Positions 1-64,000 of a DNA stretch of 64,000 bases are shown one piece after another. The stretch's first letter is position 1. Each line of letters opens with the position of its first letter. The notes below the pieces were generated by a model, which was not told the DNA's origin, did no database searches, and saw nothing but the letters and a program-made list of their open reading frames with translations. A program made the translations under genes and the position numbers. Location: assembly GCF_035918095.1 (NCBI RefSeq), contig NZ_CP109137.1, positions 1,862,001-1,926,000 of the forward strand, read 5' to 3'. Source of the stretch: Streptomyces sp. NBC_01750. GTDB taxonomy: Bacteria; Actinomycetota; Actinomycetes; Streptomycetales; Streptomycetaceae.

Positions 1-420
1 GGAGCTTTCTCTCACTACGCGTTCGCGCCGAGCCTGCCGCACTCCCCGCACAGCGGCGGGGCTCTGCGCAGCATGGAGCACCGGGTCGACGGTCCCGTGG
101 TCGCCTGCTATTCGCGGCACGACAGCGCGCTCGGGGTGATCTATCCGCTGGCTTCGAGCCTCGCCGGGGACGATGCGAGCGCGGTCGGGCTGGACAAGCG
201 GTGGTGGGCGATGGGACACGACGGGATACAGGCCGTCGGGCAGACATCGCGGATAACACTCGAGCAGGCGCTCCGCGACGGTATTCCGGGCTCGGGCTGC
301 GTCAGTGTGGACACGGCGCCGGTGGTGCGGCGCGGCGGGCCGCCGGCGGGCGCGCACAGCGACATCTGCCATGAGGAGCTGGCGCGGGTGGTGGTGGCCG
401 CCGGCCGCATCGGGCGCTGA
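1..420 (+). CDS. alpha/beta hydrolase-like protein, C-terminal part
   Basis: The reading frame is open at the window edge, so only the last 139 residues are visible and the start lies outside. The segment reads like the end of an alpha/beta hydrolase: a strand followed by YSRHDSALG, which would hold the acid of the triad, then a long loop and GAHSDICHEEL, which would supply the last histidine. The nucleophile elbow would lie upstream and cannot be checked. Streptomyces genomes carry a family of large hydrolases with this ending, which is recalled and not searched. Substrate unknown. It converges on the penicillin-acylase gene. Confidence 0.55.
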   Translation, partial: GAFSHYAFAPSLPHSPHSGGALRSMEHRVDGPVVACYSRHDSALGVIYPLASSLAGDDASAVGLDKRWWAMGHDGIQAVGQTSRITLEQALRDGIPGSGCVSVDTAPVVRRGGPPAGAHSDICHEELARVVVAAGRIGR

Positions 421-460
421 GTGGCCTCAACGCCCGTGCGAAACACAGCAGTTGTCATCG

Positions 461-502
461 ACCGGCCGACACCGGCCGAACCGGTCACCGGCCGACCGGC
501 CG
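461..502. repeat. four copies of ACCGGCCG between convergent genes
   Basis: ACCGGCCG occurs at 461, 471, 487 and 495. The unit contains the palindrome CGGCCG, so the stretch can fold in several ways. It lies between two converging stop codons and may end transcription from both sides. No U-run follows, which is normal for Streptomyces terminators. Confidence 0.5.
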
Positions 503-547
503 ACCGTCAGCGATGAGTGTCTCCGGCGAGCGGTCGGCGATATGTGG

Positions 548-3364
548 TCACCGGTGCGTCGGGAACTCCACGACCTGCTGGTACGTCGGCCGGTTCTGCC
601 AGTTGACCCCCGGGTGGGTGATGCCGCCCAGCGCACGGTGGATGATCGAGTCCGTGCACCACTGGTTGCCCGCGCCGCAGCTGCCGTCGGCGGGGTAGAC
701 CTCGGTCGCCGGCTTGGCCGTGGCCTGCTTCAGCGTGGCGAGGAGTGCGTCGCGGCAGGCGGCGAGGTCACCGTTGCCGCAGTACGTCTTCGCCAGCGGG
801 CCCTGGACCGGCTCGCCCAGTACCTGACGCAGATCCTTGTCGGCGAAGGCCCACCAGCCGTACTGGAAGGCGGAGCCGCTGTGCGCGCCGGTCGCGCCGT
901 GGCCGGCCGACGGGGACTCGTCGATCGCGAGGTTCCCGGCCAGAGCCTGGTAGAGACCGTCGCCGAGCCCCGGTTTGAACTCGGCCTCGATCAAGAGCGG
1001 CCACCAGGCGTCCATGATGCGCACCGCGTCGGCATGGGTGTAGCTGTGCGAGCCTGGCGCCGTCTCCCTGCGCTGCGAGCCTGCCGCGCTCCAGGAGTCC
1101 AACTGCTGGATCGCCGCGTTCAGTTGGGGGTCTGTCACGGGCTGGGAGCGCAGCACCTTCAGCAGCTCGGGCAGCAGCTGCTCGCCGCGCAGATCGGCGA
1201 CGGCCGCCTCCGCCATGGCCCGGGTGAGCGAGGCGCGGGTCACCCGGCCGTCCGCGACCAGTTTCGCCACCCGGTCGTCGAGCAGATCGCCACGGTGCAC
1301 GGCGCCGAAGCCGAAGGCCGCGGTGGCGTACCCCTTGGCCTGCCGGTTGTTCCAGGAGATGTAGTAGTCCTGGCCGATGGACCGGGGGTGCTGGGCGAAG
1401 GGCGTGTACGAGGCGGTGTTGGCCGCCGGGTCGAAGCCCTGCCACTCGTACGACTGCTCCGCCCTGACCGGCAGCGCCGGGTCGACGTCGGCCGCCCGTA
1501 CCGGGTTCATGCCGCTGTTGAAATAGGCGGCGGTGCGCGAGTCGGCGTAGAACCAGTTGAAGGCGTAGTCGATGTGGTGGGCGGCCTGCTGGAAGGACGT
1601 GGCGTCCGTCACGTACGACGGGTCGTTGAGCATCTGGAAGCCGATGATCGAGTCGGCCTCGTGGCGGTAGGTGGTGCGCAGCGAGGTGTACGCGACGGGC
1701 CTGCCGCCCACCGTGGCGCGGTGGGTGACCATGCCGTACTTGGTCCGCCAGACCTGCATGCGGTAGGAGCCGGCGGCGGTGGAGTCGGCGACCGTCGGCT
1801 TCCAGGCATTGCGGCGCTCCATTTTCTCCATGGGGGTGCAGACGCCGCGGTAGAGGTAGTGGTCGGCGTCCTTGCCCGGGGTGCCGCCGCCGGGTGCGCA
1901 CAGCTCGACCGCATAGCTGTCGGTGATGTCCTGGGCGGCGGAGGTGGCGGACCAGGCATAGTCCTGGCCTCGGCCCATCTGAACGTACATACCGATGCCG
2001 GCGAAAGAGACGCCGCGAGCGGAGATGCCGGGGCCCTGTATCTCCTGGAGCATCATCAGCTGTGGCGCGAAATAGCCGGTTTGCGGGCCGAAGACGGCGA
2101 TCGGGTTGCCGCTCGCGGTGTTCTTGCCGGAGACGACGAGCGCGTTGGACATCCCGCGCCCGCCGCCGATCGAACCGGGCGCGACAACTCCGTGGTCGTA
2201 CATGCCCTGCGCGGGCCTGAGGTTCTCCGGGACCCGCAGCGGGGACTTGGCGTCGGTGCCCGCGGCGCCGGTCCTGTCGTGGACGAGCTGCTCGGGGACG
2301 AGAGATCCGGCGTCGGGCAGTGCGGTGCCGCGCGGGTTCGCGGGCTTGTTGGCGTACGGGAAACTGGTGCCGTCATGGACGGTGAGCACGGCCTCGGGAT
2401 CCTCGCGCTGCCGGAAGGACTCCCAGACCCTGGTGCCTTCCACCAGGCCGTACTTCTGCTGCGCGGCGAGCAGGGAGAGAGCGGCCTGCACCTCGCCGCC
2501 GCCGCCTCCGCCGAACTGGCCGCCGACCACCGAGGCGATGGCGATGAGGTCGCTGAGTTTGAAGGGCTGGATCTCACCGGCGTTGGTGATCGAGTCGATA
2601 TGGCCGGTCAGGACGTACTCGCCGGGGAAGTACCGTCCGTTCTTGGACTGCACCCGGTAGGCGTTGATGCCGTCGACGTAGGCCTGGGCATCGGCCATGG
2701 CCTGCTCGCCACGGGCGCCCTCGGTGGTGCGGATCCGCTCTGTCTGCGCCTCGTAGTCGGCCTCGGTGTACGGGGCGGAGGGCCAGAACTGCTGCTCCAG
2801 GCCCTGGTTGGCGAGCGCACCACCGGCGAACGGGGTGAGTTCGCCCCGGCCGATGTGCCGGAAGAGGTCCATCATCCACAGCCGGTCCTGGCCGGCGGCG
2901 AATCCGGCGCCGTACTCGGTGCCGTAGCGGGTGGTGCCCTTGATGTGCGGGACGCCGGTCTTCCTGTCGCGGGTGATCGTGACGTCGGAGCGGGGTTTGG
3001 TGACGGACTCGGCCTGGCCTTCGGGGACACCGAAGGAGGAGTCGTTGAAGAAGTCGGTCAGCTTGGTGTCGGTGAGTCCGCCGTAGCCGCCCACCAGGGA
3101 GTCGTAGCGGCCGAGTTGGTCGGAGCTGTGGGCCGGGCGGGTGCCGAGGACGCGATGGGCGAGGATGTCGGCGAGGGTGGCGTTGCCGTTCTCGCCGGGC
3201 GGCAGGATGTCGGCGCACTGGCTCCGGCAGAGGTCGCCATCGGCGGACGCGGTGGGGGCCGCGGCCGCGGCCGTGGTCTGGGGCAGCGGGGCCATCAGCC
3301 CCGCGGCGAGCGCGAACACCGCGGCAGTGACGGCAGTTCTGAGACTTCCGGTGCGTCGTCGCAT
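548..3364 (-). CDS. secreted penicillin acylase family (S45) Ntn hydrolase
   Basis: A 938-residue precursor of the penicillin/acyl-homoserine-lactone acylase family. These enzymes cut themselves into alpha and beta chains and hydrolyse amide bonds of side-chain acyl groups. A signal peptide is clear: RRR, then a hydrophobic run ending in an Ala-rich stretch near residue 36. The family's beta-chain start is seen as GMSNALVVSGKNTASGNP, making Ser406 the likely N-terminal nucleophile after autoproteolysis. A GGQFGGGGGG stretch (281-290) lies in the alpha chain. A strong Shine-Dalgarno (GGAGGAG) precedes the ATG. Length fits the family. The substrate (penicillin, homoserine lactone, aculeacin or other N-acyl compound) cannot be told from sequence. 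The gene stands alone. Confidence 0.93.
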   Translation of the reverse strand: MRRRTGSLRTAVTAAVFALAAGLMAPLPQTTAAAAAPTASADGDLCRSQCADILPPGENGNATLADILAHRVLGTRPAHSSDQLGRYDSLVGGYGGLTDTKLTDFFNDSSFGVPEGQAESVTKPRSDVTITRDRKTGVPHIKGTTRYGTEYGAGFAAGQDRLWMMDLFRHIGRGELTPFAGGALANQGLEQQFWPSAPYTEADYEAQTERIRTTEGARGEQAMADAQAYVDGINAYRVQSKNGRYFPGEYVLTGHIDSITNAGEIQPFKLSDLIAIASVVGGQFGGGGGGEVQAALSLLAAQQKYGLVEGTRVWESFRQREDPEAVLTVHDGTSFPYANKPANPRGTALPDAGSLVPEQLVHDRTGAAGTDAKSPLRVPENLRPAQGMYDHGVVAPGSIGGGRGMSNALVVSGKNTASGNPIAVFGPQTGYFAPQLMMLQEIQGPGISARGVSFAGIGMYVQMGRGQDYAWSATSAAQDITDSYAVELCAPGGGTPGKDADHYLYRGVCTPMEKMERRNAWKPTVADSTAAGSYRMQVWRTKYGMVTHRATVGGRPVAYTSLRTTYRHEADSIIGFQMLNDPSYVTDATSFQQAAHHIDYAFNWFYADSRTAAYFNSGMNPVRAADVDPALPVRAEQSYEWQGFDPAANTASYTPFAQHPRSIGQDYYISWNNRQAKGYATAAFGFGAVHRGDLLDDRVAKLVADGRVTRASLTRAMAEAAVADLRGEQLLPELLKVLRSQPVTDPQLNAAIQQLDSWSAAGSQRRETAPGSHSYTHADAVRIMDAWWPLLIEAEFKPGLGDGLYQALAGNLAIDESPSAGHGATGAHSGSAFQYGWWAFADKDLRQVLGEPVQGPLAKTYCGNGDLAACRDALLATLKQATAKPATEVYPADGSCGAGNQWCTDSIIHRALGGITHPGVNWQNRPTYQQVVEFPTHR

Positions 3365-3554
3365 GGATGCTCCTCCGGAGGTTACCGACGGTATGACTCA
3401 CAAGTAAGGTGAACATGCGTCACCTTTCCCGAACCACCACACGGCGAGGCGATGTCCCGCTGATGGCCGCCATCGAATTTTCGATGGAGCCGGATGGGGT
3501 AGTCGTACGTCCACTCTTTGACGCCGATGTACCAGCGACGGAGGTGGCAGTGCG

Positions 3555-4166
3555 ATGGCCGGTTTCCGGAGTCTCGCGAGACAGGTGCGCGACCCACGGT
3601 GTGACCTGGCGCTTCGGCGCTATTCACTGCGCAAGTGCCTGGAGCGGTTTGCCCCTTATGGGCACCGGGCGACCTGGGATCATCTGTGCGGGAAGCACAG
3701 AATCGAACCCGAGGACAGGGCTCCCGATCCGGCGCGGCTGGTGGCCGCGCTCGAGGAGTTGGAGGAGGCGCGGGCCGTCTGGCTCGCGTACGAGGAGAGT
3801 TTCGCCGACCGTCGGAAACGCGAGAAGCACGACGGGCTGAGGCGACCCGGATTCATCGACGACTGGCACCGCCGGACCTGGGGCGGGAACGGGGTCGCAC
3901 GCTGCGACATCCCGGCCGCCCATCCGGCGGCGCCGCTCGGTGAGGTACTGCGCCGGCTGATTTCCGCACTGGAGACCGATCCCGGTGCGGCCTGTCCGGT
4001 GTGCGAGGGAACGAACATCGTCTGGCGGCAGGACCTCGCCCGTGAACCGTGGTTCGGGCCGGTCTGCACGGGCTGCGGCATCGTTGTGCCGCAGCCCGTT
4101 CTGACGTCCGAGGCCGTGGCGGCGGCCAAGAGGGCCGGGCGCAGGGAACTGGCGTCGGTGGCGTGA
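3555..4166 (+). CDS. conserved hypothetical zinc-ribbon protein
   Basis: A soluble 203-residue protein preceded by GGAGGTGG at good spacing. The N-terminal two thirds are rich in Arg, Glu and Trp and probably helical. The C-terminal part holds two Cys pairs, CPVCEGTN and CTGCGI, about 30 residues apart, a classic zinc ribbon. No catalytic motif was recognised. It could bind nucleic acid or be a small adaptor. A strong terminator follows directly, so it is probably transcribed alone. Function unknown. Confidence 0.7.
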   Translation: MAGFRSLARQVRDPRCDLALRRYSLRKCLERFAPYGHRATWDHLCGKHRIEPEDRAPDPARLVAALEELEEARAVWLAYEESFADRRKREKHDGLRRPGFIDDWHRRTWGGNGVARCDIPAAHPAAPLGEVLRRLISALETDPGAACPVCEGTNIVWRQDLAREPWFGPVCTGCGIVVPQPVLTSEAVAAAKRAGRRELASVA

Positions 4167-4170
4167 GGCA

Positions 4171-4206
4171 CGCGGGGGCGGGCCACGGCGTCGTTGCGCC
4201 CCCGCG
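4171..4206 (+). terminator. intrinsic hairpin after the zinc-ribbon gene
   Basis: CGCGGGGGCG pairs perfectly with CGCCCCCGCG across a 16-base loop, five bases after the stop codon of the zinc-ribbon gene. The rest of the roughly 300-base gap up to the RNA ligase gene shows nothing else recognisable. Confidence 0.75.
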
Positions 4207-4473
4207 TAGCCGACCCGGTGACGGTGGCCTTGTCAGTGGCGGCCGGCACCACCGAAGGCACCATCCAAGTCTGCCCGGACGCGCCCTGTTCGGCCGGTGA
4301 CCGGCACTGCGGAGGACCGGGCCGGCGGACACGCTCTTCCCGCCGGACGGCCGGCGTGCCGCGGCCCATGCCCAACTGGCGTGCGCCGCCCCGGACATCG
4401 CCGATATTCGGTGGCTGCCCACCCTCGACAGCCCTCACAGTGGTGAAGGCAATCCGTAACCGAGGAGGCGCCG

Positions 4474-5583
4474 ATGTCGACGCTGCGAGTCACCGCAGAA
4501 CTGCTCACCGTTCACGAGCACCCGAACGCCGATGCGCTCGAGCTGGCCCAGGTGGGTCTGTACCGCGCGGTCGTCGCCAAGGGCGCCTACCGCAGTGGCG
4601 ACGCTGCCGTGTACATCCCGGAACAGGCAGTGCTGCCCGCGGAGTTGATCGAGGAGCTGGGGCTGACCGGGCGTCTGGCCGGCAAGGCGTCCGACCGGGT
4701 CAAGGCGGTGCGGCTGCGCGGCGAGCTGTCGCAAGGCATCGTGTGCCGGCCGCGGGCGCTCGCGGACCTCGATCTGACGCAGGCGGCCGCCGACGGCACG
4801 GACTTCGCGGAGCTGCTCTCGATCACCAAGTGGTCGCCGCCCATCCCGCCCACGATGGACGGGGAGGTGGAGCGGGCGCCCGAACTGCTGCCGTGGGTCG
4901 ACATCGAGAACATCCAGCGCTACCCGGAGATATTCGAGCCGGGCGAGCCGGTGGTGCTGACCGAGAAGCTGCACGGTTCGGCCTGCCTGCTGACGTACAG
5001 CGTGGCGGACGGAGAGCGAAGCGAGACGGGGGTCCCCACGACCGGAGGCCGGGGGAAGGTGCAGGTGTCGTCGAAGGGCTTCGGCGCCAAGGGTCTGGCG
5101 CTCACAGAGGATCCGCGGAATCTGTACTGGCGCGCGGTGCTCGGCCATGACGTCCCCGCGGTCGCGGCGCGCCTCGCCGAGAAGCTGGGAGCGAGCCGGA
5201 TCGGTCTCTTCGGCGAGGTGTACGGCGCCGGGGTGCAGGACCTCGGCTACGGTGCCAACGCGCGCTCCGAGGCACTGGGTTACGCCGTATTCGACGTATC
5301 GGCGGAGATCGACGGCCAGGTCCGCTGGCTGGATCCGGCCGGGCTGCTGGAGGGTGAACTGCCGCTCGTACCAAGGCTGTACGAGGGTCCGTACGACATC
5401 GAGAAGGTGCTGGAGCTGGCAAGCGGGCGGGAAACCGTGTCCGGGCGCGAGCTGCATCTGCGCGAGGGCGTCGTGATCCGTCCGGCCACCGAGCGCTACA
5501 GCCCCGTGGTGGGCGGCCGCGCGATCGCCAAGGCGGTCAGCCCGGCGTATCTGACTCGCAAGGGTGGCACGGAGTACGAGTAG
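4474..5583 (+). CDS. RNA ligase, DRB0094/Rnl5 type
   Basis: A 369-residue ATP-dependent RNA ligase that would seal nicks with a 3'-OH and 5'-phosphate through a lysyl-AMP intermediate. The N-terminal ~120 residues match the OB-like module of the Deinococcus Rnl clade. The nucleotidyltransferase core follows: motif I EKLHGS with Lys165 as the adenylation site, motif III LFGEVYGAG, motif IV EGVVIRP and motif V AIAKAV. All key residues are present, so the enzyme should be active. GAGGAG lies just upstream of the ATG. There is no neighbouring kinase, phosphatase, RtcB or toxin gene to show which broken RNA it repairs. A short GC-rich repeat sits in frame just after motif I. Confidence 0.9.
   Translation: MSTLRVTAELLTVHEHPNADALELAQVGLYRAVVAKGAYRSGDAAVYIPEQAVLPAELIEELGLTGRLAGKASDRVKAVRLRGELSQGIVCRPRALADLDLTQAAADGTDFAELLSITKWSPPIPPTMDGEVERAPELLPWVDIENIQRYPEIFEPGEPVVLTEKLHGSACLLTYSVADGERSETGVPTTGGRGKVQVSSKGFGAKGLALTEDPRNLYWRAVLGHDVPAVAARLAEKLGASRIGLFGEVYGAGVQDLGYGANARSEALGYAVFDVSAEIDGQVRWLDPAGLLEGELPLVPRLYEGPYDIEKVLELASGRETVSGRELHLREGVVIRPATERYSPVVGGRAIAKAVSPAYLTRKGGTEYE
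5011..5055. repeat. short GC-rich palindromic repeat inside the RNA ligase gene
   Basis: The stretch contains GAGCGAAGCGAGACGGGGGT, then CCCC and GGAGGCCGGGGG. It resembles small repeats scattered in many Streptomyces genomes (from memory). It adds about 15 residues (around 180-195) to the ligase without breaking the frame. Confidence 0.55.
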
Positions 5584-5610
5584 AGCGACCCTGCGCGGAC
5601 CGTGGAAGAG

Positions 5611-5639
5611 GTGGGCCCGTCACGGGGGTGCGGGCCCAC
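5611..5639 (+). terminator. intrinsic hairpin after the RNA ligase gene
   Basis: GTGGGCCCG pairs perfectly with CGGGCCCAC across an 11-base loop, about 30 bases after the ligase stop codon. It lies between the ligase and the convergent soxR gene. Confidence 0.75.
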
Positions 5640-5759
5640 CGCCGGTCGGCGGCTCGCCACACGGGCTTGATCTTCAGGCCCGTCCGGCGACCGAGGACGA
5701 ACCCTCTGCCCGGCGGGCCCGGACGGACCGGGCCGGCCGCATGGGCCACCGCGCCCGCA

Positions 5760-6236
5760 TCAGCAGCAGTCCTTCGCGGACCGGCGCTCCGGCAACAGCC
5801 GCGAGCCGCTCATCCGCTCGCCCGAGATGTCGTCCGGGTTGGACAGCACACAGGTCTCCAGCGAGAGACAGCCGCAGCCGATGCAGTCGGTGAGATGGTC
5901 ACGGAGCCTGCCGAGCTGCTTGATGCGTTCATCGAGCTCGGTACGCCAGGCCTCGGACAGCCGCGCCCAGTCCTCACGGTCCGGCGTGCGTTCGTCGGGC
6001 AGCTCGGCGAGCGCGTCCCGGATGGTGGCGAGCGGAATGCCGACGCGCTGCGCGGCGCGCACGAAGGCGACGCGGCGCAGTGCGTCCCTGCTGTAGCGGC
6101 GCTGGTTTCCGGTGGTCCTGCGGCTGCTGATCAGGCCCTTTGACTCGTAGAAGTGGAGGGCGGACACGGCCGCGCCACTGCGCGCGGACAGCTGGCCGAC
6201 CGTGAGCTCATGGATCTTCTCGGGAATCTGTGGCAC
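5760..6236 (-). CDS. soxR: redox-sensing MerR-family activator SoxR
   Basis: A 158-residue SoxR. The N-terminal MerR helix-turn-helix is seen as LTVGQLSARSGAAVSALHFY, followed by the dimerisation helix. The [2Fe-2S] cluster ligands are intact as Cys118-x2-Cys121-x-Cys123-x5-Cys129 (CIGCGCLSLETC). In streptomycetes SoxR senses redox-active small molecules and turns on a small set of oxidoreductase and efflux genes, not superoxide defence. The GTG start is chosen because it gives the usual N-terminus MPQIPEKI; its Shine-Dalgarno is poorly spaced. It is divergent from the MaoC gene. No obvious SoxR box was seen in the shared gap. Confidence 0.93.
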   Translation of the reverse strand: MPQIPEKIHELTVGQLSARSGAAVSALHFYESKGLISSRRTTGNQRRYSRDALRRVAFVRAAQRVGIPLATIRDALAELPDERTPDREDWARLSEAWRTELDERIKQLGRLRDHLTDCIGCGCLSLETCVLSNPDDISGERMSGSRLLPERRSAKDCC

Positions 6237-6303
6237 TCCTCGAACCCTACTGGTCGTGTGTTGGCAGCCTTCCGTTGACAGAAGAGCGCATGCACAACCA
6301 TGC

Positions 6304-6318
6304 TGAGCAAGCGCTTAG
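6304..6318. promoter_or_regulatory. candidate TetR operator upstream of the MaoC gene
   Basis: TGAGCAAGCGCTTAG, with the perfect core palindrome AAGCGCTT, lies 42 bases before the MaoC start. The identical 15 bases occur upstream of the TetR gene that follows MaoC, which is strong internal evidence for one shared regulator. Confidence 0.7.
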
Positions 6319-6359
6319 ACAATGAGCTTGTGAACGCTTGAGAGGCAGGGACCAGGGAC

Positions 6360-6821
6360 ATGGCCGAGCCGAGGATCTTCACCTCCGCCGATGAGCTGCG
6401 CGCCGGGGTCGGCGAACAGCTGGGGCACAGCGAATGGCTGGAAGTCGAGCAGAAGCGGATCGACCTCTTCGCCGACGCCACCGGCGACCACCAGTGGATC
6501 CATGTGGACCCGGAGCGGGCCGCGAGCGGCCCGTTCGGCACGACGATCGCGCACGGCTATCTCACGCTGTCGCTGCTGCCGGTCTTCGTACCGCAGATCC
6601 TGCGCGTCGAAGGCATGAAGATGGGCATCAACTACGGGGCCAACAAGGTCCGCTTCCCCTCCCCCGTGCCGGTGGGCTCACGGCTGCGCGCGTCGGCGGT
6701 CCTCCAGAACGTCGAGGAGGCGGGCGGCGGTGTGCAGGTGACCGCCCTCGTCACAGTGGAGCGCGAGGGCGGCGACAAGCCGGTGTGCGTGGCCGAGTCG
6801 GTGTCCCGCTACTACTTCTGA
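6360..6821 (+). CDS. MaoC-family (R)-specific enoyl-CoA hydratase
   Basis: A 153-residue single hot-dog-fold hydratase. The signature hydratase-2 segment is clear: ADATGDHQWIHVDPERA with the catalytic Asp and His, then FGTTIAHGYLTLSLLP. Such proteins hydrate 2-enoyl-CoA to (R)-3-hydroxyacyl-CoA. The ATG is the first start after a GGGACCAGGGA stretch. The gene faces a TetR gene whose promoter carries the same operator-like palindrome, so repression by that TetR and relief by an acyl-CoA is likely. Its exact substrate chain length is not visible. Confidence 0.9.
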   Translation: MAEPRIFTSADELRAGVGEQLGHSEWLEVEQKRIDLFADATGDHQWIHVDPERAASGPFGTTIAHGYLTLSLLPVFVPQILRVEGMKMGINYGANKVRFPSPVPVGSRLRASAVLQNVEEAGGGVQVTALVTVEREGGDKPVCVAESVSRYYF

Positions 6822-6845
6822 GCGTCGGCCTGGACCGCTCCTGAG

Positions 6846-7469
6846 CTACTTCCGAGCGGCGACCATGCGCAGGACGAGGTCGGCGTAGAGCGCGCCGACC
6901 TCGTCGGGCGTCCGGGCTCCCCGCACGTTGAACCACCGCGCCACGTCGATGCAGAGCGACAGCACGGCGACCGTGGTGCCGGGCACATCGGGGACGTCGA
7001 ACTCCCCCGTCTCCACGCCGTCGCGCAGGATGCCCCGCACCACGGCGTCGCTGCGGCGCCGCAACTCCAAGATCTCGGTGCGGTGGTCGTCGGAGAGCGC
7101 GTCGATCTCGTACTGGACCACGTGCGCGGTGTCGTGCCGCCCGGCATGCCAGCGCACGAAGGAGCGCACCGCGTCGGCGAGCCGATCGGAAGGTGTGCCG
7201 CCGCCGGCGTCCGCCGCCGTAAGGATCTCCAGCGCCTTGTCGTGCCCGATCCGGCTGATCCGGTGAAGCAGCTCTTCCTTGGTCTTGTAGTGGATGTAGA
7301 GCGCGGCCGGGCTCATCCCCGCGCGGCCCGCGATGTCCCGCGTCGTCGTCGCGTGGTAGCCGCTTTCGGCGAAGGCCTCGACGGCGGCGACGAGCAGCTT
7401 TCTGGCCGCCTCGGGCGTGACCTCACCCCACGGCATGTCCTCGCCGGCCGTGTCCTCCGCCGTACTCAT
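6846..7469 (-). CDS. TetR-family regulator, probable repressor of the MaoC gene
   Basis: A 207-residue TetR protein. The N-terminal helix-turn-helix is TTRDIAGRAGMSPAALYIHY (about residues 42-61). The C-terminal ligand domain is helical, with no recognised subfamily beyond general acyl-CoA-type TetR proteins. The ATG is chosen over an upstream GTG because GGAAGGGG sits at proper spacing before it. The gene converges on the MaoC gene. A 15-base palindromic element in front of it is repeated exactly in front of MaoC, pointing to autoregulation and control of MaoC. Confidence 0.88.
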   Translation of the reverse strand: MSTAEDTAGEDMPWGEVTPEAARKLLVAAVEAFAESGYHATTTRDIAGRAGMSPAALYIHYKTKEELLHRISRIGHDKALEILTAADAGGGTPSDRLADAVRSFVRWHAGRHDTAHVVQYEIDALSDDHRTEILELRRRSDAVVRGILRDGVETGEFDVPDVPGTTVAVLSLCIDVARWFNVRGARTPDEVGALYADLVLRMVAARK

Positions 7470-7514
7470 CACTGGCCCCTTCCGATCAGCAGAACGCACA
7501 CCATACCCCGAGGG

Positions 7515-7529
7515 TGAGCAAGCGCTTAG
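7515..7529. promoter_or_regulatory. candidate TetR operator upstream of the TetR gene
   Basis: TGAGCAAGCGCTTAG, identical to the element before the MaoC gene, lies about 46 bases upstream of the chosen TetR start. This placement suits autorepression. Confidence 0.7.
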
Positions 7530-7538
7530 GGCATCTGG

Positions 7539-7826
7539 TCAGACCTTTTGGAAGGGGTCGTGCTCGGCGAGCATCTTTTCCAGCCGGGCCTGGTCGACGC
7601 GGCTGACGATCTGCCCGGCCTCCTGACGGTCCCTGATCACCTTGGCCAGGGTGAACGCCGAGGTGGTGAGGTAGAGGACGGCGATGGCGAGGAAGCCGCG
7701 CACCCAGGCATCCGCGTCGAGATACAGGATGCCGAGGCCGACGGCCGCCAGGGCGACAGCGAAGGAGGCGACGGCCTGACCGTAGAAGGCCGCCGTGTTC
7801 TGCTGCTTGACCGGTGTTTCACTCAT
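7539..7826 (-). CDS. YiaA/YiaB-like small inner-membrane protein
   Basis: A 95-residue membrane protein starting MSETPVKQQNTAAFYGQ. Two hydrophobic helices (about residues 15-33 and 38-55) are joined by the short LDADAWV turn, the two-helix arrangement of the YiaA/YiaB family. The C-terminal 35 residues are charged and cytoplasmic. The start is the second ATG of the frame; the upstream extension is proline- and histidine-rich and unlike the family. No function is known for the family. Confidence 0.72.
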   Translation of the reverse strand: MSETPVKQQNTAAFYGQAVASFAVALAAVGLGILYLDADAWVRGFLAIAVLYLTTSAFTLAKVIRDRQEAGQIVSRVDQARLEKMLAEHDPFQKV

Positions 7827-7940
7827 GCCGGTCAGCATCGGCCGGTGTGGCCGGTGCCACATCCGCTCCCGTACTCATCAGCGTACTCAGAGGCCCGGAG
7901 ACACCGGCTGCCGGACCCACCGGATCAACAACCCACCGGG

Positions 7941-9092
7941 TCAGAACGCGGAGACTCCGGTGAGCGCGCGGCCGATGATCAGCTTCTGGATCTGACTGGT
8001 GCCTTCGTAGAGGGTCATCACGCGGGCGTCGCGCAGCAGTTTGCCGACCGGGTACTCGTCGATGTAGCCGTAACCGCCGAAGACCTGCAGAGCGTTGTTG
8101 GCACAGCGCACGGCGGCCTCGGATGCGAAGAGTTTGGCCTGGGACGCGGCGGTGGCGAAGTCCTCGCCGCGGTCGACGAGGTCGGCGACCCGCCAGGTCA
8201 GCAGCCTGGCCGCGTCCACATCCACCGAGATGTCGCTGATCAGCTCCTGGACCAGCTGGTACGAGGCGATGGACCTGCCGAACTGCTCGCGCTCGCCCGC
8301 ATAGCCGACTGCCGCGTCGAGGGCGGCCTGCGCGATGCCGACGCAGCCCGCCGCCACCGACATCCGCCCCTTGGCGAGCGCGGACATGGCGATGGCGAAG
8401 CCCTTGCCCTCGGGGCCGAGCAGAGTGGCCGCGGGGACACGGACGTCCTCGAGAACCAGTTCGGCGGTTGCCTGGCCGCGCAGGCCCAGCTTTCCGTGGA
8501 TGGTGCGACGGCTCAGTCCGGGCGTGTCGGCCGGCACCAGGAAGGCGGAGACGCCCTTGTGGCCGGGCGTGTCGTTGGTACGGGCGAAGAGGAGCACCAC
8601 ATCGGCCCAGGTGCCGTTGGTGATGAACATTTTGGAGCCGTTGATGACGTAGTCGTCGCCGTCCCGCACAGCCTTGGTGGTCAGATTTCCCGCATCGGAG
8701 CCGGTGCCCGGCTCCGTCAGCCCGAAGCAGCCGATCGCCTCACCGGCGGTGAGCCGGGGCAGCCACGCACGCTTCTGCGACTCGTCCCCCCAGGCAGCGA
8801 TCGTCTTGGCGACCAGCCCCAGGGATACGGAGACAATGCCGCGCACCGAGGAGTCGCCTCGCCCGAGCTCCTCCGTGACCAGGCAGTACGCCAGGTGGTC
8901 ACCGCCGGAGCCACCGTACTCCTCGTCGACGGTGAGCCCGAGGAAGCCCAGCGCGCCCAGCTTTTTGACGATCGATTTGTCGACGTTCTCGGCGCGGTCC
9001 CATGCGACGACATGCGGGGTGATCTCACGGTCGACGAAGTCCTTGGCCAGCTGCCGGACGGCTGCCTGCTCCTCGCTGAGCTCCAGGTTCAT
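7941..9092 (-). CDS. acyl-CoA dehydrogenase
   Basis: A 383-residue flavoprotein that would oxidise acyl-CoA to 2-enoyl-CoA and pass electrons to ETF. The signatures are present: CFGLTEPGTGSDAG and the FAD-contact region KMFITNGTWADVVLLF in the middle domain, and LQVFGGYGYIDEYPV and YEGTSQIQKLIIGR at the end, where the Glu of YEGT is the usual catalytic base. The start at MNLELSEEQ is preferred to the GTG 15 bases upstream because GGGGTGGG then lies at the right distance. It is divergent from a TetR gene with a palindrome in the gap, so it is probably that regulator's target. Confidence 0.93.
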   Translation of the reverse strand: MNLELSEEQAAVRQLAKDFVDREITPHVVAWDRAENVDKSIVKKLGALGFLGLTVDEEYGGSGGDHLAYCLVTEELGRGDSSVRGIVSVSLGLVAKTIAAWGDESQKRAWLPRLTAGEAIGCFGLTEPGTGSDAGNLTTKAVRDGDDYVINGSKMFITNGTWADVVLLFARTNDTPGHKGVSAFLVPADTPGLSRRTIHGKLGLRGQATAELVLEDVRVPAATLLGPEGKGFAIAMSALAKGRMSVAAGCVGIAQAALDAAVGYAGEREQFGRSIASYQLVQELISDISVDVDAARLLTWRVADLVDRGEDFATAASQAKLFASEAAVRCANNALQVFGGYGYIDEYPVGKLLRDARVMTLYEGTSQIQKLIIGRALTGVSAF

Positions 9093-9110
9093 TCGCGCCC
9101 ACCCCACTTT

Positions 9111-9129
9111 TAACTATCACTGCTAGTTT
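9111..9129. promoter_or_regulatory. candidate operator AACTA-N7-TAGTT between acyl-CoA dehydrogenase and tetR
   Basis: AACTATCACTGCTAGTT is an inverted repeat with 5-base arms and a 7-base centre. It lies about 20 bases from one start codon and 29 from the other. A closely similar element precedes the aldehyde dehydrogenase gene near 15.9 kb. Confidence 0.68.
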
Positions 9130-9157
9130 CTTGCTGGCAGGCCCTACTATGTGCCGC

Positions 9158-9802
9158 ATGGCCCGACCGCGCAAGCCCCTCCTCAGCAGAGAACGCATCG
9201 TCGAAACGGCGAGCGCACTCGTGGACGCGGAGGGTCTGGAGGCCGTCTCCACCCGGCGGCTCGCCGCCGAGCTGGGCGTCAGCGGGCCCTCCCTCTACAA
9301 CCACTTCCGCAACAAGGACGAGATCCTCGAAGCGGTCGCCGACGCGATCAGCGCCCAGGTCGACCTGTCGATGTTCGAGGAGGACGACGCGCGCGACTGG
9401 CGCACCGCGCTCCACGACTGGGCCGTCTCCTACCGCGCCGCCCTGACCGCCCACCCCAACACGGTCCCTGTCCTCGCCCGCGGCCCAGGCCGCCGCCCGG
9501 CCGGCCTGCGGGTGGCCGACGCCGTCTTCGGCGCGATGGTCCGGGCCGGCTGGCCACCGGCCCAGGCGACCCATATCGGCGCCCTGATGCGGTACTTCAT
9601 CACCGGCTCGGCGCTCGGCTCCTTCGCCCGCGGATTCGTCGACGACGAAACGGCGTACGATCCGGCCGACTACCCGCATCTCGGCCAGGCCCATCTGCTC
9701 GCCGACCGGCAGCAGAAGGTGGACGAGGGCGCGTTCGAGACGGGGCTCCGGGCACTCATCGACGGCCTTGCCGTCCAGTACGCGGCCCTGGTGCGCACCT
9801 GA
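9158..9802 (+). CDS. TetR-family regulator with TetR-type C-terminal domain
   Basis: A 214-residue regulator starting MARPRKPLLSRERIV. The helix-turn-helix is well preserved: TRRLAAELGVSGPSLYNHFR. The C-terminal half, with MRYFITGSALGSFARGFVDD, resembles the tetracycline-repressor C-terminal family. The third in-frame start is chosen because it opens the usual TetR N-terminus. It is divergent from the acyl-CoA dehydrogenase gene. The same palindrome occurs before the aldehyde/alcohol dehydrogenase operon, so those genes may share its control. Ligand unknown. Confidence 0.9.
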   Translation: MARPRKPLLSRERIVETASALVDAEGLEAVSTRRLAAELGVSGPSLYNHFRNKDEILEAVADAISAQVDLSMFEEDDARDWRTALHDWAVSYRAALTAHPNTVPVLARGPGRRPAGLRVADAVFGAMVRAGWPPAQATHIGALMRYFITGSALGSFARGFVDDETAYDPADYPHLGQAHLLADRQQKVDEGAFETGLRALIDGLAVQYAALVRT

Positions 9803-9819
9803 CGGGCGGCGCGCCCGTC
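9801..9819 (+). terminator. hairpin at the end of the TetR gene
   Basis: GACGGGC pairs with GCCCGTC around a 5-base loop, beginning inside the stop codon of the TetR gene. Confidence 0.55.
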
Positions 9820-9935
9820 ATGGACAGCCCCTCATTCACCCCCTCAGGAACGGGCCTCTCCGGTGGAACCTCTCGGACCGGAGGCACCGGAACAGTTCGG
9901 CCACCGCCGAAGGGTGAATGGCCGATCCTGGAGTC

Positions 9936-10631
9936 ATGCAATCCAGAGACCTGGCCGCATTCGCCGCACTGCTGGCCGACGAGACCCGCGCCTCCTTCTG
10001 TCTCGTACTGCTCGACGGACGGGCCTGGACCGCCGGCGAACTCGCACGGCATGCGGGCGTCGCGGCGTCGACCGCCAGTGAGCATCTGGGCAAGCTCGTC
10101 ACAGGCGGGCTGCTCGCCGAGGAGCGGCAAGGGCGGCACCGGTACGTGCGCCTCGCCGACGAACACGTCGCACATCTCCTCGAGGAGCTCGCCTCGCATG
10201 CCGCCCCGGCACCCGCCCCGGCGCCGCGGTCCCTGCGGGTGGCGAGCGCGCGCAGTGCCATGGCGCGCGGGCGGACCTGCTACGACCATCTCGCCGGGCG
10301 GCTCGGGATCGAGATCACGCAGGCCATGACGGTACGCGGGCTGCTGCGCCAGGACACCGGTTTCGCCCTGACCGATCAAGGGACGGCATGGTTCGGCGAG
10401 TTGGGCATCGAACTGCGGCGGAAGGGGCGACGTCCGCTCGCACGGGGATGTCTGGACTGGACCGAGCGCAAACCGCATCTCGCCGGCATCGCCGGGGCGG
10501 AGCTGTGCCGGCATGCGCTGGATGCGGGCTGGTGCGTACGGATCGGATCCGAGCGTGCGGTGAAGGTGACCGCGGCCGGCGAGCGGGCGCTGGGCGAGCT
10601 GCTCGGCATCGAGCCGGAGATATTGCGGTGA
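9936..10631 (+). CDS. ArsR-like winged-helix transcriptional regulator
   Basis: A 231-residue protein. Residues 1-90 form an ArsR-type winged helix: LADETRASFCLVLLDGRAWTA, then AGELARHAGVAASTASEHLG, then the wing RQGRHRYVRLA. The rest is a conserved second domain with Cys residues in GRTCYDHL, RGCLDWTER and GWCVRIG. It is longer than the metal-sensing ArsR proteins, and no ELCVC metal motif was seen, so metal sensing is not supported. The ATG giving MQSRDLAAF is chosen. Inverted CATTCACCC/GGGTGAATG elements lie upstream. Confidence 0.82.
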   Translation: MQSRDLAAFAALLADETRASFCLVLLDGRAWTAGELARHAGVAASTASEHLGKLVTGGLLAEERQGRHRYVRLADEHVAHLLEELASHAAPAPAPAPRSLRVASARSAMARGRTCYDHLAGRLGIEITQAMTVRGLLRQDTGFALTDQGTAWFGELGIELRRKGRRPLARGCLDWTERKPHLAGIAGAELCRHALDAGWCVRIGSERAVKVTAAGERALGELLGIEPEILR

Positions 10632-10663
10632 GCGCCGAATGGCCGGGGACGTACGGTCGCCCC

Positions 10664-11686
10664 ATGACGAACCCCGCACACCCCGTCCCCCGCCCGCAGT
10701 GGCCCGCGCTGGCCGCGGCCGGCGTCACCGTGCTGCTGTGGGCCTCGGCCTTTGTGTCGATCCGCAGCGCGGGCGATGCGTACTCTCCCGGCGCACTCGC
10801 CCTCGGAAGGCTGCTCGCCGGGTCCCTCGTACTCGGCGTCTTCCTGCTGATACGGCGCGAGGGGCTGCCGCCGCGAGCCGCCTGGCCCGGGATCGCAGTC
10901 TCGGGGCTGCTCTGGTTCGGGGTCTACATGGTGGTGCTCAACTGGGGTGAGCAGCAGGTCGACGCGGGCACGGCCGCGATGGTCGTGAACATCGGGCCGA
11001 TCCTCATCGCGCTGCTCGGCGCGCGGCTGCTGGGCGAGGCGCTGCCGCCGCGGCTGCTGGCCGGCATGGCGGTGTCGTTCGCAGGAGCGGTGACCGTCGG
11101 GCTCTCGATGTCGGGCGAGGGCAGCGCATCCGCGCTGGGAGTGCTGCTGTGTCTGCTGGCGGCGGTGGGGTACGCGGCCGGGGTGGTCGGTCAGAAGCCG
11201 GCGCTGGCCCGTGCGAGCGCACTGCAGGTGACGACGTTCGGGTGTCTGGTCGGGGCGGTGGCCTGTCTGCCGTTCGTCGGGCAGCTGGTCGACGAGGCGA
11301 GCCGGGCGCCCGTGACGGCGACGCTCAACATGGTCTATCTGGGGGTGTTCCCGACCGCGCTGGCGTTCACGACGTGGGCCTATGCCCTGGCACGTACGAC
11401 GGCGGGACGGATGGGCGCGACGACGTATGCCGTCCCCGCTCTGGTCGTCCTGATGTCCTGGCTGGCGCTGGACGAGGTGCCGGCCGGGCTGACGCTGGCA
11501 GGAGGCGCCCTGTGCCTGGCCGGTGTGGCCGTCTCCCGCTCCCGGGGCCGGGCTCGGCGGCCGGTGACGGAAGCGGGGGCCGACGCCTCCGCGTTCGGGG
11601 CCGGGACGCCGGAGACAGGAACAGCGGAGACCGGACCGGCGAACACGGGACCGGCGGGGTCCGGTGCCGGGCCCCGTCAGACCTGA
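10664..11686 (+). CDS. EamA/DMT-family transporter
   Basis: A 340-residue membrane protein of the drug/metabolite transporter superfamily. It has ten predicted helices in two EamA repeats, e.g. WPALAAAGVTVLLWASAFVS at the start and TAGRMGATTYAVPALVVLMS in the second repeat. A hydrophilic, Thr/Gly/Ala-rich C-terminal tail of about 45 residues follows. Substrate unknown. The ATG is about 30 bases after the ArsR-like gene's stop, so the two may be co-transcribed and the regulator may control this transporter. Confidence 0.88.
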   Translation: MTNPAHPVPRPQWPALAAAGVTVLLWASAFVSIRSAGDAYSPGALALGRLLAGSLVLGVFLLIRREGLPPRAAWPGIAVSGLLWFGVYMVVLNWGEQQVDAGTAAMVVNIGPILIALLGARLLGEALPPRLLAGMAVSFAGAVTVGLSMSGEGSASALGVLLCLLAAVGYAAGVVGQKPALARASALQVTTFGCLVGAVACLPFVGQLVDEASRAPVTATLNMVYLGVFPTALAFTTWAYALARTTAGRMGATTYAVPALVVLMSWLALDEVPAGLTLAGGALCLAGVAVSRSRGRARRPVTEAGADASAFGAGTPETGTAETGPANTGPAGSGAGPRQT

Positions 11687-11726
11687 GCCGCGCGCTCCCG
11701 CAGCCACGCCGTTCCCGCCCCCGGGG

Positions 11727-11798
11727 CTCGTGAGCTCGTGAGTTCGTGAGCTCGTGAGCTCGTGAGCTCGTGAGCTCGTGAGCTCGTGAGCTCGTGAG
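11727..11798. repeat. nine tandem copies of the 8-base unit CTCGTGAG
   Basis: Nine head-to-tail units fill 72 bases without spacers. Eight are identical and the third has T in place of the first C. Each unit is itself a small inverted repeat (CTC-GT-GAG). The array lies between the stop codons of the EamA and MFS genes and is non-coding. Confidence 0.95.
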
Positions 11799-11801
11799 TG
11801 A

Positions 11802-11835
11802 GTACGGCCGCCGCGCCGGGGGGCGGCGGCCGTAC
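11802..11835. terminator. bidirectional hairpin between convergent transporter genes
   Basis: GTACGGCCGCCGC pairs perfectly with GCGGCGGCCGTAC over an 8-base loop. It lies just beyond the tandem repeat and 20 bases from the MFS stop codon. The perfect 13-base stem should work in both directions. Confidence 0.8.
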
Positions 11836-11855
11836 GGACGGAACGGAGTGCCGGC

Positions 11856-13181
11856 TCAATCCCGGGCGGCGGCCCGTGAGGCCAGGATCTTGATCGAGAC
11901 GAGGGCGATCACCGCCAGGCCGATGATGTAGCCGGAGACGGCCATCGAAGTGCCGGTCGCCTCCAGCAGCAGGACCATCATGAACGGAGCCAGGCCGCCG
12001 CCGAGGACCGCGGCTATCTGGTAGCCGAGCGAGGCTCCGGTGTAGCGCATCTCGGCGGTGAAGAGTTCGGCGAACAGCGCCGCCTGCGGCCCGTACATGA
12101 TGCTGAGGAAACAGCTGGTGACGAAGGTGCCGACGCCCAGCCAGAGCAGTGACTTGGTGTCGATCAGCAGGAACATCGGAATTGCCCAGACCAGCAGGCC
12201 GACCGCGCCCGCGGCGTAGATGCGCAGCCGTCCGATGCGGTCGGAGAGGGCCGCGGCCGCGGGTATCAGCGCCAGCTGGGTGAGGCTGACGCAGAGCGAG
12301 ACGGTGAGCACGGCGCTGCGCTTCATCTCGAGTTCGCGGGTCGCGTAGTCGAGCACGCCGGTGATGATGATGTAGAAGGTGGCGGTGTTCACCGCGAAGG
12401 AACCGCCGGCCAGGAAGACCGTGCCGAGGTGCTTGCGCAGGATCGTACGGAGCGGTGAGCGGGGCTCGCTCTTCTCCTGTGCGGCCAGGGCCTGCTCGGC
12501 CTCGCGGAATGCGGGCGTCTCCTCGACCCGGGTGTGGATGAACCAGGCGAGGGCGAGGACGAGGAAGCCGACGAAGAACGGGACCCGCCATCCCCAGGTG
12601 GCGAAGGTGGAGTCACTGGTGACGGCACCGGCGACCAGGAAGACAGTGTTGGCGGTCACCACTCCGATGGGGACGCCGAGCTGGACCAGGCTCCCGTACA
12701 GCCCGCGCTTGCCCTCCGGGGCGTACTCCGTGGCCATCAGCATCGCGCCGCCCCACTGGGCGCCGACCGCGATGCCCTGGACCACGCGGAGCAGGACGAG
12801 CAGCACGGGGGCGGCGATGCCGATCGTCTCGTACGTCGGGAGGAGGCCGATTCCGGTGGTGGCGACGCCCATCAGGGTCAGCGCGACGACGAGCATCGGC
12901 TTGCGGCCGTGCTTGTCGCCGAGCTGGCCCGCGATGATCCCGCCGATGGGCCGGGCGAGGAAGCCGACCGCGAAGGTGGCGAAGGCGGCGAGCACACCGG
13001 CCGATGAGCTGCCGGAGGGGAAGTAGAGGTCGCCGAGGACGAGAGCCGCGGCGATGCCGAAGACGAAGTAGTCGTACCACTCGACGGCGGAGGCGAGGGC
13101 GGCGGCTGTGGCCACCCTGCGGCGGTTCGGGTCGGCGGGGGCCGGGGCGGTGCTGTCGGTGAGCTGTGCGGCCGTGTCCAT
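11856..13181 (-). CDS. MFS transporter, metabolite:H+ symporter (MHS) type
   Basis: A 441-residue, 12-helix transporter. It has the MHS/ShiA/ProP-type opening VEWYDYFVFGIAAALVLG, the loop 2-3 MFS signature GQLGDKHGRKPML, and RRVATAAALAS at the N-terminus. Family members import dicarboxylates, osmolytes or shikimate with protons. The internal ATG (MDTAAQLTD) is preferred: CGGAGTG lies before it and the upstream extension is non-hydrophobic and unlike the family. It converges on the EamA gene and lies downstream of the alcohol/aldehyde dehydrogenase operon, separated from it by a terminator. Confidence 0.9.
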   Translation of the reverse strand: MDTAAQLTDSTAPAPADPNRRRVATAAALASAVEWYDYFVFGIAAALVLGDLYFPSGSSSAGVLAAFATFAVGFLARPIGGIIAGQLGDKHGRKPMLVVALTLMGVATTGIGLLPTYETIGIAAPVLLVLLRVVQGIAVGAQWGGAMLMATEYAPEGKRGLYGSLVQLGVPIGVVTANTVFLVAGAVTSDSTFATWGWRVPFFVGFLVLALAWFIHTRVEETPAFREAEQALAAQEKSEPRSPLRTILRKHLGTVFLAGGSFAVNTATFYIIITGVLDYATRELEMKRSAVLTVSLCVSLTQLALIPAAAALSDRIGRLRIYAAGAVGLLVWAIPMFLLIDTKSLLWLGVGTFVTSCFLSIMYGPQAALFAELFTAEMRYTGASLGYQIAAVLGGGLAPFMMVLLLEATGTSMAVSGYIIGLAVIALVSIKILASRAAARD

Positions 13182-13319
13182 GCTGTGCACACTCCGATGG
13201 GTGCGGGGACGAGGAGTGCGGGGACCGTACCGACCGGGTGGTATGGCGGTCAACGGTTCGCGCACCAGGAGTTTTTGCCCGGGCATGACTCGTCAGCGGG
13301 AGTTCGAAGGCAGCACTGA

Positions 13320-13349
13320 CACCCCGGCCGCGCACGGGCGGCCGGGGTG
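13320..13349 (-). terminator. intrinsic hairpin after the alcohol dehydrogenase gene
   Basis: CACCCCGGCCGC pairs perfectly with GCGGCCGGGGTG over a 6-base loop, 16 bases beyond the alcohol dehydrogenase stop codon on the minus strand. Confidence 0.82.
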
Positions 13350-13364
13350 CTGCGGGAGCGGAAT

Positions 13365-14444
13365 CTAGAAGACGACCAGGGCCCGGCCCCCCTTGCCGGC
13401 GAGCATGTTGTCGAAGGCGGCGGGGATGCCGTCGAGCGCGATCCGCTCGGTGATCATGGAGCTCAGGTCGAGGCGTCCGGCGCGGATGTGTGCGGCGAGG
13501 ACGGGCAGGTCACGAGCCGGATCACTGTTGCCGTAGACGCAGCCGGAGAGCGTACGGCCCCAGTGGAAGATCTCCAGTGCGTTAAAGCTGACCTGCTGGT
13601 CCTTGCCTCCGATGCCGACGACCGTGGTGCGGCCGCCGCGGCGGGTGGAGTCCCATGCGGTGCGGATGGTGGCGGCCCGGCCGACACACTCGATGGCGAC
13701 GTCCGCACCCTGGCCGCCGGTGAGTTTACGGATCTCCTTGGCTGTGGTCTCGGAGGCGATGACGTACTCGGTGGCGCCCGCCCTGCGGGCGAGCGACTCC
13801 TTCTCCGGCGAGACATCGACCGCGATGACGGTCGAGGCGCCTGCGATCCGGGCGGACTGGAGGGTGGCGATGCCGACGCCGCCGACGCCGAAGACCACCA
13901 CCGACTCCCCCTGCCGGACGCGGGCGGAGTGATGGACGGCGCCGTAGCCGGTGAGGACCGCGCAGCCGAGCAGGGCGGCATCGGCGAGCGGGACGCCGTC
14001 CGGGACCGGCAGAACGCAGTTCGCGGCGACCACGGTCTCTTCGGCGAAGGCCGCGACGTTCAGGCCGGGGTGGAGTTCGACGCCGTCGGCGGTACGGGCG
14101 TAGACGCTTGCGGCGCCCGCGAGCGCGCCCGCGCACAGCCACACCTCGCCGATCCCGCAGTAGTGGCAACTCCCGCACGAAGGCGCCCAGTTGAGAACCA
14201 CGCCGTCGCCGGGGGCGACATGGGTGACGCCTTCACCGACGGAGACGACCGTGCCGGCGCCCTCATGGCCGAGGACGGCCGGGACGGGGACGCGCATGGT
14301 GCCGTTGGACAGGGACAGATCGGAGTGACAGACCCCGACGGCGGCGAGGCGGACCCTCACCCTGCCGGGGCCAGGCTCGGGCAGTTCGATGTCGGTGATC
14401 TCCAGCGGAGAGCCGACGGCGGGCAGTACGGCGGCGCGGACCAT
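13365..14444 (-). CDS. zinc-dependent alcohol dehydrogenase
   Basis: A 359-residue class III-like medium-chain dehydrogenase. Catalytic zinc ligands Cys39 (GVCHSD) and His60-Glu61 (GHEGAG) are present. The structural zinc site is complete: Cys90, Cys93, Cys96 and Cys104. The nucleotide fold shows FGVGGVGIATLQSA, then AVDVS, whose Asp suggests NAD(H). Its start is 19 bases after the aldehyde dehydrogenase stop, so the two form an operon that would turn an alcohol into an acid via the aldehyde. Substrate unknown. Confidence 0.92.
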   Translation of the reverse strand: MVRAAVLPAVGSPLEITDIELPEPGPGRVRVRLAAVGVCHSDLSLSNGTMRVPVPAVLGHEGAGTVVSVGEGVTHVAPGDGVVLNWAPSCGSCHYCGIGEVWLCAGALAGAASVYARTADGVELHPGLNVAAFAEETVVAANCVLPVPDGVPLADAALLGCAVLTGYGAVHHSARVRQGESVVVFGVGGVGIATLQSARIAGASTVIAVDVSPEKESLARRAGATEYVIASETTAKEIRKLTGGQGADVAIECVGRAATIRTAWDSTRRGGRTTVVGIGGKDQQVSFNALEIFHWGRTLSGCVYGNSDPARDLPVLAAHIRAGRLDLSSMITERIALDGIPAAFDNMLAGKGGRALVVF

Positions 14445-14463
14445 GATGGGTGGGACTCCCGGC

Positions 14464-15858
<1,395 letters not shown>

Positions 15859-15896
15859 CGCACTCCTCCAGAACCTGCGGTAGTCTTCCGGACCCC

Positions 15897-15915
15897 AAAC
15901 TAGCGGTGTTAGTTT
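15897..15915. promoter_or_regulatory. candidate operator AAACTA-N7-TAGTTT before the aldehyde dehydrogenase gene
   Basis: AAACTAGCGGTGTTAGTTT is an inverted repeat with 6-base arms and a 7-base centre. It shares AACTA-x-C-xx-TG-x-TAGTTT with the element between the acyl-CoA dehydrogenase and TetR genes. It lies in the 100-base gap between the ABC ATPase and aldehyde dehydrogenase genes, where the operon promoter should be. Confidence 0.68.
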
Positions 15916-15958
15916 TTGGGCGCCAGGGGCACCCGGGGTGAGGAGACCGGCGCAGGCT

Positions 15959-17305
15959 TCAGGCATCCAGCCCGAGGAGGTCGGCGGGAGCGGGACAGAT
16001 CCGTCGTCCTTGGTGGTCGAAGACGTAGAGATGCGCGAGGTCGACGAGGAGAGGCACCTGGGCGCCGGTACGCAGCCGGACGTCGGGGCCGGTCCTGACG
16101 ACCAGATCGCCCGTGGAAACGGCTTGGCGCTCGTACAACGGAGCGGCGGGCTCCGGCGCCGGGTCGTCGAGCACCACGACGGGACCCGAGACATGCGCGG
16201 CCGCACGCTCCTTCAGCCGGGTCAGCACGCTCGGGCCGCCGCTTCTTCCGCGGCGGCGGCGCGGGGTGGGCTGCGGCTTGGGCGACTCCAGATCGGCGAC
16301 CACGGCGGGCTGCGAGCCGGTGTTGAAGTACACCAGCGCTTCGTGCCCCTGGTACTCCATGTGCTCGACGATCCCGGTCAGAGCCACCTCGCCGGGGCGC
16401 GCCTGGCTCGGCGGAGCGATCCGGGTCGCCTCGGAACGCAGGCCGACGATGATCTGCCGGCCCTGCTGGATACGGAGCAGCTGGTGGTCGATGCTGAGGG
16501 GCTCGGGCAGCGGCAGCCGCTGCTTGCCCAGATCGATCGACATACGGCCGTCCAGCGGCGCGTACACGACGGCCTGCAGGAGGTTGATGCGCGGCGTGCC
16601 GATGAACGCGGCGACGAAGACATTCTCCGGCAGGGCATAGGTCTCGCGCGGGGTGCTCACCTGCTGCAGCACGCCACCGCGCATCACCGCGACCCGGTCG
16701 CCGAGCGACATCGCCTCGGCCTGGTCGTGCGTGACATAGACGGTGGTCACCCCCAACTCCGCGGTGAGCTGCGCGATTTCCGCCCGCAGATGATTACGCA
16801 GCTTGGCGTCGAGATTGGACAGCGGCTCGTCCATCAGGAAGACGGACGGCCGCCGGGAGATGGCACGGCCCATCGCGACCCGCTGGCGTTCGCCGCCGGA
16901 CAGCTGGCTGGGATAGCGGTCGAGGACATCCTCGATGCCGAGCATCCGGGCGGTGGCCTCGACCTGCGGGCCGATGTCCAGGCGGGGGTTCTCCAGTCGC
17001 AGCGGGAAGCCGATGTTCTCGCGGTTCGTCATGCTCGGGTACAGCGCGAAGTTCTGGAACACCATGGCCATCGCGCGTTCGCGAGGCGGGATGTAGTTGG
17101 CGTACTCGCCGTCGAGCAGCAACTCCCCCTCGGTGATGTCCTCGAGGCCGGCGATCATGCGCAGCACGGTCGACTTGCCGCAGCCCGAGGGGCCGAGCAG
17201 CACCACGAACTCCCCCGGCTCGATCTCCAGGGAGAAGCGGTCGACGGCACGGGTGCCGCGTCCGTACCTCTTACTGACGCTGTGCAGGGAAATGGCGCGA
17301 CTCAT
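15959..17305 (-). CDS. MsiK-like multiple-sugar ABC transporter ATPase
   Basis: A 448-residue nucleotide-binding subunit of the MalK/UgpC/MsiK class. Walker A is GPSGCGKST (38-46), Q-loop VFQNFALYPSM, signature LSGGERQR, Walker B VFLMDEPLSNLD and H-loop YVTHDQAE. The C-terminal half is the OB-type regulatory domain. It is about 70 residues longer than MsiK; the extra includes a basic PRRRRGRSGG linker near residue 350. No permease or binding-protein gene is beside it, as expected for a shared ATPase serving several sugar importers. It could be a second MsiK-type paralogue and not the main one. Confidence 0.88.
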   Translation of the reverse strand: MSRAISLHSVSKRYGRGTRAVDRFSLEIEPGEFVVLLGPSGCGKSTVLRMIAGLEDITEGELLLDGEYANYIPPRERAMAMVFQNFALYPSMTNRENIGFPLRLENPRLDIGPQVEATARMLGIEDVLDRYPSQLSGGERQRVAMGRAISRRPSVFLMDEPLSNLDAKLRNHLRAEIAQLTAELGVTTVYVTHDQAEAMSLGDRVAVMRGGVLQQVSTPRETYALPENVFVAAFIGTPRINLLQAVVYAPLDGRMSIDLGKQRLPLPEPLSIDHQLLRIQQGRQIIVGLRSEATRIAPPSQARPGEVALTGIVEHMEYQGHEALVYFNTGSQPAVVADLESPKPQPTPRRRRGRSGGPSVLTRLKERAAAHVSGPVVVLDDPAPEPAAPLYERQAVSTGDLVVRTGPDVRLRTGAQVPLLVDLAHLYVFDHQGRRICPAPADLLGLDA

Positions 17306-17358
17306 ATGGTTCCGCCAGGAGAAGAGGAGGAGCGACTGAGACGCCTGAAAATAGCCGA

Positions 17359-18660
17359 CTACTCCCGGTCAGGGAATGATTCGCGCGAAGGTTGGGGACA
17401 GGCTCTTCGTACGGAGCCGTCCGCCACCGGGGGACGACCCCGGCCATGGTCTCGTCCCTCACTTACCCCGGCCGCCGCCGGGCGGGTTGACCGCCGGGCG
17501 CTCAATCCGGCCGCGACCAGCAAGAGCGTGCCCAGCATGACGAACGGCGCGGCCGTGCCCGCGATGCCCGCGACCAGTCCCGCGGAAGCGGGAGCGGCGA
17601 CCTGGCCGAGGCGGTTTCCGGTCAGCCTCAGGGCGAGTGCGGTTGAGCGCGCCCGGGCCGGGGCGGCCTGGACGACCGTCGTCATCGACAGCGGCTGACC
17701 GACGCCCAGACAGAAGCCGAGGACGGCGAGCATCACGGCGAGCGCCCATACCGGGACGAGCAGCGCAATGCCCGCGCACAGGAGACCACCGAGCAGACAG
17801 GTGACGGTCATCAGCGCCGTACGGCCCAGCAGCCGGATCATCGGCGTCATCACAAGGCGGCAGGCGACGGTCGCGGCCGCGCGCAGGCTGAGCAGCAGAC
17901 CGATGGCGGCGGGGGCGATACCGCGGTGCTCGCCGATCACCGGGAGATAGGCCGTGAGGATGTCGGTGGCCGAGAGCACCGCGAGGCTGATGAAGATCCC
18001 GGCGGGTACGCCGCGGGTGCGCAGAATGCGGTGTACGGGGACCTTGGACCGCGGTGCGCGAGCCTCACGGCCGGTCACGCAATGCTCGATGCGCCAGAGC
18101 GAGGTGAGGGAGACGGCGGCCACGGCCGCCGAGGTGACCAGGGCGAGTGCGCTCGTACGGTCCATGGCGCCATCCTGCTCGGAGACCAGGAACCCGGCGG
18201 CGATCGGTCCGGCCAGCTGGCCGAGCGAGGCGCCGATGGTGAAGTGGCCGAAGTTGCGGTCCTGTTCGTCCGGGGCCGACTGGCGGGCGACGATCGACTG
18301 GGCACCGATGACGAAGCAGAGATGACCGAGGCCCATCACTCCGCTCCAGGCCGCCATCGAGGGAAGTGAGACCGCCGTACCGCTGAGGGCACACCCGCCG
18401 GAGATCAGGACAACACCGATGGGCAGCAGGGGTGCACACCGCCCGTGGTCCGTCCTGCGCCCCAGCGGTACGGCGGCGAACAGGGGAAGCAGCGCGTACA
18501 CGCCCGCGATCACACCGATCGCGCGCTCGTCCGCGCCCAGGGCAAGAGCCCGGTAGGAGACGGCCGGCCGCGCCATCGACACCGCGCCCTGCGCGAAGGC
18601 GAAGGCGATGACGAGGCGCAGCAGCCAGCTCCTGCCGGGCTCCCCAGAAGCGGGCACCAT
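17359..18660 (-). CDS. MFS transporter
   Basis: A 433-residue major facilitator with about 12 helices. The loop 2-3 motif is degenerate (VPLGRRTDHGRCAP). No substrate can be read. The start codon shares one base with the stop of the citrate transporter (TGATG), so the two are translationally coupled and probably one operon. The C-terminal ~45 residues are hydrophilic, basic and low in complexity, and the annotated end may include a non-conserved tail. Confidence 0.85.
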   Translation of the reverse strand: MVPASGEPGRSWLLRLVIAFAFAQGAVSMARPAVSYRALALGADERAIGVIAGVYALLPLFAAVPLGRRTDHGRCAPLLPIGVVLISGGCALSGTAVSLPSMAAWSGVMGLGHLCFVIGAQSIVARQSAPDEQDRNFGHFTIGASLGQLAGPIAAGFLVSEQDGAMDRTSALALVTSAAVAAVSLTSLWRIEHCVTGREARAPRSKVPVHRILRTRGVPAGIFISLAVLSATDILTAYLPVIGEHRGIAPAAIGLLLSLRAAATVACRLVMTPMIRLLGRTALMTVTCLLGGLLCAGIALLVPVWALAVMLAVLGFCLGVGQPLSMTTVVQAAPARARSTALALRLTGNRLGQVAAPASAGLVAGIAGTAAPFVMLGTLLLVAAGLSARRSTRPAAAGVSEGRDHGRGRPPVADGSVRRACPQPSRESFPDRE

Positions 18661-20126
18661 CAGATGATGCCGAAGAGGACGCCGGCACCGAGCACCACCA
18701 GAGAGGTGAGCGCGGCCCACTTGACGGTGAACTTGGTGTGGTCGCCGAACTCGACCTTGGCCATGCCGACGAGCACGTACACGGCGGGGACCAGCGGGCT
18801 CGACATGTGCAGGGCCTGGCCGACCAGCGATGCGCGGGCGATCTCCAGCGAGGAGACACCGTGGGCGGAGCCCGCTTCGGCGAGGACCGGCAGCACACCG
18901 AAGTAGAAGCCGTCGTTCGACATGAAATAGGTCAGCGGGAGGCTCAGCAGACCGGTGACGATGCCCATGTGCGGGCCCATGCCCTCGGGGATGGCGCCGA
19001 CGAGCCAGTCGGCCATGTGCTTGACCATGCCGGTACCGGTGAGGACGCCGGTGAAGACGGCGGCGGCGAAGACCATGCCCGCCACGTTGAGGACGTTCTC
19101 GGCGTGGGCGGCGACCCGGGCCCTCTGGTCGGCCATCTTGGGGAAGTTGACCGTGAGGGCGAGAGCCGCACCGAGGAGGAAGAGCACCGGGATGGGGAGA
19201 GTCTCCATGATCATCGCGGCGAGGAGAGCGACGGTGAGCCCGGCGTTGAACCAGTAGAGCCTGGGGCGGAGGGTGGCGCGGTTCGGGTCGAGTCCCTGGA
19301 AGCCCTCGTCGTTCCCGTGCCTGCCGTCGTTCCCGTCGGCGTCCTTGCCGTCGTTCCCGTCGGCCTTCGCGGGCTCGGCGTCGGCGCCCGTACCGGCGCC
19401 ACCGGTGAGGCTCTTCCTCGTGCCCTTGCCGGCGCCGCCCGAATTGACCAGCACCGTCCCGGTGACGGTCTCGTCGGCGGTCTCGGTCTCGAGCACGTCG
19501 TCGAGGGTGAGCACACCGAGGCGCGTGCGCTCGCGCCGGCCCAGCACATAGGCGAGGACGAAGACGAAGAGCAGTCCGACGCCGAGCGCCGGGATCATCG
19601 GGACGAAGATGTCGGCCGCGTCGACCTTCAGCGCGGTCGCCGCACGGGCGGTGGGACCGCCCCAGGGCAGGGTGTTCATCACGCCGTTCGCCGTGGCGGC
19701 GACACCGGTCATCACGACCAGGCTCATCTTGAGGCGCTTGTAGAGCGGATACATCGCCGAGACGGTGATCATGAAGGTGGTGGAGCCGTCGCCGTCCAGC
19801 GAGACGATGGCGGCTAGCACCGCCGTACCGACCACGATGCGCAGCGGGTCCGCCTTGCAGAAGCGCAGGATGCCGCGGACGATCGGGTCGAAGAGGCCGA
19901 CGTCGATCATGACGCCGAAGTAGACGATCGCGAACATCAGCATGGCCGCGGTGGGGGCGAGATTGCCGACGCCTTCGATGACGTAGTCCCCGAGGTGCGC
20001 GCCCTTTCCGACGAGTACGCAGAAGAGTGCGGGAATGAGGACCAGCGACGCGATCGGCGACATCTTCTTCATCATGATCAGGACCAGAAAGGTCGCAATC
20101 ATGGCAAAGCCGAGGATTGTCAGCAT
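18660..20126 (-). CDS. CitMHS-family metal-citrate transporter
   Basis: A 488-residue transporter that would import citrate complexed with a divalent metal in symport with protons. Helices run through the protein in two halves. The family's DGDGSTTFMITVSAMYPLYK lies in the first half and TYFMSNDGFYFGVLP in the second. The halves are joined by a long hydrophilic loop (about 215-290) rich in Asp, Asn and Gly. ATG with AGGT upstream is chosen over a GTG nine bases earlier. A promoter and an inverted repeat lie upstream. The usual citrate two-component system is not beside it. The MFS gene is coupled downstream. Confidence 0.9.
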   Translation of the reverse strand: MLTILGFAMIATFLVLIMMKKMSPIASLVLIPALFCVLVGKGAHLGDYVIEGVGNLAPTAAMLMFAIVYFGVMIDVGLFDPIVRGILRFCKADPLRIVVGTAVLAAIVSLDGDGSTTFMITVSAMYPLYKRLKMSLVVMTGVAATANGVMNTLPWGGPTARAATALKVDAADIFVPMIPALGVGLLFVFVLAYVLGRRERTRLGVLTLDDVLETETADETVTGTVLVNSGGAGKGTRKSLTGGAGTGADAEPAKADGNDGKDADGNDGRHGNDEGFQGLDPNRATLRPRLYWFNAGLTVALLAAMIMETLPIPVLFLLGAALALTVNFPKMADQRARVAAHAENVLNVAGMVFAAAVFTGVLTGTGMVKHMADWLVGAIPEGMGPHMGIVTGLLSLPLTYFMSNDGFYFGVLPVLAEAGSAHGVSSLEIARASLVGQALHMSSPLVPAVYVLVGMAKVEFGDHTKFTVKWAALTSLVVLGAGVLFGII

Positions 20127-20133
20127 TGGGGAC

Positions 20134-20188
20134 ACCTAACGTTCATCCTTGAACTCCCACCGGAGCGGCGGTTCGGATGACGTTAGGT
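20134..20188. promoter_or_regulatory. long inverted repeat over the citrate transporter promoter
   Basis: ACCTAACGTTCATCC (20134-20148) and GGATGACGTTAGGT (20175-20188) are inverted copies differing by one bulged base, 26 bases apart. One copy covers the proposed -10 box; the other lies at the Shine-Dalgarno. It could be two sites for a dimeric regulator or a hairpin in the leader. Confidence 0.65.
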
Positions 20189-20209
20189 CGCGCCAATCGC
20201 CGTTAACAA
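20180..20209 (-). promoter_or_regulatory. candidate vegetative promoter of the citrate transporter gene
   Basis: On the minus strand TTGTTA (-35) and TAACGT (-10) are 18 bases apart, a fair match to the main sigma factor consensus. The predicted start is about 45 bases before the ATG. Confidence 0.5.
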
Positions 20210-20246
20210 GACGTTGACGCGTGAGCAATACGAGCAAAACCCCAGG

Positions 20247-22508
20247 TCATCGCAGAGGTGATAGTTCGACGGGGAAGCCGTTGAGCACGGCGGTGCCGGA
20301 CAGCGGGTCGAGCCTGGAGCCGTCGAGCAGCTGATTGACATTGACTCCGGGCCGCGAGGCAGCCACCGACATCCGGGTGCCGGGCCGGTCGTGCCCCCAG
20401 CCGTGCGGCAGGCTCACCACTCCGGTCCGTACCGTGTCGGTGATCTCCACCGGGGCCTCGACCTCTCCTCCGTCCGCCTTGATACGGACCGGGGCGCCGC
20501 CCTCGAGTCCCAGCCGGGCCGCGTCGGTGGGGTGGATCTGGAGGGTGCAGCGGTTGGAGCCGCCGTTGAGCGTGGCGACATTGTGCATCCAGCTGTTGTT
20601 GGAGCGCAGATGGCGGCGGCCGACCAGGACGAGTGTGCCGGGCCGCTCGTCCAGGGCGCGCCGCAGCCGCGGCAGATCGGCGGCGATGGGCTCGGGCAGC
20701 AGCTCGACGCGTCCGCTGCGGGTCTTGAGGATCTGCGGGAGGCGGGGCTGCAGCGGGCCGAGGTCGACGCCGTGCGGGTTCTGGAGGAGATCCTCGAGGA
20801 CGAGGTCGTACGGCCCCATGCGCAGCATCATGTCCAGGCGCCGCTCGGGTCCGGTGCTGCCGTAGAGCTGACGGGCCAGAGCCCCGGGGTCTTCGCCGTG
20901 GAGCGGGGAGTACGGGTCGGCGACGGCCTTGGTGAGCGAACTCTCGATGACCATGTCGTCCACGGCGGACGGGTGGGCGCCGTGCATGCCGGCCACGGCG
21001 AGCACCAGCCGGGCCTGGATCTCGCACTCGCCGAGCCTGCCCTCCTCCAGAGGGACGACCGCCGGGCTGTAGCGCGCCTGGTTGCGTACGGCGAAGTTGT
21101 TGAAGGAGAAGTCGAAGTGCGCGCTCTGGGAGGGCGGTGGCGGGGGCAGCACCACATCCGCGTGCCGGGACGTCTCATTGAGATACGGGTCGACGCTGAC
21201 CATGAAGTCGAGTCCGCCCAGCGCGCGGTCGAGGCGGTCGCCGTCGGGGGCGGAGAGCACCGGGTTGGCGGCGATGGAGATGACAGCGCGGATCCGGCCG
21301 TCGCCGGGGGTGTCGATCTCCTCGGCGAGGGCCGCCATCGGCAGTTCGCCCTTGGCCTCGGGGTGGCCGCTGACCCTGCTGGCCCAGCGGCCGAGCGTAA
21401 AGCCCTTGCCGGGGGCGGCGGGGCGGGGCGCCCGGTCGGTGGCGGCGAGCGGGAAGAGCGCGCCGCCGGGGCGGTCGAGGTTTCCGGTCAGCACATTGAG
21501 TACGTCGACCAGCCAGTTGGCGAGGGTTCCGAACTCGACGGTGCTGCTGCCGACGCGGCCGTATACGGCGGCGGTGGGTGCGGCGGCGAGCTCGCGGGCG
21601 ATCGTACGGATCTCCTCCGCGTCCATGTCGCAAGCGGCGGCGACGGCTTCCGGCGTGAACTCCCCTATGGCTTCCCGGAGTTCGTCGACGCCTTCGATCT
21701 GCGCCGCCAGCGTTCCGAGATCGGTGAGCTTCTCCTCGAAGAGGACCTGGGCGAGGGCGGCGAGCAGCAGGGCGTCCGCTCCGGGCCGGATCGGGACGTG
21801 CCGGTCGGCGAGCTGAGCGGTGCGGGTACGGCGCGGGTCGACGACGGTCAGCGTGCCGCCGCGCTTGCGGAGCGCCTTGAGCTTGCCCGGGAAGTCGGCC
21901 GCGGTGCAGAGGCTGCCGTTGGAGTCGAAGGGGTTGGCGCCGAGGAGCAGCAGATGGTCGGTGCGGTCCAGGTCCGGGACGGGGATGGCGATGGCGTTGC
22001 CGAAGAGCAGTCCGCTGGAGACATGCTTGGGCATCTGGTCCAGGGTGCTGGCGGTGAAGAGATTGCGGGTGCGCAGCAGAGAGAGCAGTACGGGGGGATA
22101 GAGGGCGCCGGCCATGGTGTGGACGTTCGGGTTGCCGAGGACGACGCCCACGGCGTTCGGCCCGTGTTCCTCGACCAGCGGCCTGATGCGGGCCGCGACC
22201 TCGTCGAACGCCTCCTCCCAGCTCGCCTCCCTCAGCTCGCCGTCCCTGCGCACGAGGGGGGTGCGCAGCCGGTCGGGGTCGCCGTCGAGCTCCCCGAAGG
22301 ACGCGCCCTTGGGGCAGATGAAGCCGTGGCTGAATACGTCGTCGCGGTCGCCGCGGGCACCGGTGACACGGGTGCCCTCGATGGTGAGGGTCAGCCCGCA
22401 GGTGGCTTCGCAGAGCGGACAGACGCGCAGCGCGGTGCGGGCCGCCTCGGGCGGCACGGCGGGCGCGCCGTCCGTCGGTGCGGTCTGGGCGGCTTTGGTG
22501 CGGGACAT
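20247..22508 (-). CDS. molybdopterin-dependent oxidoreductase with [4Fe-4S] cluster
   Basis: A 753-residue protein of the DMSO reductase superfamily (formate dehydrogenase/nitrate reductase type). The N-terminal cluster ligands are Cys30-x2-Cys33-x3-Cys37-x27-Cys65. The pterin-binding core follows, with ANPFDSNGSL, VDPRRTRTA and HVPIRPGADALL. The C-terminal molydopterin-binding barrel contains HPTDAARLGLEGG and SLPHGWGH. No twin-arginine signal was seen, so it should be cytoplasmic. The ATG giving MSRTKAAQ is chosen. No electron-transfer subunit is beside it. Its substrate cannot be read. A sharp palindrome just upstream suggests TetR control. Confidence 0.9.
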   Translation of the reverse strand: MSRTKAAQTAPTDGAPAVPPEAARTALRVCPLCEATCGLTLTIEGTRVTGARGDRDDVFSHGFICPKGASFGELDGDPDRLRTPLVRRDGELREASWEEAFDEVAARIRPLVEEHGPNAVGVVLGNPNVHTMAGALYPPVLLSLLRTRNLFTASTLDQMPKHVSSGLLFGNAIAIPVPDLDRTDHLLLLGANPFDSNGSLCTAADFPGKLKALRKRGGTLTVVDPRRTRTAQLADRHVPIRPGADALLLAALAQVLFEEKLTDLGTLAAQIEGVDELREAIGEFTPEAVAAACDMDAEEIRTIARELAAAPTAAVYGRVGSSTVEFGTLANWLVDVLNVLTGNLDRPGGALFPLAATDRAPRPAAPGKGFTLGRWASRVSGHPEAKGELPMAALAEEIDTPGDGRIRAVISIAANPVLSAPDGDRLDRALGGLDFMVSVDPYLNETSRHADVVLPPPPPSQSAHFDFSFNNFAVRNQARYSPAVVPLEEGRLGECEIQARLVLAVAGMHGAHPSAVDDMVIESSLTKAVADPYSPLHGEDPGALARQLYGSTGPERRLDMMLRMGPYDLVLEDLLQNPHGVDLGPLQPRLPQILKTRSGRVELLPEPIAADLPRLRRALDERPGTLVLVGRRHLRSNNSWMHNVATLNGGSNRCTLQIHPTDAARLGLEGGAPVRIKADGGEVEAPVEITDTVRTGVVSLPHGWGHDRPGTRMSVAASRPGVNVNQLLDGSRLDPLSGTAVLNGFPVELSPLR

Positions 22509-22552
22509 GGGCCCTCCCCGGGGCGGCGGCGGTGGCGCGCGGTTCACTCCGA

Positions 22553-22570
22553 GCATACCGACCGGTATGC
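22553..22570. promoter_or_regulatory. palindromic operator before the molybdopterin oxidoreductase gene
   Basis: GCATACCGACCGGTATGC has perfect 8-base arms around an AC centre, 45 bases before the start. The form is typical of TetR/AcrR-family operators in actinomycetes. Which regulator binds it is not known; the nearest TetR gene is at 23.4-24.1 kb. Confidence 0.68.
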
Positions 22571-22727
22571 ACGGAGGGGAGGGGTGCAAGCCGTCTTCCC
22601 GAAACCGGGGCCGGGGCGCACGGGGGACCTGCCCACATTTCGGTAAGGGGCAGGGTCCTCCCAGCGGCCACGCCCAGGGCCGGTGCCGGCGCGGAACAGC
22701 CTCCGGCCCCGGACAAGGTACTTCTGG

Positions 22728-23201
22728 CTATCCGAACTGGCCGGGCTGGTAGTCGCCGGCGGGCTGCCGGATGATGACGTTCAGCCGGTTGAAGGCGTTG
22801 ATGACGGCGATCAGGGACACCAGGGCGGTGAGCTGCTCGTCGTCGTAGTGCTTGGCGGCATTCGCCCAGACTTCGTCCGTGACACCACGGGCCGCGTCCG
22901 CGATGCGGGTGCCCTGCTCCGCCAGCTCCAGCGCAGCGCGCTCGGCATCGGTGAAGACCGTGGCCTCCCGCCACGCCGCGACCAGGTTGAGGCGCACCGA
23001 CGTCTCACCGGCGGCCACGGCTTCCTTGGTGTGCATGTCGGTGCAGAATCCGCACCCGTTGATCTGACTCGCGCGGATCTTCACCAACTCCTGCGTCACG
23101 GTCGGCAGTGGCGAGGCCGAGACCACCTGGCCCGCCGAGATGATGTGCTTCAGGACCTTGCCTGCGGTCGGGCTGCCGAAGACGTTCAAACGGGCATCCA
23201 T
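22728..23201 (-). CDS. AhpD-like carboxymuconolactone decarboxylase family protein
   Basis: A 157-residue protein with the AhpD-type redox motif CGFC in INGCGFCTDMHTKEA, plus an upstream Glu in TVTQELVKIRASQ. Such proteins are peroxidase or disulfide reductase partners. The second half carries the usual FTDAERAALELAE helix. Single gene, start at a good ATG. Direct repeats ATGTGAC at 23261 and 23276, 15 bases apart, lie in its promoter region and may be a regulator site. Confidence 0.9.
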   Translation of the reverse strand: MDARLNVFGSPTAGKVLKHIISAGQVVSASPLPTVTQELVKIRASQINGCGFCTDMHTKEAVAAGETSVRLNLVAAWREATVFTDAERAALELAEQGTRIADAARGVTDEVWANAAKHYDDEQLTALVSLIAVINAFNRLNVIIRQPAGDYQPGQFG

Positions 23202-23447
23202 GGTGTGCTCCTCTGCCGTTGTCGGTGGCTACACACCCAGGACGGAAACGCCTCGGCACTATGTGACATGAACGAATGTGACGTGCGTCTCCACTGCCCC
23301 CGCGCCGCGGGAGCGACCATCGATGACGAAGTTCAGGACCGCTGCCGCGTCGCCGCCCCCGCGCACAACGGTCGCAGTCGTCTCGCGGCTCGGCTCCCCA
23401 TCGCGGGAATCCTCTTCCGGTCCGCCCGGTGATCCGGGCGAAACGGC

Positions 23448-24077
23448 CTAGTCGAGAACCCGTGCGAGATACGCGCGCAACAGCTCCCGCGTCTCCGCGA
23501 CGATCTCCTCGTCCCCCGCCGGGTCCACGCGGAAGGCGAGTTGCAACAGCGCGTCCGCCGCCTCGACGGAGACCAGGGCCGCCCGGCGCAGCTCGTCGTC
23601 GGCACCGCGGCCCAGATGGCCGGCGAGCAGCTCGGCAAGACGGTCCGCCACCTGGTGGTTCGCCCCGGTCGCGGGCGTGCCGACGGGGATCTGGTAGCCG
23701 AAGTCGATCAGTGCGAAACCGGGGACGGTCCGCTTCATCTCCAGATACTCGTCGAGTACGACATCGAGGACACCGCGCCAGTCGGCCGACGGGAGCGAGG
23801 CGAGACGGCCGCCGATGCGCTCGGTGTAGCTGTCCAGATTGCGGTGGGCGAGGGCGTCGGCGAGGGCGCGTTTATTGCCGAAGAAACGGTAGACGGAACC
23901 GATGGGGACCCCGGCCCTGACGGCCACCGCGCGGGTGGAGAGCTCCTCGTAGCCGGTCTCGTCGAGGAGTTCGGCACAGGCGTCCAGTATCCGGGCGAGC
24001 CGATCGGCGCTGCGCTGCTGCACGGGCGTACGGCGGAGATGCGGGGCAGGGCGGGCTGGGGACACGCCGTCCATCAT
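23448..24077 (-). CDS. TetR-family regulator divergent from hmgA
   Basis: A 209-residue TetR protein. The helix-turn-helix is STRAVAVRAGVPIGSVYRFF. The C-terminal part has YLEMKRTVPGFALIDFG, seen in a common actinomycete TetR subgroup. The internal ATG pair (MMDGVSPARP) is chosen because GGGAGCAGGG precedes it; an upstream ATG at 24128 lies inside an inverted repeat and has no clear Shine-Dalgarno. Its position makes it a candidate regulator of homogentisate degradation and of itself. Confidence 0.87.
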   Translation of the reverse strand: MMDGVSPARPAPHLRRTPVQQRSADRLARILDACAELLDETGYEELSTRAVAVRAGVPIGSVYRFFGNKRALADALAHRNLDSYTERIGGRLASLPSADWRGVLDVVLDEYLEMKRTVPGFALIDFGYQIPVGTPATGANHQVADRLAELLAGHLGRGADDELRRAALVSVEAADALLQLAFRVDPAGDEEIVAETRELLRAYLARVLD

Positions 24078-24110
24078 GCCGCCCTGCTCCCGTTGACGGG
24101 GCAGGCCTGC

Positions 24111-24134
24111 AATCCTACGGTTGTGCATAGGAAT
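24111..24134. promoter_or_regulatory. inverted repeat in the tetR-hmgA gap
   Basis: AATCCTA and TAGGAAT form an inverted pair (six of seven bases match) with a 10-base centre. It sits about 35 bases from one start and 24 from the other, a good place for a shared operator. Confidence 0.5.
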
Positions 24135-24157
24135 CCTTCAGCACCGGGGAGCGGACG

Positions 24158-25510
24158 ATGAGCGGCATCGAGCAGGCACGGAAGACGGCCGAGGGTCTTG
24201 GCCACTCCCCCGGCTTCGGCAATGAACACACTTCCGAGGCTGTGCCCGGCGCGCTGCCGCACGGACGCAATTCGCCGCAGCGCGCGCCGCTGGGGCTCTA
24301 CGCGGAGCAGCTGAGCGGTTCGGCGTTCACCGAGCCGCGCTCCCACAACCGCCGCTCATGGCTGTACCGGATCCGCCCGTCGGCGGCGCATCCGCCGTTC
24401 GTACGCATCGACAACGGCCGGCTCCGCAGCGCGCCCTTCACCGAGTCCGTGCCCGACCCGAACCGGCTGCGCTGGAACCCGCTGCCGGAGCCCGCGCCGG
24501 GTACGGACTGGCTGGCCGGTCTGTGGACGCTCGGCGGCAACGGCGACGCGACCCAGCGCACCGGCATGGCCGTGCACCTCTACCACGCCAACTCCGCCAT
24601 GACGGACCGGGTGTTCAGCGACGCGGACGGTGAGCTGTTGATCGTCCCCGAGCGGGGTGGACTGCTGCTCCGCACGGAGCTCGGACTGCTCGCCGCCCGG
24701 CCCGGCGAGGTCGCGCTGATTCCGCGCGGGGTCCGCTTCCGGGTGGAGCTCCTGGACGAGAGCGCGCGCGGATATGTCTGCGAGAACTACGGGCAGCCGT
24801 TCCAGCTGCCGGATCTGGGGCCGATCGGCGCGAACGGGCTGGCCAACGCCCGCGACTTCCTCGCGCCGGTGGCGGCGTACGAGGAGGTGGAGCAGCCGGT
24901 GGAGGTGGTCAACAAGTTCTGCGGGAACCTCTGGGCAGCGACGTACGACCACTCGCCGCTCGATGTCGTCGCCTGGCACGGCAACCATGTCCCGTACGTC
25001 TACGATCTGCGGCGCTTCAATGTGCTCGGCACCATCAGCTACGACCACCCGGATCCGTCGATCTTCACCGTGCTGACGTCTCCTTCGGACACGCCTGGGC
25101 TCGCAGGCGTCGACTTCGTGGTCTTCGCGCCGCGCTGGCTGGTCGGCGAGGACACCTTCCGGCCGCCGTACTTCCACCGCAATGTGATGAGCGAGTACAT
25201 GGGACTCATCGAGGGCGCGTACGACGCCAAGGCTGAGGGCTTTGTTCCGGGCGGCGGGTCGCTCCACAACATGATGTCCGCGCACGGGCCGGATCGTGAG
25301 ACCTTCGACCGGGCCAGCGCTGCCGACCTGAAGCCGCAGAAGATCGACGACGGGCTTGCGTTCATGTTCGAGACGCGGTGGCCGGTGACGGCAACCGGAC
25401 AAGCGATGAGCGCGGGGCATCTGCAGGAGGGGTACGACAACGTGTGGCAGGGTCTCCAGCGCCACTGGGGGTCTGGGGGATACTCCCCCGGAAACCACGG
25501 CCGGTCCTAA
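24158..25510 (+). CDS. hmgA: homogentisate 1,2-dioxygenase
   Basis: A 450-residue non-haem iron enzyme that opens the ring of homogentisate to maleylacetoacetate in tyrosine and phenylalanine breakdown. The N-terminal [20 protein letters not shown] is diagnostic. The iron ligands appear in [16 protein letters not shown] (His and Glu) and [15 protein letters not shown] (His). Length is normal. GGGAGCGG precedes the ATG. The last ~15 residues ([13 protein letters not shown]) derive from a GC-rich repeat and are not part of the conserved enzyme. Maleylacetoacetate isomerase and fumarylacetoacetase are not in the window. Confidence 0.97.
25465..25491. repeat. small palindromic repeat at the 3' end of hmgA
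   Basis: CTGGGGGTCTGGGGGATACT followed by CCCCCGG forms a short hairpin-like element. It resembles dispersed repeats in Streptomyces (from memory) and encodes the atypical end of HmgA. Confidence 0.55.
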
Positions 25511-25522
25511 TACGGAGTCCCT

Positions 25523-26275
25523 GTGACCTCCTCCTTCGCCCCTGACTCGCTGGTCCTGAACCGCAAGCTGCCGCTGTGGTACCAGGTCTCGCAGTCGCTG
25601 CGTGCCTCGATACTCGGCCGAACGCCCGAGGCGTCACTGCGGCTGCCCACCGAGGAGCAGCTCGCCGCGCACTACGGCGTCAGCGTGCTGACCATGCGCC
25701 AGGCCCTCAAGGAGCTGGAGGAGGAGGGGCTGATCAGCAGGCACCGGCGGCGCGGCACCTTCATCGAACCGGGGGCGTGGCGGGGTGCGCCGAGGCGGCT
25801 GCTGGGCTCGATCGACGCGATCGTGGCCCAGCAGTCGGGCGAGCGGACGACGATTCTGGGGCACGGGCCGGAGCCGGTGCCGGGCGAGCTCGTGGAGTAC
25901 TTCCCCAAGACGCCGGAGGTCATGCTGTACAAGCGGCTGCGCTGCGACGGGGAGAGCGGTGAGCCGACGAACTGGGCGGAGAACGCGGTCCGTCCGGATG
26001 TGGCGGCGGGGCTCGACCTCGCGGACCTGGAGCGCTGGCCGATGACGAAGGTGCTGCGGGATGTGCTGGGCGTGCGGATCAGCAGGATCACGGACACGGT
26101 GGAGGCGCGGCTGGCGGATCCGCCGACGGCGGAGCTGTTGAAGGTCCCGTTGCTGAGCCCGATCCTGCACTACACCGGGGTGACGTACGACGAGGGCGGG
26201 CGAGTGGTGGATGTGGCGCGGATCCGGTACCGCGGCGACAGATTCTCGTTCTCGGTGACGGTGGACGCGGACTGA
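25523..26275 (+). CDS. GntR-family regulator with UTRA domain
   Basis: A 250-residue regulator of the HutC subfamily. The winged helix is at residues 20-85, with LPTEEQLAAHYGVSVLTMRQ. The UTRA ligand-binding domain follows from about 100 to 245, ending HYTGVTYDEGGRVVDVARIRYRG. GTG start with CGGAG just upstream, 12 bases after hmgA, so it may be co-transcribed with it and respond to an aromatic or amino-acid metabolite. That link is inference from position only. Confidence 0.88.
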   Translation: MTSSFAPDSLVLNRKLPLWYQVSQSLRASILGRTPEASLRLPTEEQLAAHYGVSVLTMRQALKELEEEGLISRHRRRGTFIEPGAWRGAPRRLLGSIDAIVAQQSGERTTILGHGPEPVPGELVEYFPKTPEVMLYKRLRCDGESGEPTNWAENAVRPDVAAGLDLADLERWPMTKVLRDVLGVRISRITDTVEARLADPPTAELLKVPLLSPILHYTGVTYDEGGRVVDVARIRYRGDRFSFSVTVDAD

Positions 26276-26567
26276 TCTCTCGGGGCTCGGTCGGTGCGGG
26301 GCGCCCCGGGTGCGAGGTCTCGGGGTGCGGGTCTTTGGTCCCTGGGGGCGGCCCGGTCGCCGGGCACGGGTGCGGGACTCCGGGCGGGCCCGGTCGCCGT
26401 GGCGCGGGTGCGGGCCGCTCCGGGACTCGTGTCCTGGACTGCTTTCCTCACCGCGCTTCGCGCGACTTGCGACGCTTTACGTCCAGAACACGACCCCTGC
26501 GCGTCCCCCGTGGGCGCGACTACCATTCCCCGCGGTACGGGCCCATGGTGAGGGGGAGGATGTCCGC

Positions 26568-27737
26568 ATGCCGATGCTCGATGAGCTGATGCCCTGGAGC
26601 GCGCCTCCGTTGCGGCTGGGGCGCGACTGGGTGATGGCCCCGGATGCTGCCTCCCTCAGGGCGCGGTGGGATGTTCTTGTGGGAGCCGGGGCCGGCGAGC
26701 GCGACGCGTTGTTCGGGTGCACCCGGGTGCGTACGCCGCACAGTGCCGTCAGCCAGCTGCCTGGCCAGTCCACCGGCACTGGCAGATTCGTCCGGGAGGA
26801 CGGGCGGTGTCCCGCACCGGTCCGGGTGCTGCACGGGCCCTTCGACGAGCAGTGGCTCATCCCCGACCACCGGCTGATCGATGTGGCTCGCCCCGAGTTG
26901 TGGCGAGTCGCCGACGAGCGGCAGGTGTTCGTCGTCGAGCCGGGGTACGTGGCAGGTGCGCCGGGCGCTTCGGTGGTGGTGTCCGCCCTGATGCCGGACG
27001 GGCGATCGCCTGCAGGGAGGCCCGGGCGGATCCGGCCGCTCTACCGCCGGCCCGGTGGGCTCGAGCCCAATCTCGCGCCGGGGCTGCTGTCCGCGCTGAG
27101 CACCGCGTACGGGCGCGAGGTCGACGCCGAGGAGGTCATCGCCTGGATTCTCGCCGTCGCCGAATCGTCGTCCGTCGGATGTGTGGTGCCTCTGCCGGCC
27201 GATCCCGGGGTGTGGCTGAGCGGTGTGGACCTGGGGCGGCGGCTCATGGAGATCCAGTTGCGTGGGGTCCGTGGTGGAGCGCGGCCGCGGCTGCCCGGGG
27301 GGCGCAGGCCGTATGTCCGTGCCGCCGTGCCCGCCCGGCCCGATGCGATCGGCTACGACGCGGCGGAGGAGGTGCTCAGCCTCGGTGACGGGCGCATCTC
27401 ACCCGTGCCGCGTGAAGCCTGGGATTTCGAGGTCTCCGGCGTACGCGTGCTGGAGCTCTGGTTCGAGCGCCGGACCGGCGAGGCCGAAGCGGGCACGCTG
27501 GAGGCGATACGGCCCGCCTCGTGGCCGCAGGAGTGGACCTCCGAGCTGCTGGAGCTGATCACCGTGCTGGCGCTGCTGGGCGAACTGCGGGTAGAGAAAG
27601 AAGAGTTGAAGGCGGGTACGGAGATCACGCGCGAGGAGCTCGGGAGTGTGCTGCCGCCGCCCGCCGCGGCTCGGCGGCCCGCCTCCGTGCTCGACCATCA
27701 CGAGGAAGGGCCGGAGGGTCAGTTCGCCTTGCTGTGA
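26568..27737 (+). CDS. stand-alone ISP-type restriction-modification C-terminal domain protein
   Basis: A 389-residue soluble protein, GGGGGAGG before the ATG. From memory it matches a family widespread in Streptomyces annotated as type ISP restriction/modification enzyme, i.e. the C-terminal target-recognition part of LlaGI/LlaBIII-like enzymes. Landmarks are HGPFDEQWLIPDHRLIDVARPELWR, split here as HGPFDEQWLIPDHRL and DVARPELWR, then RIRPLYRRPGG, YVRAAVPARP and WDFEVSGVRVLELWF. No nuclease, helicase or methyltransferase motif (no DPPY/NPPY, no Walker A) is present, and none of the neighbours supplies one. Either the domain binds DNA for another purpose or it acts with partners elsewhere. 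Confidence 0.72.
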   Translation: MPMLDELMPWSAPPLRLGRDWVMAPDAASLRARWDVLVGAGAGERDALFGCTRVRTPHSAVSQLPGQSTGTGRFVREDGRCPAPVRVLHGPFDEQWLIPDHRLIDVARPELWRVADERQVFVVEPGYVAGAPGASVVVSALMPDGRSPAGRPGRIRPLYRRPGGLEPNLAPGLLSALSTAYGREVDAEEVIAWILAVAESSSVGCVVPLPADPGVWLSGVDLGRRLMEIQLRGVRGGARPRLPGGRRPYVRAAVPARPDAIGYDAAEEVLSLGDGRISPVPREAWDFEVSGVRVLELWFERRTGEAEAGTLEAIRPASWPQEWTSELLELITVLALLGELRVEKEELKAGTEITREELGSVLPPPAAARRPASVLDHHEEGPEGQFALL

Positions 27738-27795
27738 GTGGGTGGAGGGTCCGGGGGGTGACAAAGGTGGCCCGTACACGATAGGCACGGCTGTT

Positions 27796-28992
27796 ATGAA
27801 CCATCAGCCCCTTCCGCTCGACGGGATCACGGTCGTCGCCGTCGAACAGGCCGTCTCGGCGCCCTTCGCCACCCGCCAGCTCGCCGATCTCGGCGCCCGC
27901 GTCATCAAGATCGAACGTCCGGACGGCGGTGACTTCGCGCGCGGTTACGACACCGCCGCCCGCGGGCTCGCCTCGCACTTCGTCTGGTGCAACCGCGGCA
28001 AGGAGTCCATCGCCGTCGACCTCAAGGACCCGCGCGGCATCGATATCGTGCGTCGGCTCGTCGCGGACGCCGATGTGTTCGTGCAAAACCTCGCCCAGGG
28101 AGCGGCCGCGCGGCTCGGTCTGGACGCCGCCACGCTGTGCGCGGCGCACCCGCGGCTGATCGCCGTGGACATCTCCGGTTACGGCGCCCAGGGCCCGTAC
28201 GCGCACAAGCGGGCGTACGACATGCTCGTGCAGTGCGAGGCGGGTCTGGTGTCGGTGACCGGGACCGCGCAGCAGCCGGTCAAGGCCGGCATTCCCGCGG
28301 CAGATATCGCGGCGGCGATGTACGCGTTCTCCGGTGTGCTCGCCGCCCTGCTGCGGCGGGCCACCACGGGCCGCGGCGGTCCGGTCGAGATCTCGATGCT
28401 GGAGTCGCTGGCCGAGTGGATGGGGCATCCGCTGAACTACGGGATGCACGGAGGTGAGGCCCCGGCGCGCACCGGGGTCGCGCACGCCGTCATTTCGCCG
28501 TACGACGCCTATACGACGTCCGATGGCGGACAGGTGCTGCTGTCGGTGCAGAACGACCGGGAGTGGCGGCGGCTGGCCGAACAGGTCCTTGAGCGACCCG
28601 AGTTGGGCGAGGATCCGGCCTTCGCGACCAATACCGCCCGCACGGCGAACCGCGCGAGGACGGATGCGGTGGTGGCCCGTGCCCTGGCGGGGCTGAGCAC
28701 TCAGGAGGCGATCGGCCGACTGGAGGCGGCGGGCATCGCATGTGCCCGGCTCAACAGCGTGACGGATGTGGCCGCACATCCACAGCTCGCGGCGCGGGAC
28801 CGGTGGCGGGAAGTGGATTCACCGGTCGGACCGCTGCGGGCTCTGTTGCCCCCGATCACCCTGCCGGGTGCGGCGGAGGCACGAATGGGCGCGGTTCCCG
28901 CACTCGGCGAGCACACCGACACGCTGCTGAAGGCCCTGGGGATGACGGATGAGGCTACAGCGGCGCTGCGCCGGGACGGTGTGATCGCCTGA
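27796..28992 (+). CDS. CaiB/BaiF-family CoA transferase
   Basis: A 398-residue class III CoA transferase. The N-terminal GITVVAVEQAVSAPFATRQL and ADLGARVIKIERP are typical. The catalytic Asp is expected in RAYDMLVQCEAGLVSVTG. SMLESLAEWMGHPLNY and the C-terminal PLRALLPPITLPG also fit. These enzymes move CoA between carboxylic acids through a mixed anhydride. Substrate unknown. The start is the ATG after a weak Shine-Dalgarno; earlier in-frame starts lie inside the previous gene. Confidence 0.93.
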   Translation: MNHQPLPLDGITVVAVEQAVSAPFATRQLADLGARVIKIERPDGGDFARGYDTAARGLASHFVWCNRGKESIAVDLKDPRGIDIVRRLVADADVFVQNLAQGAAARLGLDAATLCAAHPRLIAVDISGYGAQGPYAHKRAYDMLVQCEAGLVSVTGTAQQPVKAGIPAADIAAAMYAFSGVLAALLRRATTGRGGPVEISMLESLAEWMGHPLNYGMHGGEAPARTGVAHAVISPYDAYTTSDGGQVLLSVQNDREWRRLAEQVLERPELGEDPAFATNTARTANRARTDAVVARALAGLSTQEAIGRLEAAGIACARLNSVTDVAAHPQLAARDRWREVDSPVGPLRALLPPITLPGAAEARMGAVPALGEHTDTLLKALGMTDEATAALRRDGVIA

Positions 28993-29028
28993 GCGCGTTC
29001 GCGTCGAGCTGACGTCCTGGTGGTCGGT

Positions 29029-29292
29029 TCAGCCGCGGCTGCCGAAGAGCGAGCGACGCAGCCGCCGGAGCGGCGCGAAGAGCGACACCCGCGCGCTCTT
29101 GCTCCTGCGGGTGTGCGCGACGTCACGTGAGGTGAGCTCACGCATCAGCGACGTCGCCTCGGCCGACTCGTGCTGCGGGACGGCGGGACCGCCGAGCACC
29201 GCGAGATGGCGGTCGAGACGCGTGCTGGTCGCACTGCTCCCACACGTGATCGCAGGCACTCGCGGCCTGCTGCGCACCGTTATCTGTTCCAT
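29029..29292 (-). CDS. small conserved Streptomyces hypothetical protein
   Basis: An 87-residue basic protein starting MEQITVRSRPRVPAITCGSS, with GGGGAGTG at good spacing. Conserved-looking pieces are RLDRHLAVLGGP and the basic tail SLFAPLRRLRRSLFGSRG. No signal peptide or helix-turn-helix. A small protein of this type is recalled from other Streptomyces genomes. Function unknown. Confidence 0.65.
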   Translation of the reverse strand: MEQITVRSRPRVPAITCGSSATSTRLDRHLAVLGGPAVPQHESAEATSLMRELTSRDVAHTRRSKSARVSLFAPLRRLRRSLFGSRG

Positions 29293-29552
29293 GTCACTCC
29301 CCACCCGTACGAGGGCACCCGGCCCGGGCAGGTTAACCCTATCGCTCCGCCGGGACACTCGTGTATCCCGCCCACGGGATTCACCACACCTGTACGAAGG
29401 TTGACGAATAGTCACCGAATACACCTGATTCCAGGGTGAGTTGGACAGTTCGTCAGCGAAAAAACTTTCTTCCCCAGCGACCAATCCGAACGGCTCTCCG
29501 CACCGAATGGCTGGCATCGAAGCACGACCAGCACTCCCGAAGGACGGATTCG

Positions 29553-31079
29553 ATGACCGCAATCAGCAGCAGCGGGCGGCGGGGGTTCAACAGGCTCGCC
29601 GCACTCACCTGCGTGGCGCTGGCTACCGGAGCCCTGGTGGCCTCCGGCCTGACCGGCGCGGAACCCGGGACCGCCCGGGCCTCCAGCCACCGCGAGGCCC
29701 CGCTGATCTCCGGACAGCCCCAGTACGACAACACCGACGTGTACGCGTTCGTCAGCCCCGACAAGCCGGACACCACCACGCTCGTCGCCAACGTGCTGCC
29801 GTTCCAGGAACCGGCCGGCGGCCCGAACTTCTTCAAGTTCGCCGACGACGCCCAGTACGACGTCCACATCGACAGTGACGGCGACGCCCAGGGCGACCTG
29901 ATCTACCGGTGGACCTTCAAGGATCACGTCAAGAACGGCAATACGTTCCTCTTCAACACCGGTCCCGTCACGTCACTCGACGACCCGGACCTCAACATCA
30001 CGCAGACGTACGACATCGAACTGCTGAGGCTGAAGAACCAGCATGTGATGCACACCACGAAGATCGCCGACGATCTGCCGGTGGCACCGTCGAACGTGGG
30101 CAAGGCCTCCATGCCGGACTACCAGAAACTGCGCGACCAGGCCGTGCGCCAAATCCCGGGCGGATCAACGGCGTTCGCGGGCCAGGCGGACGATCCCTTC
30201 TTCGCCGACCTGCGCGTCTTCGACCTGCTCTACGGCGCCAACCTCACCGAGGTCGGCAACGACACGCTCAAGGGCTACAGCGTCAATTCCCTCGCACTGC
30301 AGGTGCCGACCGCGTACATCCGGCAGTCGGAGAAGCAGCCGATCGTCGGCATCTGGACGACCACCCAGCGCAAGAGCGCGAGCGGTCACTGGGCCCAGGT
30401 GTCCCGGCTCGGTATGCCGCTGGTCAACGAGGTCGTCATACCCGTGAAGGCCAAGGACAAGTTCAACGCGTCCCACCCGTGGAACGACGGTGACTTCCTC
30501 CAGTTCGTCACCCAGCCGGAGCTGCCGAAGCTGATCGAGGGCATCTACAAGATCAAGGCCCCCGCCGAACCGCGCAACGACCTGGTCTCGGTGTTCCTGA
30601 CCGGCGTCGACAAGCTCAACAAGCCGCCGCACGTCCGCCCGGCGGAGGCGCTGCGGCTCAACACCTCCATCGCGCCCACGGCCGAGCCCAAGAGGCTTGG
30701 CGTACTGGACGGAGACAACGCCGGATTCCCCAACGGGCGGCGGCTGACGGACGACGTTCTGGACATCGCGCTCCAGGCCGTGGAGGGCGAACTGCTCGGC
30801 CAGAAGAACGACTTGGGCGACGCGGTCGACGCGAACGACCAGAAGTTCGGCCACTCCTTCCCGTACCTGGCACTGCCGACGTCGGGCTCCCGTGGCCCGC
30901 TGGCCAAGGGCGCCGGGACCAAGGACGCCGCGGGCAACCTGCTCACCGGAGGGGCCGCCTCCAGCAGCGACACCAGCACGACGCTGATCGCCTCGGCGGT
31001 CGCCGCGGGTGCGGGAGTGCTGCTGATCGGCCTGGGCCTCACCTGGTGGCGGATGCGGCGACGCAACGTGTACAGCTGA
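29553..31079 (+). CDS. exported DUF4331 protein with C-terminal membrane anchor
   Basis: A 508-residue protein. A long signal region covers residues 1-42 (GFNRLAALTCVALATGALVA) and ends before ASSHREAPLISGQPQYDNTD, the hallmark opening of the DUF4331 family. Aspartate-rich segments such as HIDSDGDAQGDLIYRW follow. A single transmembrane helix near 480-500 and the tail RRRNVYS anchor it to the membrane. No catalytic motif is known for the family. It leads a tightly spaced run with the TPR and NicO genes, suggesting a shared envelope role, perhaps with metals. Confidence 0.88.
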   Translation: MTAISSSGRRGFNRLAALTCVALATGALVASGLTGAEPGTARASSHREAPLISGQPQYDNTDVYAFVSPDKPDTTTLVANVLPFQEPAGGPNFFKFADDAQYDVHIDSDGDAQGDLIYRWTFKDHVKNGNTFLFNTGPVTSLDDPDLNITQTYDIELLRLKNQHVMHTTKIADDLPVAPSNVGKASMPDYQKLRDQAVRQIPGGSTAFAGQADDPFFADLRVFDLLYGANLTEVGNDTLKGYSVNSLALQVPTAYIRQSEKQPIVGIWTTTQRKSASGHWAQVSRLGMPLVNEVVIPVKAKDKFNASHPWNDGDFLQFVTQPELPKLIEGIYKIKAPAEPRNDLVSVFLTGVDKLNKPPHVRPAEALRLNTSIAPTAEPKRLGVLDGDNAGFPNGRRLTDDVLDIALQAVEGELLGQKNDLGDAVDANDQKFGHSFPYLALPTSGSRGPLAKGAGTKDAAGNLLTGGAASSSDTSTTLIASAVAAGAGVLLIGLGLTWWRMRRRNVYS

Positions 31080-31131
31080 GCCGCCCGGCACCCATCGCCT
31101 CGACGGATCTACGAACGGAAAGGGCAGACAG

Positions 31132-32724
31132 ATGTCCCTGCGCAGGGCGCGAGCAGGAGCGCCACCGCCGCTCCCCGGCAATCCTGCCCCGTCGGGGCGC
31201 GTAGGTGCCCGCTTCGCCGGCCGGTTCACCCGGCGCGGCGGGGCGGGTGAACCGGCCGGGCTCGACCCGGTGGTACCGGCCGGGCTCGAGGCGGAGACGC
31301 CGAGCGGGCGTGCCGAGGCGGCGCTCGCCGACGGCTCCGGCGGAAGTCGTGAAGCCGGCACCTCCGCCGGCCCTGGGGCGGGCCCCCAGGTCCGGTCCGC
31401 CGGGCGGGTCCGGGGCGTTCTTCTGCCCGCCGCGGCGCTCGCGCTCGTGCTCACCGCGGGCGCTCTCGCCTTCGGACGGGCGGACGAGGCGCCCCCGACC
31501 ACCCGCACCGCCGCGCCCGCGGCCGACGCGCCGTTCGACCGGATCGGTACCGGTGACCTCGCGCACGGGGTCACCGGCCTCCAGGCGCATCTGCGGGCCC
31601 AGCCCAAGGACGCCCGGGGGTGGGCGACCCTGGCCACCGCCTATGTGGAGCAGGCCAGGACCGGCGGCGACCCGACCCGGTATCCGCAGGCCGAGAAGGC
31701 ACTCGCCCGCTCCCTCGCCCTCCAGCCGCAGGACAACGACTCGGCGCTTGCCGGGCGCGCCGCGCTCGCGGCGGCGCGGCACGACTTCCGCGGCGCGCTG
31801 CGGGACGCGGAAGCGGCGCTGAAGGTCAATCCGTTCAGCGAGCGGGCTCTCGCCTCCCGGATCGACGCACTTGTCGAACTGGGCAGCTATCCAAAGGCGT
31901 TGGCGGCGGCGAAGGAGGCCGACGGCCGCCGCCCCGGCATCCCCGTCTTCACGCGCTACGCGTACGTACTGGAGCTGCGCGGCGACATCGCGGGCGCCCG
32001 CCGGGTGCTCGGCCTCGCACTGGACTCGGCCGTCTCCCCCGGCGACACCGCGTACGTGGCCACCGCTCTGGGCCAACTGGAGTGGACCCAGGGCGCATAC
32101 GCCCCCGCGCTGCGCCGGTTCGCGACCGCGCTGGCCGCTGATCCGGCATATCTGCCCGCCCTGGAGGGCCGGGCCCGTGTCCAGGCCGCGCAGGGCGACA
32201 CGAAGAGCGCCGAGCGCGGGCTCGAGGATGTGGTGGAGCGGCTGCCGCTGCCGGGACAGCTGGTGGCGCTCGGTGAGGTGTACGAGGCCCGCGGACGTAC
32301 GGCCGAGGCCCGGGCCCAGTACGAACTGATCGGCACCTGGACCGAATTGGCCCGCGCCAACGGCGTGGACACCGATCTGGACACCGCCCTGGCTCTCGCG
32401 GACCACGGCGACCGGCCCGAGGCGCTGCGCGCCGCACGCGCCGAGTGGAAGCAGCGGCAGACCGTGCACACCGCTGACGCCCTGGCGTGGGCTCTGCAGG
32501 TGAACGGCCGCTCCGCCGAGGCGCTTTCGTACATCGGGAAGTCCGCACCGCCCGGCTGCCGCAACGCGGTGTTCCTCTACCACCGCGGCATGATCGAACG
32601 CGCCGCCGGCCGGATCGCGGCGGCCCGGACCTCGCTCACGGCCGCCCTGAAGGTCAACCCCGGCTTCTCACCGAACGGTTCGCGTGCGGCTCGTGCCGCG
32701 CTGAAGGCACTGGAGGCATCATGA
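31132..32724 (+). CDS. TPR-repeat membrane protein
   Basis: A 530-residue protein. A ~90-residue disordered cytoplasmic head rich in Gly, Ala and Arg comes first. One transmembrane helix follows (about 93-115). The extracellular part is a set of tetratricopeptide repeats, for example ATLATAYVEQARTGGDPTRY, LALQPQDNDSALAGRAALA and LVALGEVYEARGRTAEARAQ. TPRs bind partner proteins. It starts 52 bases after the DUF4331 gene and overlaps the NicO gene by four bases (ATGA), so it should be made in step with both. Confidence 0.88.
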   Translation: MSLRRARAGAPPPLPGNPAPSGRVGARFAGRFTRRGGAGEPAGLDPVVPAGLEAETPSGRAEAALADGSGGSREAGTSAGPGAGPQVRSAGRVRGVLLPAAALALVLTAGALAFGRADEAPPTTRTAAPAADAPFDRIGTGDLAHGVTGLQAHLRAQPKDARGWATLATAYVEQARTGGDPTRYPQAEKALARSLALQPQDNDSALAGRAALAAARHDFRGALRDAEAALKVNPFSERALASRIDALVELGSYPKALAAAKEADGRRPGIPVFTRYAYVLELRGDIAGARRVLGLALDSAVSPGDTAYVATALGQLEWTQGAYAPALRRFATALAADPAYLPALEGRARVQAAQGDTKSAERGLEDVVERLPLPGQLVALGEVYEARGRTAEARAQYELIGTWTELARANGVDTDLDTALALADHGDRPEALRAARAEWKQRQTVHTADALAWALQVNGRSAEALSYIGKSAPPGCRNAVFLYHRGMIERAAGRIAAARTSLTAALKVNPGFSPNGSRAARAALKALEAS

Positions 32725-34241
32725 GGAGGCGCACCACCGTCGCCGGCGCGGCGGTCCTCATTGCCGGGGCGGCGCTTGCGCTGCTGCCCGCGGGGACGGC
32801 CGCCGCGCACCCCCTGGGCAACTTCACGGTCAACCGGTACGACGGGCTCCTTGTCGCCCCGAAACTGCTGAGCGTCGATCATGTCGAGGACCTGGCCGAG
32901 ATACCCGCCGCCCAGGCCCGTTCCGCCATCGACCGCGACGGCGACCGGAAGATGTCCACCGGTGAACTGTCCGCCTGGGCCAGGGGCCGCTGCCAGGATG
33001 CGGCGCGGGACGGCCACGTCACCGTCGAGGGGCACGCGGCCGCGCTCACACCCGGCGCGAGCAGCGCCGAAGTACGCCCGGGACAGGCCGGGCTGCCGAC
33101 TCTGCGGGTCGAGTGCAGGCTGACGGCCGCCCTGCCGGAAGGGCAGCAGACGATCGTCTTCCGGGCGCCGGGCGGCGACAAGGGTCCGGGCTGGCGGGAG
33201 ATCGCGGCCCGCGGGGACCGGATGACGCTCGCCTCCTCCGACGTACCGAAGGCAACAACGTCACGGCGGCTCACGGTGTACCCGAACGGCCAGCTCTCCT
33301 CTGCGCCGGACCAGCGGGCGGCCGAGCTCTCGGTCACTCCGGGCGGCGCCCCGGCGGTGGCGGACCGGCCCGGGGAGGCGGTGGCTCCGGCCTCCGTACT
33401 GCCGCGCGGCGCGGACCGCTGGACGCAGGCGCTGACCGGGCTGGTGTCCCGGCGCGAACTGACGGCCGGATTCGCCGCGCTGGCCCTGGCGACCGCGTTG
33501 CTGCTCGGTGCGCTGCACGCGCTCGCGCCGGGCCACGGCAAGACCGTGATGGCGGCAGCCGCGGCGGCCGGCGGGCGCAACTCCCTGCGCGACGTCCTGT
33601 CGCTGGGCGCGTCGGTGACGGTCACGCACACGCTCGGAGTGTTCGCGCTCGGCGCGCTGATCACAGCGGGCTCGGCGGCCGCGCCGTCCGTGGTGGCGTG
33701 GCTGGGCGTCGCGAGCGGAGCGCTGGTGGCCGTGGCGGGAGCGGTGCTGGTGCGCAGAGCCTGGCGGAACCGCGGCAATGCGCACGGACACAGCCACGGG
33801 CACAGCCACGGGCACAGTCACGACCACGGGCACAGCCACGGGCACGGGCACAGCCACGGGCACGGGCACAGCCACGGCCACACCCACGACCACCGTCCAT
33901 TGAGTTTCCGTTCCACCCTCCTGCTCGGCTTCGCCGGCGGACTCGTCCCCAGCCCCTCCGCCGTCGTCGTGCTCGTCGGCGCCGCGGCCCTGGGCCGCGC
34001 CTGGTTCGGTCTGCTGCTCGTCCTCGCGTACGGCGCCGGCCTCGCCCTCACCCTCGCCGCCGCCGGCTTCGCAGCCGTCCGGCTCGGCGAACGCGCCTCC
34101 CGCCTTCTCGGCGAACGAAGCCTTCGCAAGGGAAAGATGTTCTCTTCCGTGCAGCGCGTACTGCCGCTCGGCACGGCGTGCGTGGTGCTCGCCCTCGGAT
34201 GCGGATTGGCGCTCAAGGGGGCGGCAACAGCCCTTGCGTGA
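32721..34241 (+). CDS. NicO-family nickel/cobalt transporter with His-rich loop
   Basis: A 506-residue protein. Signal peptide (1-29) ends before HPLGNFTVNRYDGL. An extracytoplasmic domain of about 200 residues follows, containing an EF-hand-like DRDGDRKMSTGE (71-82). The membrane part then carries the NicO/RcnA motif LHALAPGHGKT (265-274). A loop at 355-391 is almost only His, Gly and Ser with some Asp, a strong divalent-metal binder. The C-terminal helices complete six to seven spans. Export or import cannot be decided. Overlap with the TPR gene suggests a complex. Confidence 0.88.
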   Translation: MRRRTTVAGAAVLIAGAALALLPAGTAAAHPLGNFTVNRYDGLLVAPKLLSVDHVEDLAEIPAAQARSAIDRDGDRKMSTGELSAWARGRCQDAARDGHVTVEGHAAALTPGASSAEVRPGQAGLPTLRVECRLTAALPEGQQTIVFRAPGGDKGPGWREIAARGDRMTLASSDVPKATTSRRLTVYPNGQLSSAPDQRAAELSVTPGGAPAVADRPGEAVAPASVLPRGADRWTQALTGLVSRRELTAGFAALALATALLLGALHALAPGHGKTVMAAAAAAGGRNSLRDVLSLGASVTVTHTLGVFALGALITAGSAAAPSVVAWLGVASGALVAVAGAVLVRRAWRNRGNAHGHSHGHSHGHSHDHGHSHGHGHSHGHGHSHGHTHDHRPLSFRSTLLLGFAGGLVPSPSAVVVLVGAAALGRAWFGLLLVLAYGAGLALTLAAAGFAAVRLGERASRLLGERSLRKGKMFSSVQRVLPLGTACVVLALGCGLALKGAATALA

Positions 34242-34283
34242 GCTAACTTGGGGTAGTTGCTCTGCTACGGATGGGGGCTCGCT

Positions 34284-35960
34284 GTGAGCGAAGTGCCGGG
34301 CGATGAGCGGTTGGTCGCGGGGCGCTACCGCCTGCTGAGCCCGCTGGGCGAGGGCGGGATGGGCGCCGTGTGGCGGGCCCGTGACGAAGTGCTGATACGC
34401 GATGTCGCGGTCAAGGAGGTCCGCGCTCCCGCCGGTCTCGGCGATGCCGACGAGCGGCGGCTCTACGCACGCCTGGAGCGGGAGGCATGGGCGGCGGGCC
34501 GGATCTCGCACCGCAATGTGGTGACCGTCTACGACGTGGCGACCGAGAACGGCCGGCCATGGATCGTGATGGAGCTGGTGCGGGGGCTCGCGCTCTCCGA
34601 TGTGCTCGACGCGGAGGGACCGATCACCCCGCAGCGCGCGGCCCACATCGGCGCCGAGATCCTCGCGGGCCTGCGCGCCGCGCACGAGGCGGGTGTGCTG
34701 CACCGCGATGTGAAGCCCGGGAACGTACTCATCGCCAACGACGGCCGGGTGGTCCTCTCGGACTTCGGGATCGCCACGGTCGAGGGAACCTCCAATCTCA
34801 CGATGACGGGCGAGCTGATCGGCTCTCCCGAGTTCCTCGCGCCCGAGCGCGCGCTGGGGCGCACTCCGGGGCCCGAGTCGGATCTGTGGTCGCTCGGGGT
34901 ACTGCTGTACGCCGCGGTCGAGGGCAACACCCCCTTCCGGCAGAACACTCCGCTGAGCACGCTGCGCGCCGTCGTCGACGAGGAGCTGCCGCCGCCGCGC
35001 AGGGCCGGTGCCCTGGCGCCGGTCATCGCGGGACTCCTGCGCAAGGATCCGGCGGACCGCCTCCCGGCGGAGGAAGCCGAGCATCTGCTGCGGGTGGTGG
35101 GCGCGGGTGGCGGCGCGCGTACCGCTCCGCCGCCCTCCCCCGGTCCGTACAGCCCTACGGTGACGGCCTCGTCCGCCGCACCGGCCCCGGCGCCCGGGCG
35201 GTTCGGTCCGCCGCCGACGCCCGCGACCACCGCGACGACGGATGTGCCGCACGACCGCTCGCGGCGGGCGGCCACGGTGCTGGTCGCCGGTGCGGCAGTG
35301 CTGCTCCTCGCGATCGGCGGCCTCGCCTGGGCTCTGGTCAACAAGGACAAGAACCCGGGCGGATCGGACAACGGCGGCAGCACGGCGCCCGCGGGCGGGA
35401 GTGCCGGCACCGCCAGTCCCGGCAGCAGTGCCCCGGGCGGCGGAACGGACGGCGGTGGAACGGACAGCGGCAGCACGGGCGGTGGCGGTACGGACGGCGG
35501 GTCGGCCAACGCGGGCCATGGGTCCAACGGCGGCAACGGCGGCGGTGCGCACACGCCGCCGCAGAGTGTGAAGGTGTACGTCCGGACCGTGCACGGAAGT
35601 TACTCGGGCAGCTGTCCGCCGCCCGAGGCGGAGGCGCCGGCCTTCCGGGCGACGATCACGGTCGGCCGCACTCCGGCGGCTGTCGAATACCGCTGGGCGA
35701 CCAGGAGTGGGGAGAGCTCCGACTCCGGCTGGAAGACGCTGGACTTCGAAGCGGGGGGCGGCAAGCAGCGGCAGGTCAACCACATCGAGCTGACCTACAG
35801 AGCGAACGGGACGCACCACGACCAGATCCGGGTGGAGATCCGGAGTCCGGTCGAGGTGCGTTCCAACTGGATCGACTTCTCGGTCACATGCGAGCAGGAG
35901 ACCCCGACGGATGGGGGCTCCTACACGCCGAACACGTATGGAACGACAGGGTCGGGCTGA
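34284..35960 (+). CDS. transmembrane Ser/Thr protein kinase with extracellular domain
   Basis: A 558-residue Pkn2/Hanks-type kinase. Gly-rich loop LGEGGMGAVW (21-30), VAVK Lys44, HRDVKPGNV with Asp142, and DFG at 160-162 are all intact, so it should be active. One transmembrane helix lies near 331-354. A Gly/Ser/Thr-rich linker of about 85 residues follows, then an extracellular domain of about 110 residues with Cys in SGSCPPPEAEAP and FSVTCEQE. It is not a PASTA domain. GTG start after GGGGGC. It begins 42 bases after the NicO gene and may belong to that operon. Confidence 0.92.
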   Translation: MSEVPGDERLVAGRYRLLSPLGEGGMGAVWRARDEVLIRDVAVKEVRAPAGLGDADERRLYARLEREAWAAGRISHRNVVTVYDVATENGRPWIVMELVRGLALSDVLDAEGPITPQRAAHIGAEILAGLRAAHEAGVLHRDVKPGNVLIANDGRVVLSDFGIATVEGTSNLTMTGELIGSPEFLAPERALGRTPGPESDLWSLGVLLYAAVEGNTPFRQNTPLSTLRAVVDEELPPPRRAGALAPVIAGLLRKDPADRLPAEEAEHLLRVVGAGGGARTAPPPSPGPYSPTVTASSAAPAPAPGRFGPPPTPATTATTDVPHDRSRRAATVLVAGAAVLLLAIGGLAWALVNKDKNPGGSDNGGSTAPAGGSAGTASPGSSAPGGGTDGGGTDSGSTGGGGTDGGSANAGHGSNGGNGGGAHTPPQSVKVYVRTVHGSYSGSCPPPEAEAPAFRATITVGRTPAAVEYRWATRSGESSDSGWKTLDFEAGGGKQRQVNHIELTYRANGTHHDQIRVEIRSPVEVRSNWIDFSVTCEQETPTDGGSYTPNTYGTTGSG

Positions 35961-35968
35961 CCGGGAGG

Positions 35969-36778
35969 TCAGGCGTGGGAGGCGAAGACGGGCAGGTATC
36001 CGCCGGAGTGTCCGGACGCGGTGGGGTGGTAGGACTCGCTGATGTTGAGCCAGTTGACGCTGTGCAGCCAGGCCGACCCGGAGCAGATCTCGTGTCCGGT
36101 GAAGGTGGGGGCGACATCCGCGAAGTCGTAGCCGTGGTTGGCGGCGCGCTTCGCGATGGCGGCGTTGAGATAGTCCGCGGCCCCGTTGATCGCGGACCGT
36201 TCGTTCTCGCTCAGTCCGGCGATGCAACTGCCGCCGAGCTTGTAGAAGCGGGGGTAGCCGAGGACGACGACCTGGGCTGCCGGGGCCTTGGACCTGATCG
36301 CCGAGTAGACCGAGTCGAGCTTGCCGGGAAGGGTCGAGTCGACGTAGCTCTTCGCCTGGTTGATCCGGTTGACACAGGTGGATTCGGACTGCAGGACGCA
36401 GGTGGTCATGACGTCGGCGAAGCCTGCGTCATTGCCGCCGATGGTGATCGAGACGAGGTCGGTCGCGGAGTTGAGCGGGGCGAGCTGACCGGCTGTGACA
36501 TCACCCGTACGAGCGCCTGAGCAAGCGGTGAACGCGAACGACGAGGGTGAATGCGCGGCCGCCCAGAGCCTGGGATAGGCACGGCTGCTGCGCTTGCAGT
36601 CGCCGCTTGCGCTGTCGTAACCGCCGGCCCCGAGACCCGATGAGTAGGAGTCTCCGAGGGCCACATAGTCCAGCGCCAGGGCGCTTTCCGAGGCTTGCGC
36701 CTGGCCCGCTCCGGTGAGAGCGAGGACGGCGCCGAGGAGGAGTGAGGATGAGAATGCCGCGATTCGGGACAGTTTCAT
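35969..36778 (-). CDS. secreted SGNH/GDSL esterase
   Basis: A 269-residue secreted hydrolase. Signal peptide 1-30 (LLLGAVLALTGAGQAQA). SGNH blocks are complete: block I ALGDSYSSGLGAGG with the nucleophile Ser, GACSGARTGDV-like block II Gly, block III TIGGNDAGF, and the final SYHPTASGHSGGY with the His. Six Cys residues fit three disulfides, as in Streptomyces SGNH lipases/esterases. GGGAGG precedes the ATG. It converges tightly on the kinase gene. Confidence 0.93.
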   Translation of the reverse strand: MKLSRIAAFSSSLLLGAVLALTGAGQAQASESALALDYVALGDSYSSGLGAGGYDSASGDCKRSSRAYPRLWAAAHSPSSFAFTACSGARTGDVTAGQLAPLNSATDLVSITIGGNDAGFADVMTTCVLQSESTCVNRINQAKSYVDSTLPGKLDSVYSAIRSKAPAAQVVVLGYPRFYKLGGSCIAGLSENERSAINGAADYLNAAIAKRAANHGYDFADVAPTFTGHEICSGSAWLHSVNWLNISESYHPTASGHSGGYLPVFASHA

Positions 36779-36942
36779 GGAACCTCCCTTTAGCAGGATC
36801 TCTGCCACAACTTTCGTAGCAGGCCCCATACTTCACCGGAAGTGTCCATGCCAAGAAGATTCCGTGAGAGCTCCTTGACGGAGCGTCGCCGACTGCGCAG
36901 CATTGAGACTCGACATCCGACGCGTTGGGGGGCGAGTCGGTC

Positions 36943-37317
36943 ATGCGGACGATCAGAGACAAGCCGGCAACTGTCCGGACAGACCTGCTGCCGGTGCTCG
37001 CGGGCATCGCGGTCGCCATCTCCGGAGTGGGCGTCGCGCTGGCGCTCGCCGACGTGCGGTCGCCGCTGCGCGCGCCGTTCATCCTCTTCTTCCTGTTTGC
37101 CGGACCGGCCTGCGGCATCGCCGCGGTGCTGTCACGGCAGGCCCCGGCGGCCCGCGCCATCACCGCCGCGGCAGGGGCGCTCGTCATCGATCTGCTGGTC
37201 GCTCAGACCAGGTCTTCCCTGCACACCCTGACGGTCGGCGGCGGGATCATCACGGTGGCCGCGATCACCGCTCTGCTCTTCCTCTGGGCACTCGGTCGGC
37301 AAATACGGAAGCCGTAA
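36943..37317 (+). CDS. small integral membrane protein of unknown function
   Basis: A 124-residue protein with four hydrophobic segments, e.g. VLAGIAVAISGVGVALALA and FILFFLFAGPACGIAAVL, and basic ends. ATG with GGGGGGCGAG upstream; an earlier TTG is possible. It precedes the glycosyltransferase operon by about 420 bases. A role in export of its product is possible but is inference. Confidence 0.62.
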   Translation: MRTIRDKPATVRTDLLPVLAGIAVAISGVGVALALADVRSPLRAPFILFFLFAGPACGIAAVLSRQAPAARAITAAAGALVIDLLVAQTRSSLHTLTVGGGIITVAAITALLFLWALGRQIRKP

Positions 37318-37743
37318 CTCACCAATCCCGCTGATCAATTGATGAAAGGGATCAAGAGGATCCGATCAGGACGGTTCCGCATCTGACCGATGAAGTAGAA
37401 CAAAAAAGTAAAAAAGCGGGGTCATGCTTCAGGTCTTGCCATACAGTCTTATTCATCAATACCGTCGTACATCCACCCGCAACGGTTCATCATGCAAAGC
37501 GGCTCTAGGGGAGGGCTCAAGCGTCGCGATGGATCCGGAGCGGGGCGCGGTAGGGGGGTGCCGTGCTCGGTTTTCGAGCTCATTCCGAGCCGTACGCCGC
37601 GCGGCCTGTTTTGCCAGCTCACCCACCAGACAGGGAGCGTTATGCCGTCATGGCCGGGGTGAGAAGTACCCCCCTTTCGAACCGGACACTCATCCGGACT
37701 GCCCGGGGGCGGGCGGTCCACCGGTGGAGAGGGAAACAGACTC
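37318..37743 (+). other. 426-base non-coding leader before the glycosyltransferase operon
   Basis: No gene was found. The first part, around 37390-37460, is unusually AT-rich for this genome (AACAAAAAAGTAAAAAAGCG), probably a promoter region. The second part is GC-rich with several small inverted repeats and ends in the operon's GGAGAGGG Shine-Dalgarno. It could be a long structured 5' leader, but no known riboswitch was recognised. Confidence 0.5.
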
Positions 37744-38640
37744 ATGAGCTCAGTCCTGCGCCCGGCCGCTCCGGGGCAAGATCCGTTCACCGAACCGTCG
37801 CACCATGGGGACAGCGCCGCAACAGCCATCGATCCGGAAGGACCGGCGAGCGGAGTCGGCCGAATATCCGCCAACTACCGCCCGATCTCCTCGCATCTCG
37901 CGATCACTCCGCCCGTGAGCGTCGTGATCCCCGCCATGAATGAGGCGGAGAATCTTCCGTACGTGTTCAAGACCCTTCCCGACTGGATTCACGAAGTCGT
38001 TCTGGTCGACGGGAATTCCAGCGACAACACCGTCCAGGTCGCCCGCGAACTGTGGCCGGATATCAAGGTCGTCAAGCAGGTCGGCAAGGGCAAAGGGGAT
38101 GCCCTCATCAGCGGATTCGCCGCCTGCACAGGCGACATCATCGTGATGATCGACGCCGATGGATCCGCCGACGGCCAGGAGATCGTCTCGTATGTCTCCG
38201 CACTGGTGTCCGGGGCCGATTTCGCCAAGGGATCACGCTTCGCCAACGGCGGCGGCACGGACGACATGACTCCGGTCCGCAAGCTCGGCAACTGGGTGCT
38301 GTGCGCCGTCGTCAATGCCAAGTTCGGGGCCCGCTACACCGATCTCTGCTACGGATACAACGCCTTCTGGAAGCGCTGCCTGGACAGCATCACGCTGGAC
38401 TGCACCGGCTTCGAGATCGAGACCCTGATGAACATCCGGGTCGTCAAGGCCGGGCTGCGGGTGCAGGAGGTCCCCAGCCACGAGTACCTCCGCATCCATG
38501 GCGTCAGCAACCTCAGTGCCGTACGGGACGGACTGCGGGTCCTCAGAGTGATCCTCAAGGAGAAAGGCGTGCGAAGAGCAGCCCGCCGCCGTGCGTCGGC
38601 GACGCTCAGCCTCAGGATTCCGCGGGGAGAGGCATCTTGA
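37744..38640 (+). CDS. family 2 glycosyltransferase
   Basis: A 298-residue inverting glycosyltransferase of the GT-A fold. The hydrophilic first 55 residues are not conserved. The catalytic core follows: PVSVVIPAMNEAENL, VVLVDGNSSDNT, and the DxD at IVMIDADGSADG. CYGYNAFWKRC and TGFEIETLMNIRVVKAGL are typical of dolichol-phosphate-mannose-synthase-like members. No transmembrane helices. GGAGAGGG lies before the ATG. It overlaps the next gene by four bases. Confidence 0.92.
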   Translation: MSSVLRPAAPGQDPFTEPSHHGDSAATAIDPEGPASGVGRISANYRPISSHLAITPPVSVVIPAMNEAENLPYVFKTLPDWIHEVVLVDGNSSDNTVQVARELWPDIKVVKQVGKGKGDALISGFAACTGDIIVMIDADGSADGQEIVSYVSALVSGADFAKGSRFANGGGTDDMTPVRKLGNWVLCAVVNAKFGARYTDLCYGYNAFWKRCLDSITLDCTGFEIETLMNIRVVKAGLRVQEVPSHEYLRIHGVSNLSAVRDGLRVLRVILKEKGVRRAARRRASATLSLRIPRGEAS

Positions 38641-39644
38641 GCGACCGCGCCTTCTCCGTGGTGATCTGCGTCTACACCGAGGACCGCTGGGAGGACATCC
38701 TGGCGGCCGTCGACTCGGTGCGGACGCAGTCACTGCCGGCGCTCGAGACGCTGCTCGTGGTCGACCACAACGCGGCGCTGCTCGAACGGCTCGGCAGGGA
38801 GTACAAGGAAAGCGCGGCAGAACGTGAGGAGGTGCGGGTGCTCGCCAACGCGGGCCCCCGCGGCCTCTCCGCGGGCCGCAACACCGGGATCGCCGCCGCC
38901 CGCGGCGAGTTCGTCGCCTTCCTCGACGACGACGCCGTGGCCGAGCGTGACTGGCTGCGATACTTCGCCGAGGGGTACGACGACCGGTCGGTGATGGCCG
39001 TCGGCGGGCGGACGATGGCCGCCTGGGCCTCGGGCCGCAGACCGGTCTGGTTCCCCGAGGAGTTCGACTGGGTCGTCGGCTGTACATACCGGGGGCTGCC
39101 GCACGGCAAAGTGCGCGTCCGCAACGTCCTGGGCGGCAACGCCTCCTTCCGGCGCAGCGCCTTCGACGCCTCGGGCGGCTTCGCCACGGGAATCGGACGG
39201 GACGGCGACAAACGGCCGCTGGGCTGCGAGGAGACCGAGCTGTGCATCCGGCTCACCAAGGCGCTGCCGGACGCGGTGCTCCTGATCGACGACCGCGCGG
39301 TGATCCACCACAAGGTGCCTGCCGTCCGGGAGCGGTTCGGCTACTTCCGCACCCGTGCCTACGCCGAGGGCCTCTCCAAGGCACTCGTGGCCCGGAGTGT
39401 GGGCGCGGCCAAGGGACTCGAGTCCGAGCGCCGCTACACCACGCGGGTCCTGCCGGCCGGGGTCGTGCGCGGGCTGCGCGACATGGTGCTGGGGCGACGC
39501 GGCGGTGCGGGCCGGGCGGGCGCGATCGTCACCGGGATCGCGGCGGCGGCGGGCGGCTATGTGGTGGGGAGCGTACGGGCCCGCCGGGGCGGCGCCACGT
39601 TCTCGTCCGGTCCCCTTGCCGAATCGCGAGGTGAACCCGAGTGA
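38637..39644 (+). CDS. family 2 glycosyltransferase
   Basis: A 335-residue GT2 enzyme. FSVVICVYTEDRWEDILAAV opens the fold. GPRGLSAGRNTGIAAARGEF and the DxD motif FLDDDAVAE follow, then NASFRRSAFDASGGF and the acceptor-side GCEETELCIRL. TTG start in TTGA, overlapping the stop of the previous gene, with GGGGAGAGG upstream. It ends in GTGA, overlapping the deacetylase gene. The three genes are thus translated together. Confidence 0.92.
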   Translation: MSDRAFSVVICVYTEDRWEDILAAVDSVRTQSLPALETLLVVDHNAALLERLGREYKESAAEREEVRVLANAGPRGLSAGRNTGIAAARGEFVAFLDDDAVAERDWLRYFAEGYDDRSVMAVGGRTMAAWASGRRPVWFPEEFDWVVGCTYRGLPHGKVRVRNVLGGNASFRRSAFDASGGFATGIGRDGDKRPLGCEETELCIRLTKALPDAVLLIDDRAVIHHKVPAVRERFGYFRTRAYAEGLSKALVARSVGAAKGLESERRYTTRVLPAGVVRGLRDMVLGRRGGAGRAGAIVTGIAAAAGGYVVGSVRARRGGATFSSGPLAESRGEPE

Positions 39645-40441
39645 ACCAGCCGGTACCCATCCTGATGTACCACGCGGTGGGACACCGCCCGGCGAAGGCC
39701 GCGTTCGGTCTCTCCGTCTCACCCGACGCCTTCGCCGAGCAGATGGAGCTGCTCGGCGAGCGCAGGTTCACTCCGGTCACCACCGCGCAGCTGGGCGCCG
39801 CCTGGCGGTCGGGCGGCGGCCCGTTGCCGCGCCGCCCCGTGCTGATCACCTTCGACGACGGTTACGAGGGTGTGCACCGGCACGCCCTCCCCGTCCTCGC
39901 CGAACACGGCTTCGCGTCGACGCTGTTCGTCTCGACCGGGTGGCTGCGCGGCGTCCACCACGAGGGCGGTGCGCTCGACACCATGCTCGACTGGGACCAG
40001 GTGCGCGAACTGGCCGCCGCCGGCATGGAGATCGGCGGCCACACCCACACCCATCCCCAGCTCGACCAGCTGGACAACGGCCGCCTCTGGTACGAGACGG
40101 TCCGCTGCCGGGACATCATCGCCGACGAACTGGGCGCCGGACCGGTCTCCTTCGCCTATCCCTACGGCTACTCCAGCCGCCGGGTACGGCGTACGGTCCG
40201 CGCGGCCGGCTTCGCCCAGTCGCTCGCCGTGGGAAACGCACTCGCCGTGCGCAGGCAGGGCCCGTATGCCCTGGAGCGGGTGACCGTCCGGCGCGGCACG
40301 GACATCGAGGAGTTCGAGCGGCTCGTCGTCGGCAGATCCATCGCCCGGAACTTCGCCAAGGACCGCGCGTTCACCAAGGGATACGCGCTGGTGCGCGGGG
40401 CCCGCAGGACCGCCGGGCTGCTCCGCCGGGCCGGTGGCTGA
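39641..40441 (+). CDS. polysaccharide deacetylase (NodB homology, CE4)
   Basis: A 266-residue cytoplasmic enzyme with the CE4 motifs: PILMYHAVG, metal/base motif TFDDGYEGVHRH, motif 2 EIGGHTHTHPQL, and FAYPYGYSS. No signal peptide, which points to action on lipid-linked or nucleotide-activated sugars inside the cell or on an incomplete glycan. GTG start overlaps the previous stop. With two glycosyltransferases it likely builds an N-deacetylated surface glycan. Confidence 0.9.
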   Translation: MNQPVPILMYHAVGHRPAKAAFGLSVSPDAFAEQMELLGERRFTPVTTAQLGAAWRSGGGPLPRRPVLITFDDGYEGVHRHALPVLAEHGFASTLFVSTGWLRGVHHEGGALDTMLDWDQVRELAAAGMEIGGHTHTHPQLDQLDNGRLWYETVRCRDIIADELGAGPVSFAYPYGYSSRRVRRTVRAAGFAQSLAVGNALAVRRQGPYALERVTVRRGTDIEEFERLVVGRSIARNFAKDRAFTKGYALVRGARRTAGLLRRAGG

Positions 40442-40527
40442 TGCGGGAACCGGCCGCGGGCCGCCCCCGGGCGCGCCACCGGTCAAAACACCGTGCGTTC
40501 GGCGGCCCCGTGCCAGATCATGGGCGC

Positions 40528-41622
40528 ATGTCTGCCAAGCCTCAGGACGCTCTGCCGATCCGGCTCAACGTCGACGACAGCGATTCGCCTTCGGATGTCG
40601 TCGACGCGCTGTTCCTCGGTCGCTTCGCGACGGGCGAGCAGCCGTACTCCCACAGCTCCACCATCGACCGTGTCAAGCCCGGCGCCACACTGCTGCCGCC
40701 GGCCGCCTCCGTACTGCGCTCCGCGCGCGACGACGACCGCAGCGCCACTCTCGCCGAGGGCGAGGGCTGGACGCTGCTGGTCTCCCGCTGGAACCGCGGC
40801 GCCGACGTCACGGTCACCGCGGTCAGCTCCGAGCTGGCCGAAAAGGTCCTGGGCCAGGCGACGGACGGCGCCCACGACGAGCCGGAACCGCAGCCGGAGA
40901 ACGTCACCATGGGGTTCTGGTACGTCTCGCCACGGCGCGGTCCGCACCGCACCACGCGCCAGATCGCCGCGGGCACCTGGGAGGAGGTCCGTCCCAACTA
41001 CACGGCGCCGGTGGCCGATGCGATGGACCAGCTGATGAAGATCACGCCGGACGACATCTCCGGCCGGCTGCTCCTGCTCCACGGCCCGCCCGGCACCGGC
41101 AAGACCTCGGCGCTGCGGACCCTGGCCCGCTCCTGGCGTGACTGGTGCCAGGTCGACTGCGTACTCGACCCCGAACGGCTCTTCAACGACGTCGGCTATC
41201 TGATGGACATCGCGATCGGCGAGGACGAGGGCACATCGAAGGGCCGCTGGCGGCTGCTGCTGCTCGAGGACTGCGACGAGCTGATCCGTGGCGAGGCCAA
41301 GCACACCGCGGGCCAGGCGCTGTCCCGGCTGCTGAATCTCACGGACGGCCTGCTGGGCCAGGGCCGTAACGTCCTGGTGGGCGTGACGACCAACGAGGAC
41401 CTGGAACGCCTCCACCCGGCGGTGGTCCGCCCGGGGCGCTGTCTGGCCCGGATCGAGGTGGGCTCGCTGACCCGCAAGGAGTCGGTGAACTGGCTGGGCA
41501 CGGAGGACGGCCTGGGCCGCGAGGGCGCGACGCTGGCCGAGTTGTACGCGCTGCGCCGCGGCAACAGCCCGGCTTCGGTCCCGGCCCAGAGCGACGGCGC
41601 GGACGCGGGCTTGTACCTGTGA
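40528..41622 (+). CDS. DUF5925-type AAA-family ATPase
   Basis: A 364-residue ATPase. The N-terminal ~165 residues are a family-specific domain (about 15-125 includes DVVDALFLGRFATGEQPYSH). The AAA core follows: Walker A LLHGPPGTGKTSALRTL, Walker B LLLLEDCDELI, and a sensor/arginine-finger region with VVRPGRCLARIEV, as in FtsH/BCS1-type AAA proteins. The last ~20 residues look disordered. Weak Shine-Dalgarno. A member of this family occurs in many streptomycetes; its job is unknown. Confidence 0.85.
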   Translation: MSAKPQDALPIRLNVDDSDSPSDVVDALFLGRFATGEQPYSHSSTIDRVKPGATLLPPAASVLRSARDDDRSATLAEGEGWTLLVSRWNRGADVTVTAVSSELAEKVLGQATDGAHDEPEPQPENVTMGFWYVSPRRGPHRTTRQIAAGTWEEVRPNYTAPVADAMDQLMKITPDDISGRLLLLHGPPGTGKTSALRTLARSWRDWCQVDCVLDPERLFNDVGYLMDIAIGEDEGTSKGRWRLLLLEDCDELIRGEAKHTAGQALSRLLNLTDGLLGQGRNVLVGVTTNEDLERLHPAVVRPGRCLARIEVGSLTRKESVNWLGTEDGLGREGATLAELYALRRGNSPASVPAQSDGADAGLYL

Positions 41623-41884
41623 GCAGGGGTGGCGTGTCGTGAGCGCGACGCGTCGGCGTCGTACGGCGTCGGCGTGGCGCCCCGCCGTGGTACACCGCGA
41701 GCCGGACGACGCGCGTACGGCGTGCCTTCGTACGGAGACGGCCGGACGCGCGAGTCGGCGCCGCGAGTTCGTACAGCGCGAGCCCGGCCGGTGCCGGCCG
41801 ACGGCCTCGTCACCGCTCAGCGTGAGCCCGATCGCGTGTGCCCGATCGCGTGTGCCCGGTGCGGCAAGAGGCGTCGGCGTCCGC

Positions 41885-42259
41885 CTACTTCCCGTACGCC
41901 GCGCGCAGTGCGTCCTCCACCGCCGACTGCGCGGCGGCGCGGGTCAGGCCCAGGCGATGCGCCTGCTCGGCGTACACCGCCGCGGCCGCGGCCGCCCGGC
42001 GCTCGGCCGCGTCGCCCGCAGCCGCGATGAACGTGCCGTTCCGGCCTCGGGTCTCGATCACTCCGTCGGTCTCCAGCGCGCGGTACGCCTTGGCGACGGT
42101 GTTGGGGGCGAGCCCGAGGTCCTCGGCGAGCCCCCGCACGGTCGGCAGTTTGTAGCCCACCGGCAGTGCGCCCGACCGCGCCTGCCCGGAGATCTGGGTA
42201 CGCAGCTGTTCGTACGGAGCGACATCCGCATCGGCATCAATGGCGATCTTCAAGGTCAC
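41885..42259 (-). CDS. GntR-family regulator, YtrA subfamily
   Basis: A 124-residue short GntR protein: winged helix (PYEQLRTQISGQARSG, LPTVRGLAEDLGLAPNTVAK, then GTFI) plus a ~45-residue helical tail, the YtrA layout. GTG start with GGGGGAG. YtrA regulators usually sit with an ABC transporter, which is not seen here. The Arg/Gly-coded sequence between it and the AAA ATPase gene holds no gene, only a direct repeat CCGATCGCGTGTG near 41830. Confidence 0.87.
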   Translation of the reverse strand: MTLKIAIDADADVAPYEQLRTQISGQARSGALPVGYKLPTVRGLAEDLGLAPNTVAKAYRALETDGVIETRGRNGTFIAAAGDAAERRAAAAAAVYAEQAHRLGLTRAAAQSAVEDALRAAYGK

Positions 42260-42330
42260 CCGCCGATTCTCCCCCACCGCCCATAAAATGAGAGGCGCCG
42301 CCACCCGGCGGGCCCGTACCGTCCCTACCC

Positions 42331-43251
42331 ATGACCTTGATCGTCCGCGATTTCCGCCTCGAGGACGCCGCGTCGGTGTCCCGCGTCAGGCGTGCCGCCC
42401 TCCCTTACATGGTGACCACGCCCGAAGCCGTCGTCTTCGGTGTGGAGTCCGCCAACCCGGCCAAGAAGTACCGGCTGTTGATCGCCGAGAAGGACGGGGA
42501 GATCATCGGCACAGCCCATGCCGGCATCGCGTACGACTCCAGCGAGCCGGGTCAGTCGTTCGTCACTCCGCACGTCCACCCCGAGCACCGGGGCCAGGGC
42601 GCGGGTGCGCTGATTCTGCGCACCGCCGAGGAGCATCTGACGGCCGAGGGCGCGAGGATCGTCTACGCCTGGGCGATGGATGATCCGGAGTCCCGCGCCT
42701 TCGCGGAGAAGCGCGGCTACCGGCCGACCCGTCCGGCCCACTTCCAGCGTCTTGACCTGGCGAACGGAACGCTGCCGCCGCTGCCCGAGCTGCCCGCGGG
42801 CGTCGAGCTGCGTACCGCCGCCGACTTCGAGGCCGATCCGCGGCCGATGTTCAGGGCGGACGCCGAGGCCACCTCGGACGAGCCCAGCGACATCAGCACG
42901 GACTTCGACGACTACGACGACTGGATCAGCCACACCTGGAACAACCCGCTGCTGGACCGTGGGCTGAGCACGGTCGTGCTGGTGGACGGCGAGATCGCTG
43001 CGTTCACAGCGGCCCAGTCGGACGGCAGCACCCGCTATATGTCCGGCATGACGGGCACGCTGCGCGTCCATCGCGGGCGGGGTTTCGCGAAGCTCGCCAA
43101 GACCGACTCGCTGCGCCGCGCCCGCGCTGCGGGCTACACGGATGCGTTCACCAGCAATGACGCGGACAATGGCCCCATGCTGGCGATCAACAAGTGGTTC
43201 GGCTACGAGATCTGCGCGACGGAGGTACGTCATGTCCGCACCCTCGGTTGA
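42331..43251 (+). CDS. two-domain GNAT N-acetyltransferase
   Basis: A 306-residue protein of two GNAT folds. The first (about 1-150) has the acetyl-CoA loop HVHPEHRGQGAGALIL. The second (about 165-306) has TGTLRVHRGRGFAKLAKTDS and the C-terminal GYTDAFTSNDADNGPMLAIN. Substrate unknown. No clear Shine-Dalgarno is seen, so the transcript may be leaderless. It overlaps the next gene by 20 bases. Confidence 0.9.
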   Translation: MTLIVRDFRLEDAASVSRVRRAALPYMVTTPEAVVFGVESANPAKKYRLLIAEKDGEIIGTAHAGIAYDSSEPGQSFVTPHVHPEHRGQGAGALILRTAEEHLTAEGARIVYAWAMDDPESRAFAEKRGYRPTRPAHFQRLDLANGTLPPLPELPAGVELRTAADFEADPRPMFRADAEATSDEPSDISTDFDDYDDWISHTWNNPLLDRGLSTVVLVDGEIAAFTAAQSDGSTRYMSGMTGTLRVHRGRGFAKLAKTDSLRRARAAGYTDAFTSNDADNGPMLAINKWFGYEICATEVRHVRTLG

Positions 43252-43720
43252 GGTGCGGCTGGTCAAGGCCGGTCAGACCAAGATCCGCTATCCCGCCGAG
43301 CTGGTCGCTGACGACGGCGACCGTGTCACGGTCCGTGCGCCGTGGGCGGGCGCGGGGACGCGCGACTTCGGCTTCGTACGGTTCGAGCCAGGCGATGTCT
43401 TCACCGAGTACTACTGGCGGGACCGCTGGTACGCGGTGAAGGAGGTCCGCACCGGCGACGGCACGCTGAAGGGCTGGTACTGCGACATCACCCGCCCTGC
43501 CGTCCTCGACAGCGGCGAGCTGGTGGTCGAGGACCTGGACCTCGATCTGTGGGTGTCGGCGGATGCATCGTCCGTACTGCGCCTGGACGAGGACGAGTTC
43601 GAGGCGAGCGGGCTCGCGGCCCGCGACCCGGAGGCGGCAGAGCATGCGGTCCGGGCCCTGGACGAGCTGGAAATCCTGGCTCACAGAGGCAAGTTGACCG
43701 ATCTGCTCGATCACAGCTGA
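43232..43720 (+). CDS. DUF402 protein (FomD/Ntdp-like)
   Basis: A 162-residue protein of the DUF402 family, some members of which hydrolyse nucleoside di- or triphosphates or CMP-conjugates with a divalent metal. Visible landmarks are FTEYYWRDRWYAVKEV, GWYCDITRPAVLD and VVEDLDLDLWV, with the Asp cluster expected to bind the metal. GGAGGT lies inside the GNAT gene at the right distance to the ATG, so the two are translated together. Exact substrate unknown. Confidence 0.85.
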   Translation: MSAPSVEVRLVKAGQTKIRYPAELVADDGDRVTVRAPWAGAGTRDFGFVRFEPGDVFTEYYWRDRWYAVKEVRTGDGTLKGWYCDITRPAVLDSGELVVEDLDLDLWVSADASSVLRLDEDEFEASGLAARDPEAAEHAVRALDELEILAHRGKLTDLLDHS

Positions 43721-43924
43721 CGGTAGCCGGCGAGGCCGCTTGCGGTATCGGACGCCTCGAGAGCCCTTCCTCCGCATACGTCTCGGCGAAGGCGAGCAGG
43801 CGCGGTTTCTGCGGGACGGATGCCGGCTCCCTGTGCCGGGTCAGCGCGCGGCGGTATCCACTTCGCGGATACGGGCTCCAGTCCGTCCTCGGTCCTCCGC
43901 TCCAGTCCGGTCCTCGGCCCTTCG

Positions 43925-44824
43925 CTACGGGGCGTGCTCGTGATCGACGAGTACTTCGTGGATCACGTGTCGCGCGTTGGCCGCCATCACCGGATTCGAG
44001 TCCCGGTAGTACGGAAGCTCGATGAGCGCGATCGACAGCGCCCAGCCGCGGCCTCGCGCCCAGGTCGCGTCATCGACCTGCAGGCCGACGCGGAAGACAT
44101 CCCTCGTGTCGGCGGTCAGCAGGCTCCACGCCACGATCAGGTCGACCGCCGGATCACCCACACCCAGGCACCCGAAGTCGATGACGGCGCTGAGTCGTCC
44201 ATGGGCTGTCAGCACATTCCCGGGTTGCAGATCTCCGTGGACCCATACGGCCGGGCCGGTCCACTCGGGGGCCCGCAGGGCCGCATCCCACGCGGCGCTC
44301 GTCGCGTCGGTGTCGATGATTCCGTGCAGTTCCTCGATCGCGGCCCGCGTCGGAGCGTCCCGCATCGCCAGGGGTACGCCGCGGTCCGCGGGAGGCCCGT
44401 CCACGGGATGGATCCGGTGCAACGCGGCGACGAACTCCGCCAGGTCCTTTGCGAGCCGCGCGGGTTCGGCGATGCGGCCGATGGCCGGGTTCTCGCCGTC
44501 GAGCCAGCGGTAGACGGACCAAGGCCAGGGGTAGCCCTCAGCGGGCGCTCCCTTCTCGAGCGGGACGGGAATGGCAACCGGAAGCGGTGGGGCAAGCCGC
44601 GGCAGCCACTGGTACTCCCTCTCCACATCGCTGACGGCCCACTCGACGCGGGGAAGTCGCACGGCCATGTCCTCGCCGAGCCGGTACATGGCGTTGCACG
44701 TGCCTGCGGAGTCGACCAACTCGACGGGAAGGTCGGCCCACTGAGGAAACTGCGCGGCGAGCAATCGGCGCACGAGAGACTCGTCGATGTCGACCTCGTC
44801 GGCATGCATCTTGCCAGCGCACAT
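43925..44824 (-). CDS. aminoglycoside phosphotransferase-like kinase
   Basis: A 299-residue APH/choline kinase-fold enzyme. The Brenner-type catalytic loop VWVHGDLQPGNVL and the metal-binding AVIDFGCLGVGDPAVD are intact. The N-terminal lobe shows VELVDSAGTCNAMYRLGEDM. It could be a true resistance enzyme or a small-molecule kinase of the same fold; it has no resistance-cluster context. The ATG preceded by GAAGGTG is chosen. Confidence 0.88.
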   Translation of the reverse strand: MCAGKMHADEVDIDESLVRRLLAAQFPQWADLPVELVDSAGTCNAMYRLGEDMAVRLPRVEWAVSDVEREYQWLPRLAPPLPVAIPVPLEKGAPAEGYPWPWSVYRWLDGENPAIGRIAEPARLAKDLAEFVAALHRIHPVDGPPADRGVPLAMRDAPTRAAIEELHGIIDTDATSAAWDAALRAPEWTGPAVWVHGDLQPGNVLTAHGRLSAVIDFGCLGVGDPAVDLIVAWSLLTADTRDVFRVGLQVDDATWARGRGWALSIALIELPYYRDSNPVMAANARHVIHEVLVDHEHAP

Positions 44825-45320
44825 GAGCACCTTCTGGGGCGGAGTGACGGGGGGTGATGTCGGGTGGCAGGCCGACGTCGATGCAAACGGTTCGGGATGC
44901 GGCCCGTCAACTCATTTCCGTGGCCTGGCGGCCGAGCCGTGAGGTGGTCGCCATGTCATGGCCTGTGTTTGCGTCGTGGATGCATGTCCGACTAGTGTCC
45001 CAACCAGCTTAATGCGCGCAACAAAGCATTAAGCCGAACGGGGGATCAACGCCGGCGCCTCATGGGGCGTCGGCGTCGAAGACTCTGACGGGCCATCAAA
45101 ACGGTGCGGCGTTCGCTGGGGCACGGGGGAGGTCGCCGCGCGCTGTCGCACCTACGCTGGGCCGGTGGCCCGCTCACCGGCTCCGTCGAGGGCGTGGGAG
45201 CGGGACGCCATGAACCCGATAGCCAACCCTGACCGGCCCGTCGCGGATTTCCCTGAACGGTCCAACTCCGCTGACTACGCTGTGCGGACGATTGATCCAC
45301 AGGATTTCGCGGGGGAAACC
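44825..45320. other. non-coding gap with a strong inverted repeat
   Basis: About 500 bases between the kinase gene and a divergent hypothetical gene. The only clear structure is the inverted repeat at 45007. Its last ~110 bases could be coding if the next gene starts at an earlier ATG (45210). Confidence 0.5.
45007..45034. repeat. perfect 9-base inverted repeat GCTTAATGC-N10-GCATTAAGC
   Basis: The arms are identical and AT-rich compared with their surroundings. Spacing of 10 bases (arm centres about 19 apart, two helical turns) suits a dimeric DNA-binding protein better than a terminator. It lies about 290 bases before the chosen start of the downstream gene. Confidence 0.75.
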
Positions 45321-46007
45321 ATGAGGGACATCGACGATGCCGTACCGCAGTTGCAATCCTGTCCGGGCTGCGGTCACGCGGACCGGGTCCTGGGCGTCCC
45401 GGCTGCCTATCTGGCAGGGAGAGGCCAGGTCAGGCAGACGGTTCCGCGCACTGACGACCGTATGCAGCACACAGTCACGCGGCAGGTGACCACGGCGCTG
45501 TCCGACGCGCTGGCGCCCGCACCGAAGCCGCCGTCCTACGGGATCGGGTGTCTCGGAGTGCTCGCCGTCGCGGTGTCCATCGGGACGTTCATCGCGGGAG
45601 CCCTGACAGGCCACTGGTTCAGCGACGATTCCCGCGAGCCGTCCGCGGAGTCCCCGTACGGGAACGGTCTGTACGACCCCTACGAATCGGCGTCGCCTGC
45701 CGAGCCGGACTTCCTCTTCCTCGGCTGGATCTCGGCGCTCGCGCTGCTGACGGCAGTGACCATATTCGTGTTGCTCGCCAAGCGCCGGGCGACCTTCGCG
45801 CGGCTGATGGCCGGCCGCCCGGCGGCCGAGCAGGTCTGGTCCCGGGGCTGGTACTGCGGGCGCTGCGGCACGGTCCACTTCGCTGCCACGCCCGGCGATC
45901 CGGCCCGGCTACTCAGCCTTCAGGAGTTTCGCGAGAGGGTATGGCACGCCGGTGGCTACGGCCATCTGGCGCGTCGGCAGCCGGCGGTCGGGGGGATGGC
46001 ACCGTAG
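45321..46007 (+). CDS. hypothetical membrane protein with split zinc ribbon
   Basis: A 228-residue protein. An N-terminal Cys pair CPGCGH (14-19) and a C-terminal pair YCGRCGTV bracket two transmembrane helices (GCLGVLAVAVSIGTFIAGAL and FLGWISALALLTAVTIFVLL). A zinc ribbon whose two halves sit at the ends of the chain would hold both termini together on the cytoplasmic side. ATG with GGGGGAAA is chosen over an ATG 111 bases upstream. Function unknown. Confidence 0.7.
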   Translation: MRDIDDAVPQLQSCPGCGHADRVLGVPAAYLAGRGQVRQTVPRTDDRMQHTVTRQVTTALSDALAPAPKPPSYGIGCLGVLAVAVSIGTFIAGALTGHWFSDDSREPSAESPYGNGLYDPYESASPAEPDFLFLGWISALALLTAVTIFVLLAKRRATFARLMAGRPAAEQVWSRGWYCGRCGTVHFAATPGDPARLLSLQEFRERVWHAGGYGHLARRQPAVGGMAP

Positions 46008-46259
46008 CGCGTGGCCTACGGATCCGCCGCCGATCGGGCCTGAACCGTAAGACGCACGCTTGTCACGTCGCTGCGCTACGGCCTCCGCCCATCCTGGATG
46101 ACCCGATTCGCGCCGATGTGCGGCTGACTGACGGGCGACTCTGCAGGTCTGACCCTCCGTCGCAGTCAGCTCCGTTCTGGAGCCTTGTTGCCTACTGATG
46201 GCCGAATCTGACAGAACATGGTCATTGCGGTCGCTACAACGGGGCGAGACGATCAGCGC

Positions 46260-47237
46260 ATGCTCGAACCGCACAGAGTCGTCATAGTCGCCTTCGCGGG
46301 TGTCGAACTGCTCGACGTCACAGGTCCGGCTGAGGTGTTCTCAGTCGCCACCCGGGTCGCCGGCACCGGCCGGCCCGGCTACGTCGTCCAGATCGCGACA
46401 GCCGACGGCGGTCCGGTGGCCACCTCCAGCGGCGTCCGGCTGATGGCCGACCTGACCCTTGACGAGGTGAACGGCCGAGTGGACACCCTGCTCGTTTCGG
46501 GCGCGGTCAGCCTGGGCGAGGACGGTGTGGAGCCGGTGCTCGACGGCAAGATCACAGACTGGCTGCGTGAAGCGGCGCCGAGGGCCCACCGGACCGGCTC
46601 GATCTGCGCGGGCGCGCACCTGCTGGCCGCGGCCGGCCTGCTGGACGGCCTGTCCGCCACGACCCACTGGCTCACCGCGGCGCAACTGGCCGCCGAGTAC
46701 CCGCAGGTGACCGTCGATCCGGACCCGATCTTCATCCGGGCCGGCAACATGTGGACCTGCGCCGGTATCACATCGGGGATGGACATGGCGCTGGCGATGG
46801 TCGCTGAGGACCACGGCCAGGATCTCGCCCTGGCCACCGCCCGGATGATGGTCATGTATGTCAAACGCTCCGGCGGCCAGAGCCAGTTCAGTGTGCCGCT
46901 CTCCGTACCGGCCTCCACGGGCGACCGGATCGACGACCTGCGCGTGTGGATCGGTGAACACCTCACCGCGGATCTCGCCACCGAAGCTCTGGCCGCGCGG
47001 CTGCACGTCAGCGTGCGCCACTTCTCCCGGCTGTTCCACCGGCGCACCGGCACCACACCGGCCGCCTACGTGGAGTCCGCCCGTCTGGAAGCCGCCCGCC
47101 GGCTGCTGGAGGAGAGCGACCACAGCCTGCCGGAGGTCGCGGCCGGCAGCGGCCTCGGTTCTGTAGAGACCCTGCACCGTTCGTTCCAGCGCCGACTGGG
47201 GACCACTCCCGCCGAATACCGTCGCCGCTTCCGTTAG
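46260..47237 (+). CDS. GlxA-family AraC-type transcriptional regulator
   Basis: A 325-residue regulator. The N-terminal half is a DJ-1/PfpI class I amidotransferase-like domain, with SICAGAHLLAAAGLLDG carrying the Cys at the nucleophile elbow. The C-terminal ~100 residues are the AraC helix-turn-helix pair: LAARLHVSVRHFSRLFHR and VAAGSGLGSVETLHRSFQRR. It starts at the ATG giving MLEPHRVVIV. It is followed closely by a metallo-hydrolase gene that may be its target. Confidence 0.92.
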   Translation: MLEPHRVVIVAFAGVELLDVTGPAEVFSVATRVAGTGRPGYVVQIATADGGPVATSSGVRLMADLTLDEVNGRVDTLLVSGAVSLGEDGVEPVLDGKITDWLREAAPRAHRTGSICAGAHLLAAAGLLDGLSATTHWLTAAQLAAEYPQVTVDPDPIFIRAGNMWTCAGITSGMDMALAMVAEDHGQDLALATARMMVMYVKRSGGQSQFSVPLSVPASTGDRIDDLRVWIGEHLTADLATEALAARLHVSVRHFSRLFHRRTGTTPAAYVESARLEAARRLLEESDHSLPEVAAGSGLGSVETLHRSFQRRLGTTPAEYRRRFR

Positions 47238-47329
47238 ATCCAGCGCACCGCTCGCCGACCGCCCATCACCGCCCGGCGGATCCCAGGCATGCCCACACGG
47301 GCAGCAGCCACCACACCTCGGAGGACACG

Positions 47330-48088
47330 ATGTCCCGCACGAAGATCATCCCCATCCCGGTCATGGGCCGAACAGCCATCAACGCCTACCTGCTCCTGGG
47401 CCGGCGGCCGGTGATCGTCGACGCCGGAACACCGGGCAGCGGCCGTCGAATCCGCGACCGGATCGCCGAGCACGGAGTGGACCCTTCCGACGTCTCGCTG
47501 ATCGTCATCACCCACGGACACATCGACCACTTCGGATCCGCCGCCGAGCTGCACCGCCTCACCGGGGCGCCGGTCGCCGGCCATGTCGCCGACCTGGGAC
47601 CGTTCCGCACCGGCCGAGTCCGCGAACCGTACCTGCCCACCGGCCCGATGGGCCGCGTCATGGACCGGAACAAAGACCTCCATGCCCAGGTCGAACCCGT
47701 CGAACCCGGCGTCCTGATCCAGGGCGAGACGAACCTGGAGGACTTCGGGATCGCTGCCCGGATCATGCCTACCCCCGGACACACCGCCGGATCGATCTCC
47801 GTCCTCACCGACCATGGGGATCTCGTCGCCGGTGACCTGGTCGCCAACGCCTTCATGGGCCTCATCCCGGGCAGGCCGGCCAACCCGCCCTTCCACGACG
47901 ATCCGTTGCGCAACCTCGCCAGCCTGCGAAAGATGCTCGCCCTCAACCCCACCAGACTCCACGTCGGACACGGCGCCCCGCTGGAGCCTGACAGGGTCCG
48001 ACGTTGGGCCGCCCGGGAACACCACCGCCTGTCCCGGCTCGAAACAGCCGGGCGGATAGCCACCCGCACGGAGAACGACGAGGCCTGA
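47330..48088 (+). CDS. metallo-beta-lactamase-fold hydrolase
   Basis: A 252-residue cytoplasmic MBL-fold enzyme. Metal motif THGHIDHFG is complete, followed by PTPGHTAGS, DLVAGDLV with the bridging Asp, and VGHGAPLEP. The fold covers glyoxalase II-like thioesterases, lactonases and others; the substrate cannot be told. GGAGG lies nine bases before the ATG. It starts 92 bases after the GlxA-type regulator gene in the same direction. Confidence 0.88.
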   Translation: MSRTKIIPIPVMGRTAINAYLLLGRRPVIVDAGTPGSGRRIRDRIAEHGVDPSDVSLIVITHGHIDHFGSAAELHRLTGAPVAGHVADLGPFRTGRVREPYLPTGPMGRVMDRNKDLHAQVEPVEPGVLIQGETNLEDFGIAARIMPTPGHTAGSISVLTDHGDLVAGDLVANAFMGLIPGRPANPPFHDDPLRNLASLRKMLALNPTRLHVGHGAPLEPDRVRRWAAREHHRLSRLETAGRIATRTENDEA

Positions 48089-48192
48089 CCAGCTTGGAAC
48101 TCTGGTCCCAAAACAAGTGCTTGCAAACAGCCCACAACGGTCAATACCCGGCTGGCTCTGTCGGACCGCCTCTCAACGCACTTGGAGCCCCG

Positions 48193-48732
48193 CTAGTAGG
48201 CGTCCTCGGGGTCGAGGGAGAAGTCAGCTTCGAGGTCCTCGACGTACACGCGGTGTCCCGAGCGGTAGGTGAATCGGCATCCTTCGGCGTGCCCGGCGCC
48301 CGGAGCCGTCATCGGCTCGGCCCGAAGGTAGTAGTGGATGGGGCTCAGTTCGCCGGGGGCGATGCGCACGGGCCTGGTGGAGTAGTCCTTGTTCATGCCG
48401 GGCTCTTGGGCGAACGTTTCGTCGTAGGCGCCCAGCCCCAGGACGCCGACGTCAGTCAGGCTGATGGCACGGGCGGGGCCGGTCTTCCACACGGCGGGCG
48501 GGTCGATCAGCTCCACGTCGATCACCTCGATGGGCGCGGACGACGTGTTCTCCAAGGCGGGGCAGGTGAACCAGTAACCCTTGCCCGCGGTCACCTGCCA
48601 GAAGCCGTGCGCATAGGCCGGCCCTTCCCCGCCGCCGGACAGCGCCTGTCCGGCCGCCGCGGCCCCGGACGCACCGATTCCCAGCCCCGCCACCACCATG
48701 ACGGCCCCCGCCGCGAGCATGCTTCGCCTCAT
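48193..48732 (-). CDS. secreted hypothetical protein
   Basis: A 179-residue protein with a clear signal peptide (MRRSMLAAGAVMVVAGLGIG, cleavage near AAAA) and GGGGAGGGG before the ATG. The mature part is acidic with two Cys (FTCPALEN, EGCRFTY) that may pair. It looks beta-rich. No family recognised. An IS630-type remnant begins about 100 bases upstream on the other strand. Confidence 0.7.
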   Translation of the reverse strand: MRRSMLAAGAVMVVAGLGIGASGAAAAGQALSGGGEGPAYAHGFWQVTAGKGYWFTCPALENTSSAPIEVIDVELIDPPAVWKTGPARAISLTDVGVLGLGAYDETFAQEPGMNKDYSTRPVRIAPGELSPIHYYLRAEPMTAPGAGHAEGCRFTYRSGHRVYVEDLEADFSLDPEDAY

Positions 48733-48837
48733 CGCAACCCCTCCCCTGTTGTTCTCTGCGCAGGGGATCACACGATCTGACCTGCGCAAAGCTATTTGAG
48801 GCACCTCAGAGGTAAGAACGGAGGTGATCATCCGTGC

Positions 48838-49142
48838 CGCATCCAGCTCGGCGGCCCTGTCGTGCTGGTCTGGGACAATGTCCGGCTGCACCTGGCCCGT
48901 CCGCTGCGCGAGTTCATCGCCGCGAATGCAGACTGGCTCACCATCTTCCAATTGCCCACCTGTGCACCCGACCTCAACCCGGCCGAGGCATCTGGTCCCT
49001 GGTCAAGCGCGACATCGGCAACCTCGCCGCCGCCGACCTCGCCGAGGTCGCCCGCGCGGTCAAGCGCAGGCTCAAGAAGCTCAAGCTCCAGTACCGGCCG
49101 CGCGTGATCGACGGATGCCTCGCCGGCACCAGTCTGCCCCTC
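48838..49142 (+). pseudogene. IS630-family transposase remnant, truncated and frameshifted
   Basis: Only the C-terminal DDE part remains. IQLGGPVVLVWDNVRLH holds the second catalytic Asp. LTIFQLPTCAPDLNPAE holds the last Glu, and the frame then shifts. The other frame continues GIWSLVKRDIGNLAAADLAE to LAGTSL. One G is missing from the run at about 48988 (GAGG-CATC where GAGGGCATC is expected). The 5' two thirds and any terminal repeats are gone, so it is dead. Confidence 0.82.
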
Positions 49143-49151
49143 GGACGATCG

Positions 49152-49646
49152 TCAGAAAGTGCCGAAGAAGCGATGCCACCAGCTGGGTCGCTGAACGTGT
49201 CCAGGCAGTCGGCTAGGCCCGTCGTAGTCGCACTCCAGCAACTCCTCGGGGACCACCACATACCCGAGGTCGGCCAACGCTCGATTGACCTTGGTGAGGT
49301 CGGCGGCGTCCAGCTCGCCCTCAGCTTGGGCACCATCCGTACCGAAGAAAGCTCCTGGGTTCTCAGCACAGACCTCAGCAAGGGAGCCGAACTTGCTCAC
49401 GCTGACGACGATCCGGGTCCCGCAGATGGTTGTTTCCGCGGGTACGACGACACGTCCGTACTCGCTGGAGTCCTGGGAGTCCTGCTCAGCCGTGCAGCGA
49501 GCTGCGAAGTCACCTTCGAGCCGGACCACCAGGCCACCGAACAGGAGGGCGGTCGCGCTGCGGTTGTAGTGCTGCGGCCACTCCAGCCACTCCGGATCAT
49601 CGAGCTCACGCAGCAACGTCAGCAGATCCGCTTCGCTCCCAGTCAC
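49152..49646 (-). CDS. hypothetical acidic protein
   Basis: A 164-residue soluble acidic protein. The GTG start is chosen because GGCAGGAGGAG lies directly before it; the upstream ATG has no such site. Landmarks are LLRELDDPEWLEWPQHYN, VRLEGDFAARC and the aromatic C-terminus WWHRFFGTF. No family recognised; small single-domain proteins like this include immunity proteins, but nothing here proves that. It sits in a scar zone next to the IS630 remnant. Confidence 0.6.
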   Translation of the reverse strand: MTGSEADLLTLLRELDDPEWLEWPQHYNRSATALLFGGLVVRLEGDFAARCTAEQDSQDSSEYGRVVVPAETTICGTRIVVSVSKFGSLAEVCAENPGAFFGTDGAQAEGELDAADLTKVNRALADLGYVVVPEELLECDYDGPSRLPGHVQRPSWWHRFFGTF

Positions 49647-49789
49647 TCGCTCCTCCTGCCGTGAGAGCTTCACCTGGATCTACTCGGAGTGCCGCCAAAC
49701 AGCATGCCCGTCCGACGGTCCCCCCCACACACACAACACCCATTCAAGTTCGGTAGCGGGGTGCCGACGCTTGCACCGCCGCTACGAGG

Positions 49790-49981
49790 GCAAGACCGAA
49801 CTGGCTGCACCCCGCCGCCATCGAGCGGGGTATAGCGACGAGGGCCACAGCGGCCATGGTCACCGGGGCGTTCGCGCTACCGGACGTGGCGCGCCTGGAA
49901 ATCGTGCACGACCTGGCCAACGCGGCCAGCGGCGCGATTCCCAGGCGCCTGGGGTTCACCGAGGTCTTCGCGGCGTGGGCG
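49790..49981 (+). pseudogene. fragment of a RimJ/RimL-type GNAT acetyltransferase
   Basis: The frame reads NWLHPAAIERGIATRATAAM, then FALPDVARLEIVHDLANAAS and GAIPRRLGFTEV, the middle of a ribosomal-protein-type acetyltransferase including the acetyl-CoA region. Both ends are missing: upstream lacks the first ~85 residues and downstream the sequence becomes unrelated after position 49981. The surrounding 49.7-50.15 kb has no intact gene. Confidence 0.7.
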
Positions 49982-50191
49982 GGGTGCGGGCACTGGGCCC
50001 GTGGCGGTGCCAGAGGAGGCGCTCACGCTTCTTCAGCGAGCGTGATGGATTTTCAGGGGCGCGAAGTGGGGCGGCGGACACCGGAGAGCCTGTCCGGTCG
50101 ACCCGTCCAGTCGGCCGCACGTCGTCCGTGATCCGAGTGGTCTGGTGCTGTGGCTGTTTGGGTGCGGGCAGCCGCGGGGATTGCGTGGAGC

Positions 50192-50650
50192 ATGATCCGA
50201 ACAATTGTGCGCGGCTGCGCAGCGGGGGCCGCGGGGACGACTGCACTGAACGCCGTGTCCTATGCCGACATGGCTTTGCGCGGCAGGCCCGCCAGCAGTG
50301 TGCCGGAGACTTTGGTGGACACGATCGCTACCCGGATGGGGCTTCCGCTCCGGGACTCGGCCGAAAAGGGCAACCGGCTCATCGGTCTCGCGGCAGTGAC
50401 GGGTGTCGCCGTGGGGTGCGGGGCGGGCGCCGCTGTAGCGCTGGTCCACCGGGCAGGCGCTCGGATGCCCCTGTGGTTGGGAGGGGCTCTTACCGGAGCA
50501 TTGGTGATGGTCGTCGCCGACGTGCCGATTGCCCGCCTCGGGATCAGCGATCCTCGCACCTGGTCAGCCGGCGACTGGGCCTCGGACGTGGTACCGCACC
50601 TTGTTTTCGGTCTGGTCACCTACGGCCTGGTGACCGCATGGGATCAGTAG
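50192..50650 (+). CDS. hypothetical membrane protein
   Basis: A 152-residue protein with about three to four hydrophobic segments (GAGAAVALVHRAGARMPLWL region, GALTGALVMVVADVPIARLG, VVPHLVFGLVTYGLVTAW). An earlier in-frame ATG adds 14 residues. It resembles actinomycete DUF1440-like or YagU-like proteins only in layout. Function unknown. Confidence 0.6.
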   Translation: MIRTIVRGCAAGAAGTTALNAVSYADMALRGRPASSVPETLVDTIATRMGLPLRDSAEKGNRLIGLAAVTGVAVGCGAGAAVALVHRAGARMPLWLGGALTGALVMVVADVPIARLGISDPRTWSAGDWASDVVPHLVFGLVTYGLVTAWDQ

Positions 50651-51217
50651 CCGTGACCTTCGCCGCCACCATCTGACCTGCTTGGTGGGCCGGCGCCGCC
50701 TCGGGCCTGCGCGACATCCCTGGGAGCGCCCTGATCTCGGGGCAATCGGCCCACGTCTCCGGGCGATCAGGGTGCAGGGCCGTCCCCGTGCAGGCGGCCT
50801 GGACCGGGATCCCCGACGCAGACCCAACCTCTCTCGGGCCCGAGATACTCGCGGACGTTCAGTGCTTCGCCACACGTGGTGCCGACTCCAGCCCTCTCCT
50901 GTGGGGAGCCAAGCGGAGCCAAACACGGCGGCACGAGGCAGCTCCATGGACGGACACGGACAACGGAGCGCCGAATCTCGTGGTCAGGCCTGTGCGCTCC
51001 GCAGCGTTCCTTAAGCCCCCTCTTACCTCCCCCTTAAAGCGACCATAAGGATCGCCATCACCCCCTCCCAGCAGGCGATTTCGGCGTTCCCAGCGGCTAG
51101 CTTGCTGATCGCCGGGGCCGGTTCGAACAGTCGGCGCAGTAGTCCTACGGGGGGCCGCACCGCCCGTTCGAGCCTGCCCCGGGTCCCCCCATATGCCGCT
51201 TGAAGGAGAACGTCACC
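50651..51217 (+). other. 567-base gap before the LPMO gene, no gene found
   Basis: No frame looks protein-coding. Near 51010-51055 there is a pyrimidine-rich stretch with CTTAAG and CCTTAAAG that may be part of the LPMO promoter. No DasR-type ACTGGTCTAGACCAGT palindrome was seen. GAAGGAGAA at 51202-51210 is the Shine-Dalgarno for the LPMO. Confidence 0.45.
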
Positions 51218-52228
51218 ATGACCGCTCGCCGTATGGTCGCCTCGGTCGCCGCCCTCGGGTTCGCGCCGTTCGCGTTGGCCGGGCTGGCTGCCGCTCCGGC
51301 CGTTGCGCACGGGTCGATGACGGACCCGGTCAGCCGGGTGTCCGCCTGTTTCGCCGAAGGGCCGGAGAGCCCGGACTCGGCAGCCTGCAAGGCGGCGGTC
51401 GCGGCCAGTGGGACGCAGGCCTTCTACGACTGGAACGAAGTCAACATCGCCAACGCCGCCGGCAATCACAAGACGTTGATCCCGGACGGCAAGCTGTGCA
51501 GCGCGGGCCGTGACAAGTACAAGGGTCTCGACCTGGCCCGCGGCGACTGGCCGTCCTCCAAGCTCGCCTCCGGCAATCACACCTTCCACTACAAGGCGAC
51601 CGCCCCGCACAAGGGTTCTTTCGAGCTGTACCTCACCAAGGACGGCTACGACCCGTCGAAGGCCCTCAAGTGGTCGGACCTGGAGGCGAAGCCGTTCGCG
51701 AAGGTCACCAACCCCAAGCTGGTGAACGGTGAGTACGTCTTCGACAGCGTCGTCCCCAACAAGTCGGGCCGTCACCTGATCTACTCCATCTGGCAGCGCT
51801 CCGACTCCCCCGAGGCCTTCTACACCTGCTCCGACGTGGTCTTCGGCAAGGACAACGGCAGCGCCGGCGGTGCGGCCCCGGCCGCCTCCGCCCCCTCCGA
51901 CAAGGAGATCGCGGACGGCACGGACAAGTCCACGGTCGACCACAACGGCCATGGCGGCGACGAGCACTCGGAGCACTCGACAGCTCCGGCCACCCCGGCC
52001 GAGCAGTCGGTCGAGCAGCCGGCGGTCAACGCCCCCGAGGCCAACGGCGCCGCCACCGAGCCCGCCGTCGCACCGGACGCGGGCAGCGAGAACCTCGCCG
52101 AGACCGGCGGCAGCAGCAACACCCCGTACATCGCCGTCGGCGGCGCCGCCGCCCTCGCCATCGGTGCCGCCGCGATGTTCGGCACCGTCCGCCGTAGGAC
52201 AGCAGCCGGCGGGCGTCACGGCCGCTGA
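51218..52228 (+). CDS. AA10 lytic polysaccharide monooxygenase with LAxTG sorting signal
   Basis: A 336-residue protein. The signal peptide ends at Ala30, giving mature N-terminal His31 (AHGSMTDPVSR), half of the copper histidine brace. The second His is His131 in KATAPHKGSF. EAFYTCSDVVF supplies the axial aromatic residue. Such enzymes cut chitin or cellulose oxidatively. A ~75-residue Ala/Pro/Glu-rich linker follows. The end is a cell-wall sorting signal: LAETG, a hydrophobic helix and RRR, as recognised by actinomycete class E sortases. No carbohydrate-binding module. Terminator directly after. Confidence 0.94.
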   Translation: MTARRMVASVAALGFAPFALAGLAAAPAVAHGSMTDPVSRVSACFAEGPESPDSAACKAAVAASGTQAFYDWNEVNIANAAGNHKTLIPDGKLCSAGRDKYKGLDLARGDWPSSKLASGNHTFHYKATAPHKGSFELYLTKDGYDPSKALKWSDLEAKPFAKVTNPKLVNGEYVFDSVVPNKSGRHLIYSIWQRSDSPEAFYTCSDVVFGKDNGSAGGAAPAASAPSDKEIADGTDKSTVDHNGHGGDEHSEHSTAPATPAEQSVEQPAVNAPEANGAATEPAVAPDAGSENLAETGGSSNTPYIAVGGAAALAIGAAAMFGTVRRRTAAGGRHGR

Positions 52229-52246
52229 TCGTCAGCAGTGCAGACA

Positions 52247-52288
52247 CGACTGCGGTCCGCTCCCCCGAGGGGAAACGGACCGCAGTCG
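52247..52288. terminator. bidirectional terminator between LPMO and esterase genes
   Basis: CGACTGCGGTCCG pairs perfectly with CGGACCGCAGTCG across a 16-base loop, 18 bases after the LPMO stop and 17 before the convergent esterase stop. Confidence 0.85.
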
Positions 52289-52305
52289 CGCGTTTCTGGG
52301 GAATC

Positions 52306-53196
52306 TCAGGAGAAGACCGACGCGCAATTCGTCGGCGTCGCATGCGCCGGGTCAAGCGCGTTCGCCACCTCGTGGTAGGCGATCCGGTCGAACAGCCCGA
52401 TCGCCAGATGCTCCGACAGGTCGACCGCACACAGGTCCTGGAGAAGGACGTTGCGCACGTCCGGTCCGACCAGGTACGCCGAACGGTACGGGGTGACGAC
52501 CTCGTCGTAGCGCGTGGCAATGACGGTGTAGTGCACGCCGGGCACGGTGTCGCCGCCCGCGTTGAGCTTGGTGAGGAAGGCGGAGCCGATCATCTGGTCG
52601 GCCAGCCCCGGGGTGGCGGTGTTGAGCAGATCCTCGGCGCCGGGGAAGTACGGCAGCAGCTTGGTAAGTCCGCTCAGCGTGGTGCCGTGATTGTCGGGCC
52701 CGAGGCCGACCAGCGCGTTCACCTTGTCGGCCCCGCCCAGGAACTTGAGGTAGTAGCGCGGCATCATGCCGCCCTGGGAGTGGCCGACGAGATCCGCTTT
52801 GGACGTGCCGGTCGCGGCGAGCACCTTGTCGACGTACGTGTCGAGCTGCTCTGCCGACTTGTCGATCGGGCCGAGGCCGTAGAAGAGCGGCACGCCGGGG
52901 AGCTGCCCGTAGTCCAGGCTGAAGACGCAGTAACCGCGGTTCACCAGGTACGGAGCGAGGGCGAGCCAGTTGTCCACGGCGTTCCCGAGGGTTCCGTGGA
53001 CCAGGACGACGGGGCGGGGATGGGCGGCGGAGGGCTTGCAAGAGTAGTTGTTCCATCCGCTGTGGGGAGCGGATTCCGCATTCGCAGAAGCGGCATTGGC
53101 CGAATCGGCGTGCGCGGCGGCGGCGGGGGTGAGGGTGACGGCCGCGGCCAGGAACAGAGCGGCCAGCGGTCTGAGGGCACGTTTCCAGAGCAGCAT
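52306..53196 (-). CDS. secreted alpha/beta hydrolase, lipase/esterase
   Basis: A 296-residue secreted lipase-like protein. Signal peptide 1-31 (LAALFLAAAVTLTPAAAAHA). Oxyanion region PVVLVHGTLGN, nucleophile elbow LVGHSQGGMMPRYY with the Ser, and PDNHGTTLSG. The Asp is expected in ATRYDEVVTPY and the His in LSEHLAIG. Four Cys fit two disulfides. It matches the EstA/LipA-type extracellular triacylglycerol lipases of actinomycetes. ATG after AAGGAGACTG. Confidence 0.93.
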   Translation of the reverse strand: MLLWKRALRPLAALFLAAAVTLTPAAAAHADSANAASANAESAPHSGWNNYSCKPSAAHPRPVVLVHGTLGNAVDNWLALAPYLVNRGYCVFSLDYGQLPGVPLFYGLGPIDKSAEQLDTYVDKVLAATGTSKADLVGHSQGGMMPRYYLKFLGGADKVNALVGLGPDNHGTTLSGLTKLLPYFPGAEDLLNTATPGLADQMIGSAFLTKLNAGGDTVPGVHYTVIATRYDEVVTPYRSAYLVGPDVRNVLLQDLCAVDLSEHLAIGLFDRIAYHEVANALDPAHATPTNCASVFS

Positions 53197-53326
53197 CGAG
53201 CAGTCTCCTTGCGGCTCAAGGGAGTAGCGATGGCTGGTATGTGGCGCTGCCGCTAACTTACGCACGAGTAACGAAGGAATGGAAGTTACGTGCCGGTAAA
53301 AACTGAATATGTGTCAATAGCAAGTG

Positions 53327-54322
53327 TCACGCGGCGAGTGAGCCCGGCACGACCGCCTGCGACCCGAACCTGGCCCGCGCCCGGTCCGCCACCGCCTCGA
53401 TCTGCCGCGCCCGTTCGTCCGCGGGGTCGAACGTCAGCTGCCGCGCGGCCCGTTCGACAGGTGTCAGATCCTCCGCGCGCAGCGACAGGCTCCGCACCCT
53501 GGCCCGCTGCAGGCCGAGCGATTCATGGATCCGGTACGCGACGCCGGTGAGCGCCACGGAGTGAGCGGTCGGCTCGCGCAGGGCGCGGGCACGCGTGGTC
53601 GTCGACCGGTCGGCGTACCGCACGGTGAGGCTCAGCGAGCGGCACACCTGGCCTTCCCCGCGCATCCTCAGCCCCAGTTCCCCGGCGATCGAGAGCAGCG
53701 CCCTGCGGTGCTGAACCGGATCCAACTCATCGCGCATAAAGGCGCGTTCGGCGGCAATCGAGCGTGCCGTGGCGTTCGGGACGACCTTCGTACGGTCGAT
53801 GCCGTGCGCCCGCTCCCACAACTCGCGCCCGGCGCGCGCTCCGACGATCCGCTGGAGTACGGCGAGTGGCGCGCCGGCGACCCTGCCGATGGAGTCGAGG
53901 CCGTACGCGCACAGGGTGCGGGCCGTCGCCGTCCCGACCCCGTCCAGCGCGGCGACCGGTTTGCCGGCCAGGAATCCTGCCGCCTCGTCGTCCGCCACCA
54001 CCAGGGTCGTCCCTGGCGTGGCCTGCCGGGCCGCCATCCTGGCCAGCATCGGGCTCGGTCCTGCCCCGATCACGCAGTCCACCCCGCAGTGCGCGAGGGC
54101 CCGCACCCGCAGTAGCGAGGCGAGCTGGGCCGCGTCCCGTCCGAAGTACCGCTCGGCGCCCCGTACATCGATGAGCGCGGCGTCCGGCGGGAGCGCCTGC
54201 ACGACGGGGCTGATGTCCTCGGCCAGACCGAGCAGCACGGGCAGCGCCGCCTCGACCCCGGCGCCCGTCTCGCGCCCCGTCTCACGCGGCGGCGGCTGCC
54301 GGAAGCGTACATAGAGGATCAT
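53327..54322 (-). CDS. ImuB-like Y-family polymerase homologue (catalytically dead)
   Basis: A 331-residue protein with the palm, helix-hairpin-helix (LDGVGTATARTLCAYGL) and little-finger domains of Y-family polymerases. The acidic residues needed for catalysis are missing: the first motif reads MILYVRF in place of DMDAFF, and the second LIDVRGAERYFG in place of SIDEAY. That is the ImuB pattern: a scaffold bringing DnaE2 to the clamp. A clear beta-clamp motif was not found at the C-terminus. It overlaps the DnaE2 pseudogene by four bases (ATGA), so it lost its upstream partner gene but is itself intact. Confidence 0.87.
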   Translation of the reverse strand: MILYVRFRQPPPRETGRETGAGVEAALPVLLGLAEDISPVVQALPPDAALIDVRGAERYFGRDAAQLASLLRVRALAHCGVDCVIGAGPSPMLARMAARQATPGTTLVVADDEAAGFLAGKPVAALDGVGTATARTLCAYGLDSIGRVAGAPLAVLQRIVGARAGRELWERAHGIDRTKVVPNATARSIAAERAFMRDELDPVQHRRALLSIAGELGLRMRGEGQVCRSLSLTVRYADRSTTTRARALREPTAHSVALTGVAYRIHESLGLQRARVRSLSLRAEDLTPVERAARQLTFDPADERARQIEAVADRARARFGSQAVVPGSLAA

Positions 54323-55813
54323 CCCGCGCTCCCAGGGCTCTGGTGCCACAACTTCCGTCCGGTGGCGGCCTGTTTCTCACCCGGCGGCTGAAGATCCGCC
54401 CAGGGGTTCAGCTCATAGCCCGTCGGCAGCTGGATCCGGCGGCCGTTGTCGCCCGGCCCATCCCCTTCCACAGGTACGGGCGCGGCCAGCCGCGCCGCCG
54501 CGTCGAGCCCACCCGTGCGCCGCAGCTCCACCAGCTCAGCCAGGTTCCAGGCCGCCCCGCCGACCACGCTGAGGCTGCGCGGTCCGCGCCGCTGCACCAC
54601 CCCCGCGCACCAGCAGCAGCCAGGAGTGGAAGACAGTGTGCGCGCACGCGGCATGGCTGTCGTCGAAGAAGGCCAGGTCGACCAGGCCCGTACCGTCGTC
54701 GAGCGTGGTGAAGATGACCCGCTTGCCGGACCGGATCGGCGGTGTCTGGGTGGCCGCCTTCGCACCCGCGACCAGCACCGTCTGCCCGTGCCGTGCCGAG
54801 CGCAGCCGCTGCGCGGAAAGCACTCCCAGCTCCTTCAGGAAAGCGTGGTGATCGTCCATCAGATGGCGGGAAGCGTCCATGCCGAGGACGCCGAGTTCGG
54901 CGCTGAGAGGCGTTCCGCGTCGCCGAGGTCCGGGAGACCGACCGGAGCAGTCTTCTGCCCGTTCGCCTGGGGGTACCTCCCACGCTGAAAGCTGTGAGGG
55001 AGGGAGTTGACTTCCGTACGCTCCTGAACCCGCCCCGGAACCCCGGTGGCCCCGATGGAGTTCGGCGAGGTGCAGCAGCAGATCGCGCCGGTTCGCGCCA
55101 AAGGCGTCCAACGCGCCGACCTGGGCCAGCCGTTCGGCGACCGGCCGCCCCGGACGGGCCCGCTGCCAGAAATCCAGCAGCGAGGAGTAGGGCTGCCCGG
55201 CCTCGATCCGCGCCGCCTCCACCCCGCTGATTCCATGGACGTCCGAGAGCGCGAGCCGCAGCCCCCACACTCCAGGCCCAGGCCCGCCATCGGACACCAG
55301 TTCGATTCGGTGAGCGACCGCAGACCGGTTCACATCCAGCGGCAGCACCGGCACTCCGCGCCGCCGCGCGTCCGCCAGCAGCAGCCGCTTCGGATACATC
55401 CCGGGGTCGTGCGTGAGCAGCCCGGCGTAGAAGGCCGCCGGATGGTGCGCCTTGAGCCACGCCGACTGGTACGTAGGCACGGCGAAGGCCACCGCGTGCG
55501 CCTTGCAGAAGCCGTACGAGCCGAAAGCCTCGATGATCTCCCAGGTACGGGCGATCGCTTCCGGCCCGTACCCCTTCGCCTCCGCGTGCCGCGCGAACCA
55601 GACCTTGATCTTCCCCTGTGACTCGGGGTGGGAGAGCCCGCGCCGCACCCGGTCGGCCTCGTCCAGACCGCAGCCGGTCATGATGTGCACCATCGCGATG
55701 ATCTGCTCATGGAAGACGACCACTCCGTACGTCTCCTTCAGCGGTCCTTCCAGATCCGGATGCGGATAGCGGACGGCCGCCCGGCCGTGCCGGGCCTCGA
55801 TGAACGGCATCGA
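54319..55813 (-). pseudogene. dnaE2: dnaE2 remnant, 5' half lost and frameshifted
   Basis: Only the C-terminal ~490 residues of an error-prone PolIII alpha are left, beginning abruptly at MPFIEARHGR. The PHP domain and all catalytic aspartates are gone. What remains matches the thumb/fingers end and OB fold: YGVVVFHEQIIAMVHIMTGC, YGFCKAHAVAFAVPTYQSAW, KAATQTPPIRSGKRVIFTTL. Near 54600-54604 a run of five C (one base too many) shifts the frame; the correct end, ending HQSPGSAG, lies in the other frame. An intragenic repeat also lies inside. It differs clearly from the intact copy at 57.9 kb, so it is not a recent duplicate. Confidence 0.9.
54966..55005. repeat. small palindromic repeat inside the dnaE2 remnant
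   Basis: CCTGGGGGTACCTCCCACGC, then TGAAAGCTGTGAGGGAGGGA, folds into a hairpin. It resembles a dispersed repeat common in Streptomyces (from memory). Confidence 0.55.
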
Positions 55814-56062
55814 TGCCGCGCCACGGGGTGAGGCTGGATTTGCACCGCTCGTCGCTGTTGAGCTGCTGGTAGGTCGCGCGGTCAGGCACGTGTGTGACTC
55901 TCCCCGATGCGATACCTCAGGGAGGGACAGGCGACGACCGATGAGTTTCTCAGTGATCCGCAGTCAAAGATCATTGTTGGTGCACCGCAGCCACGAGTGT
56001 GATCCAATCGCGCACCGGCCGAATCTCCTGAGAACCAGACACGAGACACCGAGGATCCTTCG

Positions 56063-56357
56063 ATGCGTACCCTGATCAGCACCGCCTCCATCTCCCTCGA
56101 CGGCGTCGTGGAGGCCCCTGGGGGTGAGCCCGGATACCGGAACTCCGGATGGACCTTCAAGGACATCGAGTTCCTCCCCGAAGCATTCGACATCAAGGGC
56201 CGGGAGCAGAAGGAAGCCACCGCGATACTGATGGGCCGCACCAGCTACCAGGCATTCAGCCCGGTATGGCCCGACATGGAGGACTTCGCCGACTACAAGG
56301 TGATGCCGAACTACGTCGTCTCCACCACCCTCACCGAGGACGACCTGGTGTCGAACC
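56063..56357 (+). pseudogene. RibD-C/dihydrofolate reductase-family gene, 3' truncated
   Basis: The N-terminal ~98 residues are normal for the family: MRTLISTASISLDGVVEAPG, then KEATAILMGRTSYQAFSPVW, then VMPNYVVSTTLTEDDLVSN. The remaining ~90 residues are missing: right after TLTEDDLVSN the sequence becomes the end of a gene on the opposite strand. The joined frame ends at 56422. It cannot hold a complete NADPH site. Confidence 0.82.
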
Positions 56358-56672
56358 GTCCCGGGGCCGTTGGCTGCGGGCTGCCGCAGCGTGGCAGATG
56401 GCAGTGCGGGCGCTGTGACTGAGAGCGAAGTTCAGCAGGACACAGCCCTGTCGGTCCGGGTAATGGGTGGTCAGGACGTCGATGGGCAACAGAGCATCGA
56501 GTCGATGTCGAAGTACTCGCAGCGCGCGCCCTGGAGTCTTGGCGCGCTGCAGGGCCAGCAGCCGGGTGCGCTCGGTGTTGGCGCCCAGAGGCACGGCACG
56601 ACGTGCAATACGCAGCTCACAGCCGGTGGCAGGTCGGGTCAGGGCGATCTCAATCGCGTGGCGCGCGGTCAC
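56331..56672 (-). CDS. plasmid-like hypothetical protein, probably 3' truncated
   Basis: A 113-residue frame from GTG: VTARHAIEIALTRPATGCEL, then AKTPGRALRVLRHRLDALLP and IDVLTTHYPDRQGCVLLNFA. The composition is clearly protein-like. The last ~15 residues run into the sequence of the truncated reductase gene, so the true end is lost near 56360-56400. The family is not recognised with certainty; similar small proteins are recalled from Streptomyces plasmids and integrating elements. Its GTG overlaps the stop of another minus-strand frame (GTGA). Confidence 0.5.
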   Translation of the reverse strand: MTARHAIEIALTRPATGCELRIARRAVPLGANTERTRLLALQRAKTPGRALRVLRHRLDALLPIDVLTTHYPDRQGCVLLNFALSHSARTAICHAAAARSQRPRDGSTPGRPR

Positions 56673-56881
56673 GGCTGTGTCGCCTTCGGGTTCCGGTCGG
56701 CAGGTCCCTGACGTCGGGTGAGTGTCGGGAGCCGAGTGTGAATGTGCTCGTGGTGGATGAGCGGGTCGAAGGGCTCCCACTCGGCCACCGCCACGTCGGC
56801 GGCCGCGGCAATGGGGGCATGTTCGGGGCAGCGTTGGGCCCTCCAGCGCAGTTGCCGTCGCTCTTTCTTGAGCGGACAACG
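56669..56881 (-). CDS. small hypothetical frame coupled to the plasmid-like gene
   Basis: A minus-strand frame reads KKERRQLRWRAQRCPEHAPI, then AEWEPFDPLIHHEHIHTRLP and LTRRQGPADRNPKATQP, then TGA overlapping the GTG of the next gene. No ATG or GTG start is seen upstream before a stop near 56942, so it is either a 5'-lost gene or uses an unusual start. It is too short for most gene callers. It conflicts with an overlapping plus-strand frame in the same stretch. Confidence 0.35.
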   Translation of the reverse strand, partial: RCPLKKERRQLRWRAQRCPEHAPIAAAADVAVAEWEPFDPLIHHEHIHTRLPTLTRRQGPADRNPKATQP

Positions 56882-56927
56882 GCGCGGAACAGGATTGGGA
56901 GGAGCGCGCGCCCTATGGCAGATTCGG

Positions 56928-57533
56928 GTGCGGGAGATGCTCAGCTACCTGGCCGCAGCCTTGCCGAGCCACACCGGGGCTGCGGCCCGCCTGCTCGCTG
57001 TGCAGTGCGCACTGCGCATGGACTCCAAGGGGCAGGTCCGATTGCCCGCCGGGGTCCTGCGCAGTCTGTGCCTCAGCCGCGATCCGGCCCCGTGGAGTGA
57101 GCTGGAGCAGGCAAGGTGGCTTTACAGAACGCCGACTTCCCTGGACGTTGCCGTCAGGGTAGTGGTCGCCCAGATCCTCGACGGCGGGTTGTTTGCTCAG
57201 CGACCCGCTCGTCCGGACCGCAGGAGCGCTGCGGACTGGGCGCTGCGCGCGGCAAGGGACGGCTGTGTGGGCGCCGGCGACCCGCCTCTGCGACTGTTCG
57301 CCCTCTGCCTAGCGGCACACGCGGAATCCTCGGCCGGTCGCGGGTGCACCGAGATGGACCGGATCGCACGTGAGTGTGGGCTCGCTCCGGCGGCTCTGTT
57401 CCCCGTGCTCGACCAGTTGGCGGCGTTCGGCCCCCTCGCCTCCTGGAACGTGACCCTTGCCTCGGGAAACCTGTACTGGGAGCTGCTGCCGAAGGGTGAT
57501 CAGCGGCAGTCGGCCGATCCGACGGCGACGTGA
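56928..57533 (+). CDS. hypothetical protein with possible winged-helix end
   Basis: A 201-residue protein. VREMLSYLAAALPSHTGAAA opens the readable part; an in-frame extension back to 56742 overlaps the minus-strand frame and looks non-coding. The C-terminal third, EMDRIARECGLAPAALFPVL, looks like a helix-turn-helix. Family not recognised. It is divergent from the plasmid-like gene, a layout found in mobile elements of actinomycetes. Confidence 0.45.
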   Translation: MREMLSYLAAALPSHTGAAARLLAVQCALRMDSKGQVRLPAGVLRSLCLSRDPAPWSELEQARWLYRTPTSLDVAVRVVVAQILDGGLFAQRPARPDRRSAADWALRAARDGCVGAGDPPLRLFALCLAAHAESSAGRGCTEMDRIARECGLAPAALFPVLDQLAAFGPLASWNVTLASGNLYWELLPKGDQRQSADPTAT

Positions 57534-57861
57534 ATCCCGAGGGCTGACGCGACCGACCTGAGACTCGATCCGTTACGGAAAGTGTCGTTCATGCTGCAAA
57601 CCGTTGCTCGTCCGTCCTCCTTGAGCCGCTGAATGACGGCGGCGTGGTGCGCGCCATGGGGCGATTTCCTCCAACTGCTCCGCCCGGTTGGGGAGGTGAC
57701 GGGAGGCGCCCGTTTCGGCCGCTGCTCACCCCACCAAAGAATCGTTGCTGTGTTCGAATCTGGTCGCTGACCGGGACTGATGGGGTTAGAGTAATCGAAC
57801 GAGCGTACGATGAACATATCGGGTGTATGGCCGAAAAGGGGTGGAGTGATGGAGGTGTGGC
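57534..57861 (+). other. 328-base promoter region of the intact dnaE2 cassette
   Basis: No gene was found. The last ~120 bases are AT-richer and hold a LexA-box-like palindrome. TACGAT at 57806 could serve as -10 box but no good -35 box lies at the right distance. GATGGAGG lies before the dnaE2 start. Confidence 0.45.
57795..57810. promoter_or_regulatory. candidate LexA (SOS) box before dnaE2
   Basis: TCGAACGAGCGTACGA matches the actinomycete SOS box TCGAAC-N4-GTTCGA with one mismatch. It lies 51 bases before the dnaE2 start and overlaps a possible -10 box. LexA control of dnaE2/imuB is known in mycobacteria. Confidence 0.65.
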
Positions 57862-60800
57862 ATGGCGGGCTTCGCCCATCTGCACGTCGCATCCGGTTAC
57901 TCCGCCCGCTACGGCGCCGCCCACCCCGAGCATCTCGTCCGACGGGCGGCCGAGCGGGGCATGACGGCGCTCGCGCTCACCGACCGGGACACGGTCACCG
58001 GAGCCGTCCGGTTCGCACAGGCCTGTGCGAAGGAGGGGGTCCGGCCGATCTTCGGTGTCGACCTGGCGGTAGAGGCTCTTGCGCCCCCGCCGCCTGCCCA
58101 GCGCCACCGCACCCCGGCGCGCGGTGGCGCGCACGTCGTCGAGCCGCCGCTGCGGTTCGTGCTGCTCGCGCAGAACCGGGCCGGATGGGCGCGGCTGTGC
58201 CGCATCACCTCGGCCGCCCACGCCGGCACCGCGTCCGGCGCGGCGCCGGTGGTGGTGCCGTGGGAAGCGCTACGCGAATACGGCGGCCCCGGCCTGACCG
58301 TACTGCTCGGACCGCTCTCGGAGCCGGTGCGGGCCTTGGCGGCTGGGCGCGAAGACGTCGCGGCCAAGCTGTTGGCACCGTGGCAGGAGATCTTCGGTAG
58401 GGGAATCAGGCTGGAAGCTGTTGTGCATAAACGTTTCGGCGTCGGTCCGGGATCCCTGCGGCTGGCAGCCCGGACCCTTGCGCTGGCCGATCGCACCCGC
58501 ACCACCGCCGTGCTCTCCAATGCCGTCCGTTACGCCGACCCGGACCAGCACCGTCTCGCCGACGTCCTGGACGCCGCGCGGCTGCTGCGGCCCATCGACC
58601 GGCGCAACCTGGACAGCGGGCAGCGCTGGCTCAAGGACGAGAGAGGAATGGCGGGCGTCGCGCGAATGATTGCCGAATGCGCCGGAGCGGACGTCCGGCG
58701 GGCACGTCGTCTGATGGCGGACACCGCCGCTACGGCGGTCGCATGCACCGTCGACCCGGTGGCGGACCTCGGGCTCGGCGCCCGGCACTTCCCGGAACCG
58801 TCGCTCTTCGGCGCCGAGCCCGGAGCGGGCGGAGCCGCACAGTTGCTGCGCCGGCAGTGCGAGGAGGGTCTGGCCCGACGGGGCCTCGATCGCGACCGCG
58901 CGGCGCTTGACCGGCTGGACCAGGAGCTCGATGTGATCTCCCGGCTGGACTACGACTCGTACTTCCTCGCCGTCCACCAGGTCGTGGCCGACATCCGGGC
59001 CAAGGGCATCCGGGTCGCGGCCCGCGGCTCGGGCGCCGGGTCGATGGTCTGCCACGCCTTGGACATCGCCACCGCCAACCCGCTCGACCACCGGCTGCTG
59101 TTCGAACGCTTCCTGAGCGTGCGCCGGGCATCGCTGCCCGACATCGACATCGACGTGGAATCCGCCCGGCGCCTGGAGTGCTACGACGCGATCTTCGACC
59201 GGTTCGGCAAGGAGCGGGTGGCGGTCACCGCGATGCCCGAGACCTACCGTGCCCGCCGGGCCCTGCGGGACACCGGCCTCGCGCTGGGGATCGCGCCCGC
59301 GGACGTCGACCGGATCGCCAAGAGCTTCCCGCACCTGCGGGCCTCGGACATCACCGGCGCGCTCGCCGAGCTGCCGGAACTGCGGCAGCTGGCGTCCGAG
59401 GCACACCGGTACGGACCTCTGTGGGAGCTTGCCGAAGGCCTCGACTCCCTGGTCCACGGCATGGCCATGCACCCCTGTGGCGTGGTCATCAGCGACGCGA
59501 CCCTCCTGGACCGGCTGCCGGTGCAGCCCACACCGCAGGGCGACTACCCCATGGCCATGGCGGCAAAGGAGGAGATCGAAGACCTGGGCAATATCAAACT
59601 CGACGTCCTGGGTGTCCGCATGCAGTCCGCGATGGCCCACGCCGTCACCGAGATCGAACGGACGACCGGCAACCGCATCGACCTGGACGACCCACAGCAG
59701 GTACCGCTCGACGACGTCTTCGCATTCAAACTCATCCAGGAGAGTCAGACCCTGGGCCTGTTTCAATTGGAGTCACCTGGTCAGCAAGATCTTTTGTCGA
59801 GACTGCAGCCACGCGATCCTCAGGACGTCATCGCGGACATCAGTCTCTTCCGTCCCGGTCCGGTCGCCGGGGGCATGCCTGAGCGGTACATCGCCGCACG
59901 CCATGGCGGCACACCCTCGTACGCCCATCCGGACCTCGAGCCGGTGCTCGCCGACACCTACGGCGTGACCATCTGGCACGAGCAGATCATCGAGACGCTC
60001 TCGGTGATGACCGGCTGCGACTACGCGCTGGCCGAGATCGCGCGGCGAGCGCTCGGCGAGAAGGAGCGACTGCCCCGAATCAAGGACTGGTTCCATCACC
60101 AGGCACACGCCCGCGGTTACAGCACGGAGGTGCGGGACGAGGTCTGGAAGACCATCGAGGCCTTCGGCGCCTACGGCTTCTGCCGGGCGCACGCGGTCGC
60201 CTTCGCCGTACCGGCTCTGCAGAGTGCCTGGCTCAAGGCGCACTACCCGGCATTCCTGCTGGCCGGCCTTCTCGAACACGACCCCGGGATGTGGCCCAAG
60301 CGCGTCCTCGTCTCCGACGCCCGTCGGAGTGGCGTACCGGTTCTGCCCGTCGACATCAACCACTCCAAGGTGAAGCACACCGTAGAGAAGGCCGACGGAG
60401 AGCAGTGGGGCGTGCGGCTCGCACTGTCCGCGGTGCACGGTATCAGCGAGGAAGAGTGCGCCCGGATCGAGGAGGGACAGCCGTACGGATCGCTGTCGGA
60501 CTTCTGGCAGCGGGCCCATCCCAGCAGACCGGTCGCCGAACGCCTCGCGGAGATCGGTGCCATGAGCTCCCTCCACGACGGACGCCTCACGCGACGCGAC
60601 CTGCTGCTGCAGATCGCCGAACTCCACCGGCAGTCCCGCACCCGATCGGCGGGCAAAGGCCAGCTGCCCATCGACACGAACGCCGTCGGCGGAGCGGAGC
60701 CGAGCGGCCTGCCGGAGATGACCGGACGCGAAGCCCTGAGCGCCGAGCTGAGCACCCTCGGCATCGACGTCTCCAAGCACCTGATGGAACACCACCACCG

Positions 60801-61317
60801 ACTCCTGCGCGAGATCGGCGCGACCGACGCGGCGCACCTGGCCGGAATGCGCCCCGGTCAGCAGGTCCTCGTCGCCGGCGTACGGGCCTCCACCCAGACC
60901 CCGCCGATCGCCAGCGGCCGACGCATCATCTTCGTCACCCTGGAGGACGGCTCCGGCTTGGTCGACCTGGCCTTCTTCGAGGACTCCCACCCGGCCTGCG
61001 CGCACACCGTCTTCCACAGCGGGTTGCTGCTGGTGCGCGGCACGGTCCAGGTGCGCGGCACCCGCCGCACCGTCGTCGGAACCATGGCCTGGGACTTGGA
61101 CGAGATCGCTGCCGCCCGCCGCGACAACGGCCCAGAGGCCGCGCTCGCCCTCCTTGGATCCAGTCACCCGCACCCGACTCCTGCACAGCCGCAGCGGACC
61201 CTGGCCAACGGCACCACAGGCGCTCGGCTGCACCCGTATGCCGACCTGCAGCCCGCCGGTAGCCGTTCGGCAGACCTGAAGAAGTTCGGCTACACCAGCC
61301 CAGGGAGTGCAGGATGA
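57862..61317 (+). CDS. dnaE2: error-prone DNA polymerase III alpha subunit DnaE2
   Basis: A full-length 1151-residue DnaE2, the polymerase of damage-induced mutagenesis. The N-terminal PHP domain starts AHLHVASGYSARYGAAHPEH and is degenerate compared with proofreading DnaE. The palm carries the catalytic triad: Asp427 and Asp429 in SLPDIDIDVES and Asp581 in NIKLDVLG. The fingers and beta-binding region follow, then an OB fold with GVRASTQTPPIASGRRIIFV. GATGGAGG precedes the ATG; the ImuB-like gene overlaps its end by four bases. There is no imuA' gene here. An SOS-box-like site lies upstream. Confidence 0.95.
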   Translation: MAGFAHLHVASGYSARYGAAHPEHLVRRAAERGMTALALTDRDTVTGAVRFAQACAKEGVRPIFGVDLAVEALAPPPPAQRHRTPARGGAHVVEPPLRFVLLAQNRAGWARLCRITSAAHAGTASGAAPVVVPWEALREYGGPGLTVLLGPLSEPVRALAAGREDVAAKLLAPWQEIFGRGIRLEAVVHKRFGVGPGSLRLAARTLALADRTRTTAVLSNAVRYADPDQHRLADVLDAARLLRPIDRRNLDSGQRWLKDERGMAGVARMIAECAGADVRRARRLMADTAATAVACTVDPVADLGLGARHFPEPSLFGAEPGAGGAAQLLRRQCEEGLARRGLDRDRAALDRLDQELDVISRLDYDSYFLAVHQVVADIRAKGIRVAARGSGAGSMVCHALDIATANPLDHRLLFERFLSVRRASLPDIDIDVESARRLECYDAIFDRFGKERVAVTAMPETYRARRALRDTGLALGIAPADVDRIAKSFPHLRASDITGALAELPELRQLASEAHRYGPLWELAEGLDSLVHGMAMHPCGVVISDATLLDRLPVQPTPQGDYPMAMAAKEEIEDLGNIKLDVLGVRMQSAMAHAVTEIERTTGNRIDLDDPQQVPLDDVFAFKLIQESQTLGLFQLESPGQQDLLSRLQPRDPQDVIADISLFRPGPVAGGMPERYIAARHGGTPSYAHPDLEPVLADTYGVTIWHEQIIETLSVMTGCDYALAEIARRALGEKERLPRIKDWFHHQAHARGYSTEVRDEVWKTIEAFGAYGFCRAHAVAFAVPALQSAWLKAHYPAFLLAGLLEHDPGMWPKRVLVSDARRSGVPVLPVDINHSKVKHTVEKADGEQWGVRLALSAVHGISEEECARIEEGQPYGSLSDFWQRAHPSRPVAERLAEIGAMSSLHDGRLTRRDLLLQIAELHRQSRTRSAGKGQLPIDTNAVGGAEPSGLPEMTGREALSAELSTLGIDVSKHLMEHHHRLLREIGATDAAHLAGMRPGQQVLVAGVRASTQTPPIASGRRIIFVTLEDGSGLVDLAFFEDSHPACAHTVFHSGLLLVRGTVQVRGTRRTVVGTMAWDLDEIAAARRDNGPEAALALLGSSHPHPTPAQPQRTLANGTTGARLHPYADLQPAGSRSADLKKFGYTSPGSAG

Positions 61318-62294
61318 CCACGCGTCTGCGGCACATCGCCCACCTCCATCTGCACGCCGCACTGAGCGAGGCCCAGCACGACGACGTAATCGAACTGATG
61401 TCTGGCGTCACGCCCCACGTCCAGGCCATCCCACCCAACGCCGTCCAGCTCGACCTGACCTCGGCGCTCAGATACTTCGACCTGTCTCCCTACGACGTCG
61501 TTCAGTTGACGAAGCTCAGGCTGAAGGCCCTCTACAACATCGACAGCAGCGCCGGGCTCGCGAACAACCGCATGCTGGCTGCCATGGCGGCCGACGCGTC
61601 CGCGCCGGGAGACACCACCTGGGTCCCCACCGGACAAGTGACCGACTGGCTGTACCCGCGGCCGGTCACCGCGCTGCCGGGGATCGGCCGCGCCACAGCG
61701 GAGACGCTCAGCAGGTACGGCCTGCACACCATCGGCCAGATCATCGACATGCCTCCGGCTACCTTGCAGCGACTTTTCGGCGCGGGTCCTGCTCGGCTGC
61801 TGGCCGAGCGCGCTCGCGGCCACGACCCCCGCCCGGTCACCCCGTTGGAACCGGCAGCGCACCTGATGGCCGACCTTGTGCTGGAGCGGGACTGCCTGGA
61901 CCCGGCACAGCATCACCGTGCAGTCCTGGGGCTCGCCGACCAGATTGGCCAACGCCTACGCGGCGAAAGCCAGATCACGAGACGACTCACCCTCACGGTG
62001 CGGTACGCCGACCGCAGTTCCACGACCCGCATGCGTACGCTGTCGGAACCCACCAACCACTCACCCGCCCTCGCCGCAACTGCCCTGGGTCTGCTGACCG
62101 CCCTCGGGCTGCAGCGAGCGAGAGTCCGCGCCTTCGTGATCCGCGCCGACGGCCTGCTGCCAGCGAACAGTGCCTACCGCCAGCTCTCTCTGGATCCCAC
62201 CGATGCCCGTGCCCGCGCAGTCGAAGCTGCCGCAGACCGTGCCCGTCGACGCTTCGGGCCCGAGGCTGTACGTCCAGCCGCTCTGGCTGACTGA
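61314..62294 (+). CDS. imuB: ImuB-like Y-family polymerase homologue (catalytically dead)
   Basis: A 326-residue Y-family fold. Helix-hairpin-helix is TALPGIGRATAETLSRYGLH; the little-finger domain follows with TRRLTLTVRYADRSSTTRMR. Catalytic acids are missing: motif 1 reads IAHLHLHAAL and motif 2 VQLDLTSALRYFD. It therefore acts as the ImuB scaffold for DnaE2. It is coupled to dnaE2 by ATGA. Compared with the 53.3 kb paralogue it is clearly related but divergent. The usual C-terminal extension of mycobacterial ImuB (clamp motif, ~200 residues) is absent: the protein ends right after the little finger. Confidence 0.88.
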   Translation: MTTRLRHIAHLHLHAALSEAQHDDVIELMSGVTPHVQAIPPNAVQLDLTSALRYFDLSPYDVVQLTKLRLKALYNIDSSAGLANNRMLAAMAADASAPGDTTWVPTGQVTDWLYPRPVTALPGIGRATAETLSRYGLHTIGQIIDMPPATLQRLFGAGPARLLAERARGHDPRPVTPLEPAAHLMADLVLERDCLDPAQHHRAVLGLADQIGQRLRGESQITRRLTLTVRYADRSSTTRMRTLSEPTNHSPALAATALGLLTALGLQRARVRAFVIRADGLLPANSAYRQLSLDPTDARARAVEAAADRARRRFGPEAVRPAALAD

Positions 62295-62580
62295 CTGCTT
62301 TCAGCGCGGACTGACCGATTTCGAGACACGGGCCGGGGCACTGTGGCTGGACCCCGTACGCCTGCCCGAACTCAGCGAATACAGCTTCGCCCTGCGCTAT
62401 CGAGGCCACTGGGGCATCCGGCTCCGCATGCGGCCCGGACAGCTCGAAGTCGGCGTGCCGCCGTCCGACCGGTTGCCGTTCGCCATAGAGTTCCCGGACC
62501 CGCGCGGTCTCCCTCGCACCCGGCAAATCCTGCTGGCTGACACTGCGGGATCACTGATCCCCCGGCGACCCCGGGCTCGG
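62288..62580 (+). pseudogene. C-terminal fragment of a GH65-family phosphorylase/hydrolase
   Basis: Running on from the imuB end in another frame: DCFQRGLTDFETRAGALWLD, then PVRLPELSEYSFALRYRGHW, then LRMRPGQLEVGVPPSD. This is the end of glycoside hydrolase family 65 proteins (trehalose, maltose or kojibiose phosphorylase type). The catalytic barrel is missing. The fragment joins the imuB end without a gap, marking a recombination point. Confidence 0.82.
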
Positions 62581-62595
62581 GCGCCACCCTGCTGT

Positions 62596-63474
62596 TCACC
62601 GGTGCGCGATGACAGCGACGGGCGCGGCCGAGTGATGCAGGACGGCATGGGTGACCGGGCCGATATGCGCTGCGAGCGGCGCGTCTTGGATACGCCGACC
62701 GATGACCATGAGCTCGGCGTCTGCCGACTCGTACACCAGCTGCCGAGAGGCCCCGCCGAACAGTGCTTGCTCCACGACGTTCACGGATGGGAACTTCTGT
62801 CGCCATGGCATCAGCATGTCGCTCAGCGCCTGTGCGATCTCCTCTCCGGCGTCGACAGCTGCGTAGTCTGTGTAGACCGGCCGCATCGTCCAGCCGTGCA
62901 CTACTCGAAGACTGGCGGCCCGCCTGGCTGCCGCATCGAAGGCGAAGGCTATGACCGCGTCGCAGTCCTGGCGGATGTCGACCCCGAGGACGACGTCACG
63001 GTACTCGCCCGACGCTTCGGCCGGTGCGGAGTCCGAGGGCGCGCCTGCTCGCCCCTTTGCCGCCCGTACGAGTACGACCGGCTGCTCGGTGGCGCTCACC
63101 GTGGCCAGACCGACCGAACCGAGGAGGAAGCCCGCGACGCTACCCAGCCCTCGCGAACCGAGTACGAGCACATCTGCTTCGCTGGCGGCGGTCGCCAGAC
63201 CGGCTGATGACTGCTGCCCCGCGAAGTGCCGAATGGTGACCTCCAGCTGCGGGTGGCGTTGCCGCACATCGGCGGCGGCCCTCTCCAGCATCTCCTCGGC
63301 CCAGGTGCGCCGCATCTCAGGGGTGATGGCGGGCCGGGTCAGTGCCGAAGGCCCTTCCTCTACGTGAACGAGGTGCAGCTGCACCCTGCGCAGCAGCGCC
63401 TCTCGCGCAGCCCACTCGGCGGCGGCGAGGCTTTCCGGTGTGCCGTCCAGACCGACGGCGACATTGCGCGTCAT
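62596..63474 (-). CDS. tandem-domain universal stress protein
   Basis: A 292-residue protein of two UspA domains. Domain 1: NVAVGLDGTPESLAAAEWA to GSRGLGSVAGFLLGSVG. Domain 2: DVVLGVDIRQDCDAVIAFAF to IGRRIQDAPLAAHIGPVTHA. Domain 1 keeps the ATP-binding G-x2-G-x9-G-S/T motif in recognisable form (GSRGLG, then GS and the S/T region). ATG start after GAAGAGG. A second Usp gene is divergent from it. In actinomycetes such tandem Usps belong to hypoxia and dormancy responses. Confidence 0.93.
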   Translation of the reverse strand: MTRNVAVGLDGTPESLAAAEWAAREALLRRVQLHLVHVEEGPSALTRPAITPEMRRTWAEEMLERAAADVRQRHPQLEVTIRHFAGQQSSAGLATAASEADVLVLGSRGLGSVAGFLLGSVGLATVSATEQPVVLVRAAKGRAGAPSDSAPAEASGEYRDVVLGVDIRQDCDAVIAFAFDAAARRAASLRVVHGWTMRPVYTDYAAVDAGEEIAQALSDMLMPWRQKFPSVNVVEQALFGGASRQLVYESADAELMVIGRRIQDAPLAAHIGPVTHAVLHHSAAPVAVIAHR

Positions 63475-63920
63475 GATGAGAACCTCTTCCGGTTGGATGT
63501 CCGCCATGCGGGATGTGTCTCCGCGCGGTGCCCTATGGCCGCGCTTCCAGGGTCACTGACCGTCGGCCCTGGCACGAGAGGCCAAGGGGCCCTGGCCGGG
63601 TCGAACGGCCCCAGTGACGCTCGAGTCAGCCAGCCCGACAGCGGCGCGTCGAGCACCGCATCCGCTCTTACCGGGTTGTACGCCGACACAGCCGTTGTCA
63701 TGACCGTCAGCTGGTGCCAGCCGTGGTGGCCTCGTTGCCGAACGGTTTGGTACCGCTCGCCGTCCAGACAGGTCCGGTCGGCCCTGGCGTCGCGTGGGCG
63801 GGGCGGGAAGGCTGGTATAGGAGCGCCAGCATTGCGACGACGTTGGCCGTCCGGGGACCGGCCTGCGACGCGCGGACGCCGTTGGCGCCGGTGACACCCC
63901 CATCGAAAGGGGAAGACGAC
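63475..63920. other. 446-base gap between divergent universal stress protein genes
   Basis: No gene was found. GC-rich with several short inverted pieces, such as GGCCAAGGGGCCCTGGCC near 63581. CGGGGACCGGCC near 63855 faintly recalls OsdR/DosR boxes but does not match well. Both Usp promoters should lie here. Confidence 0.4.
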
Positions 63921-64000
63921 ATGAATCGGCCCGTCGTAGCAGCAATCGATGGTTCGCCGGCCAGCCTGGCGGCGGCGGACTGGGCGGCGAGGCAAGCTTT
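63921..64000 (+). CDS. universal stress protein, N-terminal part
   Basis: Only the first 26 residues are in the window: MNRPVVAAIDGSPASLAAAD and on. This is the beta-1/Walker-like start of a UspA domain. GAAAGGGGAAG precedes the ATG. It is divergent from the tandem Usp gene. Confidence 0.88.
   Translation, partial: MNRPVVAAIDGSPASLAAADWAARQA

Follow-up and report, generated by a model that had tools for sequence, protein, structure and literature searches.

The window analysed here is a 64,000-nucleotide stretch of the Streptomyces sp. NBC_01750 chromosome, and towards its right end an intact dnaE2 cassette on the plus strand lies 2 kb from a dnaE2 remnant on the minus strand, in divergent orientation (Table 1). 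Gene calls confirm the initial annotation in this respect: two divergent cassettes about 2 kb apart, one of them complete. The plus-strand dnaE2 and its partner gene overlap by 4 bp (ATGA), a single-operon layout that, together with the domains found, bears out the earlier description of this pair as complete. Upstream is a predicted LexA/SOS-box-like site, TCGAACGAGCGTACGA, with one mismatch to the LexA box (SOS boxes for comparison are given in PMC9380542). On the minus strand, tblastn with the DnaE2 of genome G030 recovers the 5' truncation and one-base frameshift reported earlier, with a frame change near 54607, and adds an out-of-frame stretch at about 54900–55010 that the initial annotation lacked. 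The minus-strand partner gene is intact, as had been claimed; if it starts at an in-frame ATG located nine codons downstream, it too has an ATGA overlap, with the dnaE2 remnant.

Table 1. Features of the two dnaE2 loci and the start of the island (window coordinates).
Feature	Position	Strand	Remarks
Lipase gene, syntenic left flank of resident dnaE2 locus	52306-53265	-	Pfam Lipase_2; neighbour also in relatives
Orphan resident DinB2-type gene (inactive Y-family), frame intact	53327-54349	-	340 aa; Pfam IMS, IMS_C, IMS_HHH_1; sister of G030 copy, 100/97
Resident dnaE2 remnant, codons 668-1166	54319-55807	-	tblastn with G030 DnaE2
DHFR-family gene, 5' part	55920-56356	+	RibD_C; cut off at about 56356
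Element left-end region	56359-57589	+	homologous to outer AC550 element
ORF p263	56742-57533	+	inside left-end region; no Pfam match
Predicted LexA/SOS-box-like site TCGAACGAGCGTACGA	57795-57810	+	67 bp upstream of plus-strand dnaE2
Plus-type (plasmid-clade) dnaE2, complete	57862-61317	+	1151 aa; Pfam PHP, DNA_pol3_alpha, finger, HHH_6, OB
Plus-type DinB2-type partner (Y-family), complete	61314-62294	+	326 aa
Island cargo, start	62295-64000		continues past window
Universal stress protein gene (island cargo)	62596-63507	-	gene call and Pfam

The N-terminal 667 codons of the resident dnaE2 were not found in chromosome positions 1862001–2300000. They would hold the PF07733 domain, and the only three PF07733 matches in the whole genome lie elsewhere, in the plus-strand DnaE2 and two other complete DnaE genes. 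The SOS-promoter region of the relatives' dnaE2 is likewise missing upstream of the remnant. An SOS-box-like site within the remnant (55290–55305) is one of three window matches with at most two mismatches, against a shuffle mean of 2.54.

Active Y-family enzymes carry a SIDE motif. This active site is lost in both partners, which have PPDA or PPNA in its place; both also lack the N-terminal part, the IMS match beginning only at profile position 83 or 67 of 148, and both end shortly after IMS_C, leaving little room for ImuB-C. The label 'imuB-like' given to these genes holds for a Y-family partner, but going by the literature (PMC6511836, PMC12926913) ImuB proper gives way to the inactive DinB2-type protein of Streptomyces. 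The Streptomyces DnaE2B–iPolY(scDinB2)–RecA system, described there as a host system, is alike in that dnaE2 often shares its operon with an inactive DinB2-type Y-family gene, ImuA and ImuB being absent; PMC12926913 reports DnaE2B genomes without ImuA. It differs in that the word 'plasmid' is absent from the main texts of both papers, and no mobile carriage or interruption is described in the text seen. The present genome has a third IMS_C gene besides the two DinB2-type partners, and other strains have solo DinB2-like genes with no dnaE2 neighbour, most of them with an SOS-box-like site.

The two DnaE2 copies share 56% amino acid identity over 411 aligned positions and the partners 47%, and plus and minus copies are not sisters in the trees. 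As had been argued from the sequence at the outset, a recent duplication of the cassette is ruled out by this divergence and by both trees. The plus-strand DnaE2 falls in one clade with all eight of the eight sampled plasmid copies; it is 92% identical to the copy of genome G040 and nested in the G040 group, the pairing with G040 itself reaching only 82 in a quick tree. The orphan DinB2-type protein groups with the resident cassettes, and an rpoB tree (50 of 61 genomes) places the host outside the clade of most sampled plus-type genomes, including its nearest plus-type relatives. DnaE2 matches shorter than 600 aa, partner matches shorter than 200 aa and matches of low identity were omitted from the trees beforehand; the omissions comprise the remnant, fragments of G028, G040, G042 and G060, G031 from the DnaE2 tree, and G020, G031, G055 and G058 from the partner tree. 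To judge from these three placements, the plus cassette is a transferred one.

A search of 159 Streptomyces genomes yielded 14 of plus type, and in 10 of these the cassette lies at the resident locus. In G049 and cf386 it keeps the orientation of the resident cassette, and a resident dinB2 is left over; in S. colonosanans, S. antioxidans and Actinacidiphila guanduensis it is inverted. This occupancy agrees with all three trees in favour of the earlier proposal that an incoming cassette took over the function of the resident one. The ten genomes mostly show no trace of an element, and plain allele exchange could explain them.

Synteny with relatives breaks at window position 55808, inside the resident dnaE2, and resumes 92.8 kb further on, at the trypsin-type gene that adjoins dnaE2 in relatives. 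The island reaches to about chromosome position 2010314. Its left end holds the plus cassette, and its other end holds a broken tyrosine-recombinase module, reduced to a 171-aa gene and 378 C-terminal residues of one tyrosine-recombinase-like gene; the island recombinase genes give only weak Phage_integrase matches. The DHFR-family fragment at the left is 82–91% identical in nucleotides, where aligned, to plasmid genes (blastn; at least 25 plasmid records). No direct repeat was found between the island boundaries, which gave one 15-bp inverted match (E 0.099), and neither exact junction survives. The resident dnaE2 breaks off where an insert led by the new cassette begins; the order proposed initially, decay first and replacement later, is rejected on the synteny break and on the ends shared with strain AC550.

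In AC550 the resident dnaE2 bears the same element ends with other cargo between them. The p263 region and new cassette are 78–88% identical in nucleotides between the two genomes (the left-end region matches AC550 84362–87236 in two pieces at 78.5–78.6%), the 171-aa gene and recombinase are 85.6% identical, and nucleotide homology stops at the 3' end of the plus DinB2-type gene. Only 11 of the 89 genes called in the island and its flanks match the AC550 region: five end genes, five resident flank genes and the dnaE2 remnant, which matches another dnaE2. The two islands thus have only their ends in common. AC550 has a fuller recombinase set and, beyond it, also retains the 5' part of the resident dnaE2 (residues 3–633); its insertion point, at codon 633, differs from the break at codon 668 in the present genome.

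Clean cases of a split gene occur elsewhere. Three of 12 genomes opened (SA15, S.PNR 29 and AC550) have a dnaE2 whose two halves flank an insert with an intact dnaE2, the inserts measuring 101 kb in SA15, 48 kb in S.PNR 29 and 36 kb in AC550's own plus-type dnaE2, where one element lies inside another. These are draft assemblies, and the search was conditioned on a plus-type partner and odd contexts, so the count gives no estimate of frequency. Direct repeats of 5–7 bp mark the split-gene junctions, those of SA15 and the inner AC550 insert among them. At one end the inserts carry either long recombinase-like trios or TnsA/TnsB/TniB/TniQ; the splitting elements thus represent two transposition classes, each with a complete dnaE2. 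A p263-like sequence precedes the plus-type cassette in the present island, the outer AC550 element and the SA15 and S.PNR 29 inserts. The recombinase family of the present island has 28 matches in 24 of the 159 genomes; by eye, its own match is the only one with a dnaE2 match less than 100 kb away (matches on other contigs being unplaceable), and a general targeting of dnaE2 by this family is rejected on that one in 28. In SA15, the carried and the split dnaE2 diverge most just right of the insertion site, where the first 90-bp window ranks lowest of 108 in identity, but not on the left, where the rank is 77 of 112. The right-side divergence hints, in one case and on one side, at loss of the target site.

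By layout, these islands can be likened to GInt islands (PMC5385486) and SE elements (PMC10214605), which have at one end three tyrosine-recombinase-type genes and a fourth, small protein, and which also show exchangeable cargo, a site preference and, for SEs, a 6-bp footprint. They differ in that the site here lies within dnaE2 and a complete dnaE2–dinB2 occupies the opposite end; SEs are described only in Gammaproteobacteria in PMC10214605. Since its recombinase set is mostly gone, without all of the three recombinase genes and the small fourth gene, and its AC550 relative is fuller, the present island is at best a broken member of this type. Tn7-like transposons make a 5-bp target duplication and have TGT...ACA ends. 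The S.PNR 29 insert has CCCCG on both sides and a TGT start at the left, with ACA not clear at the right end, and it encodes the TnsA, TnsB, TnsC/TniB and TniQ genes of a Tn7-like element (PF08722, E = 7.4e-6; rve, 5.1e-5, below the cut-off; PF05621, 3.4e-12; PF06527, 4.9e-20). Tn7-like elements with TniQ-type target selection have the same four genes, and PMC10293859 reports that they can insert within a gene (comM); dnaE is absent from the main text of that paper, and no substitute for the gene that is hit comes up in the text seen. The SOS-inducible pSVJI1 operon pvnz_37140-37135 is comparable as a LexA-controlled Y-family locus on a Streptomyces plasmid; it differs in pairing a hypothetical protein with a DNA polymerase IV gene, with no dnaE2 named (PMC9380542).

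The break in synteny, the two ends in common with AC550 and the split genes elsewhere are direct observations. The host gene for a DNA-damage-induced, mutation-prone polymerase appears to have received a large mobile island that came with a complete copy of its own, and other islands seem to have done likewise in a few related strains. We consider it probable that such elements enter dnaE2 and supply a substitute copy, and that a later deletion here took the resident 5' half. The resident SOS-inducible dnaE2–dinB2 operon would have been entered by a large integrative element whose several tyrosine-recombinase-like genes form a module of GInt/SE-like layout and which bore its own LexA-boxed cassette at the end opposite the recombinases; because the element carries this cassette, interruption of the host copy would be compensated on arrival. 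The later deletion would have taken the recombinase-side junction together with the bulk of the recombinase genes, as well as the promoter and the 667 N-terminal codons of the resident dnaE2, leaving the 3' dnaE2 remnant, the orphan dinB2 and the imported cassette in the opposite direction. The working SOS mutasome would now be the imported pair, and similar further deletions may have produced the relatives in which a plus-type cassette is simply found at the resident locus, such as the five named above.

The insertion point (codon 633 versus 668) is at odds with this element reading, and the boundaries are messy, with a plasmid-type DHFR fragment, no repeats and missing codons. Ordinary transfer would account for them: the plus cassette and a stress-gene island would have entered a rearrangement-prone region by illegitimate or homologous recombination, truncating dnaE2 by accident with no targeting element. 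Plus-type cassettes also lie beside homologous stress-type cargo at this place in two other strains, which could equally mark a hot spot. We regard this account as unlikely, as in AC550 these two ends enclose unrelated cargo within the resident dnaE2, and elements that carry dnaE2 interrupt three further dnaE2 genes.

It had been suggested that the orphan persists as one of two alternative scaffolds for one polymerase. Its frame is intact, its substitution pattern resembles that of intact relatives, and the solo DinB2-like genes elsewhere suggest that a polymerase may tolerate more than one partner. However, the adjoining dead dnaE2 is equally unchanged: its pN/pS is 0.20, and it has 9 lineage-specific residues versus 10 in an intact relative, compared with 14 versus 14 for the orphan. 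With the remnant looking as constrained as live genes, the loss of dnaE2 is so recent that the intact frame of the orphan carries no information, and a second scaffold as its cause is rejected on these counts. The promoter region is missing, the two partners are only 47% identical, and the leftover DinB2 of G049, an older orphan, is by its sequence decaying, with 57 unique residues versus 5 and a changed C-terminus. A scaffold role is thus quite improbable, and less probable again is retention of the orphan for a dnaE2-independent role in filling linear-replicon ends. PMC4513846 states, citing Tsai 2012, that DinB1 or DinB2 is needed for end patching; against such a role, the plus cassette supplies another DinB2-type protein, the genome has its third IMS_C gene, and recent loss alone accounts for the intact frame. 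We take the orphan dinB2 to be a relic of recent origin. An intact orphan gene is no proof of function when the gene next to it, certainly dead, is just as intact.

Descent from two ancient paralogous cassettes by differential loss, with no transfer, is already disfavoured and very improbable: several genomes do have both chromosomal-type and plasmid- or plus-type dnaE2 (e.g. G014, G019, G021, G025), but the plus dnaE2 is nested in the G040 group while the host species lies outside that clade, and the resident-type remnant is only 78–79% identical to the genes of its relatives.

DnaE2-type polymerases are linked to damage-induced mutation. On balance we lean towards dnaE2 being a recurrent landing site for unrelated putative mobile elements of Streptomyces, of several divergent tyrosine-recombinase-type lineages and Tn7-like, each with a complete and often divergent dnaE2–dinB2, such that integration would swap rather than knock out the host polymerase, and repeated insertion, even of element into element, followed by deletion would drive turnover of the polymerase at this locus. 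The element-swap reading is open to test through excision, SOS induction and the mutation rate of each cassette. PMC3919608 describes a patchy, plasmid-assisted distribution of DnaE2-type polymerases and gives no mechanism in the text seen; if the present reading is true, islands that insert in dnaE2 with a replacement would be such a mechanism, and mobile elements would be seizing the mutation machinery of their hosts.

As the initial annotation had proposed, the window (1862001–1926000 of contig 1 in a 9.0-Mb genome) holds a decayed minus-strand cassette and an intact, divergent plus-strand cassette. The decayed dnaE2 aligns with residues 668–1166 of the intact DnaE2 of Streptomyces genome G030 but changes frame near 54607 and is out of frame over a stretch near 54900–55010. 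In the whole genome, PF07733 matches only three DnaE genes, one of them the plus copy, and IMS_C only the two window partner genes and one gene elsewhere. Besides the DnaE gene at 2.42 Mb, a second complete one lies at chromosome 0.39 Mb (L002, L086), far from the core, and either may be the replicative copy.

Cassette genes in the window, by window position
Feature	Position	Strand	Context
Orphan Y-family (DinB2-type) gene, intact	53327-54349	minus	downstream of dnaE2 remnant
Plus-type dnaE2, complete	57862-61317	plus	overlaps partner gene
Plus-type Y-family (DinB2-type) partner gene	61314-62294	plus	overlaps dnaE2

Both partner proteins are 326–340 aa long, match the Y-family catalytic domain only partially and lack its catalytic acidic motif; we name them DinB2-type. 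They had been annotated as ImuB-like, but the available text of PMC6511836 and PMC12926913 places the Streptomyces partner (scDinB2 or 'iPolY') in a distinct inactive group, which pairs with DnaE2B. RecA is proposed there as a further component of the DnaE2B–iPolY system, in which neither ImuA nor ImuB figures, and the portion of a review available (PMC3901139) reports a 4-bp overlap of dinB2 and dnaE2 in most Streptomyces. In G004 and G038 (L205, L098), a resident-type dnaE2 stands before a DinB2-type gene that has diverged strongly, which suggests that partners have been exchanged. DinB2-like genes also stand alone, with their frames open and dnaE2 absent from the surrounding sequence examined, in G030, G020 (two), G017 and G011 (L206, L207, L208, L209, L210); SOS-box-like sites with one or two mismatches lie upstream of those in G020, G017 and G011, and none upstream of the G030 copy.

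The earlier claim that an incoming cassette replaced the resident one holds in outline, but the mechanism is better described as the insertion of a mobile island that brought its own dnaE2 copy, the break inside the resident dnaE2 being an insert boundary. Colinearity with resident-cassette relatives ends inside this gene, at window 55808, and restarts at chromosome 2010613, at the trypsin-type gene that neighbors dnaE2 in relatives. The 92.8-kb island encodes universal stress proteins, CBS-domain-like proteins and others, a content that resembles the Streptomyces dormancy regulon. Its left margin has a truncated DHFR-family gene of a type also carried by Streptomyces plasmids, and its right end has a 171-aa gene together with 378 aa of a protein that resembles tyrosine recombinases. 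Stress-type cargo homologous to that of the island also adjoins plus-type cassettes in NRRL WC-3618 (L280-L281) and S. hygroscopicus ATCC 21589 (L278-L279).

Phylogenies of DnaE2 and of the partner, which had been proposed as a check, place the plus and resident types in different groups. In a quick phylogeny built from 63 DnaE2 proteins, the plus copy, paired with G040 (support 82), lies inside a 22-row clade (SH-aLRT 100) with all eight plasmid rows, separate from a 35-row chromosomal clade (support 97). The partner tree (59 proteins) joins the orphan and the G030 partner as sisters (100/97) and places the plus partner, along with G040, G013, G011, G014 and others, in a group of 11 rows that has weak support for its inner order. 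The rpoB tree (50 genomes, leaving out plus-type G116, G119, G142, G156 and G161) has G000, the genome studied here, in a clade of nine, G040, G013, G011, G014, G003, G049 and G059 in a clade of 17 that includes resident-type genomes, and plus-type G047 in neither. A tblastn search of 72,556 plasmid records with the plus DnaE2 found 102 in which a single location matches 80% or more of its length. At six of eight plasmid loci opened, a repair gene adjoins dnaE2 or lies a few genes away (Ku in four, ATP-dependent ligase in two; Streptomyces and Embleya plasmids, L127, L128, L129, L131, L132, L133); one had neither annotated within 7 kb of dnaE2, and one gave no annotation. A TnsA-like gene is also near dnaE2 in L131. 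G040 carries a second, 5'-truncated plus-type dnaE2 (residues 643–1151 in two pieces) with a partner gene at 1.09 Mb (L068), away from the resident locus.

Inserts also split dnaE2 in other strains. A scan of named genomes carrying the plus partner gave 43 loci. At 16 of them the cassette is flanked by the trypsin-type and lipase genes that mark the resident locus, and in three of the 16 (L244, L250, L255) it is inverted like that of G000. Twelve genomes, picked mostly for odd contexts, were searched for every DnaE2 piece. In three of them, all draft assemblies from this partner-conditioned search, the two parts of a broken dnaE2 flank an intact one. The broken gene of Streptomyces sp. SA15 is plus-type, and its pieces (residues 1–586 and 582–1151) are separated by 101 kb. 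Streptomyces sp. S.PNR 29 has a resident-type gene interrupted near residue 553, its halves separated by 48 kb, and AC550_RSS872 (AC550) a plus-type gene interrupted near residue 776, its halves separated by 36 kb. Each insert carries a complete dnaE2 with a DinB2-type gene after it; this dnaE2 is plus-type in SA15 and S.PNR 29, whereas that of AC550 belongs to a third type. Direct repeats at the junctions are TGGGCG or TGGGCGT with inverted arms TTTTCGCCGC (SA15), CCCCG or ACCCCG (S.PNR 29) and CGCGCC (AC550, inner insert). With G000 and a further AC550 insert included, breakpoints vary, at about codons 553, 583, 633, 668 and 776.

AC550 has an outer insert as well, in its resident dnaE2, with resident partner residues 76–339 on one side and dnaE2 residues 3–633 on the other, 110 kb apart. 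On the AC550 contig (80001-200000; L274-L276, L310-L312, L277), one such element is thus apparently nested in another, the second insert, with a third dnaE2 cassette, lying inside the dnaE2 of the element that interrupts the resident gene. The G000 island and the outer insert share only their ends: the left (window 56359–62295) at 78–88% nucleotide identity, in pieces, and the right (chromosome 2008646–2010314) at 85.6%, with 85% protein identity for the 171-aa gene. Matches in the AC550 region were found for 11 of the 89 genes called in the island and flanks, namely five end genes, five flank genes and the remnant, whose match is another dnaE2. In this pair, therefore, the dnaE2 cassette is part of the backbone and the cargo has been exchanged. 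AC550 retains recombinase genes and the dnaE2 5' part, both absent from G000, and this loss would explain the 667 codons missing from the G000 resident dnaE2.

Plus-like dnaE2 genes (at least 87% identity to the plus copy) occur in 14 of 159 Streptomyces genomes: at the resident locus in ten, as judged by at least one flanking marker, elsewhere in G014, G047 and G156, and in G000. Plain allele exchange could account for many of the ten. Under the island model, a deletion after insertion in the same orientation would produce a row made up of new dnaE2, new dinB2 and old dinB2, and inverted insertion would leave inverted cassettes. G049 shows the former order, and cf386 also keeps a leftover resident dinB2, beside a second new-type dinB2.

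The intact state of the orphan says nothing about its function, because the dead dnaE2 is itself indistinguishable from live ones. Against G030, the remnant has a pN/pS of 0.20 over 353 codons (intact pairs, 0.23–0.26) and nine lineage-specific residues versus ten in its intact relative; the orphan has a pN/pS of 0.36 (intact pairs, 0.39–0.45) and 14 such residues versus 14. The G049 leftover dinB2 has 57 unique residues versus five in G007, a pN/pS of 0.64 where intact pairs give 0.20–0.22, and an altered C-terminus.

The plus dnaE2 is preceded, at a distance of 67 bp, by a candidate LexA site that differs at one position from the SOS-box consensus TCGAAC-N4-GTTCGA; the region expected to contain the resident dnaE2 promoter is missing from G000. 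Among 64 dnaE2 genes (430 bp each), such sites occur with at most one mismatch in 46, at most two in 56, and not at all in eight, compared with 64 and 152 of 1800 random 430-bp control windows, drawn from the same loci with real sites included. The available text of PMC9380542 places S. venezuelae dnaE2-dinP under LexA control.

The inserts differ in their mobility genes. One end of the SA15 insert and of the inner AC550 insert carries three long genes that resemble recombinases (485/568/722 and 510/621/703 aa), with a weak integrase-type Pfam match in two of the six and none in four; these sets and that of the outer AC550 insert are ∼25–29% identical where mutually detectable at all. S.PNR 29 has TnsA, TnsB (weak), TniB and TniQ. 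The cargo of this Tn7-like insert (L271) may include a CBASS-type defense system, as suggested by an AAA ATPase and a SMODS (CD-NTase-like) gene near its left end. Recombinase matches number 28 in 24 of 159 genomes, only that of G000 within 100 kb of a dnaE2 match (distances judged by eye, matches on other contigs having no placement), and TniQ relatives (E ≤1e-60) occur in six of 159. The elements resemble GInts (PMC5385486) and SEs (PMC10214605), as described in the text available, in layout, exchangeable cargo and 6-bp repeats. Among the literature matches listed, with most subscription papers outside reach, nothing described dnaE2 as an insertion target or islands that bring a replacement dnaE2. 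In four inserts (G000, outer AC550, SA15 and S.PNR 29), the plus-type cassette comes after sequence resembling p263, a left-end ORF with no Pfam match. Because this sequence is common to inserts with different mobility genes, it suggests that the cassette may travel as a module between element types.
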